A stretch of 64,000 nt of DNA, taken from NCBI GenBank assembly GCA_023151275.1, contig JAKLJI010000005.1:1-64000 (forward strand), given 5' to 3'. Position 1 is the first letter of the stretch; every line of letters starts with the position of its first letter. Below, one piece after another: positions 1 through 64,000 of this stretch. The stretch comes from Bacteroidia bacterium. GTDB lineage: Bacteria > Bacteroidota > Bacteroidia > UKL13-3. A program made the position numbers and the translations under genes. The notes beneath the pieces were generated by a model that searched no databases, was not told the origin of the DNA, and saw only the letters and a list, made by a program, of their open reading frames with translations.

Positions 1-214
1 CCCTGCCTTTTCGCGCCTGCTTCGCTCTTGCCCTCAGGGCCTACCCGAGGCGAACCAGCCAATAAGGCAGACCGCACCGTCCTGCCCACGGATTTTGCAG
101 GCACGCGCGGCCGACAGCGAGAAGGGCTACACCTGATTTTAGGCTTTCATAATGACGAAATTCTCCATTTCCTAGGAATCAAGATTCATGTTTAATTGCA
201 CTTAAACCTTCATA

Positions 215-370
215 AACCCCGTAGGGGTTACATGTTGGTAGAATTGCATTCACCCCACGAACGCTGAAACCCCATAGGGGTGAAATATTCATTGGTGGCA
301 TTCACATCAACCCGAATATTTGATTTTTGAATTTCTGCAACTATCCAATTGCCCTAAAAAAGCCATCCGG
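215..370 (+). repeat. Dispersed repeat, copy 1 (hairpin-bearing)
   Basis: This stretch is colinear with 3154-3316, with shared blocks such as TACATGTTGGTAGA, GCTGAAACCCCATAGG, TGAAATATTCAT, TTTTTGAATTTCT and AGCCATCCGG. By eye the two copies are roughly three quarters identical, with small indels. It carries two GTA/ATA-looped CCCC/GGGG hairpins. It encodes nothing recognisable. Confidence 0.75.
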
Positions 371-522
371 GCTACTTTGTCTTCCCTGGTTTTATTGCTT
401 AAACCAGTTAAACCTTCATAAACTACTTAAACCTTCATCCCTTGGAAGACTGGTGTTTTCTTTTGTTAGGAGAACACTAATCCATTGAGGTATTTAAATT
501 TCGTGTGTAAATTTGTGGCTTA

Positions 523-782
523 AATTTTCCAAAAGCCTTTCGCTGTCGAAGGCGCCGAGAGCAGCAAGAGTGTGAGTAATGAGTATTGAGGGCCGCATTT
601 CCGAGATCATCTGGTTTCCCTGATTTACCGCTTAAACCTTTAAACTTTTATAAACCACTTAAACCTTCATCTTTTGGCAGACAGGTATTTTGTTTCTTTT
701 CTATGTGCCAAGGCGTGCCAGTGTTAAAGGATTCCATAGCAAGGGCTTGCCTTTTTCTGATAGCCAAGGCATGCCTTGGCTC
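523..782 (+). repeat. Dispersed repeat, copy 1 of an inverted pair
   Basis: The reverse complement of 36771-37010 aligns along this whole stretch, including CTTTCGCTGTCG, GCAAGAGTGTGAGTAATGAG, TTTACCGCTTAAACC, GTGCCAAGGCGTG and a terminal palindrome. Identity by eye is about 80%. The end contains a perfect 20-bp palindrome at 762-781 (AGCCAAGGCATGCCTTGGCT). The two copies lie about 36 kb apart on opposite strands. Confidence 0.8.
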
Positions 783-972
783 TACATAAACCTTGGAAAT
801 TGTTTGTTTTGTTGCCTAAAAACGAAAACCACTTTTTACCTCATAGCCACCAGCTGATAATTTGCTTTTATCTTGAAAGGATAATACTTAACAAGCCCTT
901 AAATTCCGTGTTCATGCATCCAAAGACTTGAAGAATTTTTGATAATTTCATACAATTTTTCGATTGGAGGCC

Positions 973-980
973 TAAATTTG
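973..980 (+). promoter_or_regulatory. Bacteroidota -7 element TAAATTTG
   Basis: This is a perfect match to the Bacteroidota housekeeping -7 consensus TAnnTTTG. It ends 7 bases before the ATG at 988, so the leader would be only a few bases long. No TTG lies at the usual 19-23 base spacing upstream. Confidence 0.5.
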
Positions 981-987
981 CGAAACG

Positions 988-2952
988 ATGAAGTTTTTTA
1001 AACTCTTATTCTCCAACTCCGGAAAAATTCCCAGATGGACCATATTTGTGTTCGATCTTGGACTTTGCGCAGTAGCTTACCTTTTGTCGCTTTTTGCCAA
1101 GTTCAGTCTGGATTTGGGCCAGGAATTTCTGAAGCCGGCACTCATGGTATTGCCCGTTTACCTGGCTGTTAAAGGAATCTCCATCAGCTATTTCCGACTG
1201 CATGCTTTTGTAATACGCCATACCAGTGTTCAAGACGGCTTGCGCATATTTTATGCCATGGTGGCCTCCTCGGTGATTTTGTTCTTCATCGATTCCCTTT
1301 ATAATTACTTGCCAGAAAAAAAGGTTCACCTTTTCCCGCTTACGATTCTCCTCATTGATTTTGTGCTTTCCACTTTCTTTCTAGCATCCGTGCGGGTATT
1401 TATCAAGTTAATGTATATACGAATTAATTCGGTGAGTAGCAAAACGGTTACCAATTACGCCATTTTTGGGGCAGGCGACGCCGGTATTACCACCAAACGA
1501 AAATTGGAACAAGAGAGCAGAAGAGGGATAAAAGTGGCTGCATTTGACAGTCCGCAAAAACAGAAAAAAATATTGGAAGGTGTTCCCATTTACAATGGCA
1601 CTAACGAGTTGGAAGAAACCATTACCCGCTTGAATATTGAGTACATCATTATTGCTATTCCATCCATTTCAAAAGCCAGGAAACAGGATATTGTTGAACG
1701 TTGTCTCGCCCTGAATGTGAATGTAAGAACCGTTCCCCCTGTGACCAAATGGATTAATGGTGAGCTGAGCTTCAATCAGATAAAGAATATCAAGATTGAA
1801 GATTTGATTGAACGCGATGTCATTCAACTGGATAAGGCGAAGATTGGCAACCAAGTGAACAACAAAGTGGTAATGGTAACCGGCGCTGGAGGCTCTATTG
1901 GCTCCGAAATGGTTAGGCAGTTGTTGCGGTTCAAACCACGTAAATTGCTCTGCGTAGATAAGTCGGAAATCAAATTGTACGAATTGGATTCTGAACTTCA
2001 GGAGAATTTTAAAAATGAGCTAAACACCTTTGTTGAAATTATTGTGGGCGACATTACCAATGAAGCCCGCATGGCGATGATTTTTGAAAAGTATCAGCCC
2101 AATATCATTTATCATGCTGCGGCCTATAAACACGTTCCTTTGATGGAAGACAATCCAAGTGAAGCCATTTGGGTGAACGTACGCGGCACAAAAACCATTG
2201 CCGATTTCGCTGTTAAATACAAAGCAGATCGTTTTGTAATGGTGAGCACAGACAAGGCAGTTAACCCTACCAATGTAATGGGTGCAAGCAAGCGGATTGC
2301 CGAAATTTATGTTCAATCGCTCTTCTATCAAAATCAATTGACCGGAGGAAGAACGAAATTTATCACTACCCGATTTGGCAATGTTCTAGGCTCGAGCGGC
2401 TCGGTTATTCCCCGTTTTAGAAAACAGATTGAGGAAGGCGGTCCAATCACCGTAACCCATCCGGATATCACCCGCTATTTTATGACCATTCCAGAGGCTT
2501 GCCAATTGGTCCTCGAGGCAGGAAACATGGGAAATGGCGGCGAGATTTTCATTTTCGACATGGGTAAATCGACCAAAATTGTTGATTTGGCCAAGAAAAT
2601 GATCAAACTATCCGGACTCACCCTCGGAAAAGACATTCAAATTGTATTTACCGGTTTGAGGCCTGGTGAGAAAATTTACGAAGAATTGCTGAACGACGAA
2701 GAAAACACCATGCCGACTCACCATCCCAAAATCATGATTGGTAAAGTGAGGAAGTACGATTTTAATGAGGTAGAAAAGAACACCTACGAACTGATTGACA
2801 TGTACCGTAACCAGGACATGATGCGCATTGTTGGAAAGATGAAGGAAATTGTTCCGGAGTTTAAAAGTAAGAATTCAATATACGAGAGTCTGGATGCAGA
2901 TGTGCAGTTGCCTGATAGTTCGGATTTGGCGAAGATGCTGTTACCGGATTAG
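988..2952 (+). CDS. Membrane-bound UDP-sugar 4,6-dehydratase (CapD/WbpM/PglF type)
   Basis: The predicted 654-residue inner-membrane enzyme likely converts UDP-GlcNAc to the 4-keto-6-deoxy sugar for surface polysaccharide or glycoprotein glycans. About four transmembrane segments fall in residues 15-140, followed by a first Rossmann-like domain with GAGDAG near residue 160. The catalytic extended-SDR domain starts at the nucleotide-binding motif TGAGGSIGSE (about 296-305). The active site reads S420-T-D-K, then M431 and K435 (VMGASK). Met in place of the usual catalytic Tyr is typical of large membrane dehydratases such as WbpM and PglF. Length matches that family. The start is the ATG just after a TAAATTTG promoter element. 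The gene stands alone between two repeat-rich stretches. The family call is firm; the exact sugar product is inferred. Confidence 0.9.
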   Translation: MKFFKLLFSNSGKIPRWTIFVFDLGLCAVAYLLSLFAKFSLDLGQEFLKPALMVLPVYLAVKGISISYFRLHAFVIRHTSVQDGLRIFYAMVASSVILFFIDSLYNYLPEKKVHLFPLTILLIDFVLSTFFLASVRVFIKLMYIRINSVSSKTVTNYAIFGAGDAGITTKRKLEQESRRGIKVAAFDSPQKQKKILEGVPIYNGTNELEETITRLNIEYIIIAIPSISKARKQDIVERCLALNVNVRTVPPVTKWINGELSFNQIKNIKIEDLIERDVIQLDKAKIGNQVNNKVVMVTGAGGSIGSEMVRQLLRFKPRKLLCVDKSEIKLYELDSELQENFKNELNTFVEIIVGDITNEARMAMIFEKYQPNIIYHAAAYKHVPLMEDNPSEAIWVNVRGTKTIADFAVKYKADRFVMVSTDKAVNPTNVMGASKRIAEIYVQSLFYQNQLTGGRTKFITTRFGNVLGSSGSVIPRFRKQIEEGGPITVTHPDITRYFMTIPEACQLVLEAGNMGNGGEIFIFDMGKSTKIVDLAKKMIKLSGLTLGKDIQIVFTGLRPGEKIYEELLNDEENTMPTHHPKIMIGKVRKYDFNEVEKNTYELIDMYRNQDMMRIVGKMKEIVPEFKSKNSIYESLDADVQLPDSSDLAKMLLPD

Positions 2953-3153
2953 GGATTGCCTCTTTCAAGGTTCTGAGATTTGCGCCCTGAGGTAGATGCT
3001 CTGGGCAGGGGTACCAAGGGTGTGCGTTTTAAGCAAGTGGAAGAGAAATTCGTCACCAGAATTTGGGTATTTGCTTCGCTTTTTCCTGGAAGGCTTTCTT
3101 GAAGCGAAATAGCTAATATGGCAAAGGGCATTTGAATGGCCTGAGAATTTACT

Positions 3154-3316
3154 AACCCCGTAGGGTTTACATGTTGGTAGATTTGCAATCCTACCTCAAA
3201 TGCTGAAACCCCATAGGTGAAATATTCATCCTTGGAGGCATACACATCCCCCTAAAATTTTTTTTTTGAATTTCTAGGAGGAGCCAGCCAATTGCTAAAA
3301 ATGAAAAGCCATCCGG
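3154..3316 (+). repeat. Dispersed repeat, copy 2 (direct to 215-370)
   Basis: This copy is colinear with 215-370 in the same orientation. The first hairpin here is damaged (AACCCCGTAGGGTTT) and the second has lost part of its right arm, which suggests that this copy is the more decayed one. Confidence 0.7.
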
Positions 3317-3361
3317 CATCAATTGAACAGGCCGGGATTCTAGCAATAGCTATTGCCATTT

Positions 3362-3395
3362 TAAAAAAGGGCCAATAGCAAAAAGCTATTGGCCC
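3362..3395 (-). terminator. Intrinsic terminator of the phosphohexomutase gene
   Basis: A perfect 11-bp stem (GGGCCAATAGC at 3369-3379 pairing with 3385-3395) has an AAAAA loop. On the minus strand it is followed by a run of six Ts. It lies about 55 bases past the stop codon. Confidence 0.85.
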
Positions 3396-3449
3396 TAAAA
3401 ATCTAATCGTTCACACAAGTAAAGCTATAGCCAAAAAAACATGGCTTTC

Positions 3450-4856
3450 CTACGCAAGAATTGTTTCTTTACATGCCTGAAGGATTTTGTTCGCGTTTTC
3501 CTCGGTATTGCTTTCGCTGTAAACCCGAAGAACAGGCTCGGTGCCACTGGCACGAATCATCACCCATTCACCATTGCCCAAATGGAATTTAAATCCATCA
3601 AGGTCTTCCACTTTTTCAATGGTATAGTTACCAAACGTGCTGTACTTACCTGATTTGCAATCAGCCAAAACGCGTTGTTTGATTTCTTCAGTGATGTGCA
3701 AATCTATTCTTCCCATGGAGAAAGAACCAACCACATCGTACACTTCCTGAATCAATTCATCCAAACTTTTGCCTGTTTTGGCCATGAATTCCCAAAGGGT
3801 TAATCCAATCCAAATTCCATCACGCTCAGGAATAAATCCTTTGATGGCAATTCCTCCGCTTTCTTCACCACCAACTAACACATTTTCGGTTACCATTTTC
3901 TCGCAGATGTATTTGAAACCAATTTTGGTGATTTCAATCGGTAATCCGTAAGCCTGAGCCAATTGGGTAATTTTGGAAGTAGCGCTGAACGTGGTAATCA
4001 CCTTTCCATTCATTCCTTTGTACTTGTGCAAGTAATGCACCAACAGCAGAATGATATGGTGTGAATCCACGAATTTTCCGGCTTTGTTGTACAAACCAAT
4101 GCGATCTGCATCGCCATCTGTCACCAAACCGCAGTCAATTTCCTCGCTAATGCGAATGAGTTCGCTGAACTCGGCCAGGTTTTTATGAATTGGCTCCGGT
4201 GCTTGTCCATCGAAGCCCGGGTTATGGTCGCAATGCAATAAGGTAATTTCAGGAAACAACCTGCGCATTACATTCTGACCTGCACCATACATGGCATCGT
4301 AAGCAAATTCCATACCTGAACTTTTAATCAGTTTCAGGTCGAATTTGGACTCCACTTCATTGACATACATGGTTTCCAGATCCACGTACTCAATCATTCC
4401 CTTGTCAATCAATTCTTGCATTGAACTTAAAGGCAAGCTAACAGGTGTGCCCGGAATGGCTTGCTCAACAGCATCAATTACCGCAGGACTTGATGGTCCT
4501 CCGTAGTGGGCTTTCAACTTGAAACCGCTATAAGCAGGAGGATTATGACTGGCCGTAATTATCACACCCAAAGCTGCGCCATATTTCACTGCACCCAGAC
4601 TTACCATGGGTGTAGAAACAAAACCTTTTCCCATTTTCACTTTAATGCCATTGGCACACATAATACGGGCAGTGGTTTCTGCAAACAGTTCACCGGCAAA
4701 GCGGCAATCGTGACCAATAACAACCGATAAATTGGTGGGGAATTCTTTCTTGATGTATTCTGCGGTTCCCTGGGCAACGCGTTTTACATTTTCAACCGTG
4801 AACTCATCGGCAATAATGCCTCTCCATCCATCGGTACCGAATTTAATTACATACAT
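3450..4856 (-). CDS. Phosphoglucomutase/phosphomannomutase family enzyme
   Basis: This alpha-D-phosphohexomutase interconverts hexose 1- and 6-phosphates, feeding nucleotide-sugar synthesis. All four family signatures are present: the phosphoserine loop TASHNP with Ser103, the metal loop DGDADR, the sugar-binding loop GGEESGG, and the phosphate-binding loop RASGTEPVLRVY near the C terminus. The start is placed at MYVIKFGTDGWRG, because the reading frame's upstream 24 residues have no family match. That gives 468 residues, normal for the family. It lies 80 bases downstream of the glutaryl-CoA dehydrogenase gene on the same strand and may share its transcript. Whether glucose, mannose or glucosamine phosphate is preferred cannot be read from the motifs. 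Confidence 0.9.
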   Translation of the reverse strand: MYVIKFGTDGWRGIIADEFTVENVKRVAQGTAEYIKKEFPTNLSVVIGHDCRFAGELFAETTARIMCANGIKVKMGKGFVSTPMVSLGAVKYGAALGVIITASHNPPAYSGFKLKAHYGGPSSPAVIDAVEQAIPGTPVSLPLSSMQELIDKGMIEYVDLETMYVNEVESKFDLKLIKSSGMEFAYDAMYGAGQNVMRRLFPEITLLHCDHNPGFDGQAPEPIHKNLAEFSELIRISEEIDCGLVTDGDADRIGLYNKAGKFVDSHHIILLLVHYLHKYKGMNGKVITTFSATSKITQLAQAYGLPIEITKIGFKYICEKMVTENVLVGGEESGGIAIKGFIPERDGIWIGLTLWEFMAKTGKSLDELIQEVYDVVGSFSMGRIDLHITEEIKQRVLADCKSGKYSTFGNYTIEKVEDLDGFKFHLGNGEWVMIRASGTEPVLRVYSESNTEENANKILQACKETILA

Positions 4857-4936
4857 AGGTTTATAATTTGTGGTAGAAGGTATAAAAACAATGCCAAAAT
4901 ATCCGTGATGGACACTCCGGCATTGCATGATTTATT

Positions 4937-6148
4937 TTATGAAAATGCATTCTCACCTGTGATATCCATGCCGGTAATCAACAAATGGATATCATGGGTT
5001 CCTTCGTAGGTTACTACCGACTCTAAATTCATCATGTGACGCATGATTGGGTATTCACCTGTAATGCCCATACCGCCTAACATTTGACGTGCATTTCTGG
5101 CAATGGTTAGAGCCATATCTACGTTGTTCCTTTTGGCCATAGAAATTTGAGCCGGGGTGGCACGACCTTCATTCATCAACACACCCAAGCGCCAAGTTAA
5201 GAGTTGGGCTTTGGTAATCTCGGTAATCATTTCAGCAAGTTTCTTTTGCTGAAGCTGGAATCCACCAATTGGCTTGCCAAATTGAACACGCTCTTTGCTG
5301 TAACGCAATGCGGTATCGTAACAATCTAGGGCCGCACCAATTGCCCCCCAGCTGATGCCGTAGCGAGCCGAGTTCAAACAAGTTAATGGGCCTTTCAACC
5401 CTTCAACGCCAGGTAAAATATTTTCCTTTGGAACCTTTACATCGTTGAACACCAATTCTCCGGTAGCTGAAGCGCGTAAGCTCCATTTGTTATGCGTTTC
5501 AGGAGTAGTAAAACCTTCCATTCCACGTTCAACAATAATACCTTTAATCTTGCCTTCTTCATTCTTTGCCCAAACCACAGCGATGTCTGCAAATGGAGCA
5601 TTTGAAATCCACATTTTGGCACCATTCAAAATCACGTGCTTGCCATCTCCTGCATCCTTGAAGTTGGTAACCATTCCGGCCGGGTTAGAACCATGGTCGG
5701 GTTCAGTTAAACCAAAGCAACCCATCATTTCTCCCTTAGCCAATTTAGGCAGGTATTTATGCTTTTGCTCTTCAGAACCAAACTTGTAGATGGGGTACAT
5801 CACCAAACTTCCTTGCACCGATGCAGTTGAACGAATACCCGAATCGCAACGCTCCAATTCTTGCATGATGATACCGTAAGTAATGTAATCCATTCCACCG
5901 CAGCCATATTCGGCAGGCAATTGCGGACCAAAGGCACCTACTTCACCAAGGCCTTTAATGATATGGTGAGGAAATGCAGCCTTTTGGGCAGCATCTTCAA
6001 TGATGGGAGAAAGGTCACGTTTTACCCAATCTCTAACTGTATTACGAATCAGGATATGTTCTTCCGAAAGAAGCTCATCCATCAGATAATAATCGTGGTG
6101 CTGGTAGGCATCCTGCTTATTCGCACGTGTGAAATTATGTTCACTCAT
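4937..6148 (-). CDS. gcdH: Glutaryl-CoA dehydrogenase-like acyl-CoA dehydrogenase
   Basis: This FAD flavoprotein of the acyl-CoA dehydrogenase family (403 residues) is predicted to oxidise and decarboxylate glutaryl-CoA to crotonyl-CoA in lysine and tryptophan breakdown. It contains the FAD/substrate motif CFGLTEPDHGSNP, the segment ARYGISWGAIGA, and the C-terminal TYEGTHDIH, in which Glu382 is the predicted catalytic base. YEGTHDIH and the glycine-rich GGMGITGEYP segment favour the GcdH clade over short-chain acyl-CoA dehydrogenases. The window also encodes tryptophanase. A plausible promoter element, TAAATTCG, lies about 40 bases upstream. Substrate is inferred from family motifs. Confidence 0.85.
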   Translation of the reverse strand: MSEHNFTRANKQDAYQHHDYYLMDELLSEEHILIRNTVRDWVKRDLSPIIEDAAQKAAFPHHIIKGLGEVGAFGPQLPAEYGCGGMDYITYGIIMQELERCDSGIRSTASVQGSLVMYPIYKFGSEEQKHKYLPKLAKGEMMGCFGLTEPDHGSNPAGMVTNFKDAGDGKHVILNGAKMWISNAPFADIAVVWAKNEEGKIKGIIVERGMEGFTTPETHNKWSLRASATGELVFNDVKVPKENILPGVEGLKGPLTCLNSARYGISWGAIGAALDCYDTALRYSKERVQFGKPIGGFQLQQKKLAEMITEITKAQLLTWRLGVLMNEGRATPAQISMAKRNNVDMALTIARNARQMLGGMGITGEYPIMRHMMNLESVVTYEGTHDIHLLITGMDITGENAFS

Positions 6149-6189
6149 AGTTTTGCTTGGTCTGTAATTCTCACCCTAAAATGGGTCAG

Positions 6190-6197
6190 CGAATTTA
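6190..6197 (-). promoter_or_regulatory. Candidate -7 element (TAAATTCG) of gcdH
   Basis: Read on the minus strand the sequence is TAAATTCG, one base from TAnnTTTG. The same TTCG variant occurs before actA, hldD and the PTPS-family gene. No well-placed TTG was found upstream. Confidence 0.3.
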
Positions 6198-6382
6198 GCT
6201 AGTTCAAACCCAAAAAGTAAAACGTTTCTTTGTTTATTGGTCAATGGCGGAGCTAGTTTTACGCAATCAGGAATTTAACCCTTGTAATTTTACGCAAATC
6301 CACTGTTTTCATTTGGGCTGGGCCTTGGAAAGTCTTTGTTTCTTCATCTCTTTTCCCCTTTTTTGCAAGCAGGTAATCGTAC

Positions 6383-6742
6383 ATGAAATTAGAAACATCA
6401 CTCGAAGGAATGGAATTCCACGCCTTTCACGGCTGGTACCCGGAAGAGGCCAAAAAAGGCGGCAAATTCCGTGTTGACGTAGTGTTGGAGCAATTTGTTT
6501 ACGACGACAAAGAGTTCAAAGAACTGAGCGATGTGGTAAACTACGAGGAAGTATATTCCATGGTAGGTCGTCAAATGGCCGAACGCCGTGCCCTAATTGA
6601 AGATTTAGGAAAATCAATTGTTAAGGAATTATGCGACCGATATCCATACCTGCAGAAGGTGAGGGTAAAAATTACCAAATTTAATCCCATGGGCCGGTTT
6701 GATGGCGCCAATGCCGTTGTCAATTTCGAACGCGAATTGTAA
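6383..6742 (+). CDS. folB: Dihydroneopterin aldolase
   Basis: FolB cleaves 7,8-dihydroneopterin to 6-hydroxymethyl-7,8-dihydropterin and glycolaldehyde in folate synthesis. At 119 residues it has normal length. Visible signatures are EFHAFHGWYPEE near the N terminus (substrate-binding segment), SDVVNYEEVY in the middle, LIEDLG (binding Glu) and the C-terminal catalytic-lysine segment VKITKFNPMG. It is divergent from gcdH across a 234-base spacer in which I found no clear promoter. A bidirectional terminator follows. Confidence 0.9.
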   Translation: MKLETSLEGMEFHAFHGWYPEEAKKGGKFRVDVVLEQFVYDDKEFKELSDVVNYEEVYSMVGRQMAERRALIEDLGKSIVKELCDRYPYLQKVRVKITKFNPMGRFDGANAVVNFEREL

Positions 6743-6848
6743 TTGGGCGAAATGTTTTGCCCTTAATTACTCCCCAAAAAGATTCACCCAATACCCTACT
6801 GGTATCTAGAAATAGTGTCTCCATTATTCCTCCCTGCAGAAATGGGCA

Positions 6849-6883
6849 TAAAAAAAGACCACCGAAATCGATGGTCTTTTTTT
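6849..6883. terminator. Bidirectional terminator between folB and actF
   Basis: A stem of AAAAAAAGACCA against TGGTCTTTTTTT with an inner CGA/TCG extension gives T-runs on both strands. It ends folB transcription on the plus strand and the act operon on the minus strand. Confidence 0.85.
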
Positions 6884-6900
6884 ATGAATGTATGTTCGGA

Positions 6901-8208
6901 TTAGATTCCTACATCGTGCAAAGCACTTTCCATGATATACGGGTGCTTAGTTGGGTACAAGTTGGCTTTGGTTAAGGCTTTCAAAGTCATGAACAGGAAC
7001 AAACCTGTAAACAGACACAAGAAACCAATCTCCATCAAACCAAATCCTTGGAACGGAACTTTAATGATTCCACCCGGATTAGCTTCTGTAGGATTTGTAG
7101 CTAAGTTCATAGAACCAGGCATAACCATCAAATACACGTCTAACCAGTGACCTAGTAAAATCAAAGATGCTACAAAGTAACCGGCAATTTTGCTGCGCTT
7201 CCAATCTCTTCTCATGAAGAAGAAGAACGGAACCAAGAAGTTAATCAAAACAACAAAGTAGAATAAGAATTGGTATGAACCAAACAAACGCTCTTTGTAG
7301 TAAGCAACTTCCTCTGGAATGTTTGCGTACCATATCAACAAGAATTGAGAAGTCCACATGTAAGTCCAGAATACGGAAAAGGCAAACATGAATTTACCCA
7401 AATCGTGCTGATGCTCGTCGTTTGCGATGTTCAAATAGCCTTTACCGCGTAGGTAGTGGGTAAACAAATACACAATTGACAAAGCACTAACCCAACCTGT
7501 AGCGAAGTTGTAGATTGAGAAGATGGTTGAATACCAATGTGCATCAATGCTCATCATTTGATCCCATGAGAACATGGAAAAGGTAAAACCAAAAATAACG
7601 GTGAATGCTGCTGATAAAGCATACGTCTTTTTGTAGTTCTCAAGTCCACCAGCCAAATCCTCTTTACGAGAATACTGACGGAACATGTGTGCTGCAAAAA
7701 TCCAGAATCCCATAAACGCAATCATTCTAATAAAGAAGAATGGTTTGTTTAGGTACCAGCTTTTACCGGCAAGGATTGCATCAAAATTAGGAGCTTCAGG
7801 ATTCATGATTCCATCGTGTGCCCAATGGTATAAAACAGGTAATCCAATTAAGCTGACGATAATAAGGATAGGTCCACCAACAAGTGAATACTCACTCATT
7901 GCTTCAGGAATCCTACGGATGGCGATATACCAACCTGCATTTGCAATTTGTGAGATGGCGATAAAAGCCGCGGCACAAATTGAAACGATGAAAAAGAAAT
8001 AACCATTAACCAACAAGTTGCTAAGCAAACGCTTTTGAACCAAATGGTGCAGGTCGTGTTCGCCCAAACCCTCCATGTGCGGATGGTAGGTGAAGTAACC
8101 GATAGCGGCCAGGATCAGACCAACAATCATGAGGCCAAAAGCCCACTTCTTGTTACCATCTGTAATGGCATATTTTTCTTCTCTGATATGTACTTCTGCG
8201 TGTTCCAT
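6901..8208 (-). CDS. actF: Alternative complex III, quinone-binding membrane subunit 2
   Basis: ActF is the last subunit of the operon, a polytopic NrfD-like protein of the quinol:electron-acceptor oxidoreductase. The 435 residues form about ten hydrophobic segments (for example FGLMIVGLILAAIGYF and YFFFIVSICAAAFIAI). The start is set at MEHAEVHIREEKYAI, because the 21 upstream in-frame residues are polar, non-conserved and overlap the ActE end region. It begins 25 bases after actE and is followed by the strong terminator at 6849-6883, so no cytochrome oxidase genes are joined to the operon here. Confidence 0.93.
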   Translation of the reverse strand: MEHAEVHIREEKYAITDGNKKWAFGLMIVGLILAAIGYFTYHPHMEGLGEHDLHHLVQKRLLSNLLVNGYFFFIVSICAAAFIAISQIANAGWYIAIRRIPEAMSEYSLVGGPILIIVSLIGLPVLYHWAHDGIMNPEAPNFDAILAGKSWYLNKPFFFIRMIAFMGFWIFAAHMFRQYSRKEDLAGGLENYKKTYALSAAFTVIFGFTFSMFSWDQMMSIDAHWYSTIFSIYNFATGWVSALSIVYLFTHYLRGKGYLNIANDEHQHDLGKFMFAFSVFWTYMWTSQFLLIWYANIPEEVAYYKERLFGSYQFLFYFVVLINFLVPFFFFMRRDWKRSKIAGYFVASLILLGHWLDVYLMVMPGSMNLATNPTEANPGGIIKVPFQGFGLMEIGFLCLFTGLFLFMTLKALTKANLYPTKHPYIMESALHDVGI

Positions 8209-8233
8209 TTTTAAATCTTTTCTTCGGTTAACT

Positions 8234-8845
8234 TTATTTTGAAGCAGTTGCTGTTCCTTTGTACGGTCCACTTACGGTGCGGATATAATGAACTACTTTC
8301 CAGATTTGCTCAGGAGTTAAGGTAGTTCCATATGCACCCATCAGGTTTTTACCGTAACGGATTGAGTAAAACATTTTACCATCAGGTGTAGTCTTGATAC
8401 GGTCTGAATCGTAACTAGGCGGAGGTGGGAATTTTCCGGCAGCTACAATTGTTCCATCACCCAAGCCTTTATCACCATGACAAGGCGTACAATTGATATT
8501 GTAAAGCGTTTGTCCTTCTGCAATATTAGCAGCTGATGCAGGAAGAGGATTTCTAAAAGCAGCTGATGCTTCATATCCTTCATTGCTAACTGGAAGGGCA
8601 TATTTTGCGAAATCAGCTTGTCCTCTGGCAACAGTTCCTTTTACAGGTTCGCGCATGTTCATTCCATGAGGATTGATTTTGTTAGGCTCATCAGCTAACT
8701 GAGCTAAAGGCTCGTAACCAAAACCATGGTACATGTTAGGGGCGAATTCGTAACCGGGATTTTCACCTCCGGCACTGCAGGAACTGAGCAGGGATGCAGC
8801 TCCCATCAGCACAAAAGCACTGAGTATTAATCTTGAGTTTGCCAT
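8234..8845 (-). CDS. actE: Alternative complex III, monoheme cytochrome c lipoprotein
   Basis: ActE carries electrons out of the complex toward a soluble carrier or oxidase. The 203-residue protein begins with a lipoprotein signal peptide (lipobox LSSC, Cys23) and has one heme-binding CxxCH in NINCTPCHGDKGLGDG. A distal Met ligand is likely in KNLMGAYG. Its ATG overlaps the actD stop by one base (TAATG), indicating translational coupling. Confidence 0.93.
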   Translation of the reverse strand: MANSRLILSAFVLMGAASLLSSCSAGGENPGYEFAPNMYHGFGYEPLAQLADEPNKINPHGMNMREPVKGTVARGQADFAKYALPVSNEGYEASAAFRNPLPASAANIAEGQTLYNINCTPCHGDKGLGDGTIVAAGKFPPPPSYDSDRIKTTPDGKMFYSIRYGKNLMGAYGTTLTPEQIWKVVHYIRTVSGPYKGTATASK

Positions 8846-9361
8846 TAGTCTTCTTTAATCCTTTCTCTGACTTCAATAGCTCCGTTTTCAATCAGAATCT
8901 GATTCAAAGCCTGAACATCAGTTTTATGTTCTTTGATATTTACAGCAACAACAAACAAATCGTCTGTTACACGAGGATCGATGATGTCTGCATTTTTACC
9001 CCAGAACATGCGGTTAACAATGAAAAAGCTAGCTACCATTCCAAAAGCGGTGAATAGAATACTCAATTCAAACGTGATTGGAATATAGGTAGGAATATGC
9101 AAGTTGGGTTTACCACCAATAATCATTGGCCAGTCGATTTTAGACACGTAAACCTGGAATATCACAGCTAAACTCAAACCTGTCATGGCAAACAAAAAGG
9201 CTGCTACTGATAAACGTGAGCGTTTAATGCCCATCAATCTATCAATGCCGTGAATGGCAAAGGGAGAGTAAACATCCTCAATTGAGTAACCACTATTGAT
9301 CAGCTTTTTGGTAGCTGCGTAAATCTTATCGGGATTATCGTAAACCCCTAAAATCATTTTT

Positions 9362-9372
<11 letters not shown>
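8845..9372 (-). CDS. actD: Alternative complex III, DUF3341 subunit
   Basis: ActD is a small membrane subunit of complex III (DUF3341 family). The N-terminal cytoplasmic domain (about residues 1-60, GVYDNPDKIYAATKKL...) is followed by two transmembrane helices (AAFLFAMTGLSLAVIFQVYV and ELSILFTAFGMVASFFIVN) and a C-terminal ferredoxin-like tail. The start is MDTKKMILG, giving 175 residues. It overlaps actC by 11 bases, so the upstream in-frame Met codons inside actC were rejected. Confidence 0.9.
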
Positions 9373-10780
<1,408 letters not shown>

Positions 10781-10800
10781 GTGCTAATTCAGTTTTCAGA

Positions 10801-13800
10801 TTATGAATGTGACTCCTCTTTTTTGTGCTCACCTGCTGGCTCTGCTTTGTGCTTAGCTGCTCCATGATGCTCTTCTGCCAACTTCTCGTCGATGTTACGT
10901 ACTTTGGTTAAGTAAGCAACGGAAGGTTGTACGTTATACTCATCAAGCAAGAAATAGCTACGCTCATTTTTGAAGTATTTTGCCACTTCGCTGTTAGCGT
11001 CGTTGATATCTCCAAAGATGATTGCATCAGAAGGACAAGTTTGCTGACAAGCTGTTTTTACATCCCCATCTTTAATGGTTCTGTTTTCCAACTTCGCTTT
11101 CAACTTACCTGCCTGAATGCGCTGAACGCAGAATGAACATTTCTCCATAACACCACGTGAACGTACTGTTACATCCGGATTAATAACCATTCTTCCGAGA
11201 TCGTTGTTGAAATTGAAATCAAACTGGTCGTTTTCGCGGTATTTGAACCAGTTGAAACGACGCACTTTGTATGGACAGTTGTTTGCGCAATAACGCGTAC
11301 CTACGCAACGGTTATAAGCCATGTGGTTCAAACCTTCTGAGCTGTGAACGGTAGCGAGTACCGGACAAACCGTTTCGCAAGGAGCATGGCCGCAATGTTG
11401 ACACATCAGCGGCTGGTGAACTACGCTTACATCCTCAAAATTGGTAGTTGTGTCTTCTGAATCAAGGGAGTAAACATTCTCGCCTTCTGCTTTCAAAATT
11501 GCACTGGCATTCCCTTTTTCACGGGTAATACCTTTTCCATCCTTGTCTTTGAATTTGTAGTAGCGGTCGATACGAATCCAGTGCATTTCTCTGCGCTTCA
11601 AAACTTCTGCGCGACCTACAACCGGAACGTTATTCTCAGCGTTACAAGCAACAACGCAAGCTCCGCAACCTGTACATTTGTTCAAATCAACAGCCATGGT
11701 CCATTTGTGACCTTTGCTATCGTGTTCGCCCCAAAGGGTAAGCAAGTTTCCGTTTTCTTTCAAGGTTGCGTGGTGGTCGTGATTTCCAGCTTTTGCATCT
11801 TTCACATACTCGCCCAAAGAAGCTTCTTTGATGATTGCACGACCTTCGATGGTGTGGTGCGTTTGTGTTTGAGCCAATTCATAACCGCTACCTACTTTCT
11901 CGATTGTGATATCAAAGTTTCCGTAAACGGTTGTTTTGTTGCTCAATGCTGCCATTCCGTAAGCATTTTTACCCGCAGCAAGTTTGGCAACTTTCCCACC
12001 TGAAGTGCGGCCATAACCAACGGCAACTGCAATTACATTGTTAGGCTGACCTGGCTGAATCAAAACCGGAATTGATTCGATTTTTCCAGCTTTTGAGCTG
12101 ATGGTAATCAAATCACCTTCCTTCAAACCAAGCTCATCAGCAGTTGCTTTTGAAACATTGGCATAGTTATCCCAGGTTACTTTACTGATTGGATCAGGTA
12201 ATTCTTGCAACCAAGGGTTATTGGAATGAGTTCCATCAAGAACACCCACTTTGCTATAAAGCTTTAGTTCTTTTTTGGCTTTGCTTGCTGTGTAAGTGCT
12301 GTATGCAGCATTAACTGCACTGCTTAAATCAGCTGCAAATTTTGGAGCACTTGTAGCTTTAGGACCTGCATAATAGAAACCATCGTGCAAGCTCTTTACC
12401 CAAGCCTCTTCGCTACTTCCGCCCGCCATGCCTTTCCAGGTTTCGCGGATAAAGTCGTAGTAATTGCTAGTGTTATCAGCCCAACGCAACAAGCTTTCTT
12501 CAGCCTGACGTGTATTGAATACAGGAGAAATGGTAGGCTGAGTTAAAGCGAAGTATCCGGCTTTTGGTTCTGAATCGTTCCAGCTTTCCAAGAAATGTCC
12601 TGCTGGAGCGTTGTATTTGCAAAGTTCAGAAGTTTCGTCAAGCAGCAAGTTAGTGGATACACTCAGTTTTGCTTTCTTAATGCCTTCAGCCAATTTAGCT
12701 GAATTGTAATAGCTGTAAACCGGATTGGTTCCCCAGAAAATTACAGCATCAACTGCGCCAGAAGCCAATTCATTTGCAAAGGTATCAAAAGCCGCATCGT
12801 TGCTGTAGTGTTGATTGCTGTAGTTGTCTAAATCATAAGTTGAACCAACATTACCCAGCATGCTATTGATAGCAGCAACCAATAATTGATGATCGAGGTT
12901 GTTTGAACCACAAACTACCAATGAAGCGCCTTTCGCAGCCCAAAGTTCTTTTGCAGTCAACTCAATCATGTTTAACGGAAGTTCAACAGCAGGCATTGAA
13001 CCCAATGCAGGAACTCCGGCTAAAGCAGCAATTTTATTGTACAGGGAAATGAGGTATACACCTTCAGCTGAAGGCTTGATTGGGTAGCGAACATCCGCAT
13101 TTGAACCCGTAACCGAAAGGTAAGATTCAAACTGGATATGGCGACTCATTTTCTTGTTCTCGGCGGTACGAGTTGATGACCATTGCTTAGCGAACTCAAC
13201 TGGAGAAATCCAGGTTCCTAAGAAATCGGCACCAAAAGAAACGATAACGTTTGCCTTATCGAAGCGGTAACCAGGAATAACATTCTTACCGAAAGCAATT
13301 TGATTCGCTTCAGCAATTGCTCCCTGAGAGAATGCTTCGTATTGGATGTGTTTAGCAGATGGATACTTGGCCATGAAGGTAGCCAAAGCACGTTTGCCTG
13401 AAGGAGAGTTCAAGGTTCCGCTTACTACACGAATATTGCTTGCAGAAGCAAGTGCTTTTTTGATATCAGCATCAACAGCATCCCAGCTAGCCTCTTTGCC
13501 AGAAGCCATAGGAGCTTTCAAACGCTCGTTATCGTACAAACCAAGCAATGTACCTTGGTCTGCTGCACTAACACCACCTTTGAAAATAGGTGATTCAGGG
13601 TTACCTTCTATTTTAATTGGACGACCTTCGCGGGTTTTTACCAAAATGCTGCAACCTGATGGAGTTGTAGAAGCATAATAGTTAGGAATACCCGGAGTGA
13701 TATTTTCAGGTTTTACGATATAAGGAATAGCATTTTTGATTGGAGCTTTGTTACAAGCTGCCAAAGCAACTGCTGAAATTCCAAAGCCAAAGTATTTCAA

Positions 13801-13959
13801 GAAATCGCGACGGTTGGCATTCATGCTACCATCCTCTTCCGTGAATACTTCATCCAGAGGAATTCCTTCTGCAAATTCATTGCGCTTATTTTCCAGGAAC
13901 TTCGGATCCTGATTCAGTTCCTCTAAACCTTTCCAGTAGCTATGTTTATTATTTTCCAT
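10801..13959 (-). CDS. actB: Alternative complex III, iron-sulfur subunit with molybdopterin-like domain
   Basis: ActB (1052 residues) is the periplasmic electron-transfer subunit. A twin-arginine signal (NRRDFLKYFGFG, about 49-60) is followed by a lipobox-like LAAC, so the mature protein may be lipid-anchored. Residues ~70-700 resemble a molybdopterin oxidoreductase domain without an evident cofactor ligand. The C-terminal part carries four cysteine clusters near 760 (CTGCGACVVAC), 851 (CQHCGHAPCETVC), 883 (CVGTRYCANNC) and 940-975 (CSFC...CQQTC). These fit three 4Fe-4S clusters and one 3Fe-4S cluster, as known for ActB. The C terminus is His/Lys/Glu-rich. It lies 35 bases downstream of actA. 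Confidence 0.95.
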   Translation of the reverse strand: MENNKHSYWKGLEELNQDPKFLENKRNEFAEGIPLDEVFTEEDGSMNANRRDFLKYFGFGISAVALAACNKAPIKNAIPYIVKPENITPGIPNYYASTTPSGCSILVKTREGRPIKIEGNPESPIFKGGVSAADQGTLLGLYDNERLKAPMASGKEASWDAVDADIKKALASASNIRVVSGTLNSPSGKRALATFMAKYPSAKHIQYEAFSQGAIAEANQIAFGKNVIPGYRFDKANVIVSFGADFLGTWISPVEFAKQWSSTRTAENKKMSRHIQFESYLSVTGSNADVRYPIKPSAEGVYLISLYNKIAALAGVPALGSMPAVELPLNMIELTAKELWAAKGASLVVCGSNNLDHQLLVAAINSMLGNVGSTYDLDNYSNQHYSNDAAFDTFANELASGAVDAVIFWGTNPVYSYYNSAKLAEGIKKAKLSVSTNLLLDETSELCKYNAPAGHFLESWNDSEPKAGYFALTQPTISPVFNTRQAEESLLRWADNTSNYYDFIRETWKGMAGGSSEEAWVKSLHDGFYYAGPKATSAPKFAADLSSAVNAAYSTYTASKAKKELKLYSKVGVLDGTHSNNPWLQELPDPISKVTWDNYANVSKATADELGLKEGDLITISSKAGKIESIPVLIQPGQPNNVIAVAVGYGRTSGGKVAKLAAGKNAYGMAALSNKTTVYGNFDITIEKVGSGYELAQTQTHHTIEGRAIIKEASLGEYVKDAKAGNHDHHATLKENGNLLTLWGEHDSKGHKWTMAVDLNKCTGCGACVVACNAENNVPVVGRAEVLKRREMHWIRIDRYYKFKDKDGKGITREKGNASAILKAEGENVYSLDSEDTTTNFEDVSVVHQPLMCQHCGHAPCETVCPVLATVHSSEGLNHMAYNRCVGTRYCANNCPYKVRRFNWFKYRENDQFDFNFNNDLGRMVINPDVTVRSRGVMEKCSFCVQRIQAGKLKAKLENRTIKDGDVKTACQQTCPSDAIIFGDINDANSEVAKYFKNERSYFLLDEYNVQPSVAYLTKVRNIDEKLAEEHHGAAKHKAEPAGEHKKEESHS

Positions 13960-13994
13960 TGAATGTTGTTTTCGTTAAATGTTAGACTTCAGGT

Positions 13995-15293
13995 TTAGTA
14001 GTGACATTTTCCGCACTCAAGACCACCGTTCTGAGCTACAGTAACCATTTCTTTGCCTTCTGCTTTCAGGTTGGCGTGTAGTTTTTCGTAGTAATCGTTA
14101 TTGGCAACATCAACTTTTGCTTCGCGGTGGCAATTGATACACCATCCCATTTGCAAGCTGCGTTGCTGAGAAACAACGGCCATTGTTTCAACCGGACCGT
14201 GACAAGCCTGACATTCAACTTTACCAATTTTTACGTGTTGAGCGTGGTTGAAGTAAGCGTGGTCAGGTAAGTTGTGAACTCTTACCCATTTGATAGGCTT
14301 TTTCTCTTTGCTAGGGTCGTAAGCACGCTTTTCAGCATCCCAACCTACGGCATCATAAATTTTTTGGATTTCAGGAGAAACTGAACCATTGTATTTTTCT
14401 TTTGCCTGAACATGCATGTGGCAGTTCATACAGGTGCTAGGTGAAGGAATAGAAGCTTGTTTTCCTTTATCGGCACCGTTGTGACAATACAAACAGTTGA
14501 TTTTGTAGGTACCGGCGTGCAACTCGTGTGAGTATTTAATAGGCTGCTCAGGAGCATATCCTTTCTGAACACCGATGTATTTATTGCCGTAATCAAAACC
14601 GTAAAGACCAAACACTACGGTAAACATTAAGCTTACCACAATGGCACCGGCAACCGGATGCTTTTTGAACAATTTGTATCTGAATGATTTTTTATTGTCT
14701 TTCCAGCTGATGTTTTCAGCAGCTTCTGCAGCAGCTTGCTCAGGGAATTTTTGCTGATACAAACCATCAACAACTTTCTTCAAACGAATGAGGATGATAG
14801 CAATCAAAACCAGGATTGCTGCCATTACCATCAAAGAAACATAAGTAGTTGTTGAATAGAAACCACCTGATGAAGCGCCAGAATCTGCACCAGCAGCAGG
14901 AGCTTCAGTTCCACTTGTACTGGCAGTTGCAGGTGCAGCGGCAGGAGCTTCGCTTTCTTGCTTGATATAATCAATAATACTTGTGATTTCAGCATCAGAA
15001 AGTTGTTCAAATGAAGTCATTACCGACTCATTGTTTTCTTTGTAAACTTGAACCGCCGTTGCATCTCCTGATTTAACAAGAGCTTGCGAATTCTTAATCC
15101 ATTTAACAAGCCACTTGGCATCGCGGCGTTTGTGTACGTCCTTTAAGGCAGGACCTACTACTTTGTCGTTAATTGCGTGGCATGCCGTACAATTGGCTTT
15201 GTACAGCTTTTCACCTTCTGCTGCATCTGCAAAAGCCAGATTCAGAGAAACTAGTGAAATGACAACAGCTGATAGTAATCGATGAAGCTTCAT
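13995..15293 (-). CDS. actA: Alternative complex III, multiheme cytochrome c subunit
   Basis: ActA is the first gene of the operon. The 432-residue protein has a signal peptide and six CxxCH motifs: one in an N-terminal monoheme cytochrome c domain (residues 35-39), then, after an Ala/Ser/Glu linker and two membrane segments (about 149-169 and 214-232), five in the pentaheme domain (267-271, 288-292, 361-365, 385-389, 427-431). The pentaheme part is the classical ActA. The N-terminal monoheme domain looks like a fused carrier cytochrome. The last heme motif sits at the extreme C terminus (CGKCHY). Confidence 0.93.
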   Translation of the reverse strand: MKLHRLLSAVVISLVSLNLAFADAAEGEKLYKANCTACHAINDKVVGPALKDVHKRRDAKWLVKWIKNSQALVKSGDATAVQVYKENNESVMTSFEQLSDAEITSIIDYIKQESEAPAAAPATASTSGTEAPAAGADSGASSGGFYSTTTYVSLMVMAAILVLIAIILIRLKKVVDGLYQQKFPEQAAAEAAENISWKDNKKSFRYKLFKKHPVAGAIVVSLMFTVVFGLYGFDYGNKYIGVQKGYAPEQPIKYSHELHAGTYKINCLYCHNGADKGKQASIPSPSTCMNCHMHVQAKEKYNGSVSPEIQKIYDAVGWDAEKRAYDPSKEKKPIKWVRVHNLPDHAYFNHAQHVKIGKVECQACHGPVETMAVVSQQRSLQMGWCINCHREAKVDVANNDYYEKLHANLKAEGKEMVTVAQNGGLECGKCHY

Positions 15294-15892
15294 TTATTTG
15301 ATGATTTTCAATGTTTGCTTGTGAACTGTAAAATGCATGTCAAAACCTGAAAGCCTTGATGAGCGCACTTTTTGGAACACAGCCGCGAATATAATACCAT
15401 TTGTCAACTGCTGGAAGGCAATGCTAAAAAAAAGCTATTTAGAATTCATCCAAATAAAAAAACCTGACAATCAAAAGCATGAAAATGAACATTTCCTGCA
15501 TTGTCAAATTTGGCAATGTTCTTTTTTAGTGAATTTGCTCTTGATTTTGAAGGATTCAAAGTCGGCTCAATTTTCAATCGAACAAATTTAAAAGCGCTTT
15601 GCTTGTGTCAGGATTTAGTCTTTTTTCCAATCCTACCTCAATCCAAAACCATTGATATTTCTGCAAAGTGAATTGATTATCATAAATATCCGTTGAGGTT
15701 GTTGGATTTTGATGTGCAAGTTATAGTGCGCATCGATCAAGGTTCTTGCTCCTTTACAATTGAACTTCAAAAGCCGAAAGTCTTTTTAGGGAAAAAGTAA
15801 ACAGCTAAAAAAATGCGGGCGGCCCAAAAGGTCCGCCCTGGAAGATTTTATGAAATGAGATAAGGCCAGAACTCAACTGATTCTCTAGGTTG
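15294..15892. promoter_or_regulatory. actA/ilvE intergenic region with candidate act promoter
   Basis: This 599-base region lies between two minus-strand genes. On the minus strand TATATTCG (15386-15393) is a one-mismatch -7 element about 93 bases before the actA ATG. It sits in the string TATATTCGCGGC, which recurs exactly before the PTPS-family gene. The 84-codon plus-strand ORF at 15337-15591 shows no family resemblance and covers the promoter, so it is not called. The rest, apart from the ilvE terminator, holds nothing I recognise. Confidence 0.4.
15806..15838 (-). terminator. Intrinsic terminator of ilvE
   Basis: GGGCGGCCC (15817-15825) pairs with GGTCCGCCC (15830-15838) across an AAAA loop with one mismatch. 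On the minus strand a run of seven Ts follows. Confidence 0.8.
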
Positions 15893-16957
15893 TTAATCAA
15901 CAGAAACAACCCAGCCAAAATCGTCTGTTAACTTTCCGGTTTGAATGCCATAAATTGTGGCATACAACCAGTTGGAAACATCACGTTTTTCGGGATCTGG
16001 AAGCATAAAGTCTTGGCCTTGGTAACCAATACCGGCAATTTTTGCAATGATGGCTGCGGTACCTGTTCCAAAGCAATCGCTTAAGGTTCCTGCTTTTGCT
16101 GCCTCAATAATCTCCGAAACTGAAACTTTTCTTTCCTCAACTGTTAATCCGCGTTTCTTAAGCAGTTGAATACAACTATCCCGTGTAATTCCACGAAGAA
16201 TGTTTCCATCTAAAGCCGGTGTCCAAACGGTAGTATCGTTCACCACAAAAAACAAATTGGTGGTTCCTGATTCTTCTACATGCTGGTGACTTCTGCCATC
16301 GGTCCAAATAATTTGGTCGTAACCTTTTTTCTTGGCTTCCATTGTAGGAAGCATCGAAATTCCATAATTACCGGCAGCTTTTGCAAAACCCGCCATACCA
16401 TCAGAGGCACGAACAAATTTTTCTTCAACCAAAACATTGATAGGTTTTGGATAATAGCTGTTAACCGGACAACCAAATATGATAAAACTATAATTATTAC
16501 TAGGCCTCACACCCACAAAATCGTCGGTTGCAAACATGAAAGGACGAATGTACAAGGCACTCCCCTCCTTGGTTGGAATCCAATCGCGATCCAATGAAAC
16601 TAATTGCTTCAAGCCCTCCATAAAAAGTTCTTCAGGAATTTCGGGCATTCCCATCCGAACAGCACTTTCATTCAGCCGCTTAATATTGTCCATTGGTCTA
16701 AACAACAAAGGTTTTCCCTCTGCACTTTTGAAAGCTTTCATGCCTTCAAAAATTGCCTGACCGTAGTGGATTGCCGAAATGGAAGGAGCCATTGGAATTG
16801 GACCATAAGGAAGGATTTCAGGATCTCCCCATTTTCCATCGGTAAAATCCACACGAAACATGTGATCGGAGAATATTTTTCCAAATTCAATGTTCTCAAA
16901 GTCACACTGGTTAATTCTGGATTGAGTGGTTTTATTGATTTTTATCGAAATTGCCAT
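15893..16957 (-). CDS. ilvE: Branched-chain amino acid aminotransferase
   Basis: This PLP enzyme of fold type IV (354 residues) makes or degrades Leu, Ile and Val by exchange with 2-oxoglutarate. The PLP lysine is in GFAKAAGNYG. Other signatures are SAIHYGQAIFEGMKAF near residue 65, RPFMFATDD, and the cofactor-contact segment HVEESGTTNLFFV. The layout is that of the longer BCAT type found in many Bacteroidota and eukaryotes. The start is the ATG at 16957 (MAISIKINKTTQ); an upstream in-frame TTG was set aside. That ATG lies 3 bases from the start codon of the divergent gene, so each gene's promoter must lie inside the other's 5' coding region. Confidence 0.93.
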   Translation of the reverse strand: MAISIKINKTTQSRINQCDFENIEFGKIFSDHMFRVDFTDGKWGDPEILPYGPIPMAPSISAIHYGQAIFEGMKAFKSAEGKPLLFRPMDNIKRLNESAVRMGMPEIPEELFMEGLKQLVSLDRDWIPTKEGSALYIRPFMFATDDFVGVRPSNNYSFIIFGCPVNSYYPKPINVLVEEKFVRASDGMAGFAKAAGNYGISMLPTMEAKKKGYDQIIWTDGRSHQHVEESGTTNLFFVVNDTTVWTPALDGNILRGITRDSCIQLLKKRGLTVEERKVSVSEIIEAAKAGTLSDCFGTGTAAIIAKIAGIGYQGQDFMLPDPEKRDVSNWLYATIYGIQTGKLTDDFGWVVSVD

Positions 16958-16960
16958 GGT

Positions 16961-17437
16961 ATGCAAACTGAGTTCGGAATTGATGATGAATTTGTATTGC
17001 CCTTGTTTGAGGAGCTTTACGCGGTCAAAGAAACAGATTTTTCAATAGAAATCAACCCGCTTGGGTCAGGTAAGTCGAAGATATTGATGCTTTGTGAATC
17101 GAAATCAAGTACTTATCTGGATGAAGCTGATATGAATCTGCTGAGTGGAATTCTTGAAAAGGGTCTTCGCAGGACAATAGATGATATTTGGTTAATCAAT
17201 ATTGCCCAGGAAAAGGCAGGATTTGATTTTTTGCTCGACCGGCTAAAGCCCCAATTCTTAATTAGTTGGGGTTGCGATGAGTACCTGATTCGGCAACAAA
17301 TTCGTTTGGATGTTCACGAACAGGCAAGCATTACAGGTTGCAATATGTTGAAGGCCATGCCTCTTTCAGCTTACCAACACGATCAGGCTGCGAAAGGAAA
17401 ATTATGGATAGGCCTCAAAAAAATGTTCTTCAACTGA
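16961..17437 (+). CDS. Uncharacterised protein resembling DNA polymerase III psi subunit
   Basis: The predicted 158-residue soluble protein has no clear hit that I can name. Its layout resembles HolD (psi): a short N-terminal region, a strand-like ILMLCESKSS, a helix LSGILEKGLRRT, a strand IWLINI, a second strand LKPQFLISWGC, and the C-terminal pattern MPLSAYQHDQAAKGKLWIGLK. The last of these matches the psi-type pattern of a short Leu/Ser helix, then D-x-x-x-K...LW-x-x-L. The start is the first ATG after the ilvE start; the reading frame upstream runs antisense through ilvE. It ends 1 base before rdgB, so the two are likely co-translated. The function is a hypothesis only; it may instead be an unrelated conserved Bacteroidota protein. 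Confidence 0.75.
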   Translation: MQTEFGIDDEFVLPLFEELYAVKETDFSIEINPLGSGKSKILMLCESKSSTYLDEADMNLLSGILEKGLRRTIDDIWLINIAQEKAGFDFLLDRLKPQFLISWGCDEYLIRQQIRLDVHEQASITGCNMLKAMPLSAYQHDQAAKGKLWIGLKKMFFN

Positions 17438-17438
17438 T

Positions 17439-18032
17439 ATGAAACTCATTTTCGCTTCACATAATCAAAACAAAACCAGAGAAATCAACCAGATTTTAGG
17501 GAATTTCATTCAGGTGTATTCCTTAACCGATTTAGGTATTCATGAAGAAATTCCGGAAACCGGCTCTACCCTACCTGAGAATGCCTTGTTGAAAGCTCAG
17601 GCAGCCGCTGATATTACCGGACTTTCTGTTTTTGCAGACGACACAGGACTGGAAGTTGAGGCCCTTAACGGAGCTCCGGGGGTTATTAGTGCAAGGTACG
17701 CGGGACCCGGAAAATCAGCGCTTGCCAACATGGAAAAATTGCTGGATGAGCTTCAGGGTAAATCAAACCGAAACGCTCGATTTGTTACCTGCATTTGTTT
17801 GATTATCAACAATGAAAAGCATTTGTTTGAAGGAGAACTGAAAGGTCGAATTGGCTATGAAATGCGCGGTGATAAAGGATTCGGTTACGACCCTTTGTTT
17901 ATTCCGGAAGGAGATGAACGTACCTTGGCGGAACTGTCAGCGGATGAAAAAAACAGCATTAGTCACCGAGCCAAAGCGATTGAAAAAATGCGCTTGTTTT
18001 TGGAAACCAAACTAGGTTCTACTCAATCCTGA
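17439..18032 (+). CDS. rdgB: dITP/XTP pyrophosphatase
   Basis: This house-cleaning nucleotidase (197 residues) hydrolyses non-canonical purine triphosphates (dITP, XTP) to monophosphates. Family signatures are SHNQNKTREI at the N terminus, FADDTGLEVEALNGAPGV (metal and base site), GFGYDPLF, and SHRAKA. It follows the psi-like gene with a 1-base gap. The 3' end overlaps the convergent wecA-type gene by 10 bases. A genome-maintenance role fits both it and the proposed replication-related neighbour, but that link is inference. Confidence 0.95.
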   Translation: MKLIFASHNQNKTREINQILGNFIQVYSLTDLGIHEEIPETGSTLPENALLKAQAAADITGLSVFADDTGLEVEALNGAPGVISARYAGPGKSALANMEKLLDELQGKSNRNARFVTCICLIINNEKHLFEGELKGRIGYEMRGDKGFGYDPLFIPEGDERTLAELSADEKNSISHRAKAIEKMRLFLETKLGSTQS

Positions 18033-19144
18033 TTGATATTTTCAGGATTTCCACGGAGATTTTCCTGCAATTCAATCAAAGCAGAATCATCCGCTTCCAA
18101 ATCTGAAAGGCGATGCCTGTAAAAGTAAACCGGCAATTGACCAACAATCAAAGCTAAACCAATAATAACGGAAACAACCACATAGGCCGGATTATCTTTC
18201 AATGTATAGGCAACTCCAATAAATGCCATATTAATTAAAGTCAGCGTTAGGCTCACTTCCTTGTGATTCATTCCAATTCGCATCAACCAATGATGAATAT
18301 GGTTTCTATCGGCCTCAAAAGGCGACTTTTTCTTAGAAGTTCTGAGAATAAACACCCTCAAGGTATCGTAAAGTGGAACCAAAAGAATAGCAATGGCGAT
18401 TCCAGGTGCGGATGAGAATTTATTCACCGGCGACATTCCGGGAGCATTGATTTCTATGAAATGGATTGCAAATAAAGACAACAGAAAACCGGTAGTCAGG
18501 GAACCTGCATCGCCCATAAAAATTTTGGCCGGGTTGAAATTGAAAAATAAAAATCCCAACAAGGCTCCACTTAAGCCAAATGCCATAACACTCCAGGCAA
18601 ATTCCTGTTGAAGTGCAAATAAAATTCCGAAACTGATGGTCATAACCAAACCTAAAGCACCAGCCAAGCCATCGGCACCATCAATTAAATTAAACGAATT
18701 GGTGATGACAATAATGGTAAACATGGTTAATGGAATGGCGATTCCAAGTGGAATTTCAGCAATTCCAAATACGCCGTGCAGATTGGTAAGGCGAACGGGA
18801 GTCATAACCGAAACCAAACCTGTTGCCACTAATTGAGCTCCCAATTTTTTCATGGGAGAAAGCACAATAATATCATCCTTAAGTCCGCTGAAGAAAAGCA
18901 AGAGAAATGCAGCAAACAAATATTGCAATCCAGCTACATCAGCCAGATTTCCCAATACCGACAACGACAATAAATAGCCAATAAAAACGGCAAGGCCACC
19001 CAATCTGGGAATTTTGTTGGCATGAATTTTACGTTCGTTTGGTTTGTCGTACAATCCTTTAAGTTTAGCCACCGTGATAATGGATGGTATTGCGAATACC
19101 ACGATGAGGAGAGCTGTCAGAAAAACCAAAACGATTTCAGTCAT
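18023..19144 (-). CDS. Polyprenyl-phosphate GlcNAc/hexosamine-1-phosphate transferase (WecA/TagO type)
   Basis: This integral membrane transferase of the MraY/WecA superfamily moves a sugar-1-phosphate from a UDP-sugar to a lipid carrier, the first step of O-antigen or capsule synthesis. The 373 residues form about ten helices. Catalytic signatures are the Asp pair LKDDIIVLSPMKKL, NSFNLIDGADGLAG, GDAGSLTTGF and the His motif DRNHIHHWLM. The HIHH form and lack of the MraY peptidoglycan signature argue for the WecA/TagO branch. The start is MTEIVLVFLTALL (ATG); an in-frame TTG eight codons upstream is less likely. It converges with rdgB with a 10-base overlap. Confidence 0.9.
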   Translation of the reverse strand: MTEIVLVFLTALLIVVFAIPSIITVAKLKGLYDKPNERKIHANKIPRLGGLAVFIGYLLSLSVLGNLADVAGLQYLFAAFLLLFFSGLKDDIIVLSPMKKLGAQLVATGLVSVMTPVRLTNLHGVFGIAEIPLGIAIPLTMFTIIVITNSFNLIDGADGLAGALGLVMTISFGILFALQQEFAWSVMAFGLSGALLGFLFFNFNPAKIFMGDAGSLTTGFLLSLFAIHFIEINAPGMSPVNKFSSAPGIAIAILLVPLYDTLRVFILRTSKKKSPFEADRNHIHHWLMRIGMNHKEVSLTLTLINMAFIGVAYTLKDNPAYVVVSVIIGLALIVGQLPVYFYRHRLSDLEADDSALIELQENLRGNPENINQD

Positions 19145-19259
19145 TGCAGGGGATTTGGGTATTAGCAAGATATCAAACTTTAGGGTTTTTTAAGTTTTGA
19201 GGTAACAATTAATTAAGAAAAGGAGCTAATACCACTGTAAATCAACGAAATTAAAATTC

Positions 19260-19916
19260 TTAAGGAGCCAGACGCGTACAGTCCCAATGCGATTTTTCGC
19301 CCTGTTTTAATGTCCATCTGAAACGGTCGTGCAAACGACTAGCCCTTCCCTGCCAAAATTCAAATTGGTCGGGAATTAGCACATACCCACCCCAATGGCG
19401 TGGACGGATAAGAGGTTTTTCCTTGAATAATTCTTGTAATTCTTTGAGGCGTTCCTCTATTACATGTCGTCCCGCGAGGGGTTGACTTTGCGGCGAGGCA
19501 TGCGCACCAATCTGACTTTCGATAGGTCGGCTAAAAAAGTATTCATCCGATTCCTTTTCTGTAACTTTTTTCACATGCCCTTCTACCCGAATTTGCCTTT
19601 GAAGCTCGGGCCAAAAAAAGACAAGTGAGGCAAACGGATTCGACATCAACTGCTTTCCTTTATCGCTATCGTAATTGGTATAAAACACCAAGCCATCTTC
19701 ATTCAATCCTTTTAAAAGTACTACCCGCCCCGTTGGTCTTCCATCAAAGCGGAGGGTAGAAAGTGTCATGGCATTGGGCTCATGAACCTGGGCTGTAATG
19801 GCTTCATGCAACCACAACTTAAATTGCTCGAGTGGATTTTCGAGCACATCCTCCTCCGAAAACGTTTTCAAGGTATAGTCCTGCCGGATATCGGCAAGTT
19901 GTTTAGAGCTGATCAT
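19260..19916 (-). CDS. pdxH: Pyridoxamine 5'-phosphate oxidase
   Basis: This FMN flavoprotein (218 residues) oxidises pyridoxine or pyridoxamine phosphate to pyridoxal phosphate, the cofactor used by the aminotransferases and tryptophanase in this window. FMN and substrate signatures are RVVLLKG, FYTNYDSDKGKQL, FFWPELQRQIRVEG, SRPIESQIGAHASPQSQ and the C-terminal HWGGYVLIPDQFEFWQG...RLHDR. The start is at MISSKQLADIRQDY, which matches the usual N terminus; six upstream in-frame residues were dropped. It is a single gene. Confidence 0.95.
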   Translation of the reverse strand: MISSKQLADIRQDYTLKTFSEEDVLENPLEQFKLWLHEAITAQVHEPNAMTLSTLRFDGRPTGRVVLLKGLNEDGLVFYTNYDSDKGKQLMSNPFASLVFFWPELQRQIRVEGHVKKVTEKESDEYFFSRPIESQIGAHASPQSQPLAGRHVIEERLKELQELFKEKPLIRPRHWGGYVLIPDQFEFWQGRASRLHDRFRWTLKQGEKSHWDCTRLAP

Positions 19917-20110
19917 GACAAAAATTTTCCTCAAACTTACATAAGCATTGGCTTACCTTTTCTGATTCCAATCAGAAAAAACAGAAGTTTACGAAGCCAA
20001 AAATGTATCAAACAATTCTTACCTTGTGAAAAACAAAGAATTAGTGGATCTAGCGCAACAAAGGGCTTGATTTTGCTGTCTAAACGTGAAGCACAATTGC
20101 AGAGGCTGCT

Positions 20111-20686
20111 ATGGAAATCCGAGAAATTAATACCCAGTTCAAGGCAAAAAGAGGAAGTCTTTTGCTAAGTGAGCCTTTTATGTTAGACCCATCCTTTAAA
20201 AAATCGGTGGTCTTGCTAACCGACCATCAAACAGACGGAAGTGTAGGATTTGTATTGAACCGCCTGTATCCCTTGACAAGTATGGAATTGATACCCGAAT
20301 TGCTTGAAACTGATTTCCCGCTTTACACCGGCGGCCCGGTAGAACCGAATACACTCCATTTTATTCATAGAAAAAAGGAGTGCATTCCGGAAGCCAATGA
20401 AATTGCACCGGGCATTTTTTGGGGCGGTTCGATTGAGCAGGTAAATGATTGTCTGAATGCAGGTCGAGCCAACATGAGCGACTTTCGTTTTTTCATTGGC
20501 TATTCAGGCTGGGCCCCAGGACAATTGGAGGAGGAAATGGAATTAAAATCCTGGTGGACATTGGATGCCACATCGAACTTGGTTTTTGAGACCGATCCGA
20601 ATTTTCTTTGGGAGGCTGCGGTTAAGACACTTGGTTTAGATTATGCCTATTTAGCTCAAGCTCCTGAAAATCTAGCTTGGAATTAA
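20111..20686 (+). CDS. YqgE/AlgH family protein (DUF179)
   Basis: This is a widely conserved 191-residue cytoplasmic protein of unknown biochemical role. Family signatures are GSLLLSEPFMLDPSFKKSVVLL near the N terminus, GSVGFVLNRL, GGPVEPNTLHFIH and FFIGYSGWAPGQLEEEM. Length is normal. It is followed after 85 bases by a convergent TatD-like gene, with no clear terminator between. In some proteobacteria the family has been linked to alginate regulation, but no function should be inferred here. Confidence 0.92.
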   Translation: MEIREINTQFKAKRGSLLLSEPFMLDPSFKKSVVLLTDHQTDGSVGFVLNRLYPLTSMELIPELLETDFPLYTGGPVEPNTLHFIHRKKECIPEANEIAPGIFWGGSIEQVNDCLNAGRANMSDFRFFIGYSGWAPGQLEEEMELKSWWTLDATSNLVFETDPNFLWEAAVKTLGLDYAYLAQAPENLAWN

Positions 20687-20771
20687 TTGGAAAGCCTCCT
20701 TTTGAACCGATTTCCTATGCGCCTTAATAGAGTTGTATCGAGGTTGATAAGAATGGGTATCGGTTAAGCCA

Positions 20772-21422
20772 TTAATGGTTTTGATAGCTGATGAATAGTC
20801 GATTGGCTGTTATCTCATTGAAATTCTGAATCACCTGTTTTTGCAACTCTTCAAGAGGTATTTGGGTATGATGGCAAAAATGGTGATAGGCCTGCTGAAC
20901 ATCGTTGCGTGCGGTGTCTGTTTCAAAAAAAAGCCTGTTCAAAGGAATTGGAAGCAATCCGCGCTGGAGTTCACGCATTCCAAGTGAGAAATAAACCCGT
21001 GGGAATTTTAGCCAAGCGTCCAATTGTTGTTGGTTGGCTGAAAATCCATGAAGGATGATAGGACAATCAACTGATTTTAATTCACGTTGAATTTCCTGAT
21101 GCATGCGCACATTGTGGATGAGCAAAGGTTTTTGATGACGAGTTGCCAGATCAATCATCCAACGAAAGGCGTTCATTTGGGCATCCAAATTGGGCTTCAG
21201 CCTATCCAATCCTGATTCTCCAACAAACAAAACCTGGGGATTTTGCAACAGAGAGTCCCAGTTCACATCAAAGAAAGCTTTTTCTGCTTGCCAAGGGTGA
21301 ATTCCATTGGAAAGGAAATAGCCGGGTTTTGCAAGCGAAATGCTCCAGGCTTGACGAACAAAAAGTAAATCAGGACGATTCCACTTCCTATGTGTATGAA
21401 TATCAATCCATTTTACTTGCAT
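20772..21422 (-). CDS. Short TatD-like metal-dependent hydrolase
   Basis: This is a TIM-barrel metallohydrolase of the TatD family, which includes 3'-5' exonucleases and deacylases. It is only 216 residues, against about 260 for canonical TatD. Expected metal ligands are in order: HTH near residue 9 (IDIHTHRKW), Glu in FVGESGLDR, His in LLIHNVRMH, His in ILHGFSANQQQ and Asp in FFETDTA. The start is MQVKWIDIHTH; the 29 upstream in-frame residues lie in the spacer. It is divergent from the acyl-ACP desaturase. This compact form is common in Bacteroidota; its substrate is unknown. Confidence 0.85.
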   Translation of the reverse strand: MQVKWIDIHTHRKWNRPDLLFVRQAWSISLAKPGYFLSNGIHPWQAEKAFFDVNWDSLLQNPQVLFVGESGLDRLKPNLDAQMNAFRWMIDLATRHQKPLLIHNVRMHQEIQRELKSVDCPIILHGFSANQQQLDAWLKFPRVYFSLGMRELQRGLLPIPLNRLFFETDTARNDVQQAYHHFCHHTQIPLEELQKQVIQNFNEITANRLFISYQNH

Positions 21423-21524
21423 TACAGCTTTATTTTCTGAGCAAAATTGACTAAAAAAGGTAAAAATCAGCAGTTCAACTACCTTAAAATGAACTGAAAT
21501 TCGCGTCATAAGTTACTCTAAGTT

Positions 21525-21556
21525 TTGGACAGAAAGGACCTGTTCCATTACATTTG
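21525..21556 (+). promoter_or_regulatory. Bacteroidota promoter TTG-N21-TACATTTG
   Basis: A TTG at 21525-21527 and a perfect -7 element TACATTTG at 21549-21556 are separated by 21 bases, the classic Bacteroidota spacing. The predicted start of transcription is about 10 bases before the desaturase ATG. Confidence 0.75.
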
Positions 21557-21569
21557 TTTTTTTTCGTAC

Positions 21570-22553
21570 ATGAACCAAGCATTATCACCAGGAAGATCGG
21601 AGGTTATGTTACACATCGGAAAAGATGTGGAAACGATATCCGAAACCTATTTGAATGAAGTAGAAACCAACTGGCAAGCCTCAGAATTATTGCCATTAAC
21701 ATCAGACGATTCCTTTATATCAGACCTAAAAACCATTCAAGAACAAGCCTCCAATTTATCGTATGATTTGTTGGCCGTTTTGGTGGTAGATACCATTACT
21801 GAGGAAGCTTTGCCAACCTATGAAACTTGGTTAGCCAATTTACATGGCGTGAATCAGGAAGAAAACAACAATTGGATGAAATGGATTCGTGCCTGGACAG
21901 CTGAAGAAAACAGGCATGGAGATGTTTTGAACCGTTATTTATACTTGTGTGGCAGGATCAACATGCGCGAATTTGAGGCTTCAACTCAGTATTTGATTCG
22001 CGATGGTTTTGACAACGGAGCATCCAACGACCCTTACCGTAATTTTATTTATACCTCGTTTCAGGAATTAGCAACCAATATTTCGCACCGTCGTGTAGCG
22101 AGTTTGGCCAAAAGCCAGGGCAATACCATTTTAAGCAAACTTTGCGGATTGGTAGCTGCCGATGAAGCTCGTCATGCCAAAGCCTACAAAGCATTTGTGA
22201 GCAAGATTTTTGAATTGGACCCCAATGAAATGATGCTGGCATTTGAGGACATGATGAAAAAGAAAATTGTTATGCCGGCTCAATACCTAAGAGAACTTGG
22301 AGAGAAGGTAAATTCGTTTGCCAGCTTTTCCGATTGTGCGCAGCGTTTAGGCGTTTATACTCCTTTGGATTATGTTGATATCCTGAAGGGATTGATTGAC
22401 GATTGGAAAATTGAAAACGTGAGCGGCTTGAAGGAAAACGGCGAAAAAGCCAGGGATTACTTGATTCATCTTCCCGACCGTTTAACCCGCATTGCTGATC
22501 GGATGAAAATCTCTACAGAAGCTGAATTTAAATTCAACTGGATTTTAGGATAA
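21570..22553 (+). CDS. Acyl-ACP desaturase (soluble di-iron)
   Basis: This stearoyl-ACP 9-desaturase family enzyme (327 residues) introduces a cis double bond into acyl chains on acyl carrier protein, adjusting membrane fluidity. The ferritin-like di-iron ligands are present: a Glu in DTITEEAL (78/79), E113 and H116 in AEENRH, E166 in FQELATNISH, E199 and H202 in ADEARH. The start is the ATG giving MNQALSPGRSEVMLHIGK. The promoter just upstream leaves no room for a longer protein. A terminator follows at 22586. Confidence 0.92.
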   Translation: MNQALSPGRSEVMLHIGKDVETISETYLNEVETNWQASELLPLTSDDSFISDLKTIQEQASNLSYDLLAVLVVDTITEEALPTYETWLANLHGVNQEENNNWMKWIRAWTAEENRHGDVLNRYLYLCGRINMREFEASTQYLIRDGFDNGASNDPYRNFIYTSFQELATNISHRRVASLAKSQGNTILSKLCGLVAADEARHAKAYKAFVSKIFELDPNEMMLAFEDMMKKKIVMPAQYLRELGEKVNSFASFSDCAQRLGVYTPLDYVDILKGLIDDWKIENVSGLKENGEKARDYLIHLPDRLTRIADRMKISTEAEFKFNWILG

Positions 22554-22585
22554 GAAATCGATCGACACTTCAAAAAGGCTGTCTC

Positions 22586-22619
22586 AAAGGCAAGAGGAAA
22601 AATCCTTTTGCCTTTTTTT
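22586..22619 (+). terminator. Intrinsic terminator of the desaturase gene
   Basis: AAAGGCAAGAGGA pairs with TCCTTTTGCCTTT across an AAAA loop with one mismatch, and a T-run follows. Confidence 0.8.
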
Positions 22620-22678
22620 GTATTATTTCATCAATCCTTCTATTTTCAACAGAATACGCGTAAATTCCACCCAAATAA

Positions 22679-24850
22679 ATGCATTTGACAACCATTCGTA
22701 CATTAAAACTATTTAGCCTTTTATGGTTGATTGGATTTGGCTTTGGGTCGAACGCTGCCTGGGCGCAATTCAATTCCATTAAAACACTGGAGGCGAGGCT
22801 ACTGGAGCCCATGCCTGATAGCACAAGAATTCAATTGTTGTTCAAGTCTGTTTATGCTTACCAAAACAACGTTGATGATTCGTGCATGGCCAAAGCCCAG
22901 CAAGCAATGGCCTTAGTAACAAAACCTGAAAATAATTCGTTTCGGTGCGATGCCTACAATTGGATGGGAACGGCTTACAATGCCAACGACAAGCCTGATT
23001 CAGCCTATTTCTTTTTCACTAAGGCACTCAACTGCGCCAAAAGCACAAATAGTATAAAAGCAATAGCCTCTGCTATTAACAATTTAGGAGTTTACTATGC
23101 AAGCAAAGGGAATCACAAACGTGCTATTCGCTTTTACAACCTCAGTTTAAAAATTCGTAAAGAAAACGGCATTACTGAATCCATATCTAGCAATTACAAC
23201 AACCGAGGTAATGCAAAAGAAAGTCTTGGCGATTTTGTAGGTGCTATCCGTGATTTTAAGGAATCACTAAGGATAAAAAGAGAGACCCATGATAGTGGAT
23301 CAATAGCAATTACGCATTCCAATTTGGCCAAAGTGTATTTCATGCTCAACAATTACAAGGAAGCAAGAAAACACATCCAACAAAGCTGGTATTGGTCGAG
23401 CTTGGCAGGCAATTTGATTGAAAAATTTGCAATCATAAATTTGGAGGGCGTTTTGGCCTATTCAGAAAATAATTTTATTGAGGCTGAAAAAAGTTTTCTT
23501 AGGGGATTGAAAATTGCCGAAGAGTTGAATTCAACCCAAAATCAAATCCTCATTTTGGCTAACCTATCTGAAATAGAGAATATTCTCGGCAAGTATGACC
23601 AAGCCATTCACTTCGGAAAAAAGGGATTGGAATTAGTTACTAAAAACCAAAGTGCGGAATATCTAACAGCATTTTATTACAATATTGCGCAGGCTTATCT
23701 TAGCAAAAAAGACCGGGTAAACGCTTTAAAATATGCCCTAACAAACATATCTTCATTAAAGCAACACCCTTCTGACGCTTATCAAATCATTGGGCTACAG
23801 CAACTTTCAGAAGCCTATGAATTAAATGGGAATCATCAGAAAGCTTTAGAGGTTTACAAAGAATACTCCGCACAAAAAAATCAATCCGACTTAAAAAACT
23901 CGGAAGCTAAAATCAAAAAGATTGAACTTGAAATTGAAAATCGTGAGCAACTGTTAAAGATCAATCGTCTGGAGTCTGAGAAAAAAATTTATGACCAGCA
24001 ATTGAAACAAAATGCAATTGTTGGCTTGCTGTTATTTTTCATTATTGTGGTATTGACTATTTCTGTGATTCAAATCCGGAAAAGTAGAAAAGCGAAAATT
24101 GAAGATAACTTACTCATTAGCAAACAGGCCGAAGAACTTCAGGTAAAAGCCGATGAACTCCAGCACTTAAATGAAGTAAAGGATAAAATGTTTTCTATCC
24201 TTTCGCACGATTTAAAAAATCCATTGGTAAGCTTTCAACAAACTTTGTTTTTGCTTGAGGAAGACATGCTTGAAAAAGAGGAACTTCCTTATGTTATTCA
24301 AACCTTAAAGGAGAAGTTCGGTAATTTGAATTTGTTGCTTGAGAATTTGTTGAATTGGTCGAAAGCGCGGATTCGTGAACACCGCGATATTGACTTTCAA
24401 AAGATAGCACTTCAGCCCCTTGTTATTCGCAGTGTTGATTTATTGAAGCAGCAGGCTGAATTAAAAAACATCACCTTAAAGGAAGATGTTCGGATGGATC
24501 ATCAAATTTTGGCCGACATGAACCAAATGGATATGATCATTCGGAATTTGCTAACCAACGCAATAAAATTTAGTCCGGAAGGTAGTTCCATTGAAGTTCG
24601 CAGCCGAATTGAATCTGACAATCTACTTCTGGAAGTAATTGACCAAGGGACCGGAATGGATCAGACTGATATTGAACGTATTCTTCGTGGAGAGGTTGGA
24701 GTAACAAAAGCAGGAACCCGAGGTGAACAAGGTTCCGGAATTGGGTTGAGTCTGGTAAAGGAATTTATTGAGGCCAATAAAGGGAAACTTGAAATCCTGA
24801 GTGAAAAAGGCAAGGGAAGTTGTTTTAGAATTTCCTTTGAAGCAGTTTAA
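22679..24850 (+). CDS. TPR-containing sensor histidine kinase
   Basis: The predicted inner-membrane sensor kinase has 723 residues. A signal peptide (to about residue 30) is followed by several tetratricopeptide repeats in the periplasm (about 60-420, e.g. NNLGVYYASKGNHKRAIRFYNLSL), a coiled-coil stretch, one membrane helix (about 444-467), a cytoplasmic coiled coil, a HisKA domain with His510 in SHDLKNPL, and an HATPase domain with the N box NLLTNAIKFSP, G1 DQGTGM and G2 GSGIGLSLV. No receiver or output domain is fused and no response regulator lies next to it, so its partner is elsewhere. This TPR-kinase layout is common in Bacteroidota; the signal is unknown. Confidence 0.9.
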   Translation: MHLTTIRTLKLFSLLWLIGFGFGSNAAWAQFNSIKTLEARLLEPMPDSTRIQLLFKSVYAYQNNVDDSCMAKAQQAMALVTKPENNSFRCDAYNWMGTAYNANDKPDSAYFFFTKALNCAKSTNSIKAIASAINNLGVYYASKGNHKRAIRFYNLSLKIRKENGITESISSNYNNRGNAKESLGDFVGAIRDFKESLRIKRETHDSGSIAITHSNLAKVYFMLNNYKEARKHIQQSWYWSSLAGNLIEKFAIINLEGVLAYSENNFIEAEKSFLRGLKIAEELNSTQNQILILANLSEIENILGKYDQAIHFGKKGLELVTKNQSAEYLTAFYYNIAQAYLSKKDRVNALKYALTNISSLKQHPSDAYQIIGLQQLSEAYELNGNHQKALEVYKEYSAQKNQSDLKNSEAKIKKIELEIENREQLLKINRLESEKKIYDQQLKQNAIVGLLLFFIIVVLTISVIQIRKSRKAKIEDNLLISKQAEELQVKADELQHLNEVKDKMFSILSHDLKNPLVSFQQTLFLLEEDMLEKEELPYVIQTLKEKFGNLNLLLENLLNWSKARIREHRDIDFQKIALQPLVIRSVDLLKQQAELKNITLKEDVRMDHQILADMNQMDMIIRNLLTNAIKFSPEGSSIEVRSRIESDNLLLEVIDQGTGMDQTDIERILRGEVGVTKAGTRGEQGSGIGLSLVKEFIEANKGKLEILSEKGKGSCFRISFEAV

Positions 24851-24893
24851 GAATTCCGCTTAATCCCAAATTAAGGCAACCTATTTAGCGCGA

Positions 24894-25190
24894 TTACTGC
24901 GCCTCTTTTTCCAGGCGCTTGTCAAACCAAAAGGTTCCGAATGGAACAAATCCGGCTAGAAATGCAAGTACAATCTTGGTGAATTTCCAATCACGTTCTA
25001 AAGCCACTTGCAGCAGGGTAATCAAAAACAATACGAACAGTAAACCATGCGCCCAGCCTATGTACTTCACTGCCCAAGGCCATCCCCAAATGTATTTTAA
25101 AGGCATGGCAATTCCCAACAGCAAGAGATAAGAAATGCCTTCAACAAAGGCTACCAGCCTGAATCGGCCTAAAGAATCTTTTAAATGCAT
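24894..25190 (-). CDS. DUF3817 family membrane protein
   Basis: This 98-residue integral membrane protein has three predicted helices. The DUF3817 signature is seen as FRLVAFVEGISYLLLLGIAMPLKY, then WAVKYIGWAHGLLFVLF, and the C-terminal FVPFGTFWFDKRL. Function is unknown. Its start codon lies directly after the terminator of icmF, so it is likely transcribed separately or by read-through. Confidence 0.9.
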   Translation of the reverse strand: MHLKDSLGRFRLVAFVEGISYLLLLGIAMPLKYIWGWPWAVKYIGWAHGLLFVLFLITLLQVALERDWKFTKIVLAFLAGFVPFGTFWFDKRLEKEAQ

Positions 25191-25191
25191 A

Positions 25192-25219
25192 AGAAAAAAG
25201 CCGGCTCCAAAGGAGCCGG
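25192..25219 (-). terminator. Intrinsic terminator of icmF
   Basis: CCGGCTCC (25201-25208) pairs with GGAGCCGG (25212-25219) across an AAA loop. On the minus strand a T-rich run follows. It lies between icmF and the DUF3817 gene. Confidence 0.85.
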
Positions 25220-25235
25220 TTTATTAATTTTTGAA

Positions 25236-28200
25236 TTACATATTTCTTCTGTACTGTCCACCCACTTCAAACAAGGCAGCAGTAATTTGACCCAATGAAC
25301 AATACTTCACGGTTTCCATCAACTCTTCAAAAATGTTTTGGTTGTTGATGGCCACACGCTGCAAACGCAGAAGCGACTCGCGGCCCTTTTCTGCATTTCC
25401 TTTTTTGAGTTCATTTAGCATTTCAATTTGGTATTCCTTCTCTTCGGTTGTAGAGCGAATAACTTCTTTTGGCAATACCGTTGGAGAGCCTTTGCTACTC
25501 AAGAAGGTATTTACACCAATGATTGGGAATTCGCCTGTATGCTTTAAGGTTTCGTAGTACAGGCTTTCTTCCTGAATTTTGGTGCGCTGGTACATGGTTT
25601 CCATGGCGCCAAGTACACCTCCCCTTTCGGTAATTTTATCAAACTCGCTTAAAACAGCTTCTTCCACCAAATCGGTTAGCTCTTCAATGATGAATGAACC
25701 TTGCAATGGATTTTCATTTTTTGCCAATCCCAGCTCGCGGTTAATAATCAGCTGAATGGCCATTGCCCTACGCACCGATTCTTCGGTTGGAGTGGTAATT
25801 GCTTCATCGTAAGCGTTTGTATGCAAGGAATTGCAGTTATCGTAAATGGCATACAAAGCCTGCAAGGTTGTACGGATATCGTTGAAGTCGATTTCCTGAG
25901 CATGCAGCGAGCGTCCGGAAGTTTGAATATGGTACTTCAACATTTGACTGCGCTCGTTGGCTCCGTATTTCATCTTCATGGCTTTTGACCAGATTCTGCG
26001 TGCAACGCGGCCAATTACAGAATATTCAGGATCTATACCATTGGAGAAGAAGAAACTGAGGTTTGGCGCAAAATCGTCGATATTCATGCCACGGCTCAGG
26101 TAGTATTCCACAAAGGTGAATCCATTGGATAAGGTCAACGCCAATTGTGTAATTGGATTGGCACCTGCCTCTGCAATGTGGTATCCGGAAATGGAAACGG
26201 AATAGAAGTTTCTTACGCCTTTGTCGATGAAATACTGCTGCACATCACCCATCACACGAAGTGAAAATTCGGTACTGAAAATACAGGTATTTTGTGCTTG
26301 GTCTTCTTTTAAAATATCCGCTTGAACGGTTCCTCGAACTTGCTTTAAGGTATCTGATTTTATCTTTTGGTAAACTTCAGCAGGCAAAACCATATCGCCG
26401 GTTACGCCAAGCAACATCAAACCTAGTCCATCATTGCCTTCAGGAAGTGGTCCATTGTAAACCGGACGTTTGGTTCCTTTGGCTTTGAAGATGGCGTCGA
26501 TTTTGGCATTGATTTCTTCTTCAAGGCCATTCTTTTTGATGTACAATTCACATTGTTGGTCGATAGCTGCATTCATAAAGAATGCACAAATGATTGCAGC
26601 GGGACCATTGATGGTCATTGAAACCGATGTTTTGGGGTCTGCCAGGTTGAAACCGGAATACAGTTTCTTAGCGGCATCCAAGCTCCAAACACTTACACCC
26701 GAGTTTCCAATTTTTCCATAAATATCAGGTCTGTGATCCGGGTCGTTACCATACAAGGTTACCGAATCAAACGCTGTACTTAAACGTGCAGCCGGCATGC
26801 CCAAACTTACGTAGTGGAACCTGCGGTTGGTGCGCTCCGGCCCACCTTCACCTGCAAACATGCGGGTAGGGTCTTCACCTTCGCGTTTGAATGGATAAAT
26901 TCCTGAGGTATATGGAAACTCTCCCGGGAAATTTTCCTGAAGCGCCCAACGAAGAATATCTCCCCAGCCTTTAAACTTTGGAACGGCAACCTTTGGAACC
27001 TGTGTATGTGAAAGTGATTCTGAATGGGTTTTAATTTTGATTTCTTTATCCCGGACCTTGAAAACATAATACTCATCTCGGTATAAGTTCTTTTTACTTT
27101 CCCAGGTTTCAAGAATTTGTTTGTTTCTTGGGTCCAAATCAAGCTCAAGTTTTGCTTTCGCCTCGTACAAGCCTTTGAGCAAACGGTCTTTGTCTTCCGG
27201 ATTCAAGGCTTTGATGGTTTCCATAGAAGTATGAAGACCATAGAGTTTATCGGCAATCTCAACCTGTTTATTCACCCATTTGTCGTACCCTCTGTTGTTT
27301 TCAGAAATCTCAGACAAATAGCGTGTGCGCGAAGGTGGAATGATGAATACCTTCTCACTCATCTCATCGGTTATTTCGTAAGTTGAGCTAAGGGGAGCAC
27401 CGGTTTTATGTGCAATTTTATCCATCACTGCCTTGTACAACCTGTTCATACCAGGATCGTTGAACTGGGAGGCGATGGTTCCATAAACCGGCATTTCATC
27501 CGGATGCTTATCAAACAGCTGGTGGTTACGTTGGAACTGCTTTTTCACATCACGCAACGCATCCAAAGAACCTTTTTTATCAAACTTGTTGATAGCGATG
27601 ATATCCGCAAAATCAAGCATATCAATCTTCTCCAGCTGTGTAGCTGCACCGTATTCCGGAGTCATAACGTACAAAGCCACATCCGAATGATCCATGATTT
27701 CGGTATCGCTTTGGCCAATACCTGAAGTTTCGAGTATGATTAAATCAAAACGCGCGGCTTTCAGAATATCAACAGCTTCTTTTACATGTTTTGATAAAGC
27801 TAGATTGCTTTGACGGGTAGCCAAAGAACGCATGTAAACGCGGTTGTTGCGAATGGCATTCATGCGAATGCGGTCGCCAAGAAGTGCGCCACCGGTTTTA
27901 CGCTTGGATGGATCAACGGAAACGATAGCAATTGATTTATCCTGAAAATCGAGCAGGAATCTGCGCACCAATTCATCCACCAAAGAGGATTTTCCTGCAC
28001 CACCCGTACCCGTAATACCCAAGACAGGAATGGTTGAGATTTCAGCATCTTCAAGAATTTTATGGTGCATTTTCGAGAAAGAATCGGGGTCGTTTTCAGC
28101 AGCAGAGATGAGGCGAGCTATTGATTTCCAATCTTTCTCTTTGAGATGAGTTGCTTCTCCATTCAGGTTCTGTCCTGTTGGAAAATCGCACTTCATCAGC

Positions 28201-28616
28201 ATGTCGTTAATCATGCCTTGCAAGCCCATTGCGCGTCCATCATCCGGATGATAAATGCGGGTAATTCCATAAGCATGCAATTCATTTATCTCTTCTGGAA
28301 GAATGGTTCCTCCACCTCCGCCAAAAATGCGGATATGGCCACAGCCTTTTTGCTGCAGCAAATCGTACATGTATTTAAAATATTCAACGTGCCCGCCCTG
28401 ATAGCTGGTCATGGCAATGGCATTGGCATCCTCCTGAATGGCGGTGTTCACCACTTCTTCAGCACTGCGGTCATGTCCCAGGTGGATTACTTCAGCCCCG
28501 GAGGATTGAATAATTCTGCGCATGATGTTGATGGCAGCATCGTGACCATCAAACAGACTGGCGGCAGTTACCACCCGGATTTTGTTTTTGGGAGAATATT
28601 TTTCAATGGTTTCCAT
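25236..28616 (-). CDS. icmF: Fused isobutyryl-CoA mutase with GTPase chaperone (IcmF)
   Basis: This B12-dependent carbon-skeleton mutase (1126 residues) is predicted to interconvert isobutyryl-CoA and n-butyryl-CoA. Domains in order: an N-terminal cobalamin-binding domain with the base-off motif LFDGHD (His25 as lower ligand), a MeaB-like GTPase with P-loop GTGGAGKSS (Lys209), [25 protein letters not shown] and NKFD, then from about residue 560 the substrate-binding mutase barrel. In the substrate segment GIYPFKREG a Phe stands where methylmalonyl-CoA mutase has a Tyr (TMY), which supports IcmF over methylmalonyl-CoA mutase. The single-chain B12-GTPase-mutase order is diagnostic. A perfect -7 element TATTTTTG lies 17 bases upstream. 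Confidence 0.93.
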
Positions 28617-28632
28617 GAAGGAGAATTTTGGG

Positions 28633-28640
28633 CAAAAATA
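28633..28640 (-). promoter_or_regulatory. Bacteroidota -7 element TATTTTTG of icmF
   Basis: Read on the minus strand this matches TAnnTTTG exactly. It ends 16 bases before the icmF ATG, implying a leader of about a dozen bases. No B12 riboswitch fits in such a short leader. Confidence 0.5.
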
Positions 28641-28687
28641 GCCCTTCGGCCCAATTTTCGAGTGTTTTTTTGCGCCAACTCCCCTAC

Positions 28688-29440
28688 TTAGAATTTATAG
28701 AGAAAGGAATTGCGTAATGTACTGAGGTTGTTTGGCATACCACTTGGGGGATGCGACTGAAAATTTTGGCTGTAGCTGATACGAAAACTAAAGTTCGTGG
28801 TAAACTTCAAGTTAAGCCGTGCCTCGGAGCTGAATCTGAAATTGGAAAAATCAATTAAATCGGGTTGGTAATAGCTAACAATATCAAAATTAAATGCCGA
28901 TGATTTGAAGTACAAAAACGAAACATACAGGCTCATGCGGTTGTGTACGTTGCGGGCATATTCGTCTGTGGTGCGCTCGTACTCGTACATCCACATCGGA
29001 CCCACAAAAAGTTTCATCGAATCTTCGTAAAAAATACGAATACGTGGACCTGCGCCCAATAGGCCTCTGAATTTCAATCCAATTTGTTGGTTGAATTGGG
29101 TTTGGGCAAAAGCCTCACCGCTTAACCAGGGCTTGAGCTCCCGCTTGAATCGAATATGTTGATAGGCGTTGTAATCCAGGTTTTTGCTATTGGATTGAAG
29201 GAAATTCAATTCAGCTAAAAAAAGCACTGTATTTTCCTGCCTTACCCGGGTTAAGTTTATTTTATTGCCCAGGTTGATAATCTTATTTTGGTTCTGAATA
29301 AAGTTGAATAATAACTCAATTTCACCGTGAAGGGCAGAATCACGCGAATCGTAACGCTTGCTTTCAATGTTCACAACCTGCTGTCCCTGAACGGAAAAAC
29401 AACCCAATAGCACAAGTAACCCGAATAAAATCCGCTTCAT
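28688..29440 (-). CDS. DUF481-like small outer-membrane beta-barrel
   Basis: The predicted outer-membrane protein (250 residues) has a Sec signal peptide ([19 protein letters not shown]). Alternating aromatic strands continue to the end, with a C-terminal Phe (SFLYKF) typical of barrels inserted by the BAM machinery. The layout resembles DUF481 proteins, which form small barrels of unknown function. The start at MKRILFG is chosen because it begins a normal signal peptide; eight further upstream residues would spoil it. It is transcribed toward icmF, 71 bases away. Confidence 0.75.
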
Positions 29441-29484
29441 GTAGCCGGCAAAAGTACAAAACAAAATGAAAGGCTTTTGAGGGA

Positions 29485-29518
29485 TTGAAGCAGGGAAATA
29501 CCTTTTTCCCTACATTTG
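29485..29518 (+). promoter_or_regulatory. Bacteroidota promoter TTG-N23-TACATTTG
   Basis: A TTG at 29485-29487 and a perfect TACATTTG at 29511-29518 precede the DUF5606 ATG by 22 bases. The spacing is at the long end of the usual range. Confidence 0.65.
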
Positions 29519-29539
29519 CCCTCCAATCAAAAACGGAAA

Positions 29540-30067
29540 ATGGAATTAAAAGATATTGTGGCGATTTCGGGTGTAAGCGGATTACACCAAATCACAGGCC
29601 GTAGCAAGAATGGTCTGATTGTTGAAACCATTGGCAGCGGCAGAAAATTTGCAACCAGTTTTCACGATAAGGTTTCTGTACTTGAAGACATCAGCATTTA
29701 TACCCTTGAAGGGGATATGCACCTTTCGGAAGTATTTCTGAAACTAAAAGCAGCTGCTGAACTTCCTGCAAAAGAAGAATTGAAGAAAGTACGTCAGTTT
29801 CTGATTGATGCCGTTCAGTTGGATTCTGAGCGCGTTTACGACAGTGACCTGAAAAAACTAATAACCTGGTTTTATATGCTGAAAGATTCCTTGGATTGGG
29901 AAAAACTTGCCAACCGCGGAACTGAAGCTGAAGCCGCTCCAGCGGAAGAAGTTAAAGAAGAAGTAGTTGCCGAAGAAGTAAAAGAAGAAGCAGCAACTGA
30001 AGAAAAGCCCAAAAAAGCTCCTCGTAAAACGGCTGCAAAAAAAGCGAAAGCCAAAGACGCTGAATAG
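29540..30067 (+). CDS. DUF5606 protein with acidic-then-basic tail
   Basis: This 175-residue cytoplasmic protein is conserved in Bacteroidota with no known function. The N-terminal conserved domain (about 1-125) opens with MELKDIVAISGVSGLHQITGR and includes KFATSFHDKVSVLEDISIYT, which looks like a small SH3-like beta fold, and an alpha-helical part ending LKDSLDWEKL. The tail from residue ~128 is low in complexity: first Glu/Val/Ala-rich (EEVKEEVVAEEVKEEA), then Lys/Ala/Pro-rich (KPKKAPRKTAAKKAKAK), like histone H1 tails. It is a single gene with its own promoter and terminator. Confidence 0.88.
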   Translation: MELKDIVAISGVSGLHQITGRSKNGLIVETIGSGRKFATSFHDKVSVLEDISIYTLEGDMHLSEVFLKLKAAAELPAKEELKKVRQFLIDAVQLDSERVYDSDLKKLITWFYMLKDSLDWEKLANRGTEAEAAPAEEVKEEVVAEEVKEEAATEEKPKKAPRKTAAKKAKAKDAE

Positions 30068-30102
30068 ATTTTAAAGAATCAGAATAAGATTTTTACACCA
30101 TA

Positions 30103-30144
30103 AAAAAAGCCCTTTAGTTGCTTGAAGCTACTAAAGGGCTTTTC
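30103..30144. terminator. Bidirectional terminator between DUF5606 and tnaA
   Basis: AAAAGCCCTTTAG pairs with CTAAAGGGCTTTT with T-runs on both strands. It lies between two convergent genes. Confidence 0.85.
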
Positions 30145-30170
30145 TATTTTGGTTTGATACTAATCTTCGT

Positions 30171-31577
30171 TTAGTTAATAACCATTTTCCTACGAAGCGA
30201 TTCATCTTCCAGGTAGCTGAACCGTGCACTGAAATGCCTCAATTGCTTAGGCTGCCAGTTGATTTTCATGCCGCGCATAGCTGATTTGTTCTCATTGATT
30301 TCTTGAAGGGCTTCAATCACATAATCAATATGGCTTTGGGTATAAACCCGTCTAGGAATCGCCAAGCGAACCAAATCCATTGGAGCAGGTTTTTCGGTAA
30401 CGCCATCGGCCTGCAAACCAAACATCACGGTTCCAATTTCGCAGGTACGAATACCGGCATGCAAATACATTTCGCAAGCCAATGCCTGGCCGGGATAATG
30501 CAATGGCTCAATATGCGGTAACATCTGACGGGCATCAATGTATACCGCGTGTCCACCAACAGGACGCATAATTGGAATGCCGGCATCTATCAAACCCTGA
30601 CCTAAGTATTGGGTAGATTTAATACGGTAATGCAAATAATCTTCCTGAACCACTTCTTTCAAGCCTTCAGCCATGGCTTCCAAATCCCTGCCAGCTAAGC
30701 CGCCGTAAGTTGGAAAACCTTCTGTAAGAATGAGCAAGTTGCGGCAATTTAGCGCCCAATCGTCGTTGTTCATAGCAAGCCATCCACCAATGTTTACCAA
30801 TGCATCTTTTTTGGCACTCATGGTGCACCCATCTGCATACGAAAACATTTCCTGAACAATTTGTTCAATGGAATGATTCTCGTAACCAGGCTCACGCATC
30901 TTAATGAAATACGCATTTTCGGCAAAGCGGCAGGCATCCAAAAACAAGGGAATTCCATACTTCATGCATACGTACTTGGTTTCGCGGATGTTCTCCATAG
31001 AAACCGGTTGTCCGCCACCTGAATTGTTGGTTACCGTAAGCATACAAAGCGGAATATGTTCGGCTCCTTTTTCTTTGATAAAGGCTTCCAGTTTTTCCAA
31101 ATCCATATTGCCTTTGAAGGGATGCTCGCTAGCCGGATTTTTTCCTTCAGCAATTACCAAATCAACCCCTTCTGCACCCGAAAATTCAACATTGGCGCGT
31201 GTGGTATCAAAATGGGTATTGTTTAAAATGTACTTTCCGGGACCACCTATTGCCGTAAACAGAATTTTCTCTGCTGCTCTACCCTGGTGGGTTGGAATAA
31301 TATGTCTGAATGGCATGAGATGCCGCACCGCATCCTGAAAATGGTGAAAGGATGGACTGCCTGCATACGATTCATCCCCGCGCATAATGGCCGCCCATTG
31401 ATTGGCACTCATTGAGCTGGTTCCCGAATCGGTTAACAAGTCAATCAGCACATGCTCAGAATCAAGCGAGAATAAATTGTAATGGGCATCTTCAAGAAAG
31501 CGTGTTCGCTCCTCTCTACTGGTCATCCGTATGGGTTCTACGGCTTTGATGCGAAATGGTTCTATTATCGTTTTCAT
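30171..31577 (-). CDS. tnaA: Tryptophanase
   Basis: This PLP-dependent beta-eliminating lyase (468 residues) cleaves tryptophan to indole, pyruvate and ammonia. The PLP lysine is in GCTMSAKKD near residue 258. Other conserved stretches are DLLTDSGTSSMS, PTHQGRAAE, TNNSGGGQPVS, FLDACRFAENAYFIK and PVGGHAVYIDAR. The close relative tyrosine phenol-lyase has MER in its substrate-specificity loop; here the loop reads CEI (GIRTCEIG), as in tryptophanases. The start MKTIIEPFRIKAVEPI matches the family N terminus. The 31 upstream in-frame codons contain no Trp and are not a TnaC-type leader. Confidence 0.88.
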   Translation of the reverse strand: MKTIIEPFRIKAVEPIRMTSREERTRFLEDAHYNLFSLDSEHVLIDLLTDSGTSSMSANQWAAIMRGDESYAGSPSFHHFQDAVRHLMPFRHIIPTHQGRAAEKILFTAIGGPGKYILNNTHFDTTRANVEFSGAEGVDLVIAEGKNPASEHPFKGNMDLEKLEAFIKEKGAEHIPLCMLTVTNNSGGGQPVSMENIRETKYVCMKYGIPLFLDACRFAENAYFIKMREPGYENHSIEQIVQEMFSYADGCTMSAKKDALVNIGGWLAMNNDDWALNCRNLLILTEGFPTYGGLAGRDLEAMAEGLKEVVQEDYLHYRIKSTQYLGQGLIDAGIPIMRPVGGHAVYIDARQMLPHIEPLHYPGQALACEMYLHAGIRTCEIGTVMFGLQADGVTEKPAPMDLVRLAIPRRVYTQSHIDYVIEALQEINENKSAMRGMKINWQPKQLRHFSARFSYLEDESLRRKMVIN

Positions 31578-31735
31578 ACGTTTTCTCTTACTTGGAGCAA
31601 TGGGCGGATTGCTGGCCAAATGTGTTGAGGTAGGCATTCTTAAACAATGACAAAACTCAAGGTTTAACAAAATGACTGTGTAAAAGGATGGGAAACTTTT
31701 GCATGGATATCAGGTCCTATTTTGCCCGAAGAGTG

Positions 31736-31743
31736 TACATTTG
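31736..31743 (+). promoter_or_regulatory. Bacteroidota -7 element TACATTTG of pepF
   Basis: A perfect TAnnTTTG match ends 17 bases before the ATG at 31761. No TTG sits at the ideal distance, so only the -7 part is well supported. Confidence 0.5.
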
Positions 31744-31760
31744 AACCAATCTCTTAACGT

Positions 31761-33464
31761 ATGATTACAATTATCAAACACCGATTTCTTCCCGATAAAC
31801 TTAAAGTTGATTCCTGGGATAGCATAGCCCCTTTTTTCAAAGATTTGGCCGAACGTAACATCGCTTCAACAGATGAACTCAAGGCCTGGCTAAAAGATCG
31901 CTCAGAGTTAGAAGCCTTCTTGAGCGAGAACCTTGCTTGGCGCTATGTGCACATGACCTGTGATACCACCAATCCGGAATTGGAAAAGGCTTATCTGTTT
32001 TTTGTGAATGAAATCGAACCCAAGGCTGCGCCTTATTCCGATATCCTCAACAAGAAATTAATTGAATCTCCTTTTGTGAATGAGCTTACGGGAGACGCTT
32101 ATTTCGTTTACCTGAGAAGTATTCGCCAGGAAATAGCTCTTTTCCGCGAGGAAAACATACCACTCCAAGCTGAAATTGCTAGCGAAGCCCAAAAGTATGG
32201 AAGCATTTCGGGTAGTATGTCGATAGAATGGGAAGGCAAAGAACTTACCCTGCAACAAGCTGCTAACTTCCTCAAAAATCCAGACCGAAGCATCCGTGAA
32301 AAAGCCTTCCTAAAAATTCAGGAAGCACGCGCAGCACATTCCGAAGAATTGGATGCCTTGTTTGATAAACTTCTTGCACTACGTCACCAGGTTGCAATCA
32401 ATGCGGGCTTTAGCAATTACCGCGATTACAAATTTGCCGAGCTTGGCCGGTTTGATTATACCCCCGAAGATTGCTTTGCTTTTCATGATGCCATACGTCA
32501 AGAAGTGATGCCTTTGGTAAAAGCCTTCAACGAGAAAAGACAAAAGGAACTCGGACATACCCTTCGTCCCTGGGATTTGGAAGTGGACACCCAAAATCGT
32601 CCTGCCTTGGAACCTTTTACAAGCGGAGCAGATTTAATTGACAAAACCATTCATTGCTTCCGCAAAGTTGACGATTACTTTGCCTGGTGCATTGAAACCA
32701 TGGATAATATGGAACGCCTTGACCTGGAAAGCAGAAAAGGCAAAGCTCCCGGAGGATACAATTATCCAATGGCAGAAACCAGCGTTCCTTTTATCTTTAT
32801 GAACGCAGCCAGCAGCACCCGCGATGTGGAAACAATGGTGCACGAAGGTGGCCATGCCGTTCATTCCTTTTTAAGCAAAGACCTTGAACTCGCAGCTTTC
32901 AAAAACTGTCCAAGCGAAGTGGCAGAGCTTGCCAGCATGAGCATGGAATTGATAAGCTACGAAGGTCAGGATGAGTTTTACAAAAATACCGAAGACTTTA
33001 ACCGGGCCAAAGAAGAACACCTGGAAGGCATTATCAAAATTCTTCCCTGGATTGCCACTATCGATAAATTCCAACATTGGTTGTACACCCATCCCGGACA
33101 TACCGCAGCAGAACGCCGCGCTTACTGGGTTGAATTGAGCAATGAGTTTGGAACAGGACTGGTAGATTGGTCGGGTTACGAGCAATTCCGCCAAACAGGA
33201 TGGCAAAAACAATTGCATTTGTTTGAAGTACCATTTTACTACATCGAATACGGCATTGCCCAACTGGGCGCTCTTGCCGTTTGGAGAAATTACCTCAACA
33301 ACAAGCAAAAGGCCATTGAACAATACAAAGAAGCACTAAGCTTGGGCTATACCAAACCTATTGGAAAAATTTATGAGGCTGCCGGTATTGAATTCAATTT
33401 CACGGCTACTTATATCCGCGAGTTGATGCAGTTTGTTAAATCTGAATTGGAGAAATTAGCATGA
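31761..33464 (+). CDS. M3 family oligoendopeptidase (PepF-like)
   Basis: This cytoplasmic zinc metallopeptidase (567 residues) degrades short peptides. The zinc motif HEGGH is at residues 361-365 (Glu362 catalytic), with the third ligand expected in ELASMSMELISYE about 25 residues on. The C-terminal half (FYYIEYGIAQLGALAVWRNY) is typical of the M3B branch. No signal peptide is seen. It overlaps the next gene by 4 bases (ATGA), so it opens a plus-strand run of four closely spaced genes. Confidence 0.92.
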   Translation: MITIIKHRFLPDKLKVDSWDSIAPFFKDLAERNIASTDELKAWLKDRSELEAFLSENLAWRYVHMTCDTTNPELEKAYLFFVNEIEPKAAPYSDILNKKLIESPFVNELTGDAYFVYLRSIRQEIALFREENIPLQAEIASEAQKYGSISGSMSIEWEGKELTLQQAANFLKNPDRSIREKAFLKIQEARAAHSEELDALFDKLLALRHQVAINAGFSNYRDYKFAELGRFDYTPEDCFAFHDAIRQEVMPLVKAFNEKRQKELGHTLRPWDLEVDTQNRPALEPFTSGADLIDKTIHCFRKVDDYFAWCIETMDNMERLDLESRKGKAPGGYNYPMAETSVPFIFMNAASSTRDVETMVHEGGHAVHSFLSKDLELAAFKNCPSEVAELASMSMELISYEGQDEFYKNTEDFNRAKEEHLEGIIKILPWIATIDKFQHWLYTHPGHTAAERRAYWVELSNEFGTGLVDWSGYEQFRQTGWQKQLHLFEVPFYYIEYGIAQLGALAVWRNYLNNKQKAIEQYKEALSLGYTKPIGKIYEAAGIEFNFTATYIRELMQFVKSELEKLA

Positions 33465-34063
33465 AAATAATCTGTGTAGGCCGAAATTATGCCGAACATG
33501 CCAAGGAACTGGGCAATGCTATTCCCGAAAATCCGGTACTTTTCCTCAAACCGGATACGGCCCTTCTAAAAAGTGGAGAAGCATTTTACCATCCCGACTT
33601 CAGCCAGGATGTTCATCACGAAGCTGAATTGGTGCTTAAAATTGGCAAAATGGGAAAGCGCATTCAGGAGAAATTTGCCCTGGGTTATATCTCCGAAATC
33701 ACTTTGGGGATTGATTTCACCGCTCGCGATATTCAAGCCGAACAAAAGAAAAAAGGATTGCCCTGGGAAATTGCAAAAGCCTTTGATGGCTCTGCTCCCA
33801 TTGGCGATTTTATTCCCTTTGCTCCGGAAACCGATTACAACTTTTTCTTGTTAAAAAACGGCGATACCGTTCAAGAAGGAAACCCAAGTATGATGCTGTT
33901 CAATTTTGCACAATTGATTAGCTATATCTCCGGTTACTTTACCCTCAAAACCGGCGACCTAATATATACAGGAACTCCTGCCGGAGTTGGCCCGGTAAAA
34001 ATGGGTGATGTATTGGAAGGTTTTCTCAACGGAAAAAAGGTTTTACATACCGAAGTAAAATAA
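33461..34063 (+). CDS. Fumarylacetoacetate hydrolase family protein
   Basis: This is a small FAH-fold enzyme (200 residues) of the acylpyruvase / oxaloacetate-tautomerase branch. Visible signatures are CVGRNYAEHAKELG at the N terminus, PVLFLKPDTALL, the metal Glu pair in VHHEAELVLKIGK, then GIDFTARDIQ and DLIYTGTPAGVGPVKMGD near the C terminus. Its ATG overlaps the pepF stop codon. Members of this branch have been shown to act on acylpyruvates or enol-oxaloacetate; which applies here is open. Confidence 0.9.
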   Translation: MKIICVGRNYAEHAKELGNAIPENPVLFLKPDTALLKSGEAFYHPDFSQDVHHEAELVLKIGKMGKRIQEKFALGYISEITLGIDFTARDIQAEQKKKGLPWEIAKAFDGSAPIGDFIPFAPETDYNFFLLKNGDTVQEGNPSMMLFNFAQLISYISGYFTLKTGDLIYTGTPAGVGPVKMGDVLEGFLNGKKVLHTEVK

Positions 34064-34066
34064 GGC

Positions 34067-35833
34067 ATGAAGCTCAGTTTCCTGCTTGGTTTGTGCGCAT
34101 TCATTTGGGCTTATACCGGCTTTTCACAAGGCTCGTATAAGCCCTATTTCAGGTATCCGCTCGATTCAGCCGTGCACCTGGTTTCGCCTTTTGGCTCCTT
34201 GCGCGACAACCATTTTCATAGCGGTATCGACTTAAAAACCCAAGAACGCGAAGGCCTTCCGGTTTACGCAGCAGCTAACGGTTACATTTCCCGAATTAAA
34301 GTTGCCTCCAATGGATATGGTCGTGCCATTTACATCGATCATCCCAATGGATTTACCACCGTGTATGGACATTTGCAATGTTACAAAGGTCCAATTGCAC
34401 AGTGGATTCTCAACCACCAATACCGCATTCAATCCTATAATTTTGATACGGTATTTAAACACCCCTTTATTTGGGTTAACAAAGGCGATACCATTGGCCT
34501 TTCAGGCAATAGTGGAGGATCAACCGGTCCACACTTGCATTACGAAATTCGGGAAACCAAAACCGAAGAAATCTGGAATCCTGGCTTGTTTGGCACCTTT
34601 CCCAATGATAGCCTCAAACCTAAATTATACCAGCTTTGGGCCTATTCTTTTTTGCCCGATGGCAATTCACCTGTTCTAAAAATTCGGGTTGATGAAAGCA
34701 AGCTGACTAAAATTCCGGGCGACAATTTCCATGTGCCCGAAATTCTGGTTTCCCCGGATACACTTAAACTGCCGGAAGATCTATATGGATTTGGATTGCT
34801 GGCTTTTGATTTCATTCATAAACCCCGCGATGAGAAAGGCTTGTACGAATACGGACTTATTCACCGCGGCAAAAAAAAATTTGGATTCAAACTCAATCGC
34901 TTTGCATTTTCTGAAAGTAAGTTCATCAACCAGCATATTGATTATCCTTGGTACAAACTCAACGGACAACGCATTCAAAAACTCTTCCGCGACGATAACA
35001 ACCCCTTTAGCGGCATAGAAACAGATAAAAGCAAAGGCAAACTATTCATCAAAGAAGGTATGCTGGATTCGGTGCAAGTTTTTGTGGGCGATGTAAACGA
35101 CAACTATTCCTATTATCAGTTCTACCTGCAAGGACTTCCTGCCAATCCAAAGCCTCGCGAAGATTATCTATTCAGCAAAAAAGATTTGCCTATTTGGTTA
35201 CCCAATTCCAAAAATCACTTCAGCATTCCCGGTCTAAAGCTAGAAAGCCATTCCGGTACTTTTTACGACACCCTTTACTTGAATGTTGAAACCCAAGCTC
35301 GTCCCAAAAATGCGTTGGGACCCTGTTTTAAGGTTCACGAATCCACCACCGCCATTCATAAAACCTATTCCATCGCCATTCAGGCAGATGCCGGACTTCC
35401 TTTTCCCGATAAAGCCATTTGCCTGGCAAGGGTTGGTAAAAACAATGGACTTTCGTACGCAGGAGGAACCTACAAAAAAGGCTGGGTTGAAGGCAGCCAG
35501 GGAAGTTTTGGAACCTTTACTGTTTTTTACGATACCCTGGCCCCCAGCGGCAAAATGTTGAGCTACACGCGCGACTCCCTACCTGTTTTCCGCTGGCGAA
35601 TCGACGATAATTTCTCGGGAATTGGTGGCTACAAAGTTTTCCTAAACGGACGCTGGCTTGCTGCTGATTTTGATGCCAAAAACGATTTACTCATTTACGC
35701 TGCCGACCATATCTACGCCGAAGAAAAACAAGCCGCCCAGCTGGGATTGCAAAAAAACAAACCCCGTTGGAAACTAGAACTCAGCGATAACCGTGGCAAT
35801 ACTTCCGTTTACGAATGGGAAACCGATTGGTAG
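34067..35833 (+). CDS. M23 family metallopeptidase, secreted
   Basis: The predicted periplasmic LytM-type peptidoglycan endopeptidase or related factor has 588 residues. A signal peptide ends near residue 20. The LytM domain sits at the N terminus, unlike most, with zinc ligands His51 and Asp55 (HFHSGIDL), then YGHL (His102) and the HLH motif at 156-158 (TGPHLHYEI), so the site looks intact. An insert of about 35 residues follows YGHL. The C-terminal ~400 residues are beta-rich with no domain I can name. Three bases separate it from the FAH gene. Similar Bacteroidota proteins sit in cell-wall maintenance contexts. Confidence 0.88.
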   Translation: MKLSFLLGLCAFIWAYTGFSQGSYKPYFRYPLDSAVHLVSPFGSLRDNHFHSGIDLKTQEREGLPVYAAANGYISRIKVASNGYGRAIYIDHPNGFTTVYGHLQCYKGPIAQWILNHQYRIQSYNFDTVFKHPFIWVNKGDTIGLSGNSGGSTGPHLHYEIRETKTEEIWNPGLFGTFPNDSLKPKLYQLWAYSFLPDGNSPVLKIRVDESKLTKIPGDNFHVPEILVSPDTLKLPEDLYGFGLLAFDFIHKPRDEKGLYEYGLIHRGKKKFGFKLNRFAFSESKFINQHIDYPWYKLNGQRIQKLFRDDNNPFSGIETDKSKGKLFIKEGMLDSVQVFVGDVNDNYSYYQFYLQGLPANPKPREDYLFSKKDLPIWLPNSKNHFSIPGLKLESHSGTFYDTLYLNVETQARPKNALGPCFKVHESTTAIHKTYSIAIQADAGLPFPDKAICLARVGKNNGLSYAGGTYKKGWVEGSQGSFGTFTVFYDTLAPSGKMLSYTRDSLPVFRWRIDDNFSGIGGYKVFLNGRWLAADFDAKNDLLIYAADHIYAEEKQAAQLGLQKNKPRWKLELSDNRGNTSVYEWETDW

Positions 35834-35866
35834 CAAACAAAGCCACTGAAATTCTGTTCTAATTGC

Positions 35867-36319
35867 ATGGCATTGACATTACAGGCAGGAGATAAAGCAC
35901 CTGCATTTTCAGCAGCCGACGAAAACGGCAACATACGCACGCTTAGCGATTATACAGGTAAAAAGTTGGTATTGTATTTTTATCCCAAAGACGACACCCC
36001 GGGATGCACCGCAGAAGCCTGCGACCTGCGCGACAACTACCAAAGTTTCATAGCCAAAGGATATGAAATCCTGGGTGTAAGTCCCGACTCCGGCAAGAAG
36101 CATCAGAAATTTATTGCCAAACACAATCTCCCCTTCTCCTTGTTGGCAGATGAAGACCACAGCGTAGCAGAAGCTTATGGCGTATGGGGCGAAAAAAGCA
36201 TGTATGGGCGCAAATACATGGGCATTCTGCGCACCACCTTCGTCATCAACGAAAATGGCATACTCGAGCAGGTAATCGACAAAGTAGATACCAAGGCACA
36301 CGCCGCACAAATTTTATAA
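35867..36319 (+). CDS. bcp: Thioredoxin-dependent peroxiredoxin (BCP type)
   Basis: This thiol peroxidase (150 residues) reduces hydrogen peroxide and organic hydroperoxides with thioredoxin. The active-site stretch DDTPGCTAEACDLRDNY has the peroxidatic Cys47 and resolving Cys52 five residues apart, typical of atypical 2-Cys PrxQ/BCP. The C-terminal part GRKYMGILRTTFVIN is also characteristic. It is last in the pepF-FAH-M23-bcp run and is followed by a terminator. Confidence 0.95.
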   Translation: MALTLQAGDKAPAFSAADENGNIRTLSDYTGKKLVLYFYPKDDTPGCTAEACDLRDNYQSFIAKGYEILGVSPDSGKKHQKFIAKHNLPFSLLADEDHSVAEAYGVWGEKSMYGRKYMGILRTTFVINENGILEQVIDKVDTKAHAAQIL

Positions 36320-36327
36320 ACCCTAAG

Positions 36328-36353
36328 AGCAGCTCAACAGGCTGCTTTTTTTT
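36328..36353 (+). terminator. Intrinsic terminator of bcp
   Basis: AGCAGC (36328-36333) pairs with GCTGCT (36341-36346) and is followed by eight Ts. Confidence 0.75.
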
Positions 36354-36602
36354 AACTCGGATTGTGCATTTGAACTTCGTCATGAGGGCCAAAAGGCCAA
36401 AGAAATTGGCAGTTTCACGAGCAAGGCATAATCAACCATTATGGTGAGTGAGGGAAACTGAGTTTACGCCCAATTTCACAGGCATTTTGGGCAGTAATAG
36501 ATGGGCAAATGCATATTCCGGGTTCCAGGGCCTTGCCTAAACGGGGCCATTACAAAAGCATCAGGAAACAAAAAGCAGTTCGGGCCCCATTTAGGCCGGT
36601 GT

Positions 36603-36718
36603 ATCCGCTTGTACTCCGCGTCGCTCGGCTAAGGGTTTTTAGCCTGTAGGCCGGGCTTTCTGCCGGCAGCCGGCCTCCACGCAAAACCCTAAAGCCAAGC
36701 GCCTTGCGGGGTACCGCT
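36603..36718 (+). repeat. Structured GC-rich repeat module, divergent copy
   Basis: This copy shares the flanking motifs ATCCGCTTGTACTCC (36603-36617) and GGGGTACCGCT (36708-36718) with the 142-bp repeats at 44515 and 49008, at nearly the same separation (about 104 bases), but the interior differs. The interior folds into nested hairpins: GGCTAAGGGTTTT against AAAACCCTAAAGCC, and inside it AGGCCGG against CCGGCCT. Confidence 0.65.
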
Positions 36719-36770
36719 GCTCCACCTAAGGCAATTGGCCATGCACCGAAAGCCGGCAACTCCAATGGTA

Positions 36771-37010
36771 GAGCCAAGGCATGACTTGGCTATCGAATCC
36801 CATGGCAATTTCACGCCTTGGCACACAGAAAAGTAACAAAATAGCCCTCCCCTCCAAAGGATAAAGGTTTAGATGGTTTATGAAGGTTTAAGTGGTTTAA
36901 GCGGTAAAACAGGGAAACTGGATAATCACGGATTGCTACCCCCTCATTACTCATTACTCACACTCTTGCAGCTCCCGGCGCCTCCGACAGCGAAAGGTTT
37001 TTGGAAAATT
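36771..37010 (-). repeat. Dispersed repeat, copy 2 of an inverted pair
   Basis: The reverse complement aligns end to end with 523-782. It starts with an imperfect palindrome at 36772-36791 (one substitution from the perfect form at 762-781) and ends with GGTTTTTGGAAAATT. Confidence 0.8.
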
Positions 37011-37366
37011 GTGAAATAAGGGTTTCCAATCCCCCTGAAATGGGTAAACATCAAGCACTAAAAAATCAAAAATAAACAAAAAATCCCAAAGTGGGAAAAT
37101 CATGCACGAGAGCCAAATCCCGAAAACTAAGAATTATCAAGCATTTTAAGGCAAAATTTAGGTTCTGGCACAAGCATTGCTAATGGCAAATCCAACAAAA
37201 TGAATTGTAAAACACAATAAATCACCCTTTTGAGGGATAGCTTAACATCATGAAACGCATATATTTGACGCAACCAACTTTTACTCAGATGCTGTCATTT
37301 TTTTACCCAATCCCTTCGGCCAAGGCTTATTCAAAGCCTGATTTCACCAAAAAAATACTCGGATTT

Positions 37367-40300
37367 ATGACGAATTTCTCCCCTATTCCATTCAAAAAAA
37401 TCCTACTGATCGCGCTCAGCCTCCTCCTGTTCACGCTATCCAGCAGTGCCCAAAACTGCGGGCCTTTTGTGAAGGTATCTGCCGGGGCAAACCATAGTGT
37501 TGCAATTAAATCAGACGGTACCTTGTGGGCTTGGGGATATAATGGGAATGGTCAATTAGGGGATGGGACTTTTACAGAAAAGAACATTCCCATTCAAATT
37601 GGTACTGCTTCTGATTGGACTTCTGTTTCTGCAGGTACAAATTATTCAATAGCAATAAAAACTGATGGAACTTTATGGGCTTGGGGTTTAAACAATATAG
37701 GGCAATTAGGAGATGGGACTTTTTCCGACAAAAACACACCAATTCAAATTGGATCGGCCTCCAATTGGGCCTCCGTTAGTTCAGGTTCTAATTTTACTGT
37801 GGGTATCAAAACAAATGGCACCTTATGGGCATGGGGAAATAATAATTATGGGCAATTGGGGGATGGGACTACTAATATCCGAAGCACACCTATTCAAATT
37901 GGAATCTCAACAGATTGGGCTTCCGTTTCAGCAGGTTTTAACCATGTACTAGCAATTAAAACAAATGGCTCTTTATGGGCTTGGGGTTCAAATGGCATAT
38001 ACTACTCCTCTGGTTGGAGTGGAAGAACTTATTATTATTATGGGCAATTGGGTGATGGTTCAAATTCTGATAAATACGCACCAGTTCAAATTGGCAATGA
38101 GACAAATTGGAGCTCTATTTCTGCAGGATCTTATTATTCCGTTGGAATCAAATCTAATGGGACCATTTGGGCTTGGGGAAACAATTACTATGGTCAATTA
38201 GGCCTAGGTACAAATTCCAATGTTAGCACTCCAATTCAAATTGGAATTGAAACTAATTGGAAATCAATTTTGGCAGGATCCTTTAACACCACTTTTGCAA
38301 AGAAAGTAAATGGAGCTTTGTGGGCATGTGGGTATAATGGAAATGGGCAATTAGGCGACGGAAGTAATACAGATAAAAACACTCTCCTTCAAATTGGAAA
38401 TGATACTAATTGGACTTCAGTTTCGGTTGGTTCAGGGCATGTGTTGGTGACCAATCTAGATGGAACTTTATGGGCATGTGGTTATAACGGAAATGGTCAA
38501 TTAGGCAACGGAAATAATACAAATAGCAATACACTTTCTAAAATTTGCAGCACTACTTTCCCAGCACCAACCCTTAGCACGTTCACACCAAGCTCAGGTT
38601 CAGCGGGCACACAAGTTACCCTTACCGGAACTAACCTAAGCAATGTAACTTCTTTGAGTATAGGTGGTGTGGCTGCAACTCTTATTTCTAAAACAGCCAC
38701 ACAAATTGTGGCAACCGTGGGGCAAGGCGCTACAACAGGTGCTGTGAGTGTAACCAGCCCGCTGGGGAATGCAACGGCTGCAGGGAATTTTACGGTGGAG
38801 GCTCCCAGGTGTGGACCGTTTGTAAATATCAACGCTGGATACTACCAATCTGTTGCTGTTAAATCGGATGGAACCCTTTGGGCATGGGGTAATAACCAAT
38901 TTGGTCAATTAGGGGATGGTACCACAACAAATCGGAACGCTCCTGTTCAAATAGGAAGTGATAACGACTGGACTTCTGTTTCATCAGGCTACATACACAC
39001 CTTAGGTATTAAAGCCGATGGAACTTTATGGGGCTGGGGATGGAATAATTTTGGACAATTGGGTGATGGAACAAACAATAGTAGAATTACTCCAACCCAA
39101 ATTGGCAGTTCGAATAATTGGGCTAAGGTTTATGCAAGGTATGATCACACAATTGCAATCAAAACAGATGGTACTTTATGGGCCTGGGGCAGAAATGATG
39201 ATGGGCAATTGGGTGATGGTACCAATACCAATAGAAATGCTCCTGTTCAAATTGGTAGTGCTACTAATTGGATCTCCGTTTCAGCAGGAGAGGGACACAC
39301 TCTTGCTGTAAAATCTGATGGTACCATTTGGGCTTGGGGGCGCAACAATTCTGGTCAATTAGGCGATGGAACTACCATTAACCGAAACACACCTGTTCTA
39401 GTCGGGAGTGCAACTAACTGGGTTTCTGTAACAGCATCAGACATGCGTTCATTTGCGCTTAAGTCGGATGGTACCATTTGGGTTTTGAACAACACTCCTC
39501 TTCAAATAGGAAATCATACAAATTGGACTTCAATCACTTCGGGCTATGGCAATACTTTAGCACTTAAAACTGATGGTACCTTGTGGGCTTGGGGTTGGAA
39601 CAATTGGGGTCAGGTAGGCAATGGAACTTTGTCTACAGTAAATGATCCTGTGCAGATAGGCAATGCAAATAACTGGAATTCAATTTCAACCGGAACAGGC
39701 CATACACTAGCAACCAGATCGGACGGTACTTTATGGGCTTGGGGATACAATGTTGTTGGTCAATTAGGCGATGGATCAACCACAGACAAAAATACACCTA
39801 CCCAAATTTGCAGCAATACCTCCTGCCCGCTTCCTTCCAAACCCGATTCCATCATCACCCGCTCCGATTATGTTATTACCGATTCGGTAGCCACCTTTAC
39901 CGTGGTGCCGGTGAGCGGGGCTACTTCCTACCAATGGACATTGCCTTCCGGTTGGACATTTAGGTACGGACAGGGTACTGATTCTATCCTTGTAAACACC
40001 ACCCAAACCGGTGGCATGTTGCAGGTTGCTGCCATCAATGCTTGTGGAATAGGGCCGGTTGATGAATTGAATGTGATTCCGTATGCGCCAGTTACCAAAC
40101 CTGTTTTGGCGGGTGGTTCCGGAACCGGCATAAGTGCAGGTTCATCCACCACCATCAGCATCAATCCTGTTCCCAATGTAACCCGTTATATCTGGTTAAT
40201 TCCTCCGGGTTTTGTCTTGGTTTCCGGTGGTGGTGAAAACGATACCTTTGCCGTAGTAATGCCCATTGGCGGTGGAGGTACAGTTACGGTTACGGCTCAA

Positions 40301-43300
40301 GGTCCTGGTGGAGTGAGCAACTCACTTACTATTCCTATTACAGTGAGTCAACGCTGGAACCCCAATAACCCACTTAGCAAAGGCCCGGTAATGGAATGGG
40401 CTTCTGCAAGAACACCCTTGATTACGCATTACGAAAAAAATATTGCTGTTTTAGAAAATGGAGATTTTGCTTTGGCCGGTAGAACTTATTTGCCAAGTAC
40501 ACAGATTAATTTTTCTGCCAAAGAATCTTTCATTGAAACCAATGCCCATTCCATTCTCGCTATTTACGATTCCATTGGCAGCATAAAGAATTTTATTAAT
40601 AGTCCTTTAGATTATTATAGAATCTTGAAGGCGGAGGACAATGGATTAATAGCCATTGCCAAAGCGGTTGATGCTAACCCCATTGATTTTGACCCGGGAC
40701 CAGGAACCTACTACCTCGACAATCAATTGCTGACCAATTCCCCCACCTATATTATCAAATACAACCAACAGCTCGAATTGCAATGGGCGAAAGCTTTAGA
40801 TGCTGACCTTTCCTGGCTAAACTTAAATGCCATCACTCGTGAAAATGGTAACTTCATTTTAGCTACCGGAAAGAGTGCAAACGGATTTAAATGGATTGGC
40901 GAAAACGGGGTGGAAGCAAGTTTTCCGGCAAACACCAATGCCGGAACCATTTTACAGTTCAACACTTCAGGTACATTAATACAAGCATTCAGCGGTCCAA
41001 ATGGCATTCCTTCAGGTATGGCAATTAACGAAGAATTAAATGACTTGTACCTATTAACAGGAGATTTAGACACGTATAAATTAACCCTTTCAAGGTATAA
41101 TTTAATCAGCGATTCAAGTGTTTCCAAGGAACTTCCCGGAAAATACTTCATCGGACAGGCTGCCATTCAATTCAACTTCCACAAGTTGGTTATAGGCCAA
41201 ACTATTGATGCCCTGAACGAAGACCTGAACTATGGAACCGAACAAAACCCGGTGATTGTGCCTTTTAGCAATACAAACCAAGGCACCCAAATTGTACTGT
41301 TGTGTTTTAATGAAAATTTAGAAATAAACTGGGCAAAAGGCCTATTAAGAAACAATAGCAATTCAGGGAATACGAATCCATTACAAGATTTAGTGATCAA
41401 TACGGATTCAAGCATTTGGATTAGTGGATTTGTGCAAAGAGGTTTGTCTGAACCTGGCAACACACTTGATTTCGACCCAGGTCCTGAGTCCTTTACTCCG
41501 CAACTCATGCCGTTAACCAACAATCCTTTCGCATTCAATTTTATTGGAACTTATACCTGGAATGGGGACTTGATTTCGGCATTTTATCCCAATCAACATG
41601 GGGGAGAATATGCTTTTCTAGCTGCAAATACAAAAGGACGTCTTTTGCACTTATCGAGAGGAGGCATTGCTTATGATGAAAATGCACAACGAATTGCAGT
41701 TGACCAATTCAACCCAAGGGATCCTAGCTTTAGAATCCCAGTAAACAATCAATTCTACCAGGTACAGCCAAACCTTTACTTCAATAATCCCACTGCACAC
41801 CTCGCAATGTACAAATTGGGCGCAGCACCGGGTCCTCGTTTGGTTTCTCCTCAAAATCCGGAAGTTTGTGCAGGGCAAACCATCAACCTAGAGGCTACCG
41901 GAACCGAACCTTTTTCTTGGTTTACGCAAGCTAGTGGTGGAACAGCTATTCATACGGGTTCAAACTTTTCGCCGACTAATTTAACTCAAGACACCGTTTT
42001 CTACTTGCAAGACGCCTCCTATCCTTCTACTGCCCGAACAGCGGTATCCATCCGGGTAAATAGCAATCCTGTTCCGGTATTAACAACTCCGAATGCCGGC
42101 TCGCAGGGTGAGTTTGGCAATCCGGCTTACAATGGGAATGCCGGGCAATTGCTATGCTCAGGTGCAGTTTTGTTTCAAGCACTGCCGGCACCCGGAACAG
42201 ATTCAATCCACCAATTGGTCTTCAATTTTGGCGATGGCTCTCCCTTAGATACCTTAATCAATCAAGCTTCGGTATTGCACGAGTTTCCGGTCAACAACTC
42301 CATCAACTGGTTCGATCCGGGCTTCCCGAATTCGCGTTATACCATTCAGGTTACTGCTATCAGCAACAAGGGGTGCAAAACCCAAACCAGCCTCCAACGG
42401 GATATCAAAAACAGCCCCGTTGCTGCCATTACGCTTGAATCTGCTTCCTCGCAGGCACTTGCCGGCAATCGCTTCCAATTCCGTTCCGCTTCAAGCAATC
42501 AGCATCCGTCATACATTCAATCCCATACCTGGTTGTTTGGCGATTCAAGTACCAGTTCTCAAACCAATCCTCCGGGAAAAACTTTCCTGAAAACCGGCGA
42601 CTATACGGTGAAACTGGTAGTGTCTGCTCAAACAGGTTGCACCGATACGGCTTCAGTTACCATTCAGGTGCTTGCTGATTCACTGGCCAATTCGGGCGAT
42701 TCCTTGAATCCAGGCTCAAATGCTTGCGGATTAGTTGCCGCCTTTAACGTGGTTAATAATGACTCGGTGCAGGAACTGGCTGCCAACCGATTCTCGTTCT
42801 TTAATACTTCTTACCATACCGGATTTGGTTGGGCCAATGCCTATTCCTGGAATTTTGGTGATGGAACCAGCAGCAACAATACCTTTGTTTACGACAAATC
42901 CTACACGCAACCGGGTGTTTACAAAGTTACCCTGACAGCCAGCTCATCCTTGGGTTGCATACAATCCGTTTCCAGGTATGTGCGCGTAACACCGTCAGCC
43001 ACCACTGATTTTACCTTTGTTTCCGAATCCTGTGGATCAAAGACCGTTTCATTTGCGGGTCAGTCATCCATGCCGGTGAATACCTGGAATTGGGATTTTG
43101 GAGACGGTAATGGCTCAACTCAACAAAACCCAACCCATACTTACGCCAACCCGGGCAGCTATTTGGTTCGTTTGCAAATCAACGGCAGCAATCAGGTAGT
43201 TTCAAAAACAGTAGTTATTGGTGAGAAACCTCAACAATTAGCCATCAACCCACAGGCTTTAACCTGCGGAAATGGATACTTGTTTACAGGTCTGGCGTCA

Positions 43301-44374
43301 GGCAGCAATTTAAGTTATTCCTGGCAATTTGAACTTCAAGGAGCTCAAGGCACCTTGACCGGAAACCAAGTGTACCGGGAATACAGCCAGAATGGTTTGG
43401 AAAACATACGGTTGACGGTAAGTTCAGGCGCTTGCAGCAGCACCCTTGAATTAAACAATTATCCTGTTTTGGCAGCAGTTGCTCAGGCTCCATTGGTTTT
43501 TGAGGCCCGGATGATTGAAAATGGTGCCTGCGAAACGGGGATTCGATTTACAGCTCCTCTGGAAAACAATGCTATTTACCTCTGGGATTTTGGAGATGGA
43601 AGCAAATCGGAAACCTCCAGCCCGGTTATTTTCCATGCATACCAGTCAACCGGAACTTTTTACCCTACCCTTACTGTGAAAAGTGAGTCTTGCTCGCGTT
43701 TTGCGTCACAGGCTGTACAAGTTAGTGCAATTGGTTCAGGAATTCCGGAGGCAGCCTTTAAATTAATTTACCGTCCAAATACCCAATGCATTGTAGGAAA
43801 CAGGTACGATTTCTTCAACACTACCCAACTCAATAGCTGGGGATGGGTACCTGGCTACCAATGGGATTTCGGAGACGGAACCAGCAGTACACAAACGTTT
43901 ATTTACGGTAAATCCTACACCAGGCCGGGCACTTATACCGTTAGTCTGCGCGCCATCAGCAATGTTGGTTGCACAACAACAGTTTCAACCCAGGTAACGG
44001 TACTCGACAATCCTTGCGATGGAATAACCTGGGGCCAGAAGAACACCAACTTAACTAGCAAAGATCAAATCACGCAGGAATCGGGATTCACCACCGGCTT
44101 AAGCCAAAAAAGCCCAATTGAGTATCCCATTGCTTTGTACCCGAATCCAAGCACAGGAAAAACAACTCTTGATTTAAGCAAATTACCGGCAATGGAAGTT
44201 GAACTCGTGGTCTACGACGCCCTAGGACGGGTATGGAAATTGGATAATGCCAAACGAAAAACAGGTACGGAAACTGAATTAAATCTGGAACATTTACCCA
44301 ATGGACAGTATCATTTGCACATTTTATCCGGCACCCAACAAAACCGGGTATTACCATTGATTATTATCCGATAA
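37367..44374 (+). CDS. Giant T9SS-secreted protein with two RCC1 propellers and PKD domains
   Basis: The predicted cell-surface or secreted protein has 2335 residues from the chosen ATG. The start is where a normal signal peptide begins ([18 protein letters not shown]); 39 upstream in-frame residues were dropped. Domains in order: seven RCC1 repeats (about 30-400, unit [19 protein letters not shown]), an IPT/TIG domain (about 401-478), seven more RCC1 repeats (about 480-815, the fifth shortened), PKD-like/Ig-like regions to ~1010, an SBBP-like region with two DFDPGP motifs (about 1011-1484), an Ig-like domain, about six PKD domains (WxFGDG cores near 1618, 1721, 1828, 1908, 2071, 2165), and a type A T9SS sorting domain (about 2255-2335, [11 protein letters not shown]...). 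Its role, perhaps adhesion or binding, is unknown. Repeats make assembly errors possible. Confidence 0.9.
37478..38515 (+). repeat. First RCC1 repeat block (seven units)
   Basis: Seven coding repeats of roughly 50 residues each contain the core [18 protein letters not shown]. The fourth unit carries an insert of about 14 Tyr/Ser-rich residues near 37990-38040, and units six and seven read [12 protein letters not shown]. Seven units fit one closed RCC1 propeller. Confidence 0.8.
38850..39790 (+). repeat. Second RCC1 repeat block (seven units, one shortened)
   Basis: Seven coding repeats follow an IPT domain. The fifth unit (about 39464-39525) reads [19 protein letters not shown] and lacks the WAWG...GQLGDGT core, equal to an in-frame loss of about 18 residues. 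Confidence 0.8.
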
Positions 44375-44376
44375 AA

Positions 44377-44403
44377 AAAGCGGGGCTTTGCCCCGCTTTT
44401 ACT
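44377..44403 (+). terminator. Intrinsic terminator of the surface-protein gene
   Basis: AAAGCGGGGC pairs with GCCCCGCTTT across a TTT loop, followed by a T-rich run. It begins right after the stop codon. Confidence 0.85.
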
Positions 44404-44514
44404 TTAATTGCTACTATTCTACAACAACCCTATTTACTTAAAGTAAAATAAAGAATCCATTACGCAATTATTTCATAAAAAAATTAGGCGAAACATTTCA
44501 GTTGGAATAATAAC

Positions 44515-44656
44515 GCCGGGGGCCAGGTCATCCGCTTGTACTCCTCGCCGGGCAAACTGGCAAACTGTAGTGGCTGTGGTGGCTTCCGGTGGTCGCCTCC
44601 TCGCTCACACAGTTGCCGTTTTCCCGTCTGTGGGGTACCGCTTCTGCCCCTCACGC
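44515..44656 (+). repeat. 142-bp repeat, left copy of a near-identical inverted pair
   Basis: The reverse complement of 49008-49149 matches this stretch with only two mismatches that I can see (AAACTG versus AACCTG, and CCGG versus CCTG). It runs from GCCGGGGGCCAGG to CCCCTCACGC. It contains no ORF with family resemblance. Confidence 0.9.
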
Positions 44657-44731
44657 TTTCATCCCTTAAAACTCACACTCAAATCAAACCTCTCTCCTCC
44701 CTTTTCTAATTACCAATTACTCACCTATTGC

Positions 44732-44755
44732 AGCGCCAAGGTATGCCTTGGCGCT
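44732..44755. repeat. CCAAGG/CCTTGG palindrome copy
   Basis: A 10-bp perfect stem (AGCGCCAAGG / CCTTGGCGCT) has a TATG loop. The core matches the palindromes at 762-781 and 36772-36791, and a decayed relative is visible near 48975-48992, next to the other 142-bp repeat copy. Confidence 0.7.
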
Positions 44756-45005
44756 ATCTCTAAATTACTCAACTTTCTTAGGCAAACAAAGATTCTCAAC
44801 CTACTTTCAATTCCAGAGCACATCCCCACACCTTATTTGCAACCCCAAAAAGGGCGATATACAAGCAAATTCAATACCTAAGTGAATCTTTTCTGCTTAA
44901 ATAAGTCACTACCTGACAACTAATTTTCATTGCAAAAATTCGGCATAAGTGATATTTTAGTACTGGAGTAAGTTAGTTACAAACAAGCTTATTGAACATC
45001 CTACT

Positions 45006-45951
45006 ATGGACATACATGAAGAAGAAATTAGAAAATTCAAAGCAATACTTGACTTTTTGAAACGCCTTGCCGAAAACGGTGTGACTCCGTTAATAGAGAA
45101 ACAAATCCTATTAATGCTTGATGACTGCTTACCCTTCTTTTCTCATTTGACGATGTCACACGTTTTCCCTAAAATACATAGAATAACTGTTAATAGAAAT
45201 GTTTTAGGCTCTAACAAGAGAATTTGCGATATAAATCTTCTCAAATATCCACCAGCGGACAAAGTAAGTAAATATGGACGCTGCAATTTACCCAATCAAT
45301 CTGTTCTTTATGGTTCGATGTTCAACTTGACAAGCATCAATGAAATAAGACCAAAGGTCGGAGATCTGGTAACGCGTTCAATATGGAAGATTACAGCATT
45401 ATGATTCTGGACTTGTTTATTGCCCAATATTTAAGAATCAACCACCCAAACAAAAAGGTGTTGTTAATCCACGATCTTTGGAATTCAATGATATCTATGA
45501 AAAAGAATTAGTTAAATATCCAGTTAATATGAGAGCTCAAATTGATGATTTGGTCCAATTCATAGCAGACGCGTTTACCAAGAGAATTAAGGCGGGACAA
45601 CATTTAGACTATATTTTTAGTGCATATTTCTCGAATAAAATTCTATATGAGTTAGAAAATGGCTCTATTGATGCTATTTATTATCCAAGTGTAAAGGATG
45701 GGCTTACATTTGAGAATCTTGCCATTAAACCACATGTATTTGATAAAACATATTATTTGGCAGAAGTATTTGAAGACTTCGTTGTTCAAGACTTAGAAAG
45801 TGGAGCTGGTGGCTATCTATTTAATGGTATCTCCGACTGCAAATCATTTGACTATGGCTCTGGAAAAATACTGTGGGATAAGGAAAAAATATATCAACCA
45901 GACAGTTTTATGAAACACATTAAGATAGCACATAATGTCGACATCGACTAA
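45006..45951 (+). pseudogene. RES-domain protein gene broken by a frameshift
   Basis: Two overlapping frames together read as one RES-domain protein of about 315 residues. The first (45006-45404) has the N-terminal helical part and the RES motifs FPKIHRITVNR, YPPADKVSKYGRCNLPNQSV, LYGS and IRPKVGDLVTRSIWK, then stops. The second frame (from about 45373) continues with YDSGLVYCPIFKNQPPKQKG and runs to LESGAGGYLF...HNVDID. The switch lies near 45385-45405 and needs a shift of one base. RES proteins of the ParT/MbcT group modify or consume NAD or phosphoribosyl substrates as toxins; this long form often lacks an adjacent antitoxin, and none is seen here. A sequencing error would restore the gene. 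Confidence 0.8.
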
Positions 45952-46030
45952 AGCCAGCCTGTAAGAACGGTCTTGCGCCATTGCCGGTAAGTTAGTTATG
46001 TTCAGCTTTTCGTTCTGCAATAATTCCTAT

Positions 46031-46108
46031 CTTAGTTTGACAAATAATCGTTCCGCAGCAGGTAATAGCGCAAGTCCGAGGAACGTTATCGCCTATTTCA
46101 GACTAAGG
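46031..46108. repeat. Long imperfect hairpin
   Basis: CTTAGTTTGA at the left pairs with TCAGACTAAG at the right with one mismatch, and inside it ATAATCGTTCC pairs with GGAACGTTAT. The loop is about 25 bases. It lies between the RES pseudogene and the next gene. No family was recognised. Confidence 0.5.
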
Positions 46109-46142
46109 GAATTTGTAATAAATCATTTAACAATAAAAAAAT

Positions 46143-46544
46143 ATGGAAGATTTAAGGAAAACATTGAGATTTAATGGAACGGAGAATGCTGAAACATTGC
46201 TCCTTTCTCATGACGAATTTGTTACATTATTAGAAAGTGGAATTGTGGATTATCGACTACTAAAAAGATTTATTCTGGTTTTTTATCGCCTTAATATAGA
46301 TAGATGGAAGCAAATAATTGCTCAAATCTTACTTCTTCTCTTTTGGGGTGGAATTATTTTTGGAAGCTATTTACTGTATCACAAAGAATGGAAATTTGCC
46401 GTGCTTTCATTCGTAGGCGGTTGGACGATTAAACAATGGGTTAATGTGTTTGCGATGCGAGCAATTAAAAAGGGCCTTATTAATGACAAAAAATATTATT
46501 CAGACCTTCTTGAAAATCGAATTATTGGTGTTTATCGAAAATGA
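46143..46544 (+). CDS. Small uncharacterised membrane protein
   Basis: This 133-residue protein has no family I recognise. About 60 polar N-terminal residues are followed by two hydrophobic segments (QIIAQILLLLFWGGIIFGSYLL and WKFAVLSFVGGWTIKQWVNVF) with a short charged turn, then a basic tail ending ENRIIGVYRK. No signal peptide cleavage site is evident. Base composition is AT-rich compared with the housekeeping genes, like the neighbouring RES pseudogene. It appears to be a stand-alone gene of the accessory stretch. Confidence 0.6.
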   Translation: MEDLRKTLRFNGTENAETLLLSHDEFVTLLESGIVDYRLLKRFILVFYRLNIDRWKQIIAQILLLLFWGGIIFGSYLLYHKEWKFAVLSFVGGWTIKQWVNVFAMRAIKKGLINDKKYYSDLLENRIIGVYRK

Positions 46545-47264
46545 AACGATCGAAATAGCATCTTAAAGAAATTGGTGGTTCAGCTCCGCGGACATACTTT
46601 TGGTTAATGTAGATTGGTCCTTCGCAACTATATTTATATTGTAAGCCGACAACTTGTATCTGCAAACTGTGTTTGCCTTGAATCAGCCCTATAGCCAAAA
46701 GGGTTGAATGGTATTTAAAGATGGAGACAAATGATTGAGGGATAAATAAAGTTGTGGAGCTCAATCGAAGTGAGAGGCCATTCTACCTTAACAAGTTTGG
46801 TAGGCCTTCCAAAGATGGCTTTCAAGAGCAGAATTAAAATTACCTGATTCTACAAAATGGGAAACTCTTTTTGTGGTAAACAGCCATCAAGGGATTAGAT
46901 GAAGTATTGGAGGCAGACCAGCTTTTAGTAGTGATGATGAAGTGGAATAGCAATGGAGCCAAGGGCTAGATTAACCAAATAAAATTTATAACAGGAAAGA
47001 ATGTTTGATTATTCAGACGTAAAATTACAACTAAAATTACCAGGATATAATTTCTACCCTGGTAATTGGTAAATCCAAAATGTTAAATACATTTGTGATG
47101 AAACAATAAGAGCCCTTGTCAAATGACGAGGCAAGCCGTTTGAAGGTAGAATTTCTAGCAAGATTCTCCCGCATAAACGGGATCAAAGTGTGGGAGCGTA
47201 AGTGGAAAACTCCCTCATTTCAGCCAATCAGCAGAAATTTTCCCTTCCAATTAAAATTACGACT
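46545..47264. other. Spacer with no supportable gene and a promoter at its right end
   Basis: This ~720-base AT-rich stretch has short, interrupted reading frames and no resemblance to a known gene; it may contain decayed coding sequence. A strong promoter lies at 47066-47095, and the 165 bases after it would form the leader of the next gene. Confidence 0.5.
47066..47095 (+). promoter_or_regulatory. Bacteroidota promoter TTG-N19-TACATTTG
   Basis: TTG at 47066-47068 and a perfect -7 element TACATTTG at 47088-47095 are separated by 19 bases, the best-matching promoter in the accessory stretch. The next gene starts 170 bases downstream, so the leader is long. It holds the small hairpins TCCCG-CATAAA-CGGGA and AGAAT...ATTCT. 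Confidence 0.65.
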
Positions 47265-48251
47265 ATGAGAACATTTTTACTTATTCTAAACGTGTTTTTT
47301 TCGCTTGGCACTTTTGCTCAAAATACCAAGACAAATACGGGCATGAGAAAAACCACAGAAGCTTTGGCCTTCCTGATTGGACAGGAATATTCCTTAAAGG
47401 CAATAGAAAGTAATTTTCCCAAATTAAAATCTGCAATTAATACAGCTGAACTTAATTTCAATTACTCTTTTGGACGCGCTAGAACTAATATTAATAAATT
47501 CTTGCTTAAGCAATGGTCTCAGGAAGAAATAGACAACTTTAAAGAGACTTTAATAAGCAAGGCCTTACAGCCTTCTATTAGTTCATTAACACAAGAAGAG
47601 GCTATTTCATTTATTGAAAATGTAAATCAAAGAGCGAAAGGAGAAATCAATTCCCCAATCCTAGAGACCCTGCTATTTTACCAGTATGTTGATCAACCTG
47701 AAGAAGAATTTATTAGGGGCTATGTTCTTCATTTTAATACAAAAGGACATTCAAAAGCTAAGGGCACTGACTGGACAATTAAAGTACCACTTAGCTGGAC
47801 TTCAATGGAGGCAGATAGACCCAACATAATTAAGAAATTTATTAGTGAAGGTGGTTCTGGAAATGAAACTATCACATTATCGGTAATGGATATTCCTTTA
47901 GAAAAGGGTAAAAAAATATCAAAGACTGAAATTGAGGCGTTTTTCTCTGAAAATGAAATAAGGCAAATGGTTCCGAAAGGTGGAAAGTTAATAAGTTATA
48001 AAAAAATGACTTTTGATCAAATTCAAGGAGGAGCATTAGAGTTTGAGTATAATGCTAAACAGTTAGACTTCAATTTGAAAATTAGAAGCATCTGGTACAT
48101 TTTTATCTATAAGAATAAAATCTACAACGTTCAATGTGGCATTGGTTCAGAAGAGGGAAAAAGAGATTTGGAACTTGATATGCAGAAGTTTGCCCCACTT
48201 TTCAAACTGATAGCAAATTCTATTGTAGTTAACGAAAAGTATAGCAAATGA
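47265..48251 (+). CDS. Uncharacterised secreted protein
   Basis: This 328-residue protein begins with a Sec signal peptide (RTFLLILNVFFSLGTFAQ), so it is likely exported. The mature N-terminal half is helical and Lys/Glu-rich. The C-terminal half (from about 165: GTDWTIKVPLSWTSMEADRPNII ... WYIFIYKNKIYNVQCGIGS) has the look of the PsbP/DUF1795 fold, a domain found in many small exported proteins. The start is the ATG that begins the signal peptide; the frame extends 21 codons upstream without sense. Base composition is AT-rich. Function is unknown. Confidence 0.75.
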   Translation: MRTFLLILNVFFSLGTFAQNTKTNTGMRKTTEALAFLIGQEYSLKAIESNFPKLKSAINTAELNFNYSFGRARTNINKFLLKQWSQEEIDNFKETLISKALQPSISSLTQEEAISFIENVNQRAKGEINSPILETLLFYQYVDQPEEEFIRGYVLHFNTKGHSKAKGTDWTIKVPLSWTSMEADRPNIIKKFISEGGSGNETITLSVMDIPLEKGKKISKTEIEAFFSENEIRQMVPKGGKLISYKKMTFDQIQGGALEFEYNAKQLDFNLKIRSIWYIFIYKNKIYNVQCGIGSEEGKRDLELDMQKFAPLFKLIANSIVVNEKYSK

Positions 48252-48422
48252 AAATGCGACTAAACAAATAAGCCTTAACCAAAGCCCTTCTTCCGGCTTC
48301 GATTTTCCCGAAATACTCTGGAGTGTGAATAAAGCTTTCGGTTTGCTTTCCAGCTTAGTCGCAGAAAAATTTTCTCAATCGGGTTGAATAAGTTTAAGCC
48401 TATCCTATTCATTCTTTTTGCT

Positions 48423-48583
48423 GGGGAGTGTCCAAATAACTGTGTCAAGGGTATTTTTATTTCTTTTTTTGCTAACAAGGGGAACGGAAGGAGTTAGTTA
48501 AGTCGACTGGAGTTAGCACTGGAACAGTATCACAAATAGAATGAAACAATTAACAGTTGACACAGTTTATTGGATACTCCCCC
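48423..48583. mobile_element. 161-bp non-autonomous element with IS256-like ends
   Basis: The two ends (48423-48448 and 48558-48583) are 26-bp inverted repeats that differ at only three positions. Both contain the string AACTGTGTCAA after GTCCAA or ATCCAA, the kind of terminal sequence seen in the IS256 family. The 109-bp interior has no transposase. No clear 8-9 bp target duplication is visible, so it is either an old insertion or a deletion remnant. Confidence 0.65.
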
Positions 48584-48585
48584 CT

Positions 48586-48923
48586 CCCGGCAGTTTCGTT
48601 GCTTGTTCCATGCACCATTGTTCATAGCCGGGGGCACGCCCTTTTGAAGCTTTCTGGAATTGACCGTTTTGTGCTTAGGACTTGCAGATTAAGGCCCAAG
48701 CTGCTGATTGAAAAGAATTTAAATCGTAATGAGAAAATACTTCTGCAAGGCATTGAAACGGTTTTATTGGATTTTAGCGTCTTTAGCCTTGCAGCATGCT
48801 TTCCGATTCGCTAATCCAGCTCCGCTTCATCTTCTTCGGATAAGCCTGGTCGGGTGTATGGAAATACGATATGCCAGAATTATCCTCGAACCGAATGCAG
48901 ATTTGAATTGAACAGCAAATCCT
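48586..48923 (+). repeat. 338-bp direct repeat, copy 1
   Basis: This copy begins CCCGGCAGTTTCGTTGCTTG and ends near GAATTGAACAGCAAATCCT. It aligns with 49144-49480 along its whole length, with an estimated 85-90% identity. It begins 2 bases after the IS256-like element. The reading frames are interrupted. Confidence 0.8.
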
Positions 48924-49007
48924 GATTGGTATTCAAGAATTTTGATTTCTCATCCTTTGGAAAACCGGGTCCAGGGTATGCTTTGGCGCTACAGTACGTT
49001 TTTTTAT

Positions 49008-49149
49008 GCGTGAGGGGCAGAAGCGGTACCCCACAGACGGGAAAACGGCAACTGTGTGAGCGAGGAGGCGACCACAGGAAGCCACCACAGCCACTACAGG
49101 TTGCCAGTTTGCCCGGCGAGGAGTACAAGCGGATGACCTGGCCCCCGGC
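49008..49149 (-). repeat. 142-bp repeat, right copy of a near-identical inverted pair
   Basis: This is the inverted partner of 44515-44656, 4.35 kb away, with two mismatches visible. It runs directly into the second copy of the 338-bp repeat, overlapping it by a few bases. Confidence 0.9.
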
Positions 49150-49480
49150 AGTTTCGTTGCTTGTTCCATGCACCATTGTTCATAGCCGGGGGCACGCCCT
49201 TTTGAAGCTTCCTGGAATTGACCGTTTTGTGCTTAGGGCTTGCTGATTAACGCTCAATTGCTGATTGAAAAGAATTTAAATCGGGGATGGAATATTCTTC
49301 TGCAAGGCTTTGAAACGGTTCCTGTGGATTTTACAGCCTTTGGCCTTGCAGCAATCTTTCCGATTCGCCAATCCGGCTCCGCATCATCTTCTTCAGATAA
49401 GCCAGGTCGGCGGTATGGAAATACGATATGCTAGAATTATCCTCGAATTGAATGCAGATCTGAATTGAACAGCAAGCCCT
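49144..49480 (+). repeat. 338-bp direct repeat, copy 2
   Basis: This second copy is in the same orientation as 48586-48923, with the start points 558 bp apart. Shared blocks include GGCACGCCCTTTTGAAGCTT and GAAATACGATATGC, with scattered substitutions. Confidence 0.8.
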
Positions 49481-49545
49481 AACTATTCAATCAACCCCTC
49501 GCATGCTAAAACCCCGCAGGCTTACAATGCCCTTAGGTTGAGAAT

Positions 49546-52500
49546 CTAAAACACATACCTGGCTTCCATTCTGCCGGTATGTAAAATGGGTGCGCCCGGA
49601 CTTTGGCGGCCATCGTAATTCAGCGAAATCTGCAAATTACTCCCCAAGCGTTGCTGCAAGCCAAGTCCCCAAATCCGGTTGTTTCCAACACTCAATCCCT
49701 GTAACATATCATAAGCCAAATTGCCCGCCGCTTCCCCATCAAAAGCAACCTGATACATGCTAAATTTTGCACTTAACAAGCCCACTTTGGCCCAGGATAA
49801 ACGAAGTTCAGAACCCAATTCCTGGGTAAGTGCAGATTCCCTATTTTCGAGATACCTGTTTTGGGCCTGAAACCAGGAATAATTCAAGTTTATTCGCAAC
49901 CATTGCAGGTATTGATAGGCCAATACCGGACGCATTTCGCGAAAGGTATAATTGAAGCGGTTAGCTTCAAAATAATCCGAAAATACGCTTTTGGTTCCGG
50001 TTGAAACTGCCCCTTGAAAACTCCAACTGCTGTTAAAATTTAAACGCAGGTTTAATTTGTGCTCGTTTCTAAAGCGCAGCTCCCTTCCATTGGTTTGTAG
50101 CAGGTTCTGATTTTGTTGTTGCCAAGAATAATCCATTCCAAATACAGGATGGTTGCGGTTAAAAAACAGAGTATTTCGCCAGGAACTTTGCTCGCTAATT
50201 AAGGCCGTATCGTTGCCGGATACCGGACGCAATCTATCAAGAAAAGACCCCTCTCCACTGCGTTTTTTCTGTTCAAAACGAAAACCGGCCTGGTTGCTAA
50301 AATGACCCAACCAGCTTCCCAATACCGATTTGGAATTCCAAAAATTAAAGTTCTGAATGGAGAGGGTTTGATTCATGCTGGTGCTCAGGGTTGGGATGAG
50401 TGAACTGGAGGGCAAAAAGACCTTGATGTAATTGGCTAGGTTTTTATCGGCCAAGGCTGCCGGAACAAACTCATTCAAATCCTGAATACCATTTTTGTTG
50501 AAATCTTTCCAAACATACATGCCTTGTGCAAGTGGCACTTCTACGTATTGAAAATCGCGTCGCAACTCGTTGCCTGAACCGGTTTGCAAGTAGGTATTGG
50601 CTTGAATCTTCCGATTCAACAACTTGTAATCGTACTCAATTCTCCCCAAAAAAGTACGTTCAAGTTGGTTAAGGTGATTTATGCCAAATTCACGGTAAGC
50701 TAAATCGGCAGAAAAGCGATTGAAATTGCGCTGAAGCAATCGGTAAGAAGCTTTTAATTCGGTGGCTTCGCTGTAGGCAGCCATCTCTTTTCCGGAAGCT
50801 CGTTGATCCAACCTACGATCGGCTTGCAAACGAAGTGCATGTTTAAGGGTATCGGTATTGCCCAAGTAAAAGCCCAGGTTTTGAAAGGCGAAAGAACCCG
50901 ACAACAAGCTATCCGATTGAATTCCAAACAAACTTGACTCCTGTTGGAAACGCAGGCCATACCTCAATTTAGGCGAGCTCCTTCCCCACTCCGCCCGGTA
51001 ATTGCTAACTGCATTTTTACTCAAACTTTCGCTTTGCTGCCATTCAGCCCCAAAACTTAGGAAATGTTGTTTTAGATTCAGTCGGGTTTCAAGCGTTTGT
51101 TGAATGCCTTGTAAAATGCCATTGCCCCGATTGAAATAGTTGAGTTGGTAAGTGCTTCCCCAATTCCGTTTCCAGTTGAGTTGTGTTTTCAATCCTGCCC
51201 ATTGCTCTCCAAGTCCGGCGTTGGTTGTTACATTTCCCAACTGCCGCTGCCAGATTCTATCAAACTCCACACCCCGGTAGCGTTCAATCCCTTGGAAATT
51301 GGTTCCTGTAATTTCAGCAAATGCTTCCTGAACCACCTTGATTGAGCTGTCAAAATTCTGCCAGGTATTGCCCATATCAAGCCGAAATGCACCTGCTAAA
51401 TTTTGCCGATTATCGAGGCTGGAAAAGGTATTGGGGTCTGAATTGCTTCCGGCCAATTCAAGGTTCAAATAGCGCTTCTTTTGCTGAACCTGATACCCAA
51501 GGGTTACCATTTGCCGCTTGGAAGGTGCAATCAAGCGTTGAACAGGTTCAAAATCTCCCTGAGGAATGCCATTGATGGGTTCAACCCATTTAAACACCCT
51601 GCCGTTGGCAGCAGATGCACTTTGAATATAATTGCCTTTATTGGTTCCCAAGTAAGAAAAGCGAAGTTCGTAATACAGCGAATCGTCGCCTTTCGCCGGC
51701 GCGTATACGTACACGGTTGGATAACCCAGACTATCCGTTTTGCGGTACAAAATTTTTCCGCTTTCAAAGGCCTTTGCCGGACCTTCACCTGTTACCAGCG
51801 CTTCGTTTACCCGATTTCCCAAAGCGGCAAGAAACAATTTGTTCGAATCGCTGAGGCTTTGCTGAAAGGGTTGATTCTTGTTGTCCTGTTCCGAATAAAC
51901 ATTCAAAGCAAAACGATGGTTTCGCAGCTCCCAAGCCAACTGAGCGGCTGCAACGGTGCGTGCATAGTAGCGGTCGGAATATTGAAATTCAACAACAATG
52001 CGCGAAAATGAAGTAATCAGCCTTTTGGGCATAAAGGTTATTTCCCCAGAATTGTAATCAATTGTATAATCGTTTTGCTCGCCACGGCTTAAGCGCTCGC
52101 CATCCAAATACACCGCTTCTGTTCCAGAAATAATGATGATAAACAATTCGCCATTGGGACCCGTTAAGCGATAAGGGCCCTGATTGCCTTCCATGCCATT
52201 GATTTGATTCCGAACAAATCTTCCCCGTGAAATGGCTGCATCTGCAAGCACGTGCAATTTACTTTTGGGCGATAAATTCTGTGTGGTTTGCATGTGTAGA
52301 CCTCGCGATTTTTTGTAGTAATTCATGAACCAGCTTTGTGCAGGTTTTGCCATTAAAAAATCACCAGCAATCAACTCACTTTTGTCTTTGCTAAACTTCA
52401 CAAAAACCTGGTCAAAATCCTGCAAATCCACTGTATTTCCTTCGGGTTGAATGGGATTATTATCGTCGCTAATAGCTGCTAAAACATCCACTTCATTGTT

Positions 52501-52995
52501 AATTCTTCCTGCCAATTGCAGGTTCATGTTCGAGTTCAAAACAGAATTTCCGCCGGTACCCAAGGTTAAGCCCCGCATAATGGAGCCATTGGTTTGAAGG
52601 GCTTCTCGTTTTTCAAAAAAGGAAAACTCTTTGTTGGTCGATTCCAACTTAAAGGGGTCGGGGTTGGAAATAAACTCAGGTTGAATAATTGACCGCGAGC
52701 GAATGCTATAGCTTTCCGGATACTTGAAAAGAAGTGCCGAAAAGGAAATAGTGAGTTGGGTTCCTTTTGGAATGCTGAGGTTATAAAACCAGGAATTGCT
52801 GTAATTGATGCGGTAATGAACACCTTCAACATAGGGAACACAAGAAACTGTTCCTTTTACAATGCTGTGCGAATCGAGTAAGAAACTATCAGTTTGAAGA
52901 AGAATTGTTTTGTGTGTATTGGGAGCGGTTTGCGCATTTACCGCAGCAAAGGAAATCAAGCCAAAAATCAACAAAAAGTAAACCGCAAACCTCAT
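49546..52995 (-). CDS. Very large outer-membrane beta-barrel protein, unrecognised family
   Basis: The predicted outer-membrane protein (1149 residues) has a Sec signal peptide (RFAVYFLLIFGLISFAAVNA). Residues ~25-140 form a beta-rich N-terminal domain. From about 145 the sequence turns into amphipathic strands; early highly patterned stretches are GSIMRGLTLGTGGNSVLNS and NPIQPEGNTVDLQDFDQVF. A small inserted domain near 275-345 has YRLTGPNGELF and YTIDYNSGEITF. It ends MEARYVF, a C-terminal barrel signal with final Phe. No TonB box, plug or SusC features are evident. Its ATG overlaps the stop of the kinase gene (ATGA), so the two are translated together. Function is unknown. Confidence 0.82.
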   Translation of the reverse strand: MRFAVYFLLIFGLISFAAVNAQTAPNTHKTILLQTDSFLLDSHSIVKGTVSCVPYVEGVHYRINYSNSWFYNLSIPKGTQLTISFSALLFKYPESYSIRSRSIIQPEFISNPDPFKLESTNKEFSFFEKREALQTNGSIMRGLTLGTGGNSVLNSNMNLQLAGRINNEVDVLAAISDDNNPIQPEGNTVDLQDFDQVFVKFSKDKSELIAGDFLMAKPAQSWFMNYYKKSRGLHMQTTQNLSPKSKLHVLADAAISRGRFVRNQINGMEGNQGPYRLTGPNGELFIIIISGTEAVYLDGERLSRGEQNDYTIDYNSGEITFMPKRLITSFSRIVVEFQYSDRYYARTVAAAQLAWELRNHRFALNVYSEQDNKNQPFQQSLSDSNKLFLAALGNRVNEALVTGEGPAKAFESGKILYRKTDSLGYPTVYVYAPAKGDDSLYYELRFSYLGTNKGNYIQSASAANGRVFKWVEPINGIPQGDFEPVQRLIAPSKRQMVTLGYQVQQKKRYLNLELAGSNSDPNTFSSLDNRQNLAGAFRLDMGNTWQNFDSSIKVVQEAFAEITGTNFQGIERYRGVEFDRIWQRQLGNVTTNAGLGEQWAGLKTQLNWKRNWGSTYQLNYFNRGNGILQGIQQTLETRLNLKQHFLSFGAEWQQSESLSKNAVSNYRAEWGRSSPKLRYGLRFQQESSLFGIQSDSLLSGSFAFQNLGFYLGNTDTLKHALRLQADRRLDQRASGKEMAAYSEATELKASYRLLQRNFNRFSADLAYREFGINHLNQLERTFLGRIEYDYKLLNRKIQANTYLQTGSGNELRRDFQYVEVPLAQGMYVWKDFNKNGIQDLNEFVPAALADKNLANYIKVFLPSSSLIPTLSTSMNQTLSIQNFNFWNSKSVLGSWLGHFSNQAGFRFEQKKRSGEGSFLDRLRPVSGNDTALISEQSSWRNTLFFNRNHPVFGMDYSWQQQNQNLLQTNGRELRFRNEHKLNLRLNFNSSWSFQGAVSTGTKSVFSDYFEANRFNYTFREMRPVLAYQYLQWLRINLNYSWFQAQNRYLENRESALTQELGSELRLSWAKVGLLSAKFSMYQVAFDGEAAGNLAYDMLQGLSVGNNRIWGLGLQQRLGSNLQISLNYDGRQSPGAPILHTGRMEARYVF

Positions 52996-55900
52996 TGATT
53001 TTGCCTTACAGGAAGGGTGAGTTTGAAGGTTGTTCCAACTCCAAGTATGCTGGTAAATGCAATGGTTCCACCACCACTTTCAATCATACTTTTTACAATG
53101 GGCAAGCCTAAGCCCATGCCAATTACTTTTGTACTGAAATAGGGCGTAAAAATATTGGCAGCCTGTTCTTCTGAAATTCCGGTTCCATTGTCTTCAATTT
53201 CAATTTGCACCTGCTCTCCAACTTGCGAACACCTCACCACAATGGCTCCGGTTCTATCTTCAGGAATGGCTTGCGTGGCATTTTTGATTAAATTCACCAA
53301 ACTGCGATTCAGGTAGCCCTTATCGAATTCAATTTCAATCTCCATGTCCATCTCCAAACGGATTTCGCCCTCAAAATATTGCTGCTGAAGCAATACCACT
53401 TGCTCCAACAGGTCGCGTAGTTGAATGGTTTCATAGGTTGGTGCCGGCATTTTGGCAAAACTGCTAAATCCGGTGGCCAGCTCAGACAATGAATCGATTT
53501 GGGTAATGAGGGTTTGGGTAACGCGTTTAAAGGTTTCGGGTAACTTGGGATGTTGGTCTTTCCAGGCACGCTCCAAATGCTGAATACTCAATTTCATGGG
53601 CGTGAGTGGATTTTTAATCTCATGGGCAATTTGCCGGGCAATATCACGCCAGGCTCCTTCCCGTTCACTTTGGGCGAGTTTCTGCGCACTTTCTTCCAGC
53701 TTATCAATCATTTGATTGTACTGGCTTACCAATTGTCCAATTTCATCGGAGCGGGTCCAGGGAATGGGTTCATTTTTCTTTCCAATTACGGTTTGAGCCA
53801 TTTGTTGCTGAATCAGCAAAAGCGGAAAGGAAATGGTTCTGGAATACATCCAAGCCAGAATACCAATTACAATAAACAGAAGTGCATACAAATTGATAAA
53901 TCCAACCACAATGAATGAAATCTCTTTTTTCAATTCCTGCGATTGGTTGAAATAAGGCAATTGCAAAAAGGATATCAGCGCATTGTTTCGGTTTCGCACC
54001 TGCACATAAAACGAGTTAAAATCAAGTCCGCCAATTGATTCTTTGTTTAGAAACAGCGAATTCTTTTGAAGTCCCAACTGGTAATAAGCTGCTGGGTCCA
54101 TCATGGGCAGGATAAAGCGCTTATCGGATAATTCGCGGATGGTAGAAGCAATCAATTCTCCTTTGGGATTGTACAAACTGATTTCTGTTTCAAAATTATC
54201 GCCCAATTGCCTCAACCTAATTTCTGAATCCTCAGGAAAATCAGCCTTAAAACTTCCTTCCTGGTATTCAATTTCTACGGCAGAAGCAACCGTCCTGATT
54301 TTCTTCAAAAGCTTTTCACTTTGGCGGGCATCATTCTGGCTTCCAATCAGGTTGATGGTAAAATAGGCGGTTAGGGCAAGGGTAATAAATACCATGAAGA
54401 TAATGCCCAACTGAATACGGGTTCGCAAGAGACTTAAATCCGATTCATCAAAAAACAACATGTCGCGCGTATTCTCTTTCAACCATTTAAAAAACCAGGA
54501 ATCGCGAATAAATGAAATGCGATTTACCCAACTGTTATTAAACAGCAAAAACAGTAGGATACTGGCTACAAGCAATAAGGTAAAAAAGGTAAAAGAAAGC
54601 GATAACAAACCAAATGGTTCATACCAAGGTGAGGTTGGCTTTGAAACCACCAACCACAAGTTATCTTCCACTTTCATTACTAAGTGGTCGTATCCATTCT
54701 CCTCTACATAGTGGTAATTTTTCTCTTCAGGCTCAGGAAATGAAAATAACGAACGGTAGGGAAATTCGCCCCCCTGCCCAATCAATTGTCCATCGCGGTA
54801 TATGGCATGCGAATATTGCTGCCAATGTTTAGACACTTTATTTACAGTAGTTGGGTTGAACAAATCATCAAAGCGGTATTCGTGTGGTGTTAAGTTCTTC
54901 TCCAAGTGAATAAATATTCGACCCAAGGGAAGCCCTTTTTCATACACTGGAAAAAATCCCAAATAGCCTTTGATACTGGAATTATTTCCCATGTACCTGA
55001 AGTTATCTACTGTCTTCAGTTTGTCCTGACTGGTATAAGCCGAATACAGTTGCCTGAAGATAAAAGGATTATTGGCACGATAGTTAAATCCATAAATATC
55101 ATAGTCGTACACGCGCAATTCATAATCATCCAAGTCCCTAAGATTGGAAAGAATTTTGAGGCGATGAACGAGGTCTGATTTGAGGGCCGTTTTATTTTTG
55201 AAATAGGCTTTGATAAAGCTATCATCTTCCTTTACCCGCTCCAGGAATTTCTTCATGGCAAACTCGGCATTGGGTTCATTTTTGCCGATATACGAATCCA
55301 CAAACTGCACGCGGATTTCTCGTTCTTGTTTGGAGGATGAAAAATGGATAAAAACGGAGGTAAAGAAGGACAGAATAACCACCATGATTAAGTACTGTTG
55401 CAGGCGGTTAGCTCGTGGAAAGAAATAAGCCCTGTAAATCAAAAATACCAAAATCATGGGAGCAGCTGCCAAGGGATAATAGTCAACCCGCTCATATAAC
55501 TTAATGACCAAAAAGGGATGCAAAAAGAAAAAAACAAGGAGCACAAGTATCAGCTTCTCTTGCTTCCTCACTTTTGAATTATCCAAAACCTGATACAACC
55601 TTAGGGTAACTTGCCAAGCCAATAGGAGCAGCATTACAGCGAGTAAAAGTCCCAAAAAGGTATAGCGGGTTAAGGAATAAATATCATTGATATCAAAGCT
55701 TATTTGAGAGTCGCGGGTTAAGCTTCGAATAGCATCAAAAGCGGCATCCGAAAATGTTATTGCAAGCAGCGAAATGACTCCAAGGTAGAGCCAATCTGCA
55801 CGCTTATTTTTGGGTTGATAAACTCCTTTGTCTCGTATTAACCAAAAATACCATAGGAAAATTGTTACCAAGCTCATCAAATCACCCAGCGAGGGATTGA

Positions 55901-56723
55901 TTTTGGATGAAGCATATACCTCTGCACTGAATAACTTGTTGGTATAAACAAATACCGGAATTTTAAGTACCAGAAATACCCAACGTGCAGATAATGTAGA
56001 GACAAAAAAGAGCAAACTCGACCAAAAGAAATGCGAGTTCAACCAAATGCGCATCAATTGATGCAAGCACCAGGCAATCCACAAGGTGGCCAAGCCAATT
56101 AACAACATTAACCAAAATGGTGTTTCGCGCGCAAATTGATTAAACTCCAAAGAGAACAAATAATTCCCATTCAGTGAAAATACCGAGGAAGATTGCCCGC
56201 CTTGATCCAGACACAAATCTGCATGTCCGAGGAATTGCAATTCTTCGTTGAATCGCTTATCCAGGTAATTGTTGTTGTACGGGTACTCTGTCTTTATGAG
56301 GTAAAGAACCAATAAACGATAGGGAGCATGAATGCGGTAATAGGCCAGGAATGCGCCGCTTGGTGTGCGCAAAAAATTCATGCCGGGCTTTAAACTATCC
56401 AATGCATTCTTTACCTGTGCATTGTTTCTACTCCAAAACAAAAGCGTGTCTGATTTAAACAAAAACAGACCTGCATTCTCAGACTCACCAATGGCTTGCA
56501 ATTCATTCCAATTGGTTTTGTAATTGGCAGTATCCTTGAGCATTTGCATGCTCATCACAGAAAAACGACGTTCTTTTTCCCTGACCAGGTTGCGGGTTTG
56601 AGAAACCGCAGATTCAATTCGTGCTCCCGTATTTTTTATCAAGCGGATTTCAAGAAAGATCAGTGCCGGTAGCAACAAAATGCCGACAAGCAGACCAATC
56701 TGGTATTTCCGCTGACTACTCAA
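52992..56723 (-). CDS. Giant multi-pass NtrY-like sensor histidine kinase
   Basis: This 1243-residue membrane kinase has about eleven predicted helices. TM1 (8-26) and a periplasmic domain to ~200 are followed by a block of about seven helices (200-460), a second extracytoplasmic domain (460-710), two helices (711-728 and 771-793), a third extracytoplasmic region, a final helix (938-962), HAMP, a HisKA with His1034 in AHEIKNPLTPMKL, and an HATPase (NLIKNATQAI, DNGTGI, GMGLGLPIVK). The HEIKNPLTPMKLS stretch is typical of NtrY-type kinases. No response regulator is adjacent. The start is a TTG one base past the hldD stop codon; no in-frame ATG exists before the first helix ends. Confidence 0.88.
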   Translation of the reverse strand: MSSQRKYQIGLLVGILLLPALIFLEIRLIKNTGARIESAVSQTRNLVREKERRFSVMSMQMLKDTANYKTNWNELQAIGESENAGLFLFKSDTLLFWSRNNAQVKNALDSLKPGMNFLRTPSGAFLAYYRIHAPYRLLVLYLIKTEYPYNNNYLDKRFNEELQFLGHADLCLDQGGQSSSVFSLNGNYLFSLEFNQFARETPFWLMLLIGLATLWIAWCLHQLMRIWLNSHFFWSSLLFFVSTLSARWVFLVLKIPVFVYTNKLFSAEVYASSKINPSLGDLMSLVTIFLWYFWLIRDKGVYQPKNKRADWLYLGVISLLAITFSDAAFDAIRSLTRDSQISFDINDIYSLTRYTFLGLLLAVMLLLLAWQVTLRLYQVLDNSKVRKQEKLILVLLVFFFLHPFLVIKLYERVDYYPLAAAPMILVFLIYRAYFFPRANRLQQYLIMVVILSFFTSVFIHFSSSKQEREIRVQFVDSYIGKNEPNAEFAMKKFLERVKEDDSFIKAYFKNKTALKSDLVHRLKILSNLRDLDDYELRVYDYDIYGFNYRANNPFIFRQLYSAYTSQDKLKTVDNFRYMGNNSSIKGYLGFFPVYEKGLPLGRIFIHLEKNLTPHEYRFDDLFNPTTVNKVSKHWQQYSHAIYRDGQLIGQGGEFPYRSLFSFPEPEEKNYHYVEENGYDHLVMKVEDNLWLVVSKPTSPWYEPFGLLSLSFTFFTLLLVASILLFLLFNNSWVNRISFIRDSWFFKWLKENTRDMLFFDESDLSLLRTRIQLGIIFMVFITLALTAYFTINLIGSQNDARQSEKLLKKIRTVASAVEIEYQEGSFKADFPEDSEIRLRQLGDNFETEISLYNPKGELIASTIRELSDKRFILPMMDPAAYYQLGLQKNSLFLNKESIGGLDFNSFYVQVRNRNNALISFLQLPYFNQSQELKKEISFIVVGFINLYALLFIVIGILAWMYSRTISFPLLLIQQQMAQTVIGKKNEPIPWTRSDEIGQLVSQYNQMIDKLEESAQKLAQSEREGAWRDIARQIAHEIKNPLTPMKLSIQHLERAWKDQHPKLPETFKRVTQTLITQIDSLSELATGFSSFAKMPAPTYETIQLRDLLEQVVLLQQQYFEGEIRLEMDMEIEIEFDKGYLNRSLVNLIKNATQAIPEDRTGAIVVRCSQVGEQVQIEIEDNGTGISEEQAANIFTPYFSTKVIGMGLGLPIVKSMIESGGGTIAFTSILGVGTTFKLTLPVRQNQ

Positions 56724-56724
56724 G

Positions 56725-57693
56725 CTATTCGTATTTTCCGTGTACGAGGTAGTTTTTTACATAATCTTCAACCCCGGCTTCAATACTTGCAAAAGGTTGG
56801 GTATAGCCAATGGCTTTCAAGCGTTCCATATTGGCTTCGGTAAAATACTGATACTTCTCGCGGATATCTTCAGGAATGTCGATGTAATCAATATTCACCG
56901 GTTTATTCAATGCGCTGAATATGGCTTTCACCAAATCGTTCCAAGTACGCGCCTCTCCGGAACCCAAATTATAAACGCCACTGTTTTTGCGGTGATGCAT
57001 CAAGAATAAACATACCGAACAGAGGTCTTTTACATAAATGAAATCACGTTTCTGCTCTCCATCTTTGTAATCTGGCCGGTGCGACCTGAACAAGTTTACC
57101 CTGCCCTTTTCTTGAATCTGGTTATAAGCATGGAGAATTACCGATGCCATTCGGCCTTTGTGGTATTCGTTGGGACCATATACATTAAAAAACTTGAGAC
57201 CAGCCCAAAACGGAGGCTGCTTTTCCTGGGCCAAAGCCCATTTATCAAATTCGTTTTTTGAACGTCCGTAAGGATTCATGGGTTGAAGCAAATGCAAACG
57301 TGAGGCATCGTCGTCGTACCCAAACTCGCCATCTCCGTAAGTTGCCGCCGATGATGCATAAACAATGCCGATGCCTTCTTTGGCGCAAAATTGAAACAAG
57401 CGCTGGCTAAAATCAATGTTCAGCGCTTGAAAAATGGCCTCATCGGTTTCGGTGGTATCGGTGCGCGCGCCAATATGAAATACGAACTCAAGCTCGGTGG
57501 CATTTGCAGGCAACCAGTCAAAAAAATCTTTCCGGGCTACCTTGGCTGAAAAGCGCTTTCCTTCTAAATTTTTGGAACGGCCGGGTACGGCTTCAAAGTC
57601 ATCAACCAATACCAAATCATTAAATCCCTCCTGATTCAGACGGGCAACTAAACAACTTCCGATAAAGCCCTCGGCTCCTGTAACAACGATCAT
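56725..57693 (-). CDS. hldD: ADP-L-glycero-D-manno-heptose 6-epimerase
   Basis: This SDR-family epimerase (322 residues) makes the heptose donor for the LPS inner core. The NAD(P)-binding loop VTGAEGFIGSCLV is at the N terminus. Catalytic residues are in SSAATYGDG and the YxxxK motif NPYGRSKNEFDKW, and other marks are FHIGARTDTTE, FFNVYGPNEYHKGRMASV and QKRDFIYVKD. The start MIVVTGAEG follows family practice; 21 upstream residues were dropped. A candidate TACCTTCG element lies 7 bases before the ATG. It heads an operon with the NtrY-like kinase (1 base away) and the giant barrel, tying that system to the outer membrane. Confidence 0.92.
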   Translation of the reverse strand: MIVVTGAEGFIGSCLVARLNQEGFNDLVLVDDFEAVPGRSKNLEGKRFSAKVARKDFFDWLPANATELEFVFHIGARTDTTETDEAIFQALNIDFSQRLFQFCAKEGIGIVYASSAATYGDGEFGYDDDASRLHLLQPMNPYGRSKNEFDKWALAQEKQPPFWAGLKFFNVYGPNEYHKGRMASVILHAYNQIQEKGRVNLFRSHRPDYKDGEQKRDFIYVKDLCSVCLFLMHHRKNSGVYNLGSGEARTWNDLVKAIFSALNKPVNIDYIDIPEDIREKYQYFTEANMERLKAIGYTQPFASIEAGVEDYVKNYLVHGKYE

Positions 57694-57699
57694 AGGTTG

Positions 57700-57707
57700 C
57701 GAAGGTA
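57700..57707 (-). promoter_or_regulatory. Candidate -7 element (TACCTTCG) of hldD
   Basis: On the minus strand TACCTTCG is one base from TAnnTTTG and ends 6 bases before the hldD ATG. If used, the mRNA would be nearly leaderless. No spaced TTG was found. Confidence 0.3.
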
Positions 57708-57825
57708 GCAAAAAGCATGAAGCTTTTTCAGGGATTGAGCAGGTTTTACACCCCAAGGCAAATCAAATCAACAAACTAATAACCAATAACTTAAACCCGA
57801 AACTAGGCTCTTTTCATGCACCACT

Positions 57826-57859
57826 TTGCCCGATTTCCAAAAAATCATTCCTATATTCG
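57826..57859 (+). promoter_or_regulatory. Candidate promoter TTG-N23-TATATTCG
   Basis: TTG at 57826-57828 and TATATTCG at 57852-57859 lie 18 bases before the ATG of the PTPS-family gene. The string TATATTCGCGGC recurs before actA. Confidence 0.4.
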
Positions 57860-57877
57860 CGGCCTGATTTTCAGTGC

Positions 57878-58303
57878 ATGACAGAGAAAAAGAGGTTGGT
57901 TTATATTACACGAAGAGAGCGGTTTAATGCGGCTCACAAATTGTATAACCCAAACTGGACACCCGAAGAGAACGAGGCCTTTTTTGGAAAATGTTCCAAC
58001 AAATACTTCCATGGACACAATTTTGAGTTGTATGTTACCATCAAGGGTTATGCAAAACCCGAAACTGGCATGGTAATGGACCTGAAAAAATTAAAGCGAA
58101 TCATCAAGGAAACCATTACCGAACCCTTAGACCACCGCAATTTGAATGAGGACATCGACTGGTTAAAAGGCTCTATGCCCTCTATTGAAAACATCATTGT
58201 AGCCATTTGGGACCGTCTGAATCCTCTTATTGAGGATGGAGAACTGCACTCCTTGAAACTTATTGAAACCGAAAACAATTTCGTTGAATATTTTGGGGAA
58301 TAA
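57878..58303 (+). CDS. 6-pyruvoyltetrahydropterin synthase family protein
   Basis: This pterin enzyme of the PTPS/QueD family has 141 residues. Zinc ligands are His20 (FNAAHKL) and His45/His47 (FHGHNF). The catalytic Cys39 lies six residues before His45 (CSNKYFHGH), which is the spacing of true PTPS rather than QueD, where Cys is four residues before the His. Other conserved parts are GMVMDLKKLK, LDHRNLNED, PSIENI and the C-terminal Glu in ETENNFVEY. It may therefore work on dihydroneopterin triphosphate in a pterin route, or still serve queuosine synthesis; no queuosine genes are nearby. Confidence 0.85.
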   Translation: MTEKKRLVYITRRERFNAAHKLYNPNWTPEENEAFFGKCSNKYFHGHNFELYVTIKGYAKPETGMVMDLKKLKRIIKETITEPLDHRNLNEDIDWLKGSMPSIENIIVAIWDRLNPLIEDGELHSLKLIETENNFVEYFGE

Positions 58304-58371
58304 ATTCGGTTACTACCAACAAAATTCCCTTTCCTGAGCGCATTTTTTTATCTTGCATTAAACGCATTATC

Positions 58372-59256
58372 ATGACAAAAACAGCATACGTTTTCCCAGG
58401 TCAAGGAGCTCAATTCAGCGGAATGGGCAAAGACCTTTACGAATCGAATGAACAAGCCCGCGAACTTTTTGAACGCGCCAATGCCATACTTGGATTCCGC
58501 ATTACCGATATCATGTTTACCGGTAGCGATGAGGAACTGAAACAAACCAAAGTAACTCAACCTGCCATTTTTCTGCACTCGGTAATTAAAGCCTTGGTTG
58601 CCGGAGAAAGTTTTAAACCGGATATGGTTGCAGGCCACAGCTTGGGTGAGTTTTCGGCTTTGGTCGCCAACCGTTGCTTAAGTTTTGAAGATGGCCTTAA
58701 ACTGGTTTATGCGCGTGCATTGGCCATGCAAGAGGCCTGCGAAGCCCAAGCTTCAACTATGGCTGCTGTTCTTGGTTTAGAAGATTCCAAAGTAGAAGAA
58801 ATTTGCTCAGGCATTACCGATGCAGTTGTTGTTCCGGCCAATTACAACTGTCCGGGCCAATTGGTTATTTCAGGTTCGGTTGAAGGAGTAAACAAGGCCT
58901 GTGAATTGCTTAAGGCTGCCGGTGCTAAACGCGCACTACCTCTTCCTGTTGGAGGCGCATTTCATTCTCCACTCATGGAACCAGCGCGGGTAAAATTGGA
59001 GCAAGCCATTCTTTCAACTCCTTTCAATACACCAATTTGTCCGGTTTACCAAAACGTAACAGCTTCTGCCATTAGCGATACAGAAAGCATCAAAGCCAAT
59101 CTGATTGCGCAATTAACAGCCTCTGTAAAATGGACACAATCCGTTCAGGCTATGGTTGCGGATGGAGCTACGCATTTTATCGAATGCGGCCCTGGAAATG
59201 TACTTCAGGGTTTGGTTAAGAAAATCCACAAAGAGGCTACAACTGCCGCTTTATAA
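58372..59256 (+). CDS. fabD: Malonyl-CoA:ACP transacylase
   Basis: FabD loads malonyl units on acyl carrier protein for fatty-acid synthesis. The 294 residues include the N-terminal GQGAQFSGMGKDL, the nucleophile Ser90 in GHSLGEFSAL, the Arg of LVYARALAMQ, the catalytic His in GGAFHSPLM (about residue 199), and the C-terminal ECGPGNVLQGLVKK. It is 68 bases after the PTPS-family gene on the same strand. A strong terminator follows. Confidence 0.95.
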   Translation: MTKTAYVFPGQGAQFSGMGKDLYESNEQARELFERANAILGFRITDIMFTGSDEELKQTKVTQPAIFLHSVIKALVAGESFKPDMVAGHSLGEFSALVANRCLSFEDGLKLVYARALAMQEACEAQASTMAAVLGLEDSKVEEICSGITDAVVVPANYNCPGQLVISGSVEGVNKACELLKAAGAKRALPLPVGGAFHSPLMEPARVKLEQAILSTPFNTPICPVYQNVTASAISDTESIKANLIAQLTASVKWTQSVQAMVADGATHFIECGPGNVLQGLVKKIHKEATTAAL

Positions 59257-59271
59257 ATTAGAACAAGAACT

Positions 59272-59309
59272 AAAAAAGCCTGTTGAACAAAAATCAACAG
59301 GCTTTTTTT
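59272..59309. terminator. Bidirectional terminator between fabD and the HtrA gene
   Basis: AAAAAAGCCTGTTGA pairs with TCAACAGGCTTTTTT across an ACAAAAA loop, giving T-runs on both strands between two convergent genes. Confidence 0.88.
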
Positions 59310-59352
59310 ATGGGTTGAAATGCGATTGGGATTTATGCGAATCCTTAATGCC

Positions 59353-60786
59353 TTACATGTAGAAGCTGTAAACAGCGCGGCTTCCATTGGGCAAAATGCC
59401 TTCAATTACAATCTGACCACGCGCTTTTTCCATATCGCTGATTAATTCTTCCACACTCTCGTATTCTTTCTTGTTGAAGCGAAGAATGATAAACCCATCT
59501 TGCATGCCCATCATGGCAATTCTTCCGTTTCTGATTTGTGAAAGTCTGTACCCGGATTTTACCCCCAAACGATCGCGTTCAATTTTGGGGATGGGTTGAA
59601 AATCGGCACCCAAACTTTCTGAACTAACCGTTCCTTTTTTCATGATAGCTGTTGTTCCTTCGCGGTTCAACAAGGTAATTGTAGCCATTTTCTCCTGTCC
59701 GTTTCGCAGGTATTTGATGCGGGCTTTGTCGCCTGGACGGAGGTAAGCAAGTTGCTCGTCAAAATTGGCTTTTGAATCCACAAAACGGTCGTTTATTCCA
59801 ATCACCACATCGCCTCTTCTTAAGCCGCCTTGGTCGGCAGGACCTTCAGCCAACACATCATCTACATAAACACCATGGCTATTTTTGATGGCTAATTTGG
59901 CTGCAAGTGCCGCATCAATATCCTTCAATTCCATGCCCGTAAATCCACGTTGCACTTCTTTAAATTCAATCAGGTCTTTAATGATTTTGGCTACAATATT
60001 TACCGGAATTGCAAAGCCGTATCCATTGTATGAACCGGTATTGGAGGCAATAGCGGTATTGATTCCAATTAACTTTCCATCCAAATCAACCAAAGCCCCA
60101 CCGCTGTTTCCAGGGTTAATGGCAGCATCGGTTTGAATAAAGGATTCGATAGGAAATTGATTGTTTACAATATTGATATTCCTTCCCTTGGCACTTACGA
60201 TACCCGCAGTTACCGTAGAGGTTAAGTTGAATGGATTTCCAACTGCAAGCACCCATTCGCCAATGGCAACCTGGTCTGAATTGCCCAGCGTAACATGAGG
60301 CAGATTGGATGCATCAATTTTTAGCAAGGCAAGATCGGTTGATGGGTCACTACCAATTAGGCGTCCTTTGTAGGATTGCTTGTTGTTGTTCAGAATGACC
60401 TCAATTTGGTCGGCTCCTTTAACCACGTGCAGGTTGGTAACAATATACCCATCAGCAGTAAGAATTACTCCGGAGCCTGAACTGGAAACGGGACCACGAC
60501 GGCCGAAGAAGTCCATATTGTTCCAGAAATCAAAGAAAGGGTCAATGTACTGCTGGCGTTGATTGGTTAATGTTTTGATGAACACAACACTTGGTGTTGC
60601 CACGGCAGAGGCTTTCACAAAATCTGCGTTGGCCATGGCTTGACCCTTGTACGAAACCGAGTTGATTTCTTGAGAATCTGATGAAGAAGCGGTTTGTAAA
60701 ACCACCTGTGGATTTAGTTTTGAAAAGGCCCAGGCCCCAAACAATCCACCTGCAAATCCGAGTGCGATAACTGCTGCTTTGTTCAT
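59353..60786 (-). CDS. HtrA/DegQ-family periplasmic serine protease
   Basis: This is a periplasmic quality-control protease (477 residues) with an N-terminal signal anchor (AAVIALGFAGGLFGAWAF). The catalytic triad is intact: His120 (IVTNLHVVKG), Asp151 (DPSTDLALLKID) and Ser228 (NPGNSGGALV). A PDZ domain follows (about 265-375, with GFTGMELKDIDAAL and LRRGDVVIGINDRFV), and a second, weaker PDZ-like part ends the protein (about 400-477). It starts 44 bases after the DUF1573 gene and may be in the same transcript. Confidence 0.93.
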   Translation of the reverse strand: MNKAAVIALGFAGGLFGAWAFSKLNPQVVLQTASSSDSQEINSVSYKGQAMANADFVKASAVATPSVVFIKTLTNQRQQYIDPFFDFWNNMDFFGRRGPVSSSGSGVILTADGYIVTNLHVVKGADQIEVILNNNKQSYKGRLIGSDPSTDLALLKIDASNLPHVTLGNSDQVAIGEWVLAVGNPFNLTSTVTAGIVSAKGRNINIVNNQFPIESFIQTDAAINPGNSGGALVDLDGKLIGINTAIASNTGSYNGYGFAIPVNIVAKIIKDLIEFKEVQRGFTGMELKDIDAALAAKLAIKNSHGVYVDDVLAEGPADQGGLRRGDVVIGINDRFVDSKANFDEQLAYLRPGDKARIKYLRNGQEKMATITLLNREGTTAIMKKGTVSSESLGADFQPIPKIERDRLGVKSGYRLSQIRNGRIAMMGMQDGFIILRFNKKEYESVEELISDMEKARGQIVIEGILPNGSRAVYSFYM

Positions 60787-60830
60787 GGTTTACTTTTTTC
60801 TGGCTTGTTCAAAAAATATGCCGCAAGTGC

Positions 60831-61967
60831 TTAAGGCACTACTGTAATACGCGCTTTGAATTCCACGTCGCTGTTATTGGGATCATTGGTAATCAAGCGA
60901 AAACTACGCTCGTCGTTGCCCGCCATATTGGTCAAATCCCATTTCACCTTCAAGGTTGCAGTCTCCCCTTTTTTGATGGTCATTTTGTCAATGGTAGGAA
61001 TGATGCAATTGCAGCTTCTGACAATTCTTCGGATGATTAGGTCATTTTTTCCTTTGTTGCTTACCTTGATTTCTTTCTCAGGAGAAGTAAACAAACTCAC
61101 CTGACCAAAATCCAGTTCGGTGGTGCTCAGGTTTAATTTAGGTGCACGCTTTTTGCCTTTTGCATCCAGCACTGAAAAATCTTCAACAACCTCTGCGTTT
61201 ACATAAAACGATTTCACGCGTAAAGTATCGTCGTTGGTATATAGCTTAATCTCCTGGCGAATTGGCCCATATTCCACCGGCTTCTTGGGATAGTAATTCA
61301 CGTACAGGGTCATATCGCTGTAGGGCACAATGGAGGTGCTGTTTTTCTTTACTATGATATTGTTGGGCGCTTCAATTTTATAGATATCAAAGTTTTTGTT
61401 GCCGATATTGAAAATACCAATAAACGAGGAATCGTAGCGGGAATCAGGCACTTTACCAAAATTTAGGGTATTGGTATTTACCGCGATATTTCCATACTGG
61501 TACTTGTACATTTCACCCATTTGATTCTTATTTGGAATTACATAACCTGTAATGCGTAAAACCCGGAAAGCCGGATCTGCATTGGTTTCCAAGGTAATGT
61601 CTTTGTCGAATGCACCTTGCCTTCCCAATGGATCGTAATTGGCAAAAATGGTTCCTGTGCCTCCGGGAGGAATAGCCTCACGTGGCCATTCGGTTGAGGT
61701 ACACCCGCATTGGGTTATTACGTTTTTTATGATGAGTGGCGACTTTCCGGTATTGGTAAATTTAAAAGGATGTTTTACCCTGCCCGCACGTTCGTTGATG
61801 TTGCCAAAATCCCATTTCATGTACTCAAATACCAATTGAGGCAATTGGGTTGGGCTTTGTTGCTGAGTAGTTTTTGGCTTAACTGCATTGGTATTCTTTT
61901 GGGCCGATGCCATCCAGGATGTGGCTGACAAAAGGCAAAGAAGAAGAGTTGATTTTGTGGTATTCAT
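60831..61967 (-). CDS. DUF1573 protein, secreted, with repeated Ig-like domains
   Basis: This is an exported protein (378 residues from the chosen start) with a signal peptide (TLLLCLLSATSWMASAQ). At least two DUF1573 Ig-like domains are visible. The first (about 40-150) contains FEYMKWDFGNINERAGRV, HPFKFTNTGKSPLIIKNV and CGCTSTEWP; the second (about 265-378) contains LDFGQVSL and RSCNCIIP. The segment between them has a similar beta pattern (LNFGKVPDSRYDSSF). Two ATGs compete (61973 and 61967). The -7 element TATATTTG ends exactly before the first, so the second was chosen. The function of DUF1573 proteins is not known. Confidence 0.85.
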   Translation of the reverse strand: MNTTKSTLLLCLLSATSWMASAQKNTNAVKPKTTQQQSPTQLPQLVFEYMKWDFGNINERAGRVKHPFKFTNTGKSPLIIKNVITQCGCTSTEWPREAIPPGGTGTIFANYDPLGRQGAFDKDITLETNADPAFRVLRITGYVIPNKNQMGEMYKYQYGNIAVNTNTLNFGKVPDSRYDSSFIGIFNIGNKNFDIYKIEAPNNIIVKKNSTSIVPYSDMTLYVNYYPKKPVEYGPIRQEIKLYTNDDTLRVKSFYVNAEVVEDFSVLDAKGKKRAPKLNLSTTELDFGQVSLFTSPEKEIKVSNKGKNDLIIRRIVRSCNCIIPTIDKMTIKKGETATLKVKWDLTNMAGNDERSFRLITNDPNNSDVEFKARITVVP

Positions 61968-61973
61968 TTTCAT

Positions 61974-62006
61974 CAAATATATAAAAACCGCTACCTAGCA
62001 AATCAA
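61974..62006 (-). promoter_or_regulatory. Bacteroidota promoter TTG-N22-TATATTTG abutting a start codon
   Basis: On the minus strand, TTG (62004-62006) and a perfect -7 element TATATTTG (61974-61981) are separated by 22 bases. The -7 element directly touches the first ATG (61971-61973), so transcription would begin within or just after that codon. That favours the ATG at 61967 and an almost leaderless mRNA. Confidence 0.55.
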
Positions 62007-62055
62007 GGATTATGCCAGATGCTTGGAATTGCTTTATAAAAGGATGAAAGCGGGA

Positions 62056-62859
62056 TTAATAGGGTTGCAAGGATGGAATGAAAAACGGGTCTGCATCGGC
62101 CCAGGCAGGAAAATTTTTGCGGTATTCAAGCAAATTATTCTTGCTTATGGTAACAGTTTCTGCCACCTCCTTAAAATCATCCGCTCTGAAAATTGGCATT
62201 CCAAGCGGATCTACCACCTGCGAATCGCCTTGGTAACTCACACCATATCCATCCACTCCTACCCGGTTAACAGCAACCACATACGATTGATTTTCGATGG
62301 CTCTTGCCAAGGCTAATGTGCGCCAGTGATAGGTTCGACGCTCAGGCCAGTTGGCTACAAAAAGCAGCATATCATAATCAAACTCAGGCGTTCGGCGTAA
62401 CCAAACCGGAAAGCGCAAATCGTAGCAAACAAAGGGAGCGATGTTCCAACCCCGGAACCGAATCAACAAGCGCTTGTTACCAGCCGTGTAATGTTGATTC
62501 TCTTCTCCCATCCTAAACAAATGGGCTTTATCGTAGAATTGAACTTCCGCATTGGGTTCAACCCAAACAAAGCGATTGACAAAAGTATTGTCATGCTTCA
62601 TCATGAGGCTGCCACAAATTGCTGCGTTTTTCAATCTGCTCCACTCCTTCATGGCGTCTAACATGGGCTGATTCATATCAGATGCATGTTGAGCCGGATT
62701 CATGGAGAAGCCTGTACTAAACATTTCGGGCATCACAATGATATCGGGATTGCCTTCCAGCCCACGTATGAGGCTATCAAACTTATCTCGGTTGGCCTCG
62801 GGATTTTCCCAAATCAGGTCTTGCTGAAGCAAGGCAACACTGAGCTGTTCTTTTTCCAT
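62056..62859 (-). CDS. Omega-amidase (carbon-nitrogen hydrolase, YafV/Nit2 type)
   Basis: This nitrilase-superfamily amidase (267 residues) is predicted to hydrolyse alpha-ketoglutaramate or similar omega-amides. The catalytic triad is Glu45 (MPEMF), Lys111 (YDKAHLF) and Cys145 (VCYDLRFP). FSTGF after the Glu and SYQGDSQVVDPLG are typical of the omega-amidase branch. Its ATG overlaps the stop of the aminotransferase by one base (TAATG). This pairing is known from methionine salvage and the glutamine transaminase / omega-amidase route, which supports the call. Confidence 0.9.
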   Translation of the reverse strand: MEKEQLSVALLQQDLIWENPEANRDKFDSLIRGLEGNPDIIVMPEMFSTGFSMNPAQHASDMNQPMLDAMKEWSRLKNAAICGSLMMKHDNTFVNRFVWVEPNAEVQFYDKAHLFRMGEENQHYTAGNKRLLIRFRGWNIAPFVCYDLRFPVWLRRTPEFDYDMLLFVANWPERRTYHWRTLALARAIENQSYVVAVNRVGVDGYGVSYQGDSQVVDPLGMPIFRADDFKEVAETVTISKNNLLEYRKNFPAWADADPFFIPSLQPY

Positions 62860-64000
62860 TAGACTTTCATCAAGCGTTCTGCAGCTTTTTCAAGCGTTTC
62901 ATTGCTTTTGGCAAAGCAAAAACGGAGCACGTTGTGGTCGGTTTTCATCTTGTAAAACACGGAAGTAGGAATGCTGGCCACCTTGTGTTCTCGGGTTAAG
63001 CGAACGGCAAAATCAATATCGCGCTCTTGAGTGATTTTGGCGTAATTCAACAACTGAAAATAGGAGCCATTGCATGGTAGCACTTTAAAGTTTGAGCCCG
63101 AAACCAGCTTGCGGAAATAATCCCGCTTTTCTTGGTAGAAGGCGCTGAGTTCGAGGTACAGTTCTTTCCGGTCGATAAACTCAGAAAGAGCTACTTGAAT
63201 TGGTGTATTTGCAGAAAAGGCAATAAACTGATGCACTTTTCTGAATTCCTTCATCAAATCTGCGGGAGCCAAAACATAACCCATTTTCCAACCGGTGGTA
63301 TGGTAGGTTTTGCCGAAAGAAGAAACAATAATTGAACGTTCCGCCAATTTGGGGAAACGCGCAACGCTTTGGTGTTCTTGTTTATCAAAAATGATATGCT
63401 CATACACTTCATCCGACAAAACCACAACATCCGTATTATCGAGTATTTTCTGGAGTTGAAGCATATCATCAGCCGCCAATACACCTCCGGTTGGGTTATG
63501 CGGCGTATTGATGATAATCATGCGGGTTTTGAAATTGATGAGTTTCTTCACCTCATTCCAATCTACCTTGTAATCGGGGTATTTTAACTCATAGAACACC
63601 GGCCTTCCACCATTGAGTTCAATAGCAGGAACATAACTATCGTAGCAAGGTTCAAGAACAATTACTTCATCGCCTTCACCTACGGTAGCCGAAATTGCCG
63701 CATACAAAGCATGCGTGCCCCCGGGAACTATGGTAATTTCTTTTTCAGGGTCGTAAATGGCCTGATACAATTCCTGGGTTTTGATGGCAATTTTCTCGCG
63801 AAGCGACATCAATCCCGGCATTGGAGCATACTGGTTATGGCCATCGTCCATGGCTTTTGAAACCAGTTTTTTCAAATCGGGATGGCAGTTAAAATCGGGA
63901 AATCCCTGTGCCAAATTGATGGCATTGTTTTCAACAGCATGCGCTGTCATTACAGAGAAAATGGTAGTTCCTACAGCGGGTAGCTTGCTTTTTATTGTTC
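62859..64000 (-). CDS. Methionine/glutamine aminotransferase (YbdL/KAT type), cut by window edge
   Basis: This is a fold type I PLP aminotransferase. The annotated part (about 380 residues) runs off the right edge of the window and lacks its first few residues. The frame continues upstream of the internal ATG at 63950 as KSKLPAVGTTIFSV, the normal N terminus of the family, so that ATG is not the true start. Signatures are NLAQGFPDF, NTPHNPTGGV, LSDEVYEHI, and the PLP-lysine segment SSFGKTYHTTGWKMGYV. The YbdL/KAT group transaminates 2-oxo-4-methylthiobutanoate and glutamine. Coupled to the omega-amidase by a 1-base overlap. Confidence 0.9.
   Translation of the reverse strand, partial: TIKSKLPAVGTTIFSVMTAHAVENNAINLAQGFPDFNCHPDLKKLVSKAMDDGHNQYAPMPGLMSLREKIAIKTQELYQAIYDPEKEITIVPGGTHALYAAISATVGEGDEVIVLEPCYDSYVPAIELNGGRPVFYELKYPDYKVDWNEVKKLINFKTRMIIINTPHNPTGGVLAADDMLQLQKILDNTDVVVLSDEVYEHIIFDKQEHQSVARFPKLAERSIIVSSFGKTYHTTGWKMGYVLAPADLMKEFRKVHQFIAFSANTPIQVALSEFIDRKELYLELSAFYQEKRDYFRKLVSGSNFKVLPCNGSYFQLLNYAKITQERDIDFAVRLTREHKVASIPTSVFYKMKTDHNVLRFCFAKSNETLEKAAERLMKV

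Follow-up and report, generated by a model that had tools for sequence, protein, structure and literature searches.

What does a pair of almost identical inverted repeats around an accessory segment stand for: the ends of a mobile unit, a switch, or the trace of a past event? The question is raised by the window analyzed here, 64,000 nucleotides of a Bacteroidia bacterium (contig JAKLJI010000005.1, positions 1 to 64,000). In it, 140 of 142 bases (99%) agree between positions 44515-44656 and the sequence at 49008-49149 read in reverse complement. The two mismatches lie at positions 50 and 74; the arms, of 142 nt each, enclose a spacer of 4351 nt. The similarity is far beyond chance (BLAST E 1e-66), and the next best genomic copy of the arm reaches 86% identity over 126 nt (BLAST). 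An earlier note on this DNA had described 142-bp inverted repeats, nearly identical and far closer to each other than other repeats are, and both statements are borne out. The AT-rich, broken RES-like gene and the two unknown genes that it had placed between the arms are present as well, the RES match being below the cut-off:

45006..45951, plus strand: RES-like gene, frameshifted (frames of 132 aa and 157 aa); Pfam RES E 0.007-0.017, below the curated cut-off
46143..46544, plus strand: unknown gene, open reading frame of 133 aa, no Pfam match
47265..48251, plus strand: unknown gene, open reading frame of 328 aa from ATG, no Pfam match

No mobility gene was recognized in the segment. For the remnant that had been called IS256-like, no copy confirming the label was found; it shows terminal inverted repeats (TIRs) of about 25 bp. 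The flanking genes encode a 2374-aa RCC1/PKD secreted protein with a type IX sorting tail and an 1149-aa conserved protein; of the 25 genomes searched, the source genome included, 24 have the latter.

The 142-base repeats are the 3' part of a folded, non-coding element of about 195 nt and no repeat in their own right. This extent became apparent from additional copies in the source genome; the right arm, beyond what had been noted before, sits within a complete element, designated E1. The window contains a third copy, and the parts are as follows:

49007..49200, minus strand: complete element E1, 194 nt, the highest-scoring match of the covariance model genome-wide (173 bits)
49193-49197 (GCGTG) with 49008-49012 (CACGC), minus strand: closing stem P1 of E1
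49185-49192 with 49142-49149, minus strand: hairpin P2 of E1
49129-49137, minus strand: core of E1, GTCATCCGC
49120-49126 with 49026-49032, minus strand: base of the long arm P3 of E1
49077-49083 (GGCTTCC) with 49067-49073 (GGTCGCC), minus strand: tip motif of E1
44515..44656, plus strand: left arm, an element's 142 nt on the 3' side without the 5' strands of P1 and P2, 99% identical to E1
36527..36733, plus strand: third element copy (128.8 bits)

Folded as a single strand, the element is closed by stem P1; within it lie a variable hairpin, P2, and a long arm, P4/P3, which also varies. Its 5' end, GGGC(N)(T)(N), pairs with the 3' end, (N)(A)(N)GC; a fixed stretch, CCGGGTCATCCGCTTGTACTCC, separates P2 from the long arm, another, CGGGGTACCGCTnCTGCCCCT, follows this arm, and the arm's tip reads GGCTTYCTG..GGTCGCC (or GGCAGCC). 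Among 18 copies aligned with MAFFT, 84.6% of the cells pair, versus 41-51% with the partners slid, and covariation amounts to 0.375 versus 0.135 in shuffles. In 90 copies aligned to the covariance model, an alignment that leans towards the structure, 46 of the 48 pairs show double changes, with a covariation of 0.542 versus 0.149. In both alignments, none of 500 shuffles attains as many compensatory changes, and the slid controls are far lower.

The covariance model finds at least 99 copies (37-173 bits) in the 3.9-Mb genome, a lower bound, as 150 of 343 first-look candidates were scored. The earlier note would have given up its reading on tens of equally similar copies scattered through the genome, and this applies by half: many copies (about 100) do exist, but none comes near the identity of the pair. 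All three genomes of the same genus lack the element. Among other genomes of the family, 13 possess a few shorter copies, as do 14 others in a phylum sample of 198 genomes; one genome of another family (G031) contains long copies with the same tip. The plasmid and phage collections gave no match, and a genome_contigs scan with a 16-base core returned, among the matches listed, mostly chance matches in unrelated phyla.

Within the source genome, the 5' side of the element faces the end of a same-strand gene in 66 of 82 copies, at a median of 39 bp after the stop codon, according to simple ORF calls. Between tandem genes, the element runs along the gene direction 36 times versus 8 times against it (two-sided binomial p 2.5e-5), and a T-rich tract precedes 34 of 90 copies. 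Because 75 Flavobacterium-type copies from four genomes exhibit no orientation bias, the same-strand placement belongs either to this lineage or to the long form.

The known repeat that most bears on this element is the Flavo-1 motif (Rfam RF01705; Weinberg et al. 2010, PMC2864571), which Rfam files as an sRNA. At 16 of 19 loci in other genomes, matches of our element model and of RF01705 coincide, each lying on the strand opposite to the other; 11 of the coinciding RF01705 matches have E<0.05, three are above Rfam's cut-off, and the overlap is restricted to the core. The window copies and 13 other long-copy loci are not matched by RF01705 even at E 10, and the window copies lie below the membership cut-off of 42 bits. 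Elsewhere in the source genome, RF01705 has 11 matches at E<=0.01; Flavobacterium-like genomes, a label inferred from their Flavo-1 content, contain from at least 40 to at least 127 each among the matches listed. Since the tested long copies are unmatched while the cores coincide elsewhere, the element is a long divergent relative of Flavo-1 and no formal member. Both share a core (NNATCCGCT...), a central hairpin, ...CCGCTnCnnnC with complementary ends, and a high copy number in Bacteroidota. Rfam, however, models the other strand and 76 nt only, whereas our element adds P1, P2 and an arm of about 100 nt with a fixed tip motif. The Rfam model appears to cover only part of the conserved structure, perhaps on its reverse strand. 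PYLIS and similar weak Rfam matches in the loci were judged to be chance.

Why one copy of such an element should lie truncated and inverted 4.35 kb from its near twin becomes clearer from the surroundings of the right arm, where a direct repeat (48586-48923 versus 49144-49480), absent from the earlier description, surrounds the element. It belongs to a second unit (48586-48930), colinear with 49144-49486, which consists of a flank and the first 51 nt of an element (E2) and ends at GCCGGG:

49201..49486, minus strand: flank F1, bordering E1 at its 5' end, 85% identical to F2
48643..48930, minus strand: flank F2, the tandem counterpart of F1 by alignment, 85% identical to F1
48592..48642, minus strand: E2 fragment, the 5' 51 nt of the second tandem element by alignment, identical to E1 there
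48584..48591, plus strand: CTCCCGGC, a possible target-site duplication, read from the sequence
48423..48582, no strand: remnant of 160 bp with terminal inverted repeats GGGGAGTRTCCAAWWAACTGTGTCAA (TIR alignment), adjoining the E2 break
44515..48422, no strand: segment of about 3.9 kb, presumably inverted, as suggested by the split element and by the likeness of the DNA that follows each copy

The flank, too, is a dispersed repeat and contains a palindrome (CTGCAAGGC/GCCTTGCAG); it recurs near other element copies at L145 2294-2538 and L167 1368-1555, with 71-76% identity at these two loci.

The left copy starts, with GCCGGGGG, exactly where the second unit stops. Joined together, the 51 nt at 48592-48642 and the 142 nt at 44515-44656 make one element, identical to E1 at 191 of 193 positions with two differences. 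Because the rejoined pieces agree so closely although the flanks F1 and F2 are only 85% identical, we take the left copy to be the missing end of E2. The DNA following the left copy resembles that following E1 (score 17.5, reached by one of 500 shuffles), as a tandem unit predicts, over a short stretch of 29 nt; upstream of the left copy, similarity to the 5' part of the element is no better than in shuffles. At the break itself, CTCCCGGC matches, with one mismatch, the initial 8 bases of the left arm in reverse complement (CCCCCGGC), and this match may possibly represent a target-site duplication from an insertion inside E2. The TIRs of the remnant, about 25 bp long, abut the break, and the sequences on its two outer sides are unlike each other, as a rearrangement would leave them. 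No other copies of the terminal repeat were found in the source genome, in 295 other genomes of the phylum or in viral contigs, and no target duplication is seen at the present left end of the remnant.

From the sequence, we consider it probable that the pair arose when an old inversion, one of whose breaks lies at the 160-bp TIR remnant, split a tandem Flavo-1-like copy. According to this model, a unit of flank and element would have been duplicated in tandem beside the 1149-aa gene; E2 would then have been broken inside P2, probably by a transposable element bounded by TIRs that left an 8-bp target duplication. About 4 kb, from the break to the 3' end of the 2374-aa RCC1/PKD gene, would subsequently have been inverted, bringing the 3' 142 nt of the broken E2 to 44515 in the opposite orientation. 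The inversion proposed in the earlier note is in this sense supported as a past event, and its suggestion of recent duplication or gene conversion gains support: with elements 99% and flanks 85% identical, a simple recent tandem duplication is insufficient and gene conversion must be added. The ancestral order is kept in no relative, so the inversion is unpolarized; in genomes of the same genus other genes follow and adjoin the 1149-aa gene, and synteny there is uninformative. One-ended transposition, considered as the exact mechanism of inversion, was set aside since the duplication expected at the far target is not visible.

Two other origins of the pair have to be weighed against the split element. 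The left copy might be an independent event, either an insertion truncated at its 5' end or an older local element converted by the right copy, with the second unit having lost its 3' part separately. Conversion has probably acted, given the higher identity of the elements than of their flanks, and a match of the covariance model can be extended to cover 44485-44657; yet the 30 nt upstream hold no partner for P1 or P2 and no likeness to the 5' part of the element, and a left copy starting at the very base where the second unit ends, with an 8-base overlap, would by our own estimate be a chance of about 1 in 100. We regard this alternative as rather unlikely. Far more improbable is that the pair acts as a working inversion switch or forms the ends of a mobile unit. 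Inverted repeats of 142 bp are in principle long enough for RecA-dependent inversion, and here they are nearly identical and 4.35 kb apart, but the arms are fragments of a repeat with about 100 copies, one arm is incomplete, and neither a recombinase nor a transposase was recognized in the segment. The former proposal of a recently mobilized unit likewise lacks support: its supposed ends are interior fragments of a high-copy repeat, and the 5' edge common to both arms falls in the middle of the element. Nor does a composite transposon fit, with one incomplete arm and no transposase domain recognized between the arms, and no direct repeat outside the inverted pair is common to its outer flanks. 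The pair is probably the scar of a rearrangement rather than the border of a mobile unit.

The split-element history leaves room for different views of what the family itself is. RNA helices usually accept G-U far better than A-C, and 17 tRNAs behave in this way, with 22 G-T, 4 A-C and 321 Watson-Crick pairs. The corresponding counts for the element in the source genome, taken over well-paired columns with one fixed T-G arm pair left aside, are 54, 66 and 2958. A T-G pair at the base of the long arm (column pair 128-310, alignment A2) is kept in 78 of 90 copies; being kept although other mismatches are rare, it could mark the recognized strand. In the 75 Flavobacterium-type copies, the two wobble/mismatch classes occupy 2 and 18 of 1550 cells and lean to Rfam's strand. 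The wobble counts give no clear RNA reading, as they are symmetric in the source genome and, in the Flavobacterium-type copies, lopsided but rare. In the transcript map of F. psychrophilum (PMC9723704), matches to Flavo-1 occur alike in sense and antisense, many of them outside transcripts. Together, the mismatch pattern and the transcript map tend to favor a constraint or homogenization at the DNA level.

Could the family nevertheless be a functional RNA, for instance one at work in the 3' regions of transcripts? Such a role would apply to the family and does not conflict with the pair having arisen from a split element. The strong covariation, the position of 66 of 82 copies shortly after a same-strand gene and the 18 versus 2 lean of the rare wobbles speak in its favor, but the equal rarity of G-T and A-C in the source genome, unlike in tRNAs, the lack of orientation bias among the Flavobacterium-type copies and the F. 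psychrophilum matches make it doubtful in our view. The family would most likely have spread as a non-autonomous DNA element, recognized in its folded form by a putative enzyme encoded elsewhere; no mobilizing enzyme was identified in this analysis. More tentatively, Flavo-1 and its long relatives may all be folded-DNA repeats copied by a putative Bacteroidota enzyme rather than small RNAs, the form of about 195 nt having reached about 100 sites in this lineage, most of them behind a gene on the same strand.

Two known systems offer comparisons. REPs are imperfect palindromes scattered in many copies between genes, often 3' of them, and the element resembles the REP/RAYT (IS200-like) system in all these respects; it differs in its length of about 90-200 nt and its three-way junction. 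This candidate was rejected, with one weak match in 30 Y1 loci (8 genomes, model R1). The Flavobacterium-type pattern, which recovers 33 of 35 known copies, was found at none of the Y1 transposase loci. To integron attC sites the element is similar in its imperfect hairpins, with structure conserved above sequence, and in its position just after a gene of the same orientation in the source genome; unlike them, it has the extra P2 branch, and its copies are scattered singly, with no cassette arrays. The attC candidate was likewise rejected: the closing stem, GC-N-N / N-N-GC, lacks the RYYYAAC / GTTRRRY boxes (AAC/GTT).

An inverted pair that resembles a scar has thus led to a large repeat family of which Flavo-1 is apparently a partial model. 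About 100 long, alignable copies, absent from the nearest sampled relatives, make the choice between RNA and mobile DNA hairpin testable, and likewise the question of which enzyme moves a Flavo-1-like repeat.

Some further repeats deserve mention. A second inverted pair connects 523-753 and 36776-37010 of the window, 36 kb apart and 79-93% identical in pieces; its right arm sits just after the element copy at 36527-36733. Another repeat, AACCCCGTAGGGGTTACATGTTGGTAGA, occurs as direct copies at 215-278 and 3154-3217 (86%). Finally, one contig of the genome (C26, with L408 and L409; 34,042 bases) consists of two head-to-tail copies of about 17.02 kb, 99.98% identical, and probably represents either a circular molecule that was assembled twice or a dimer.
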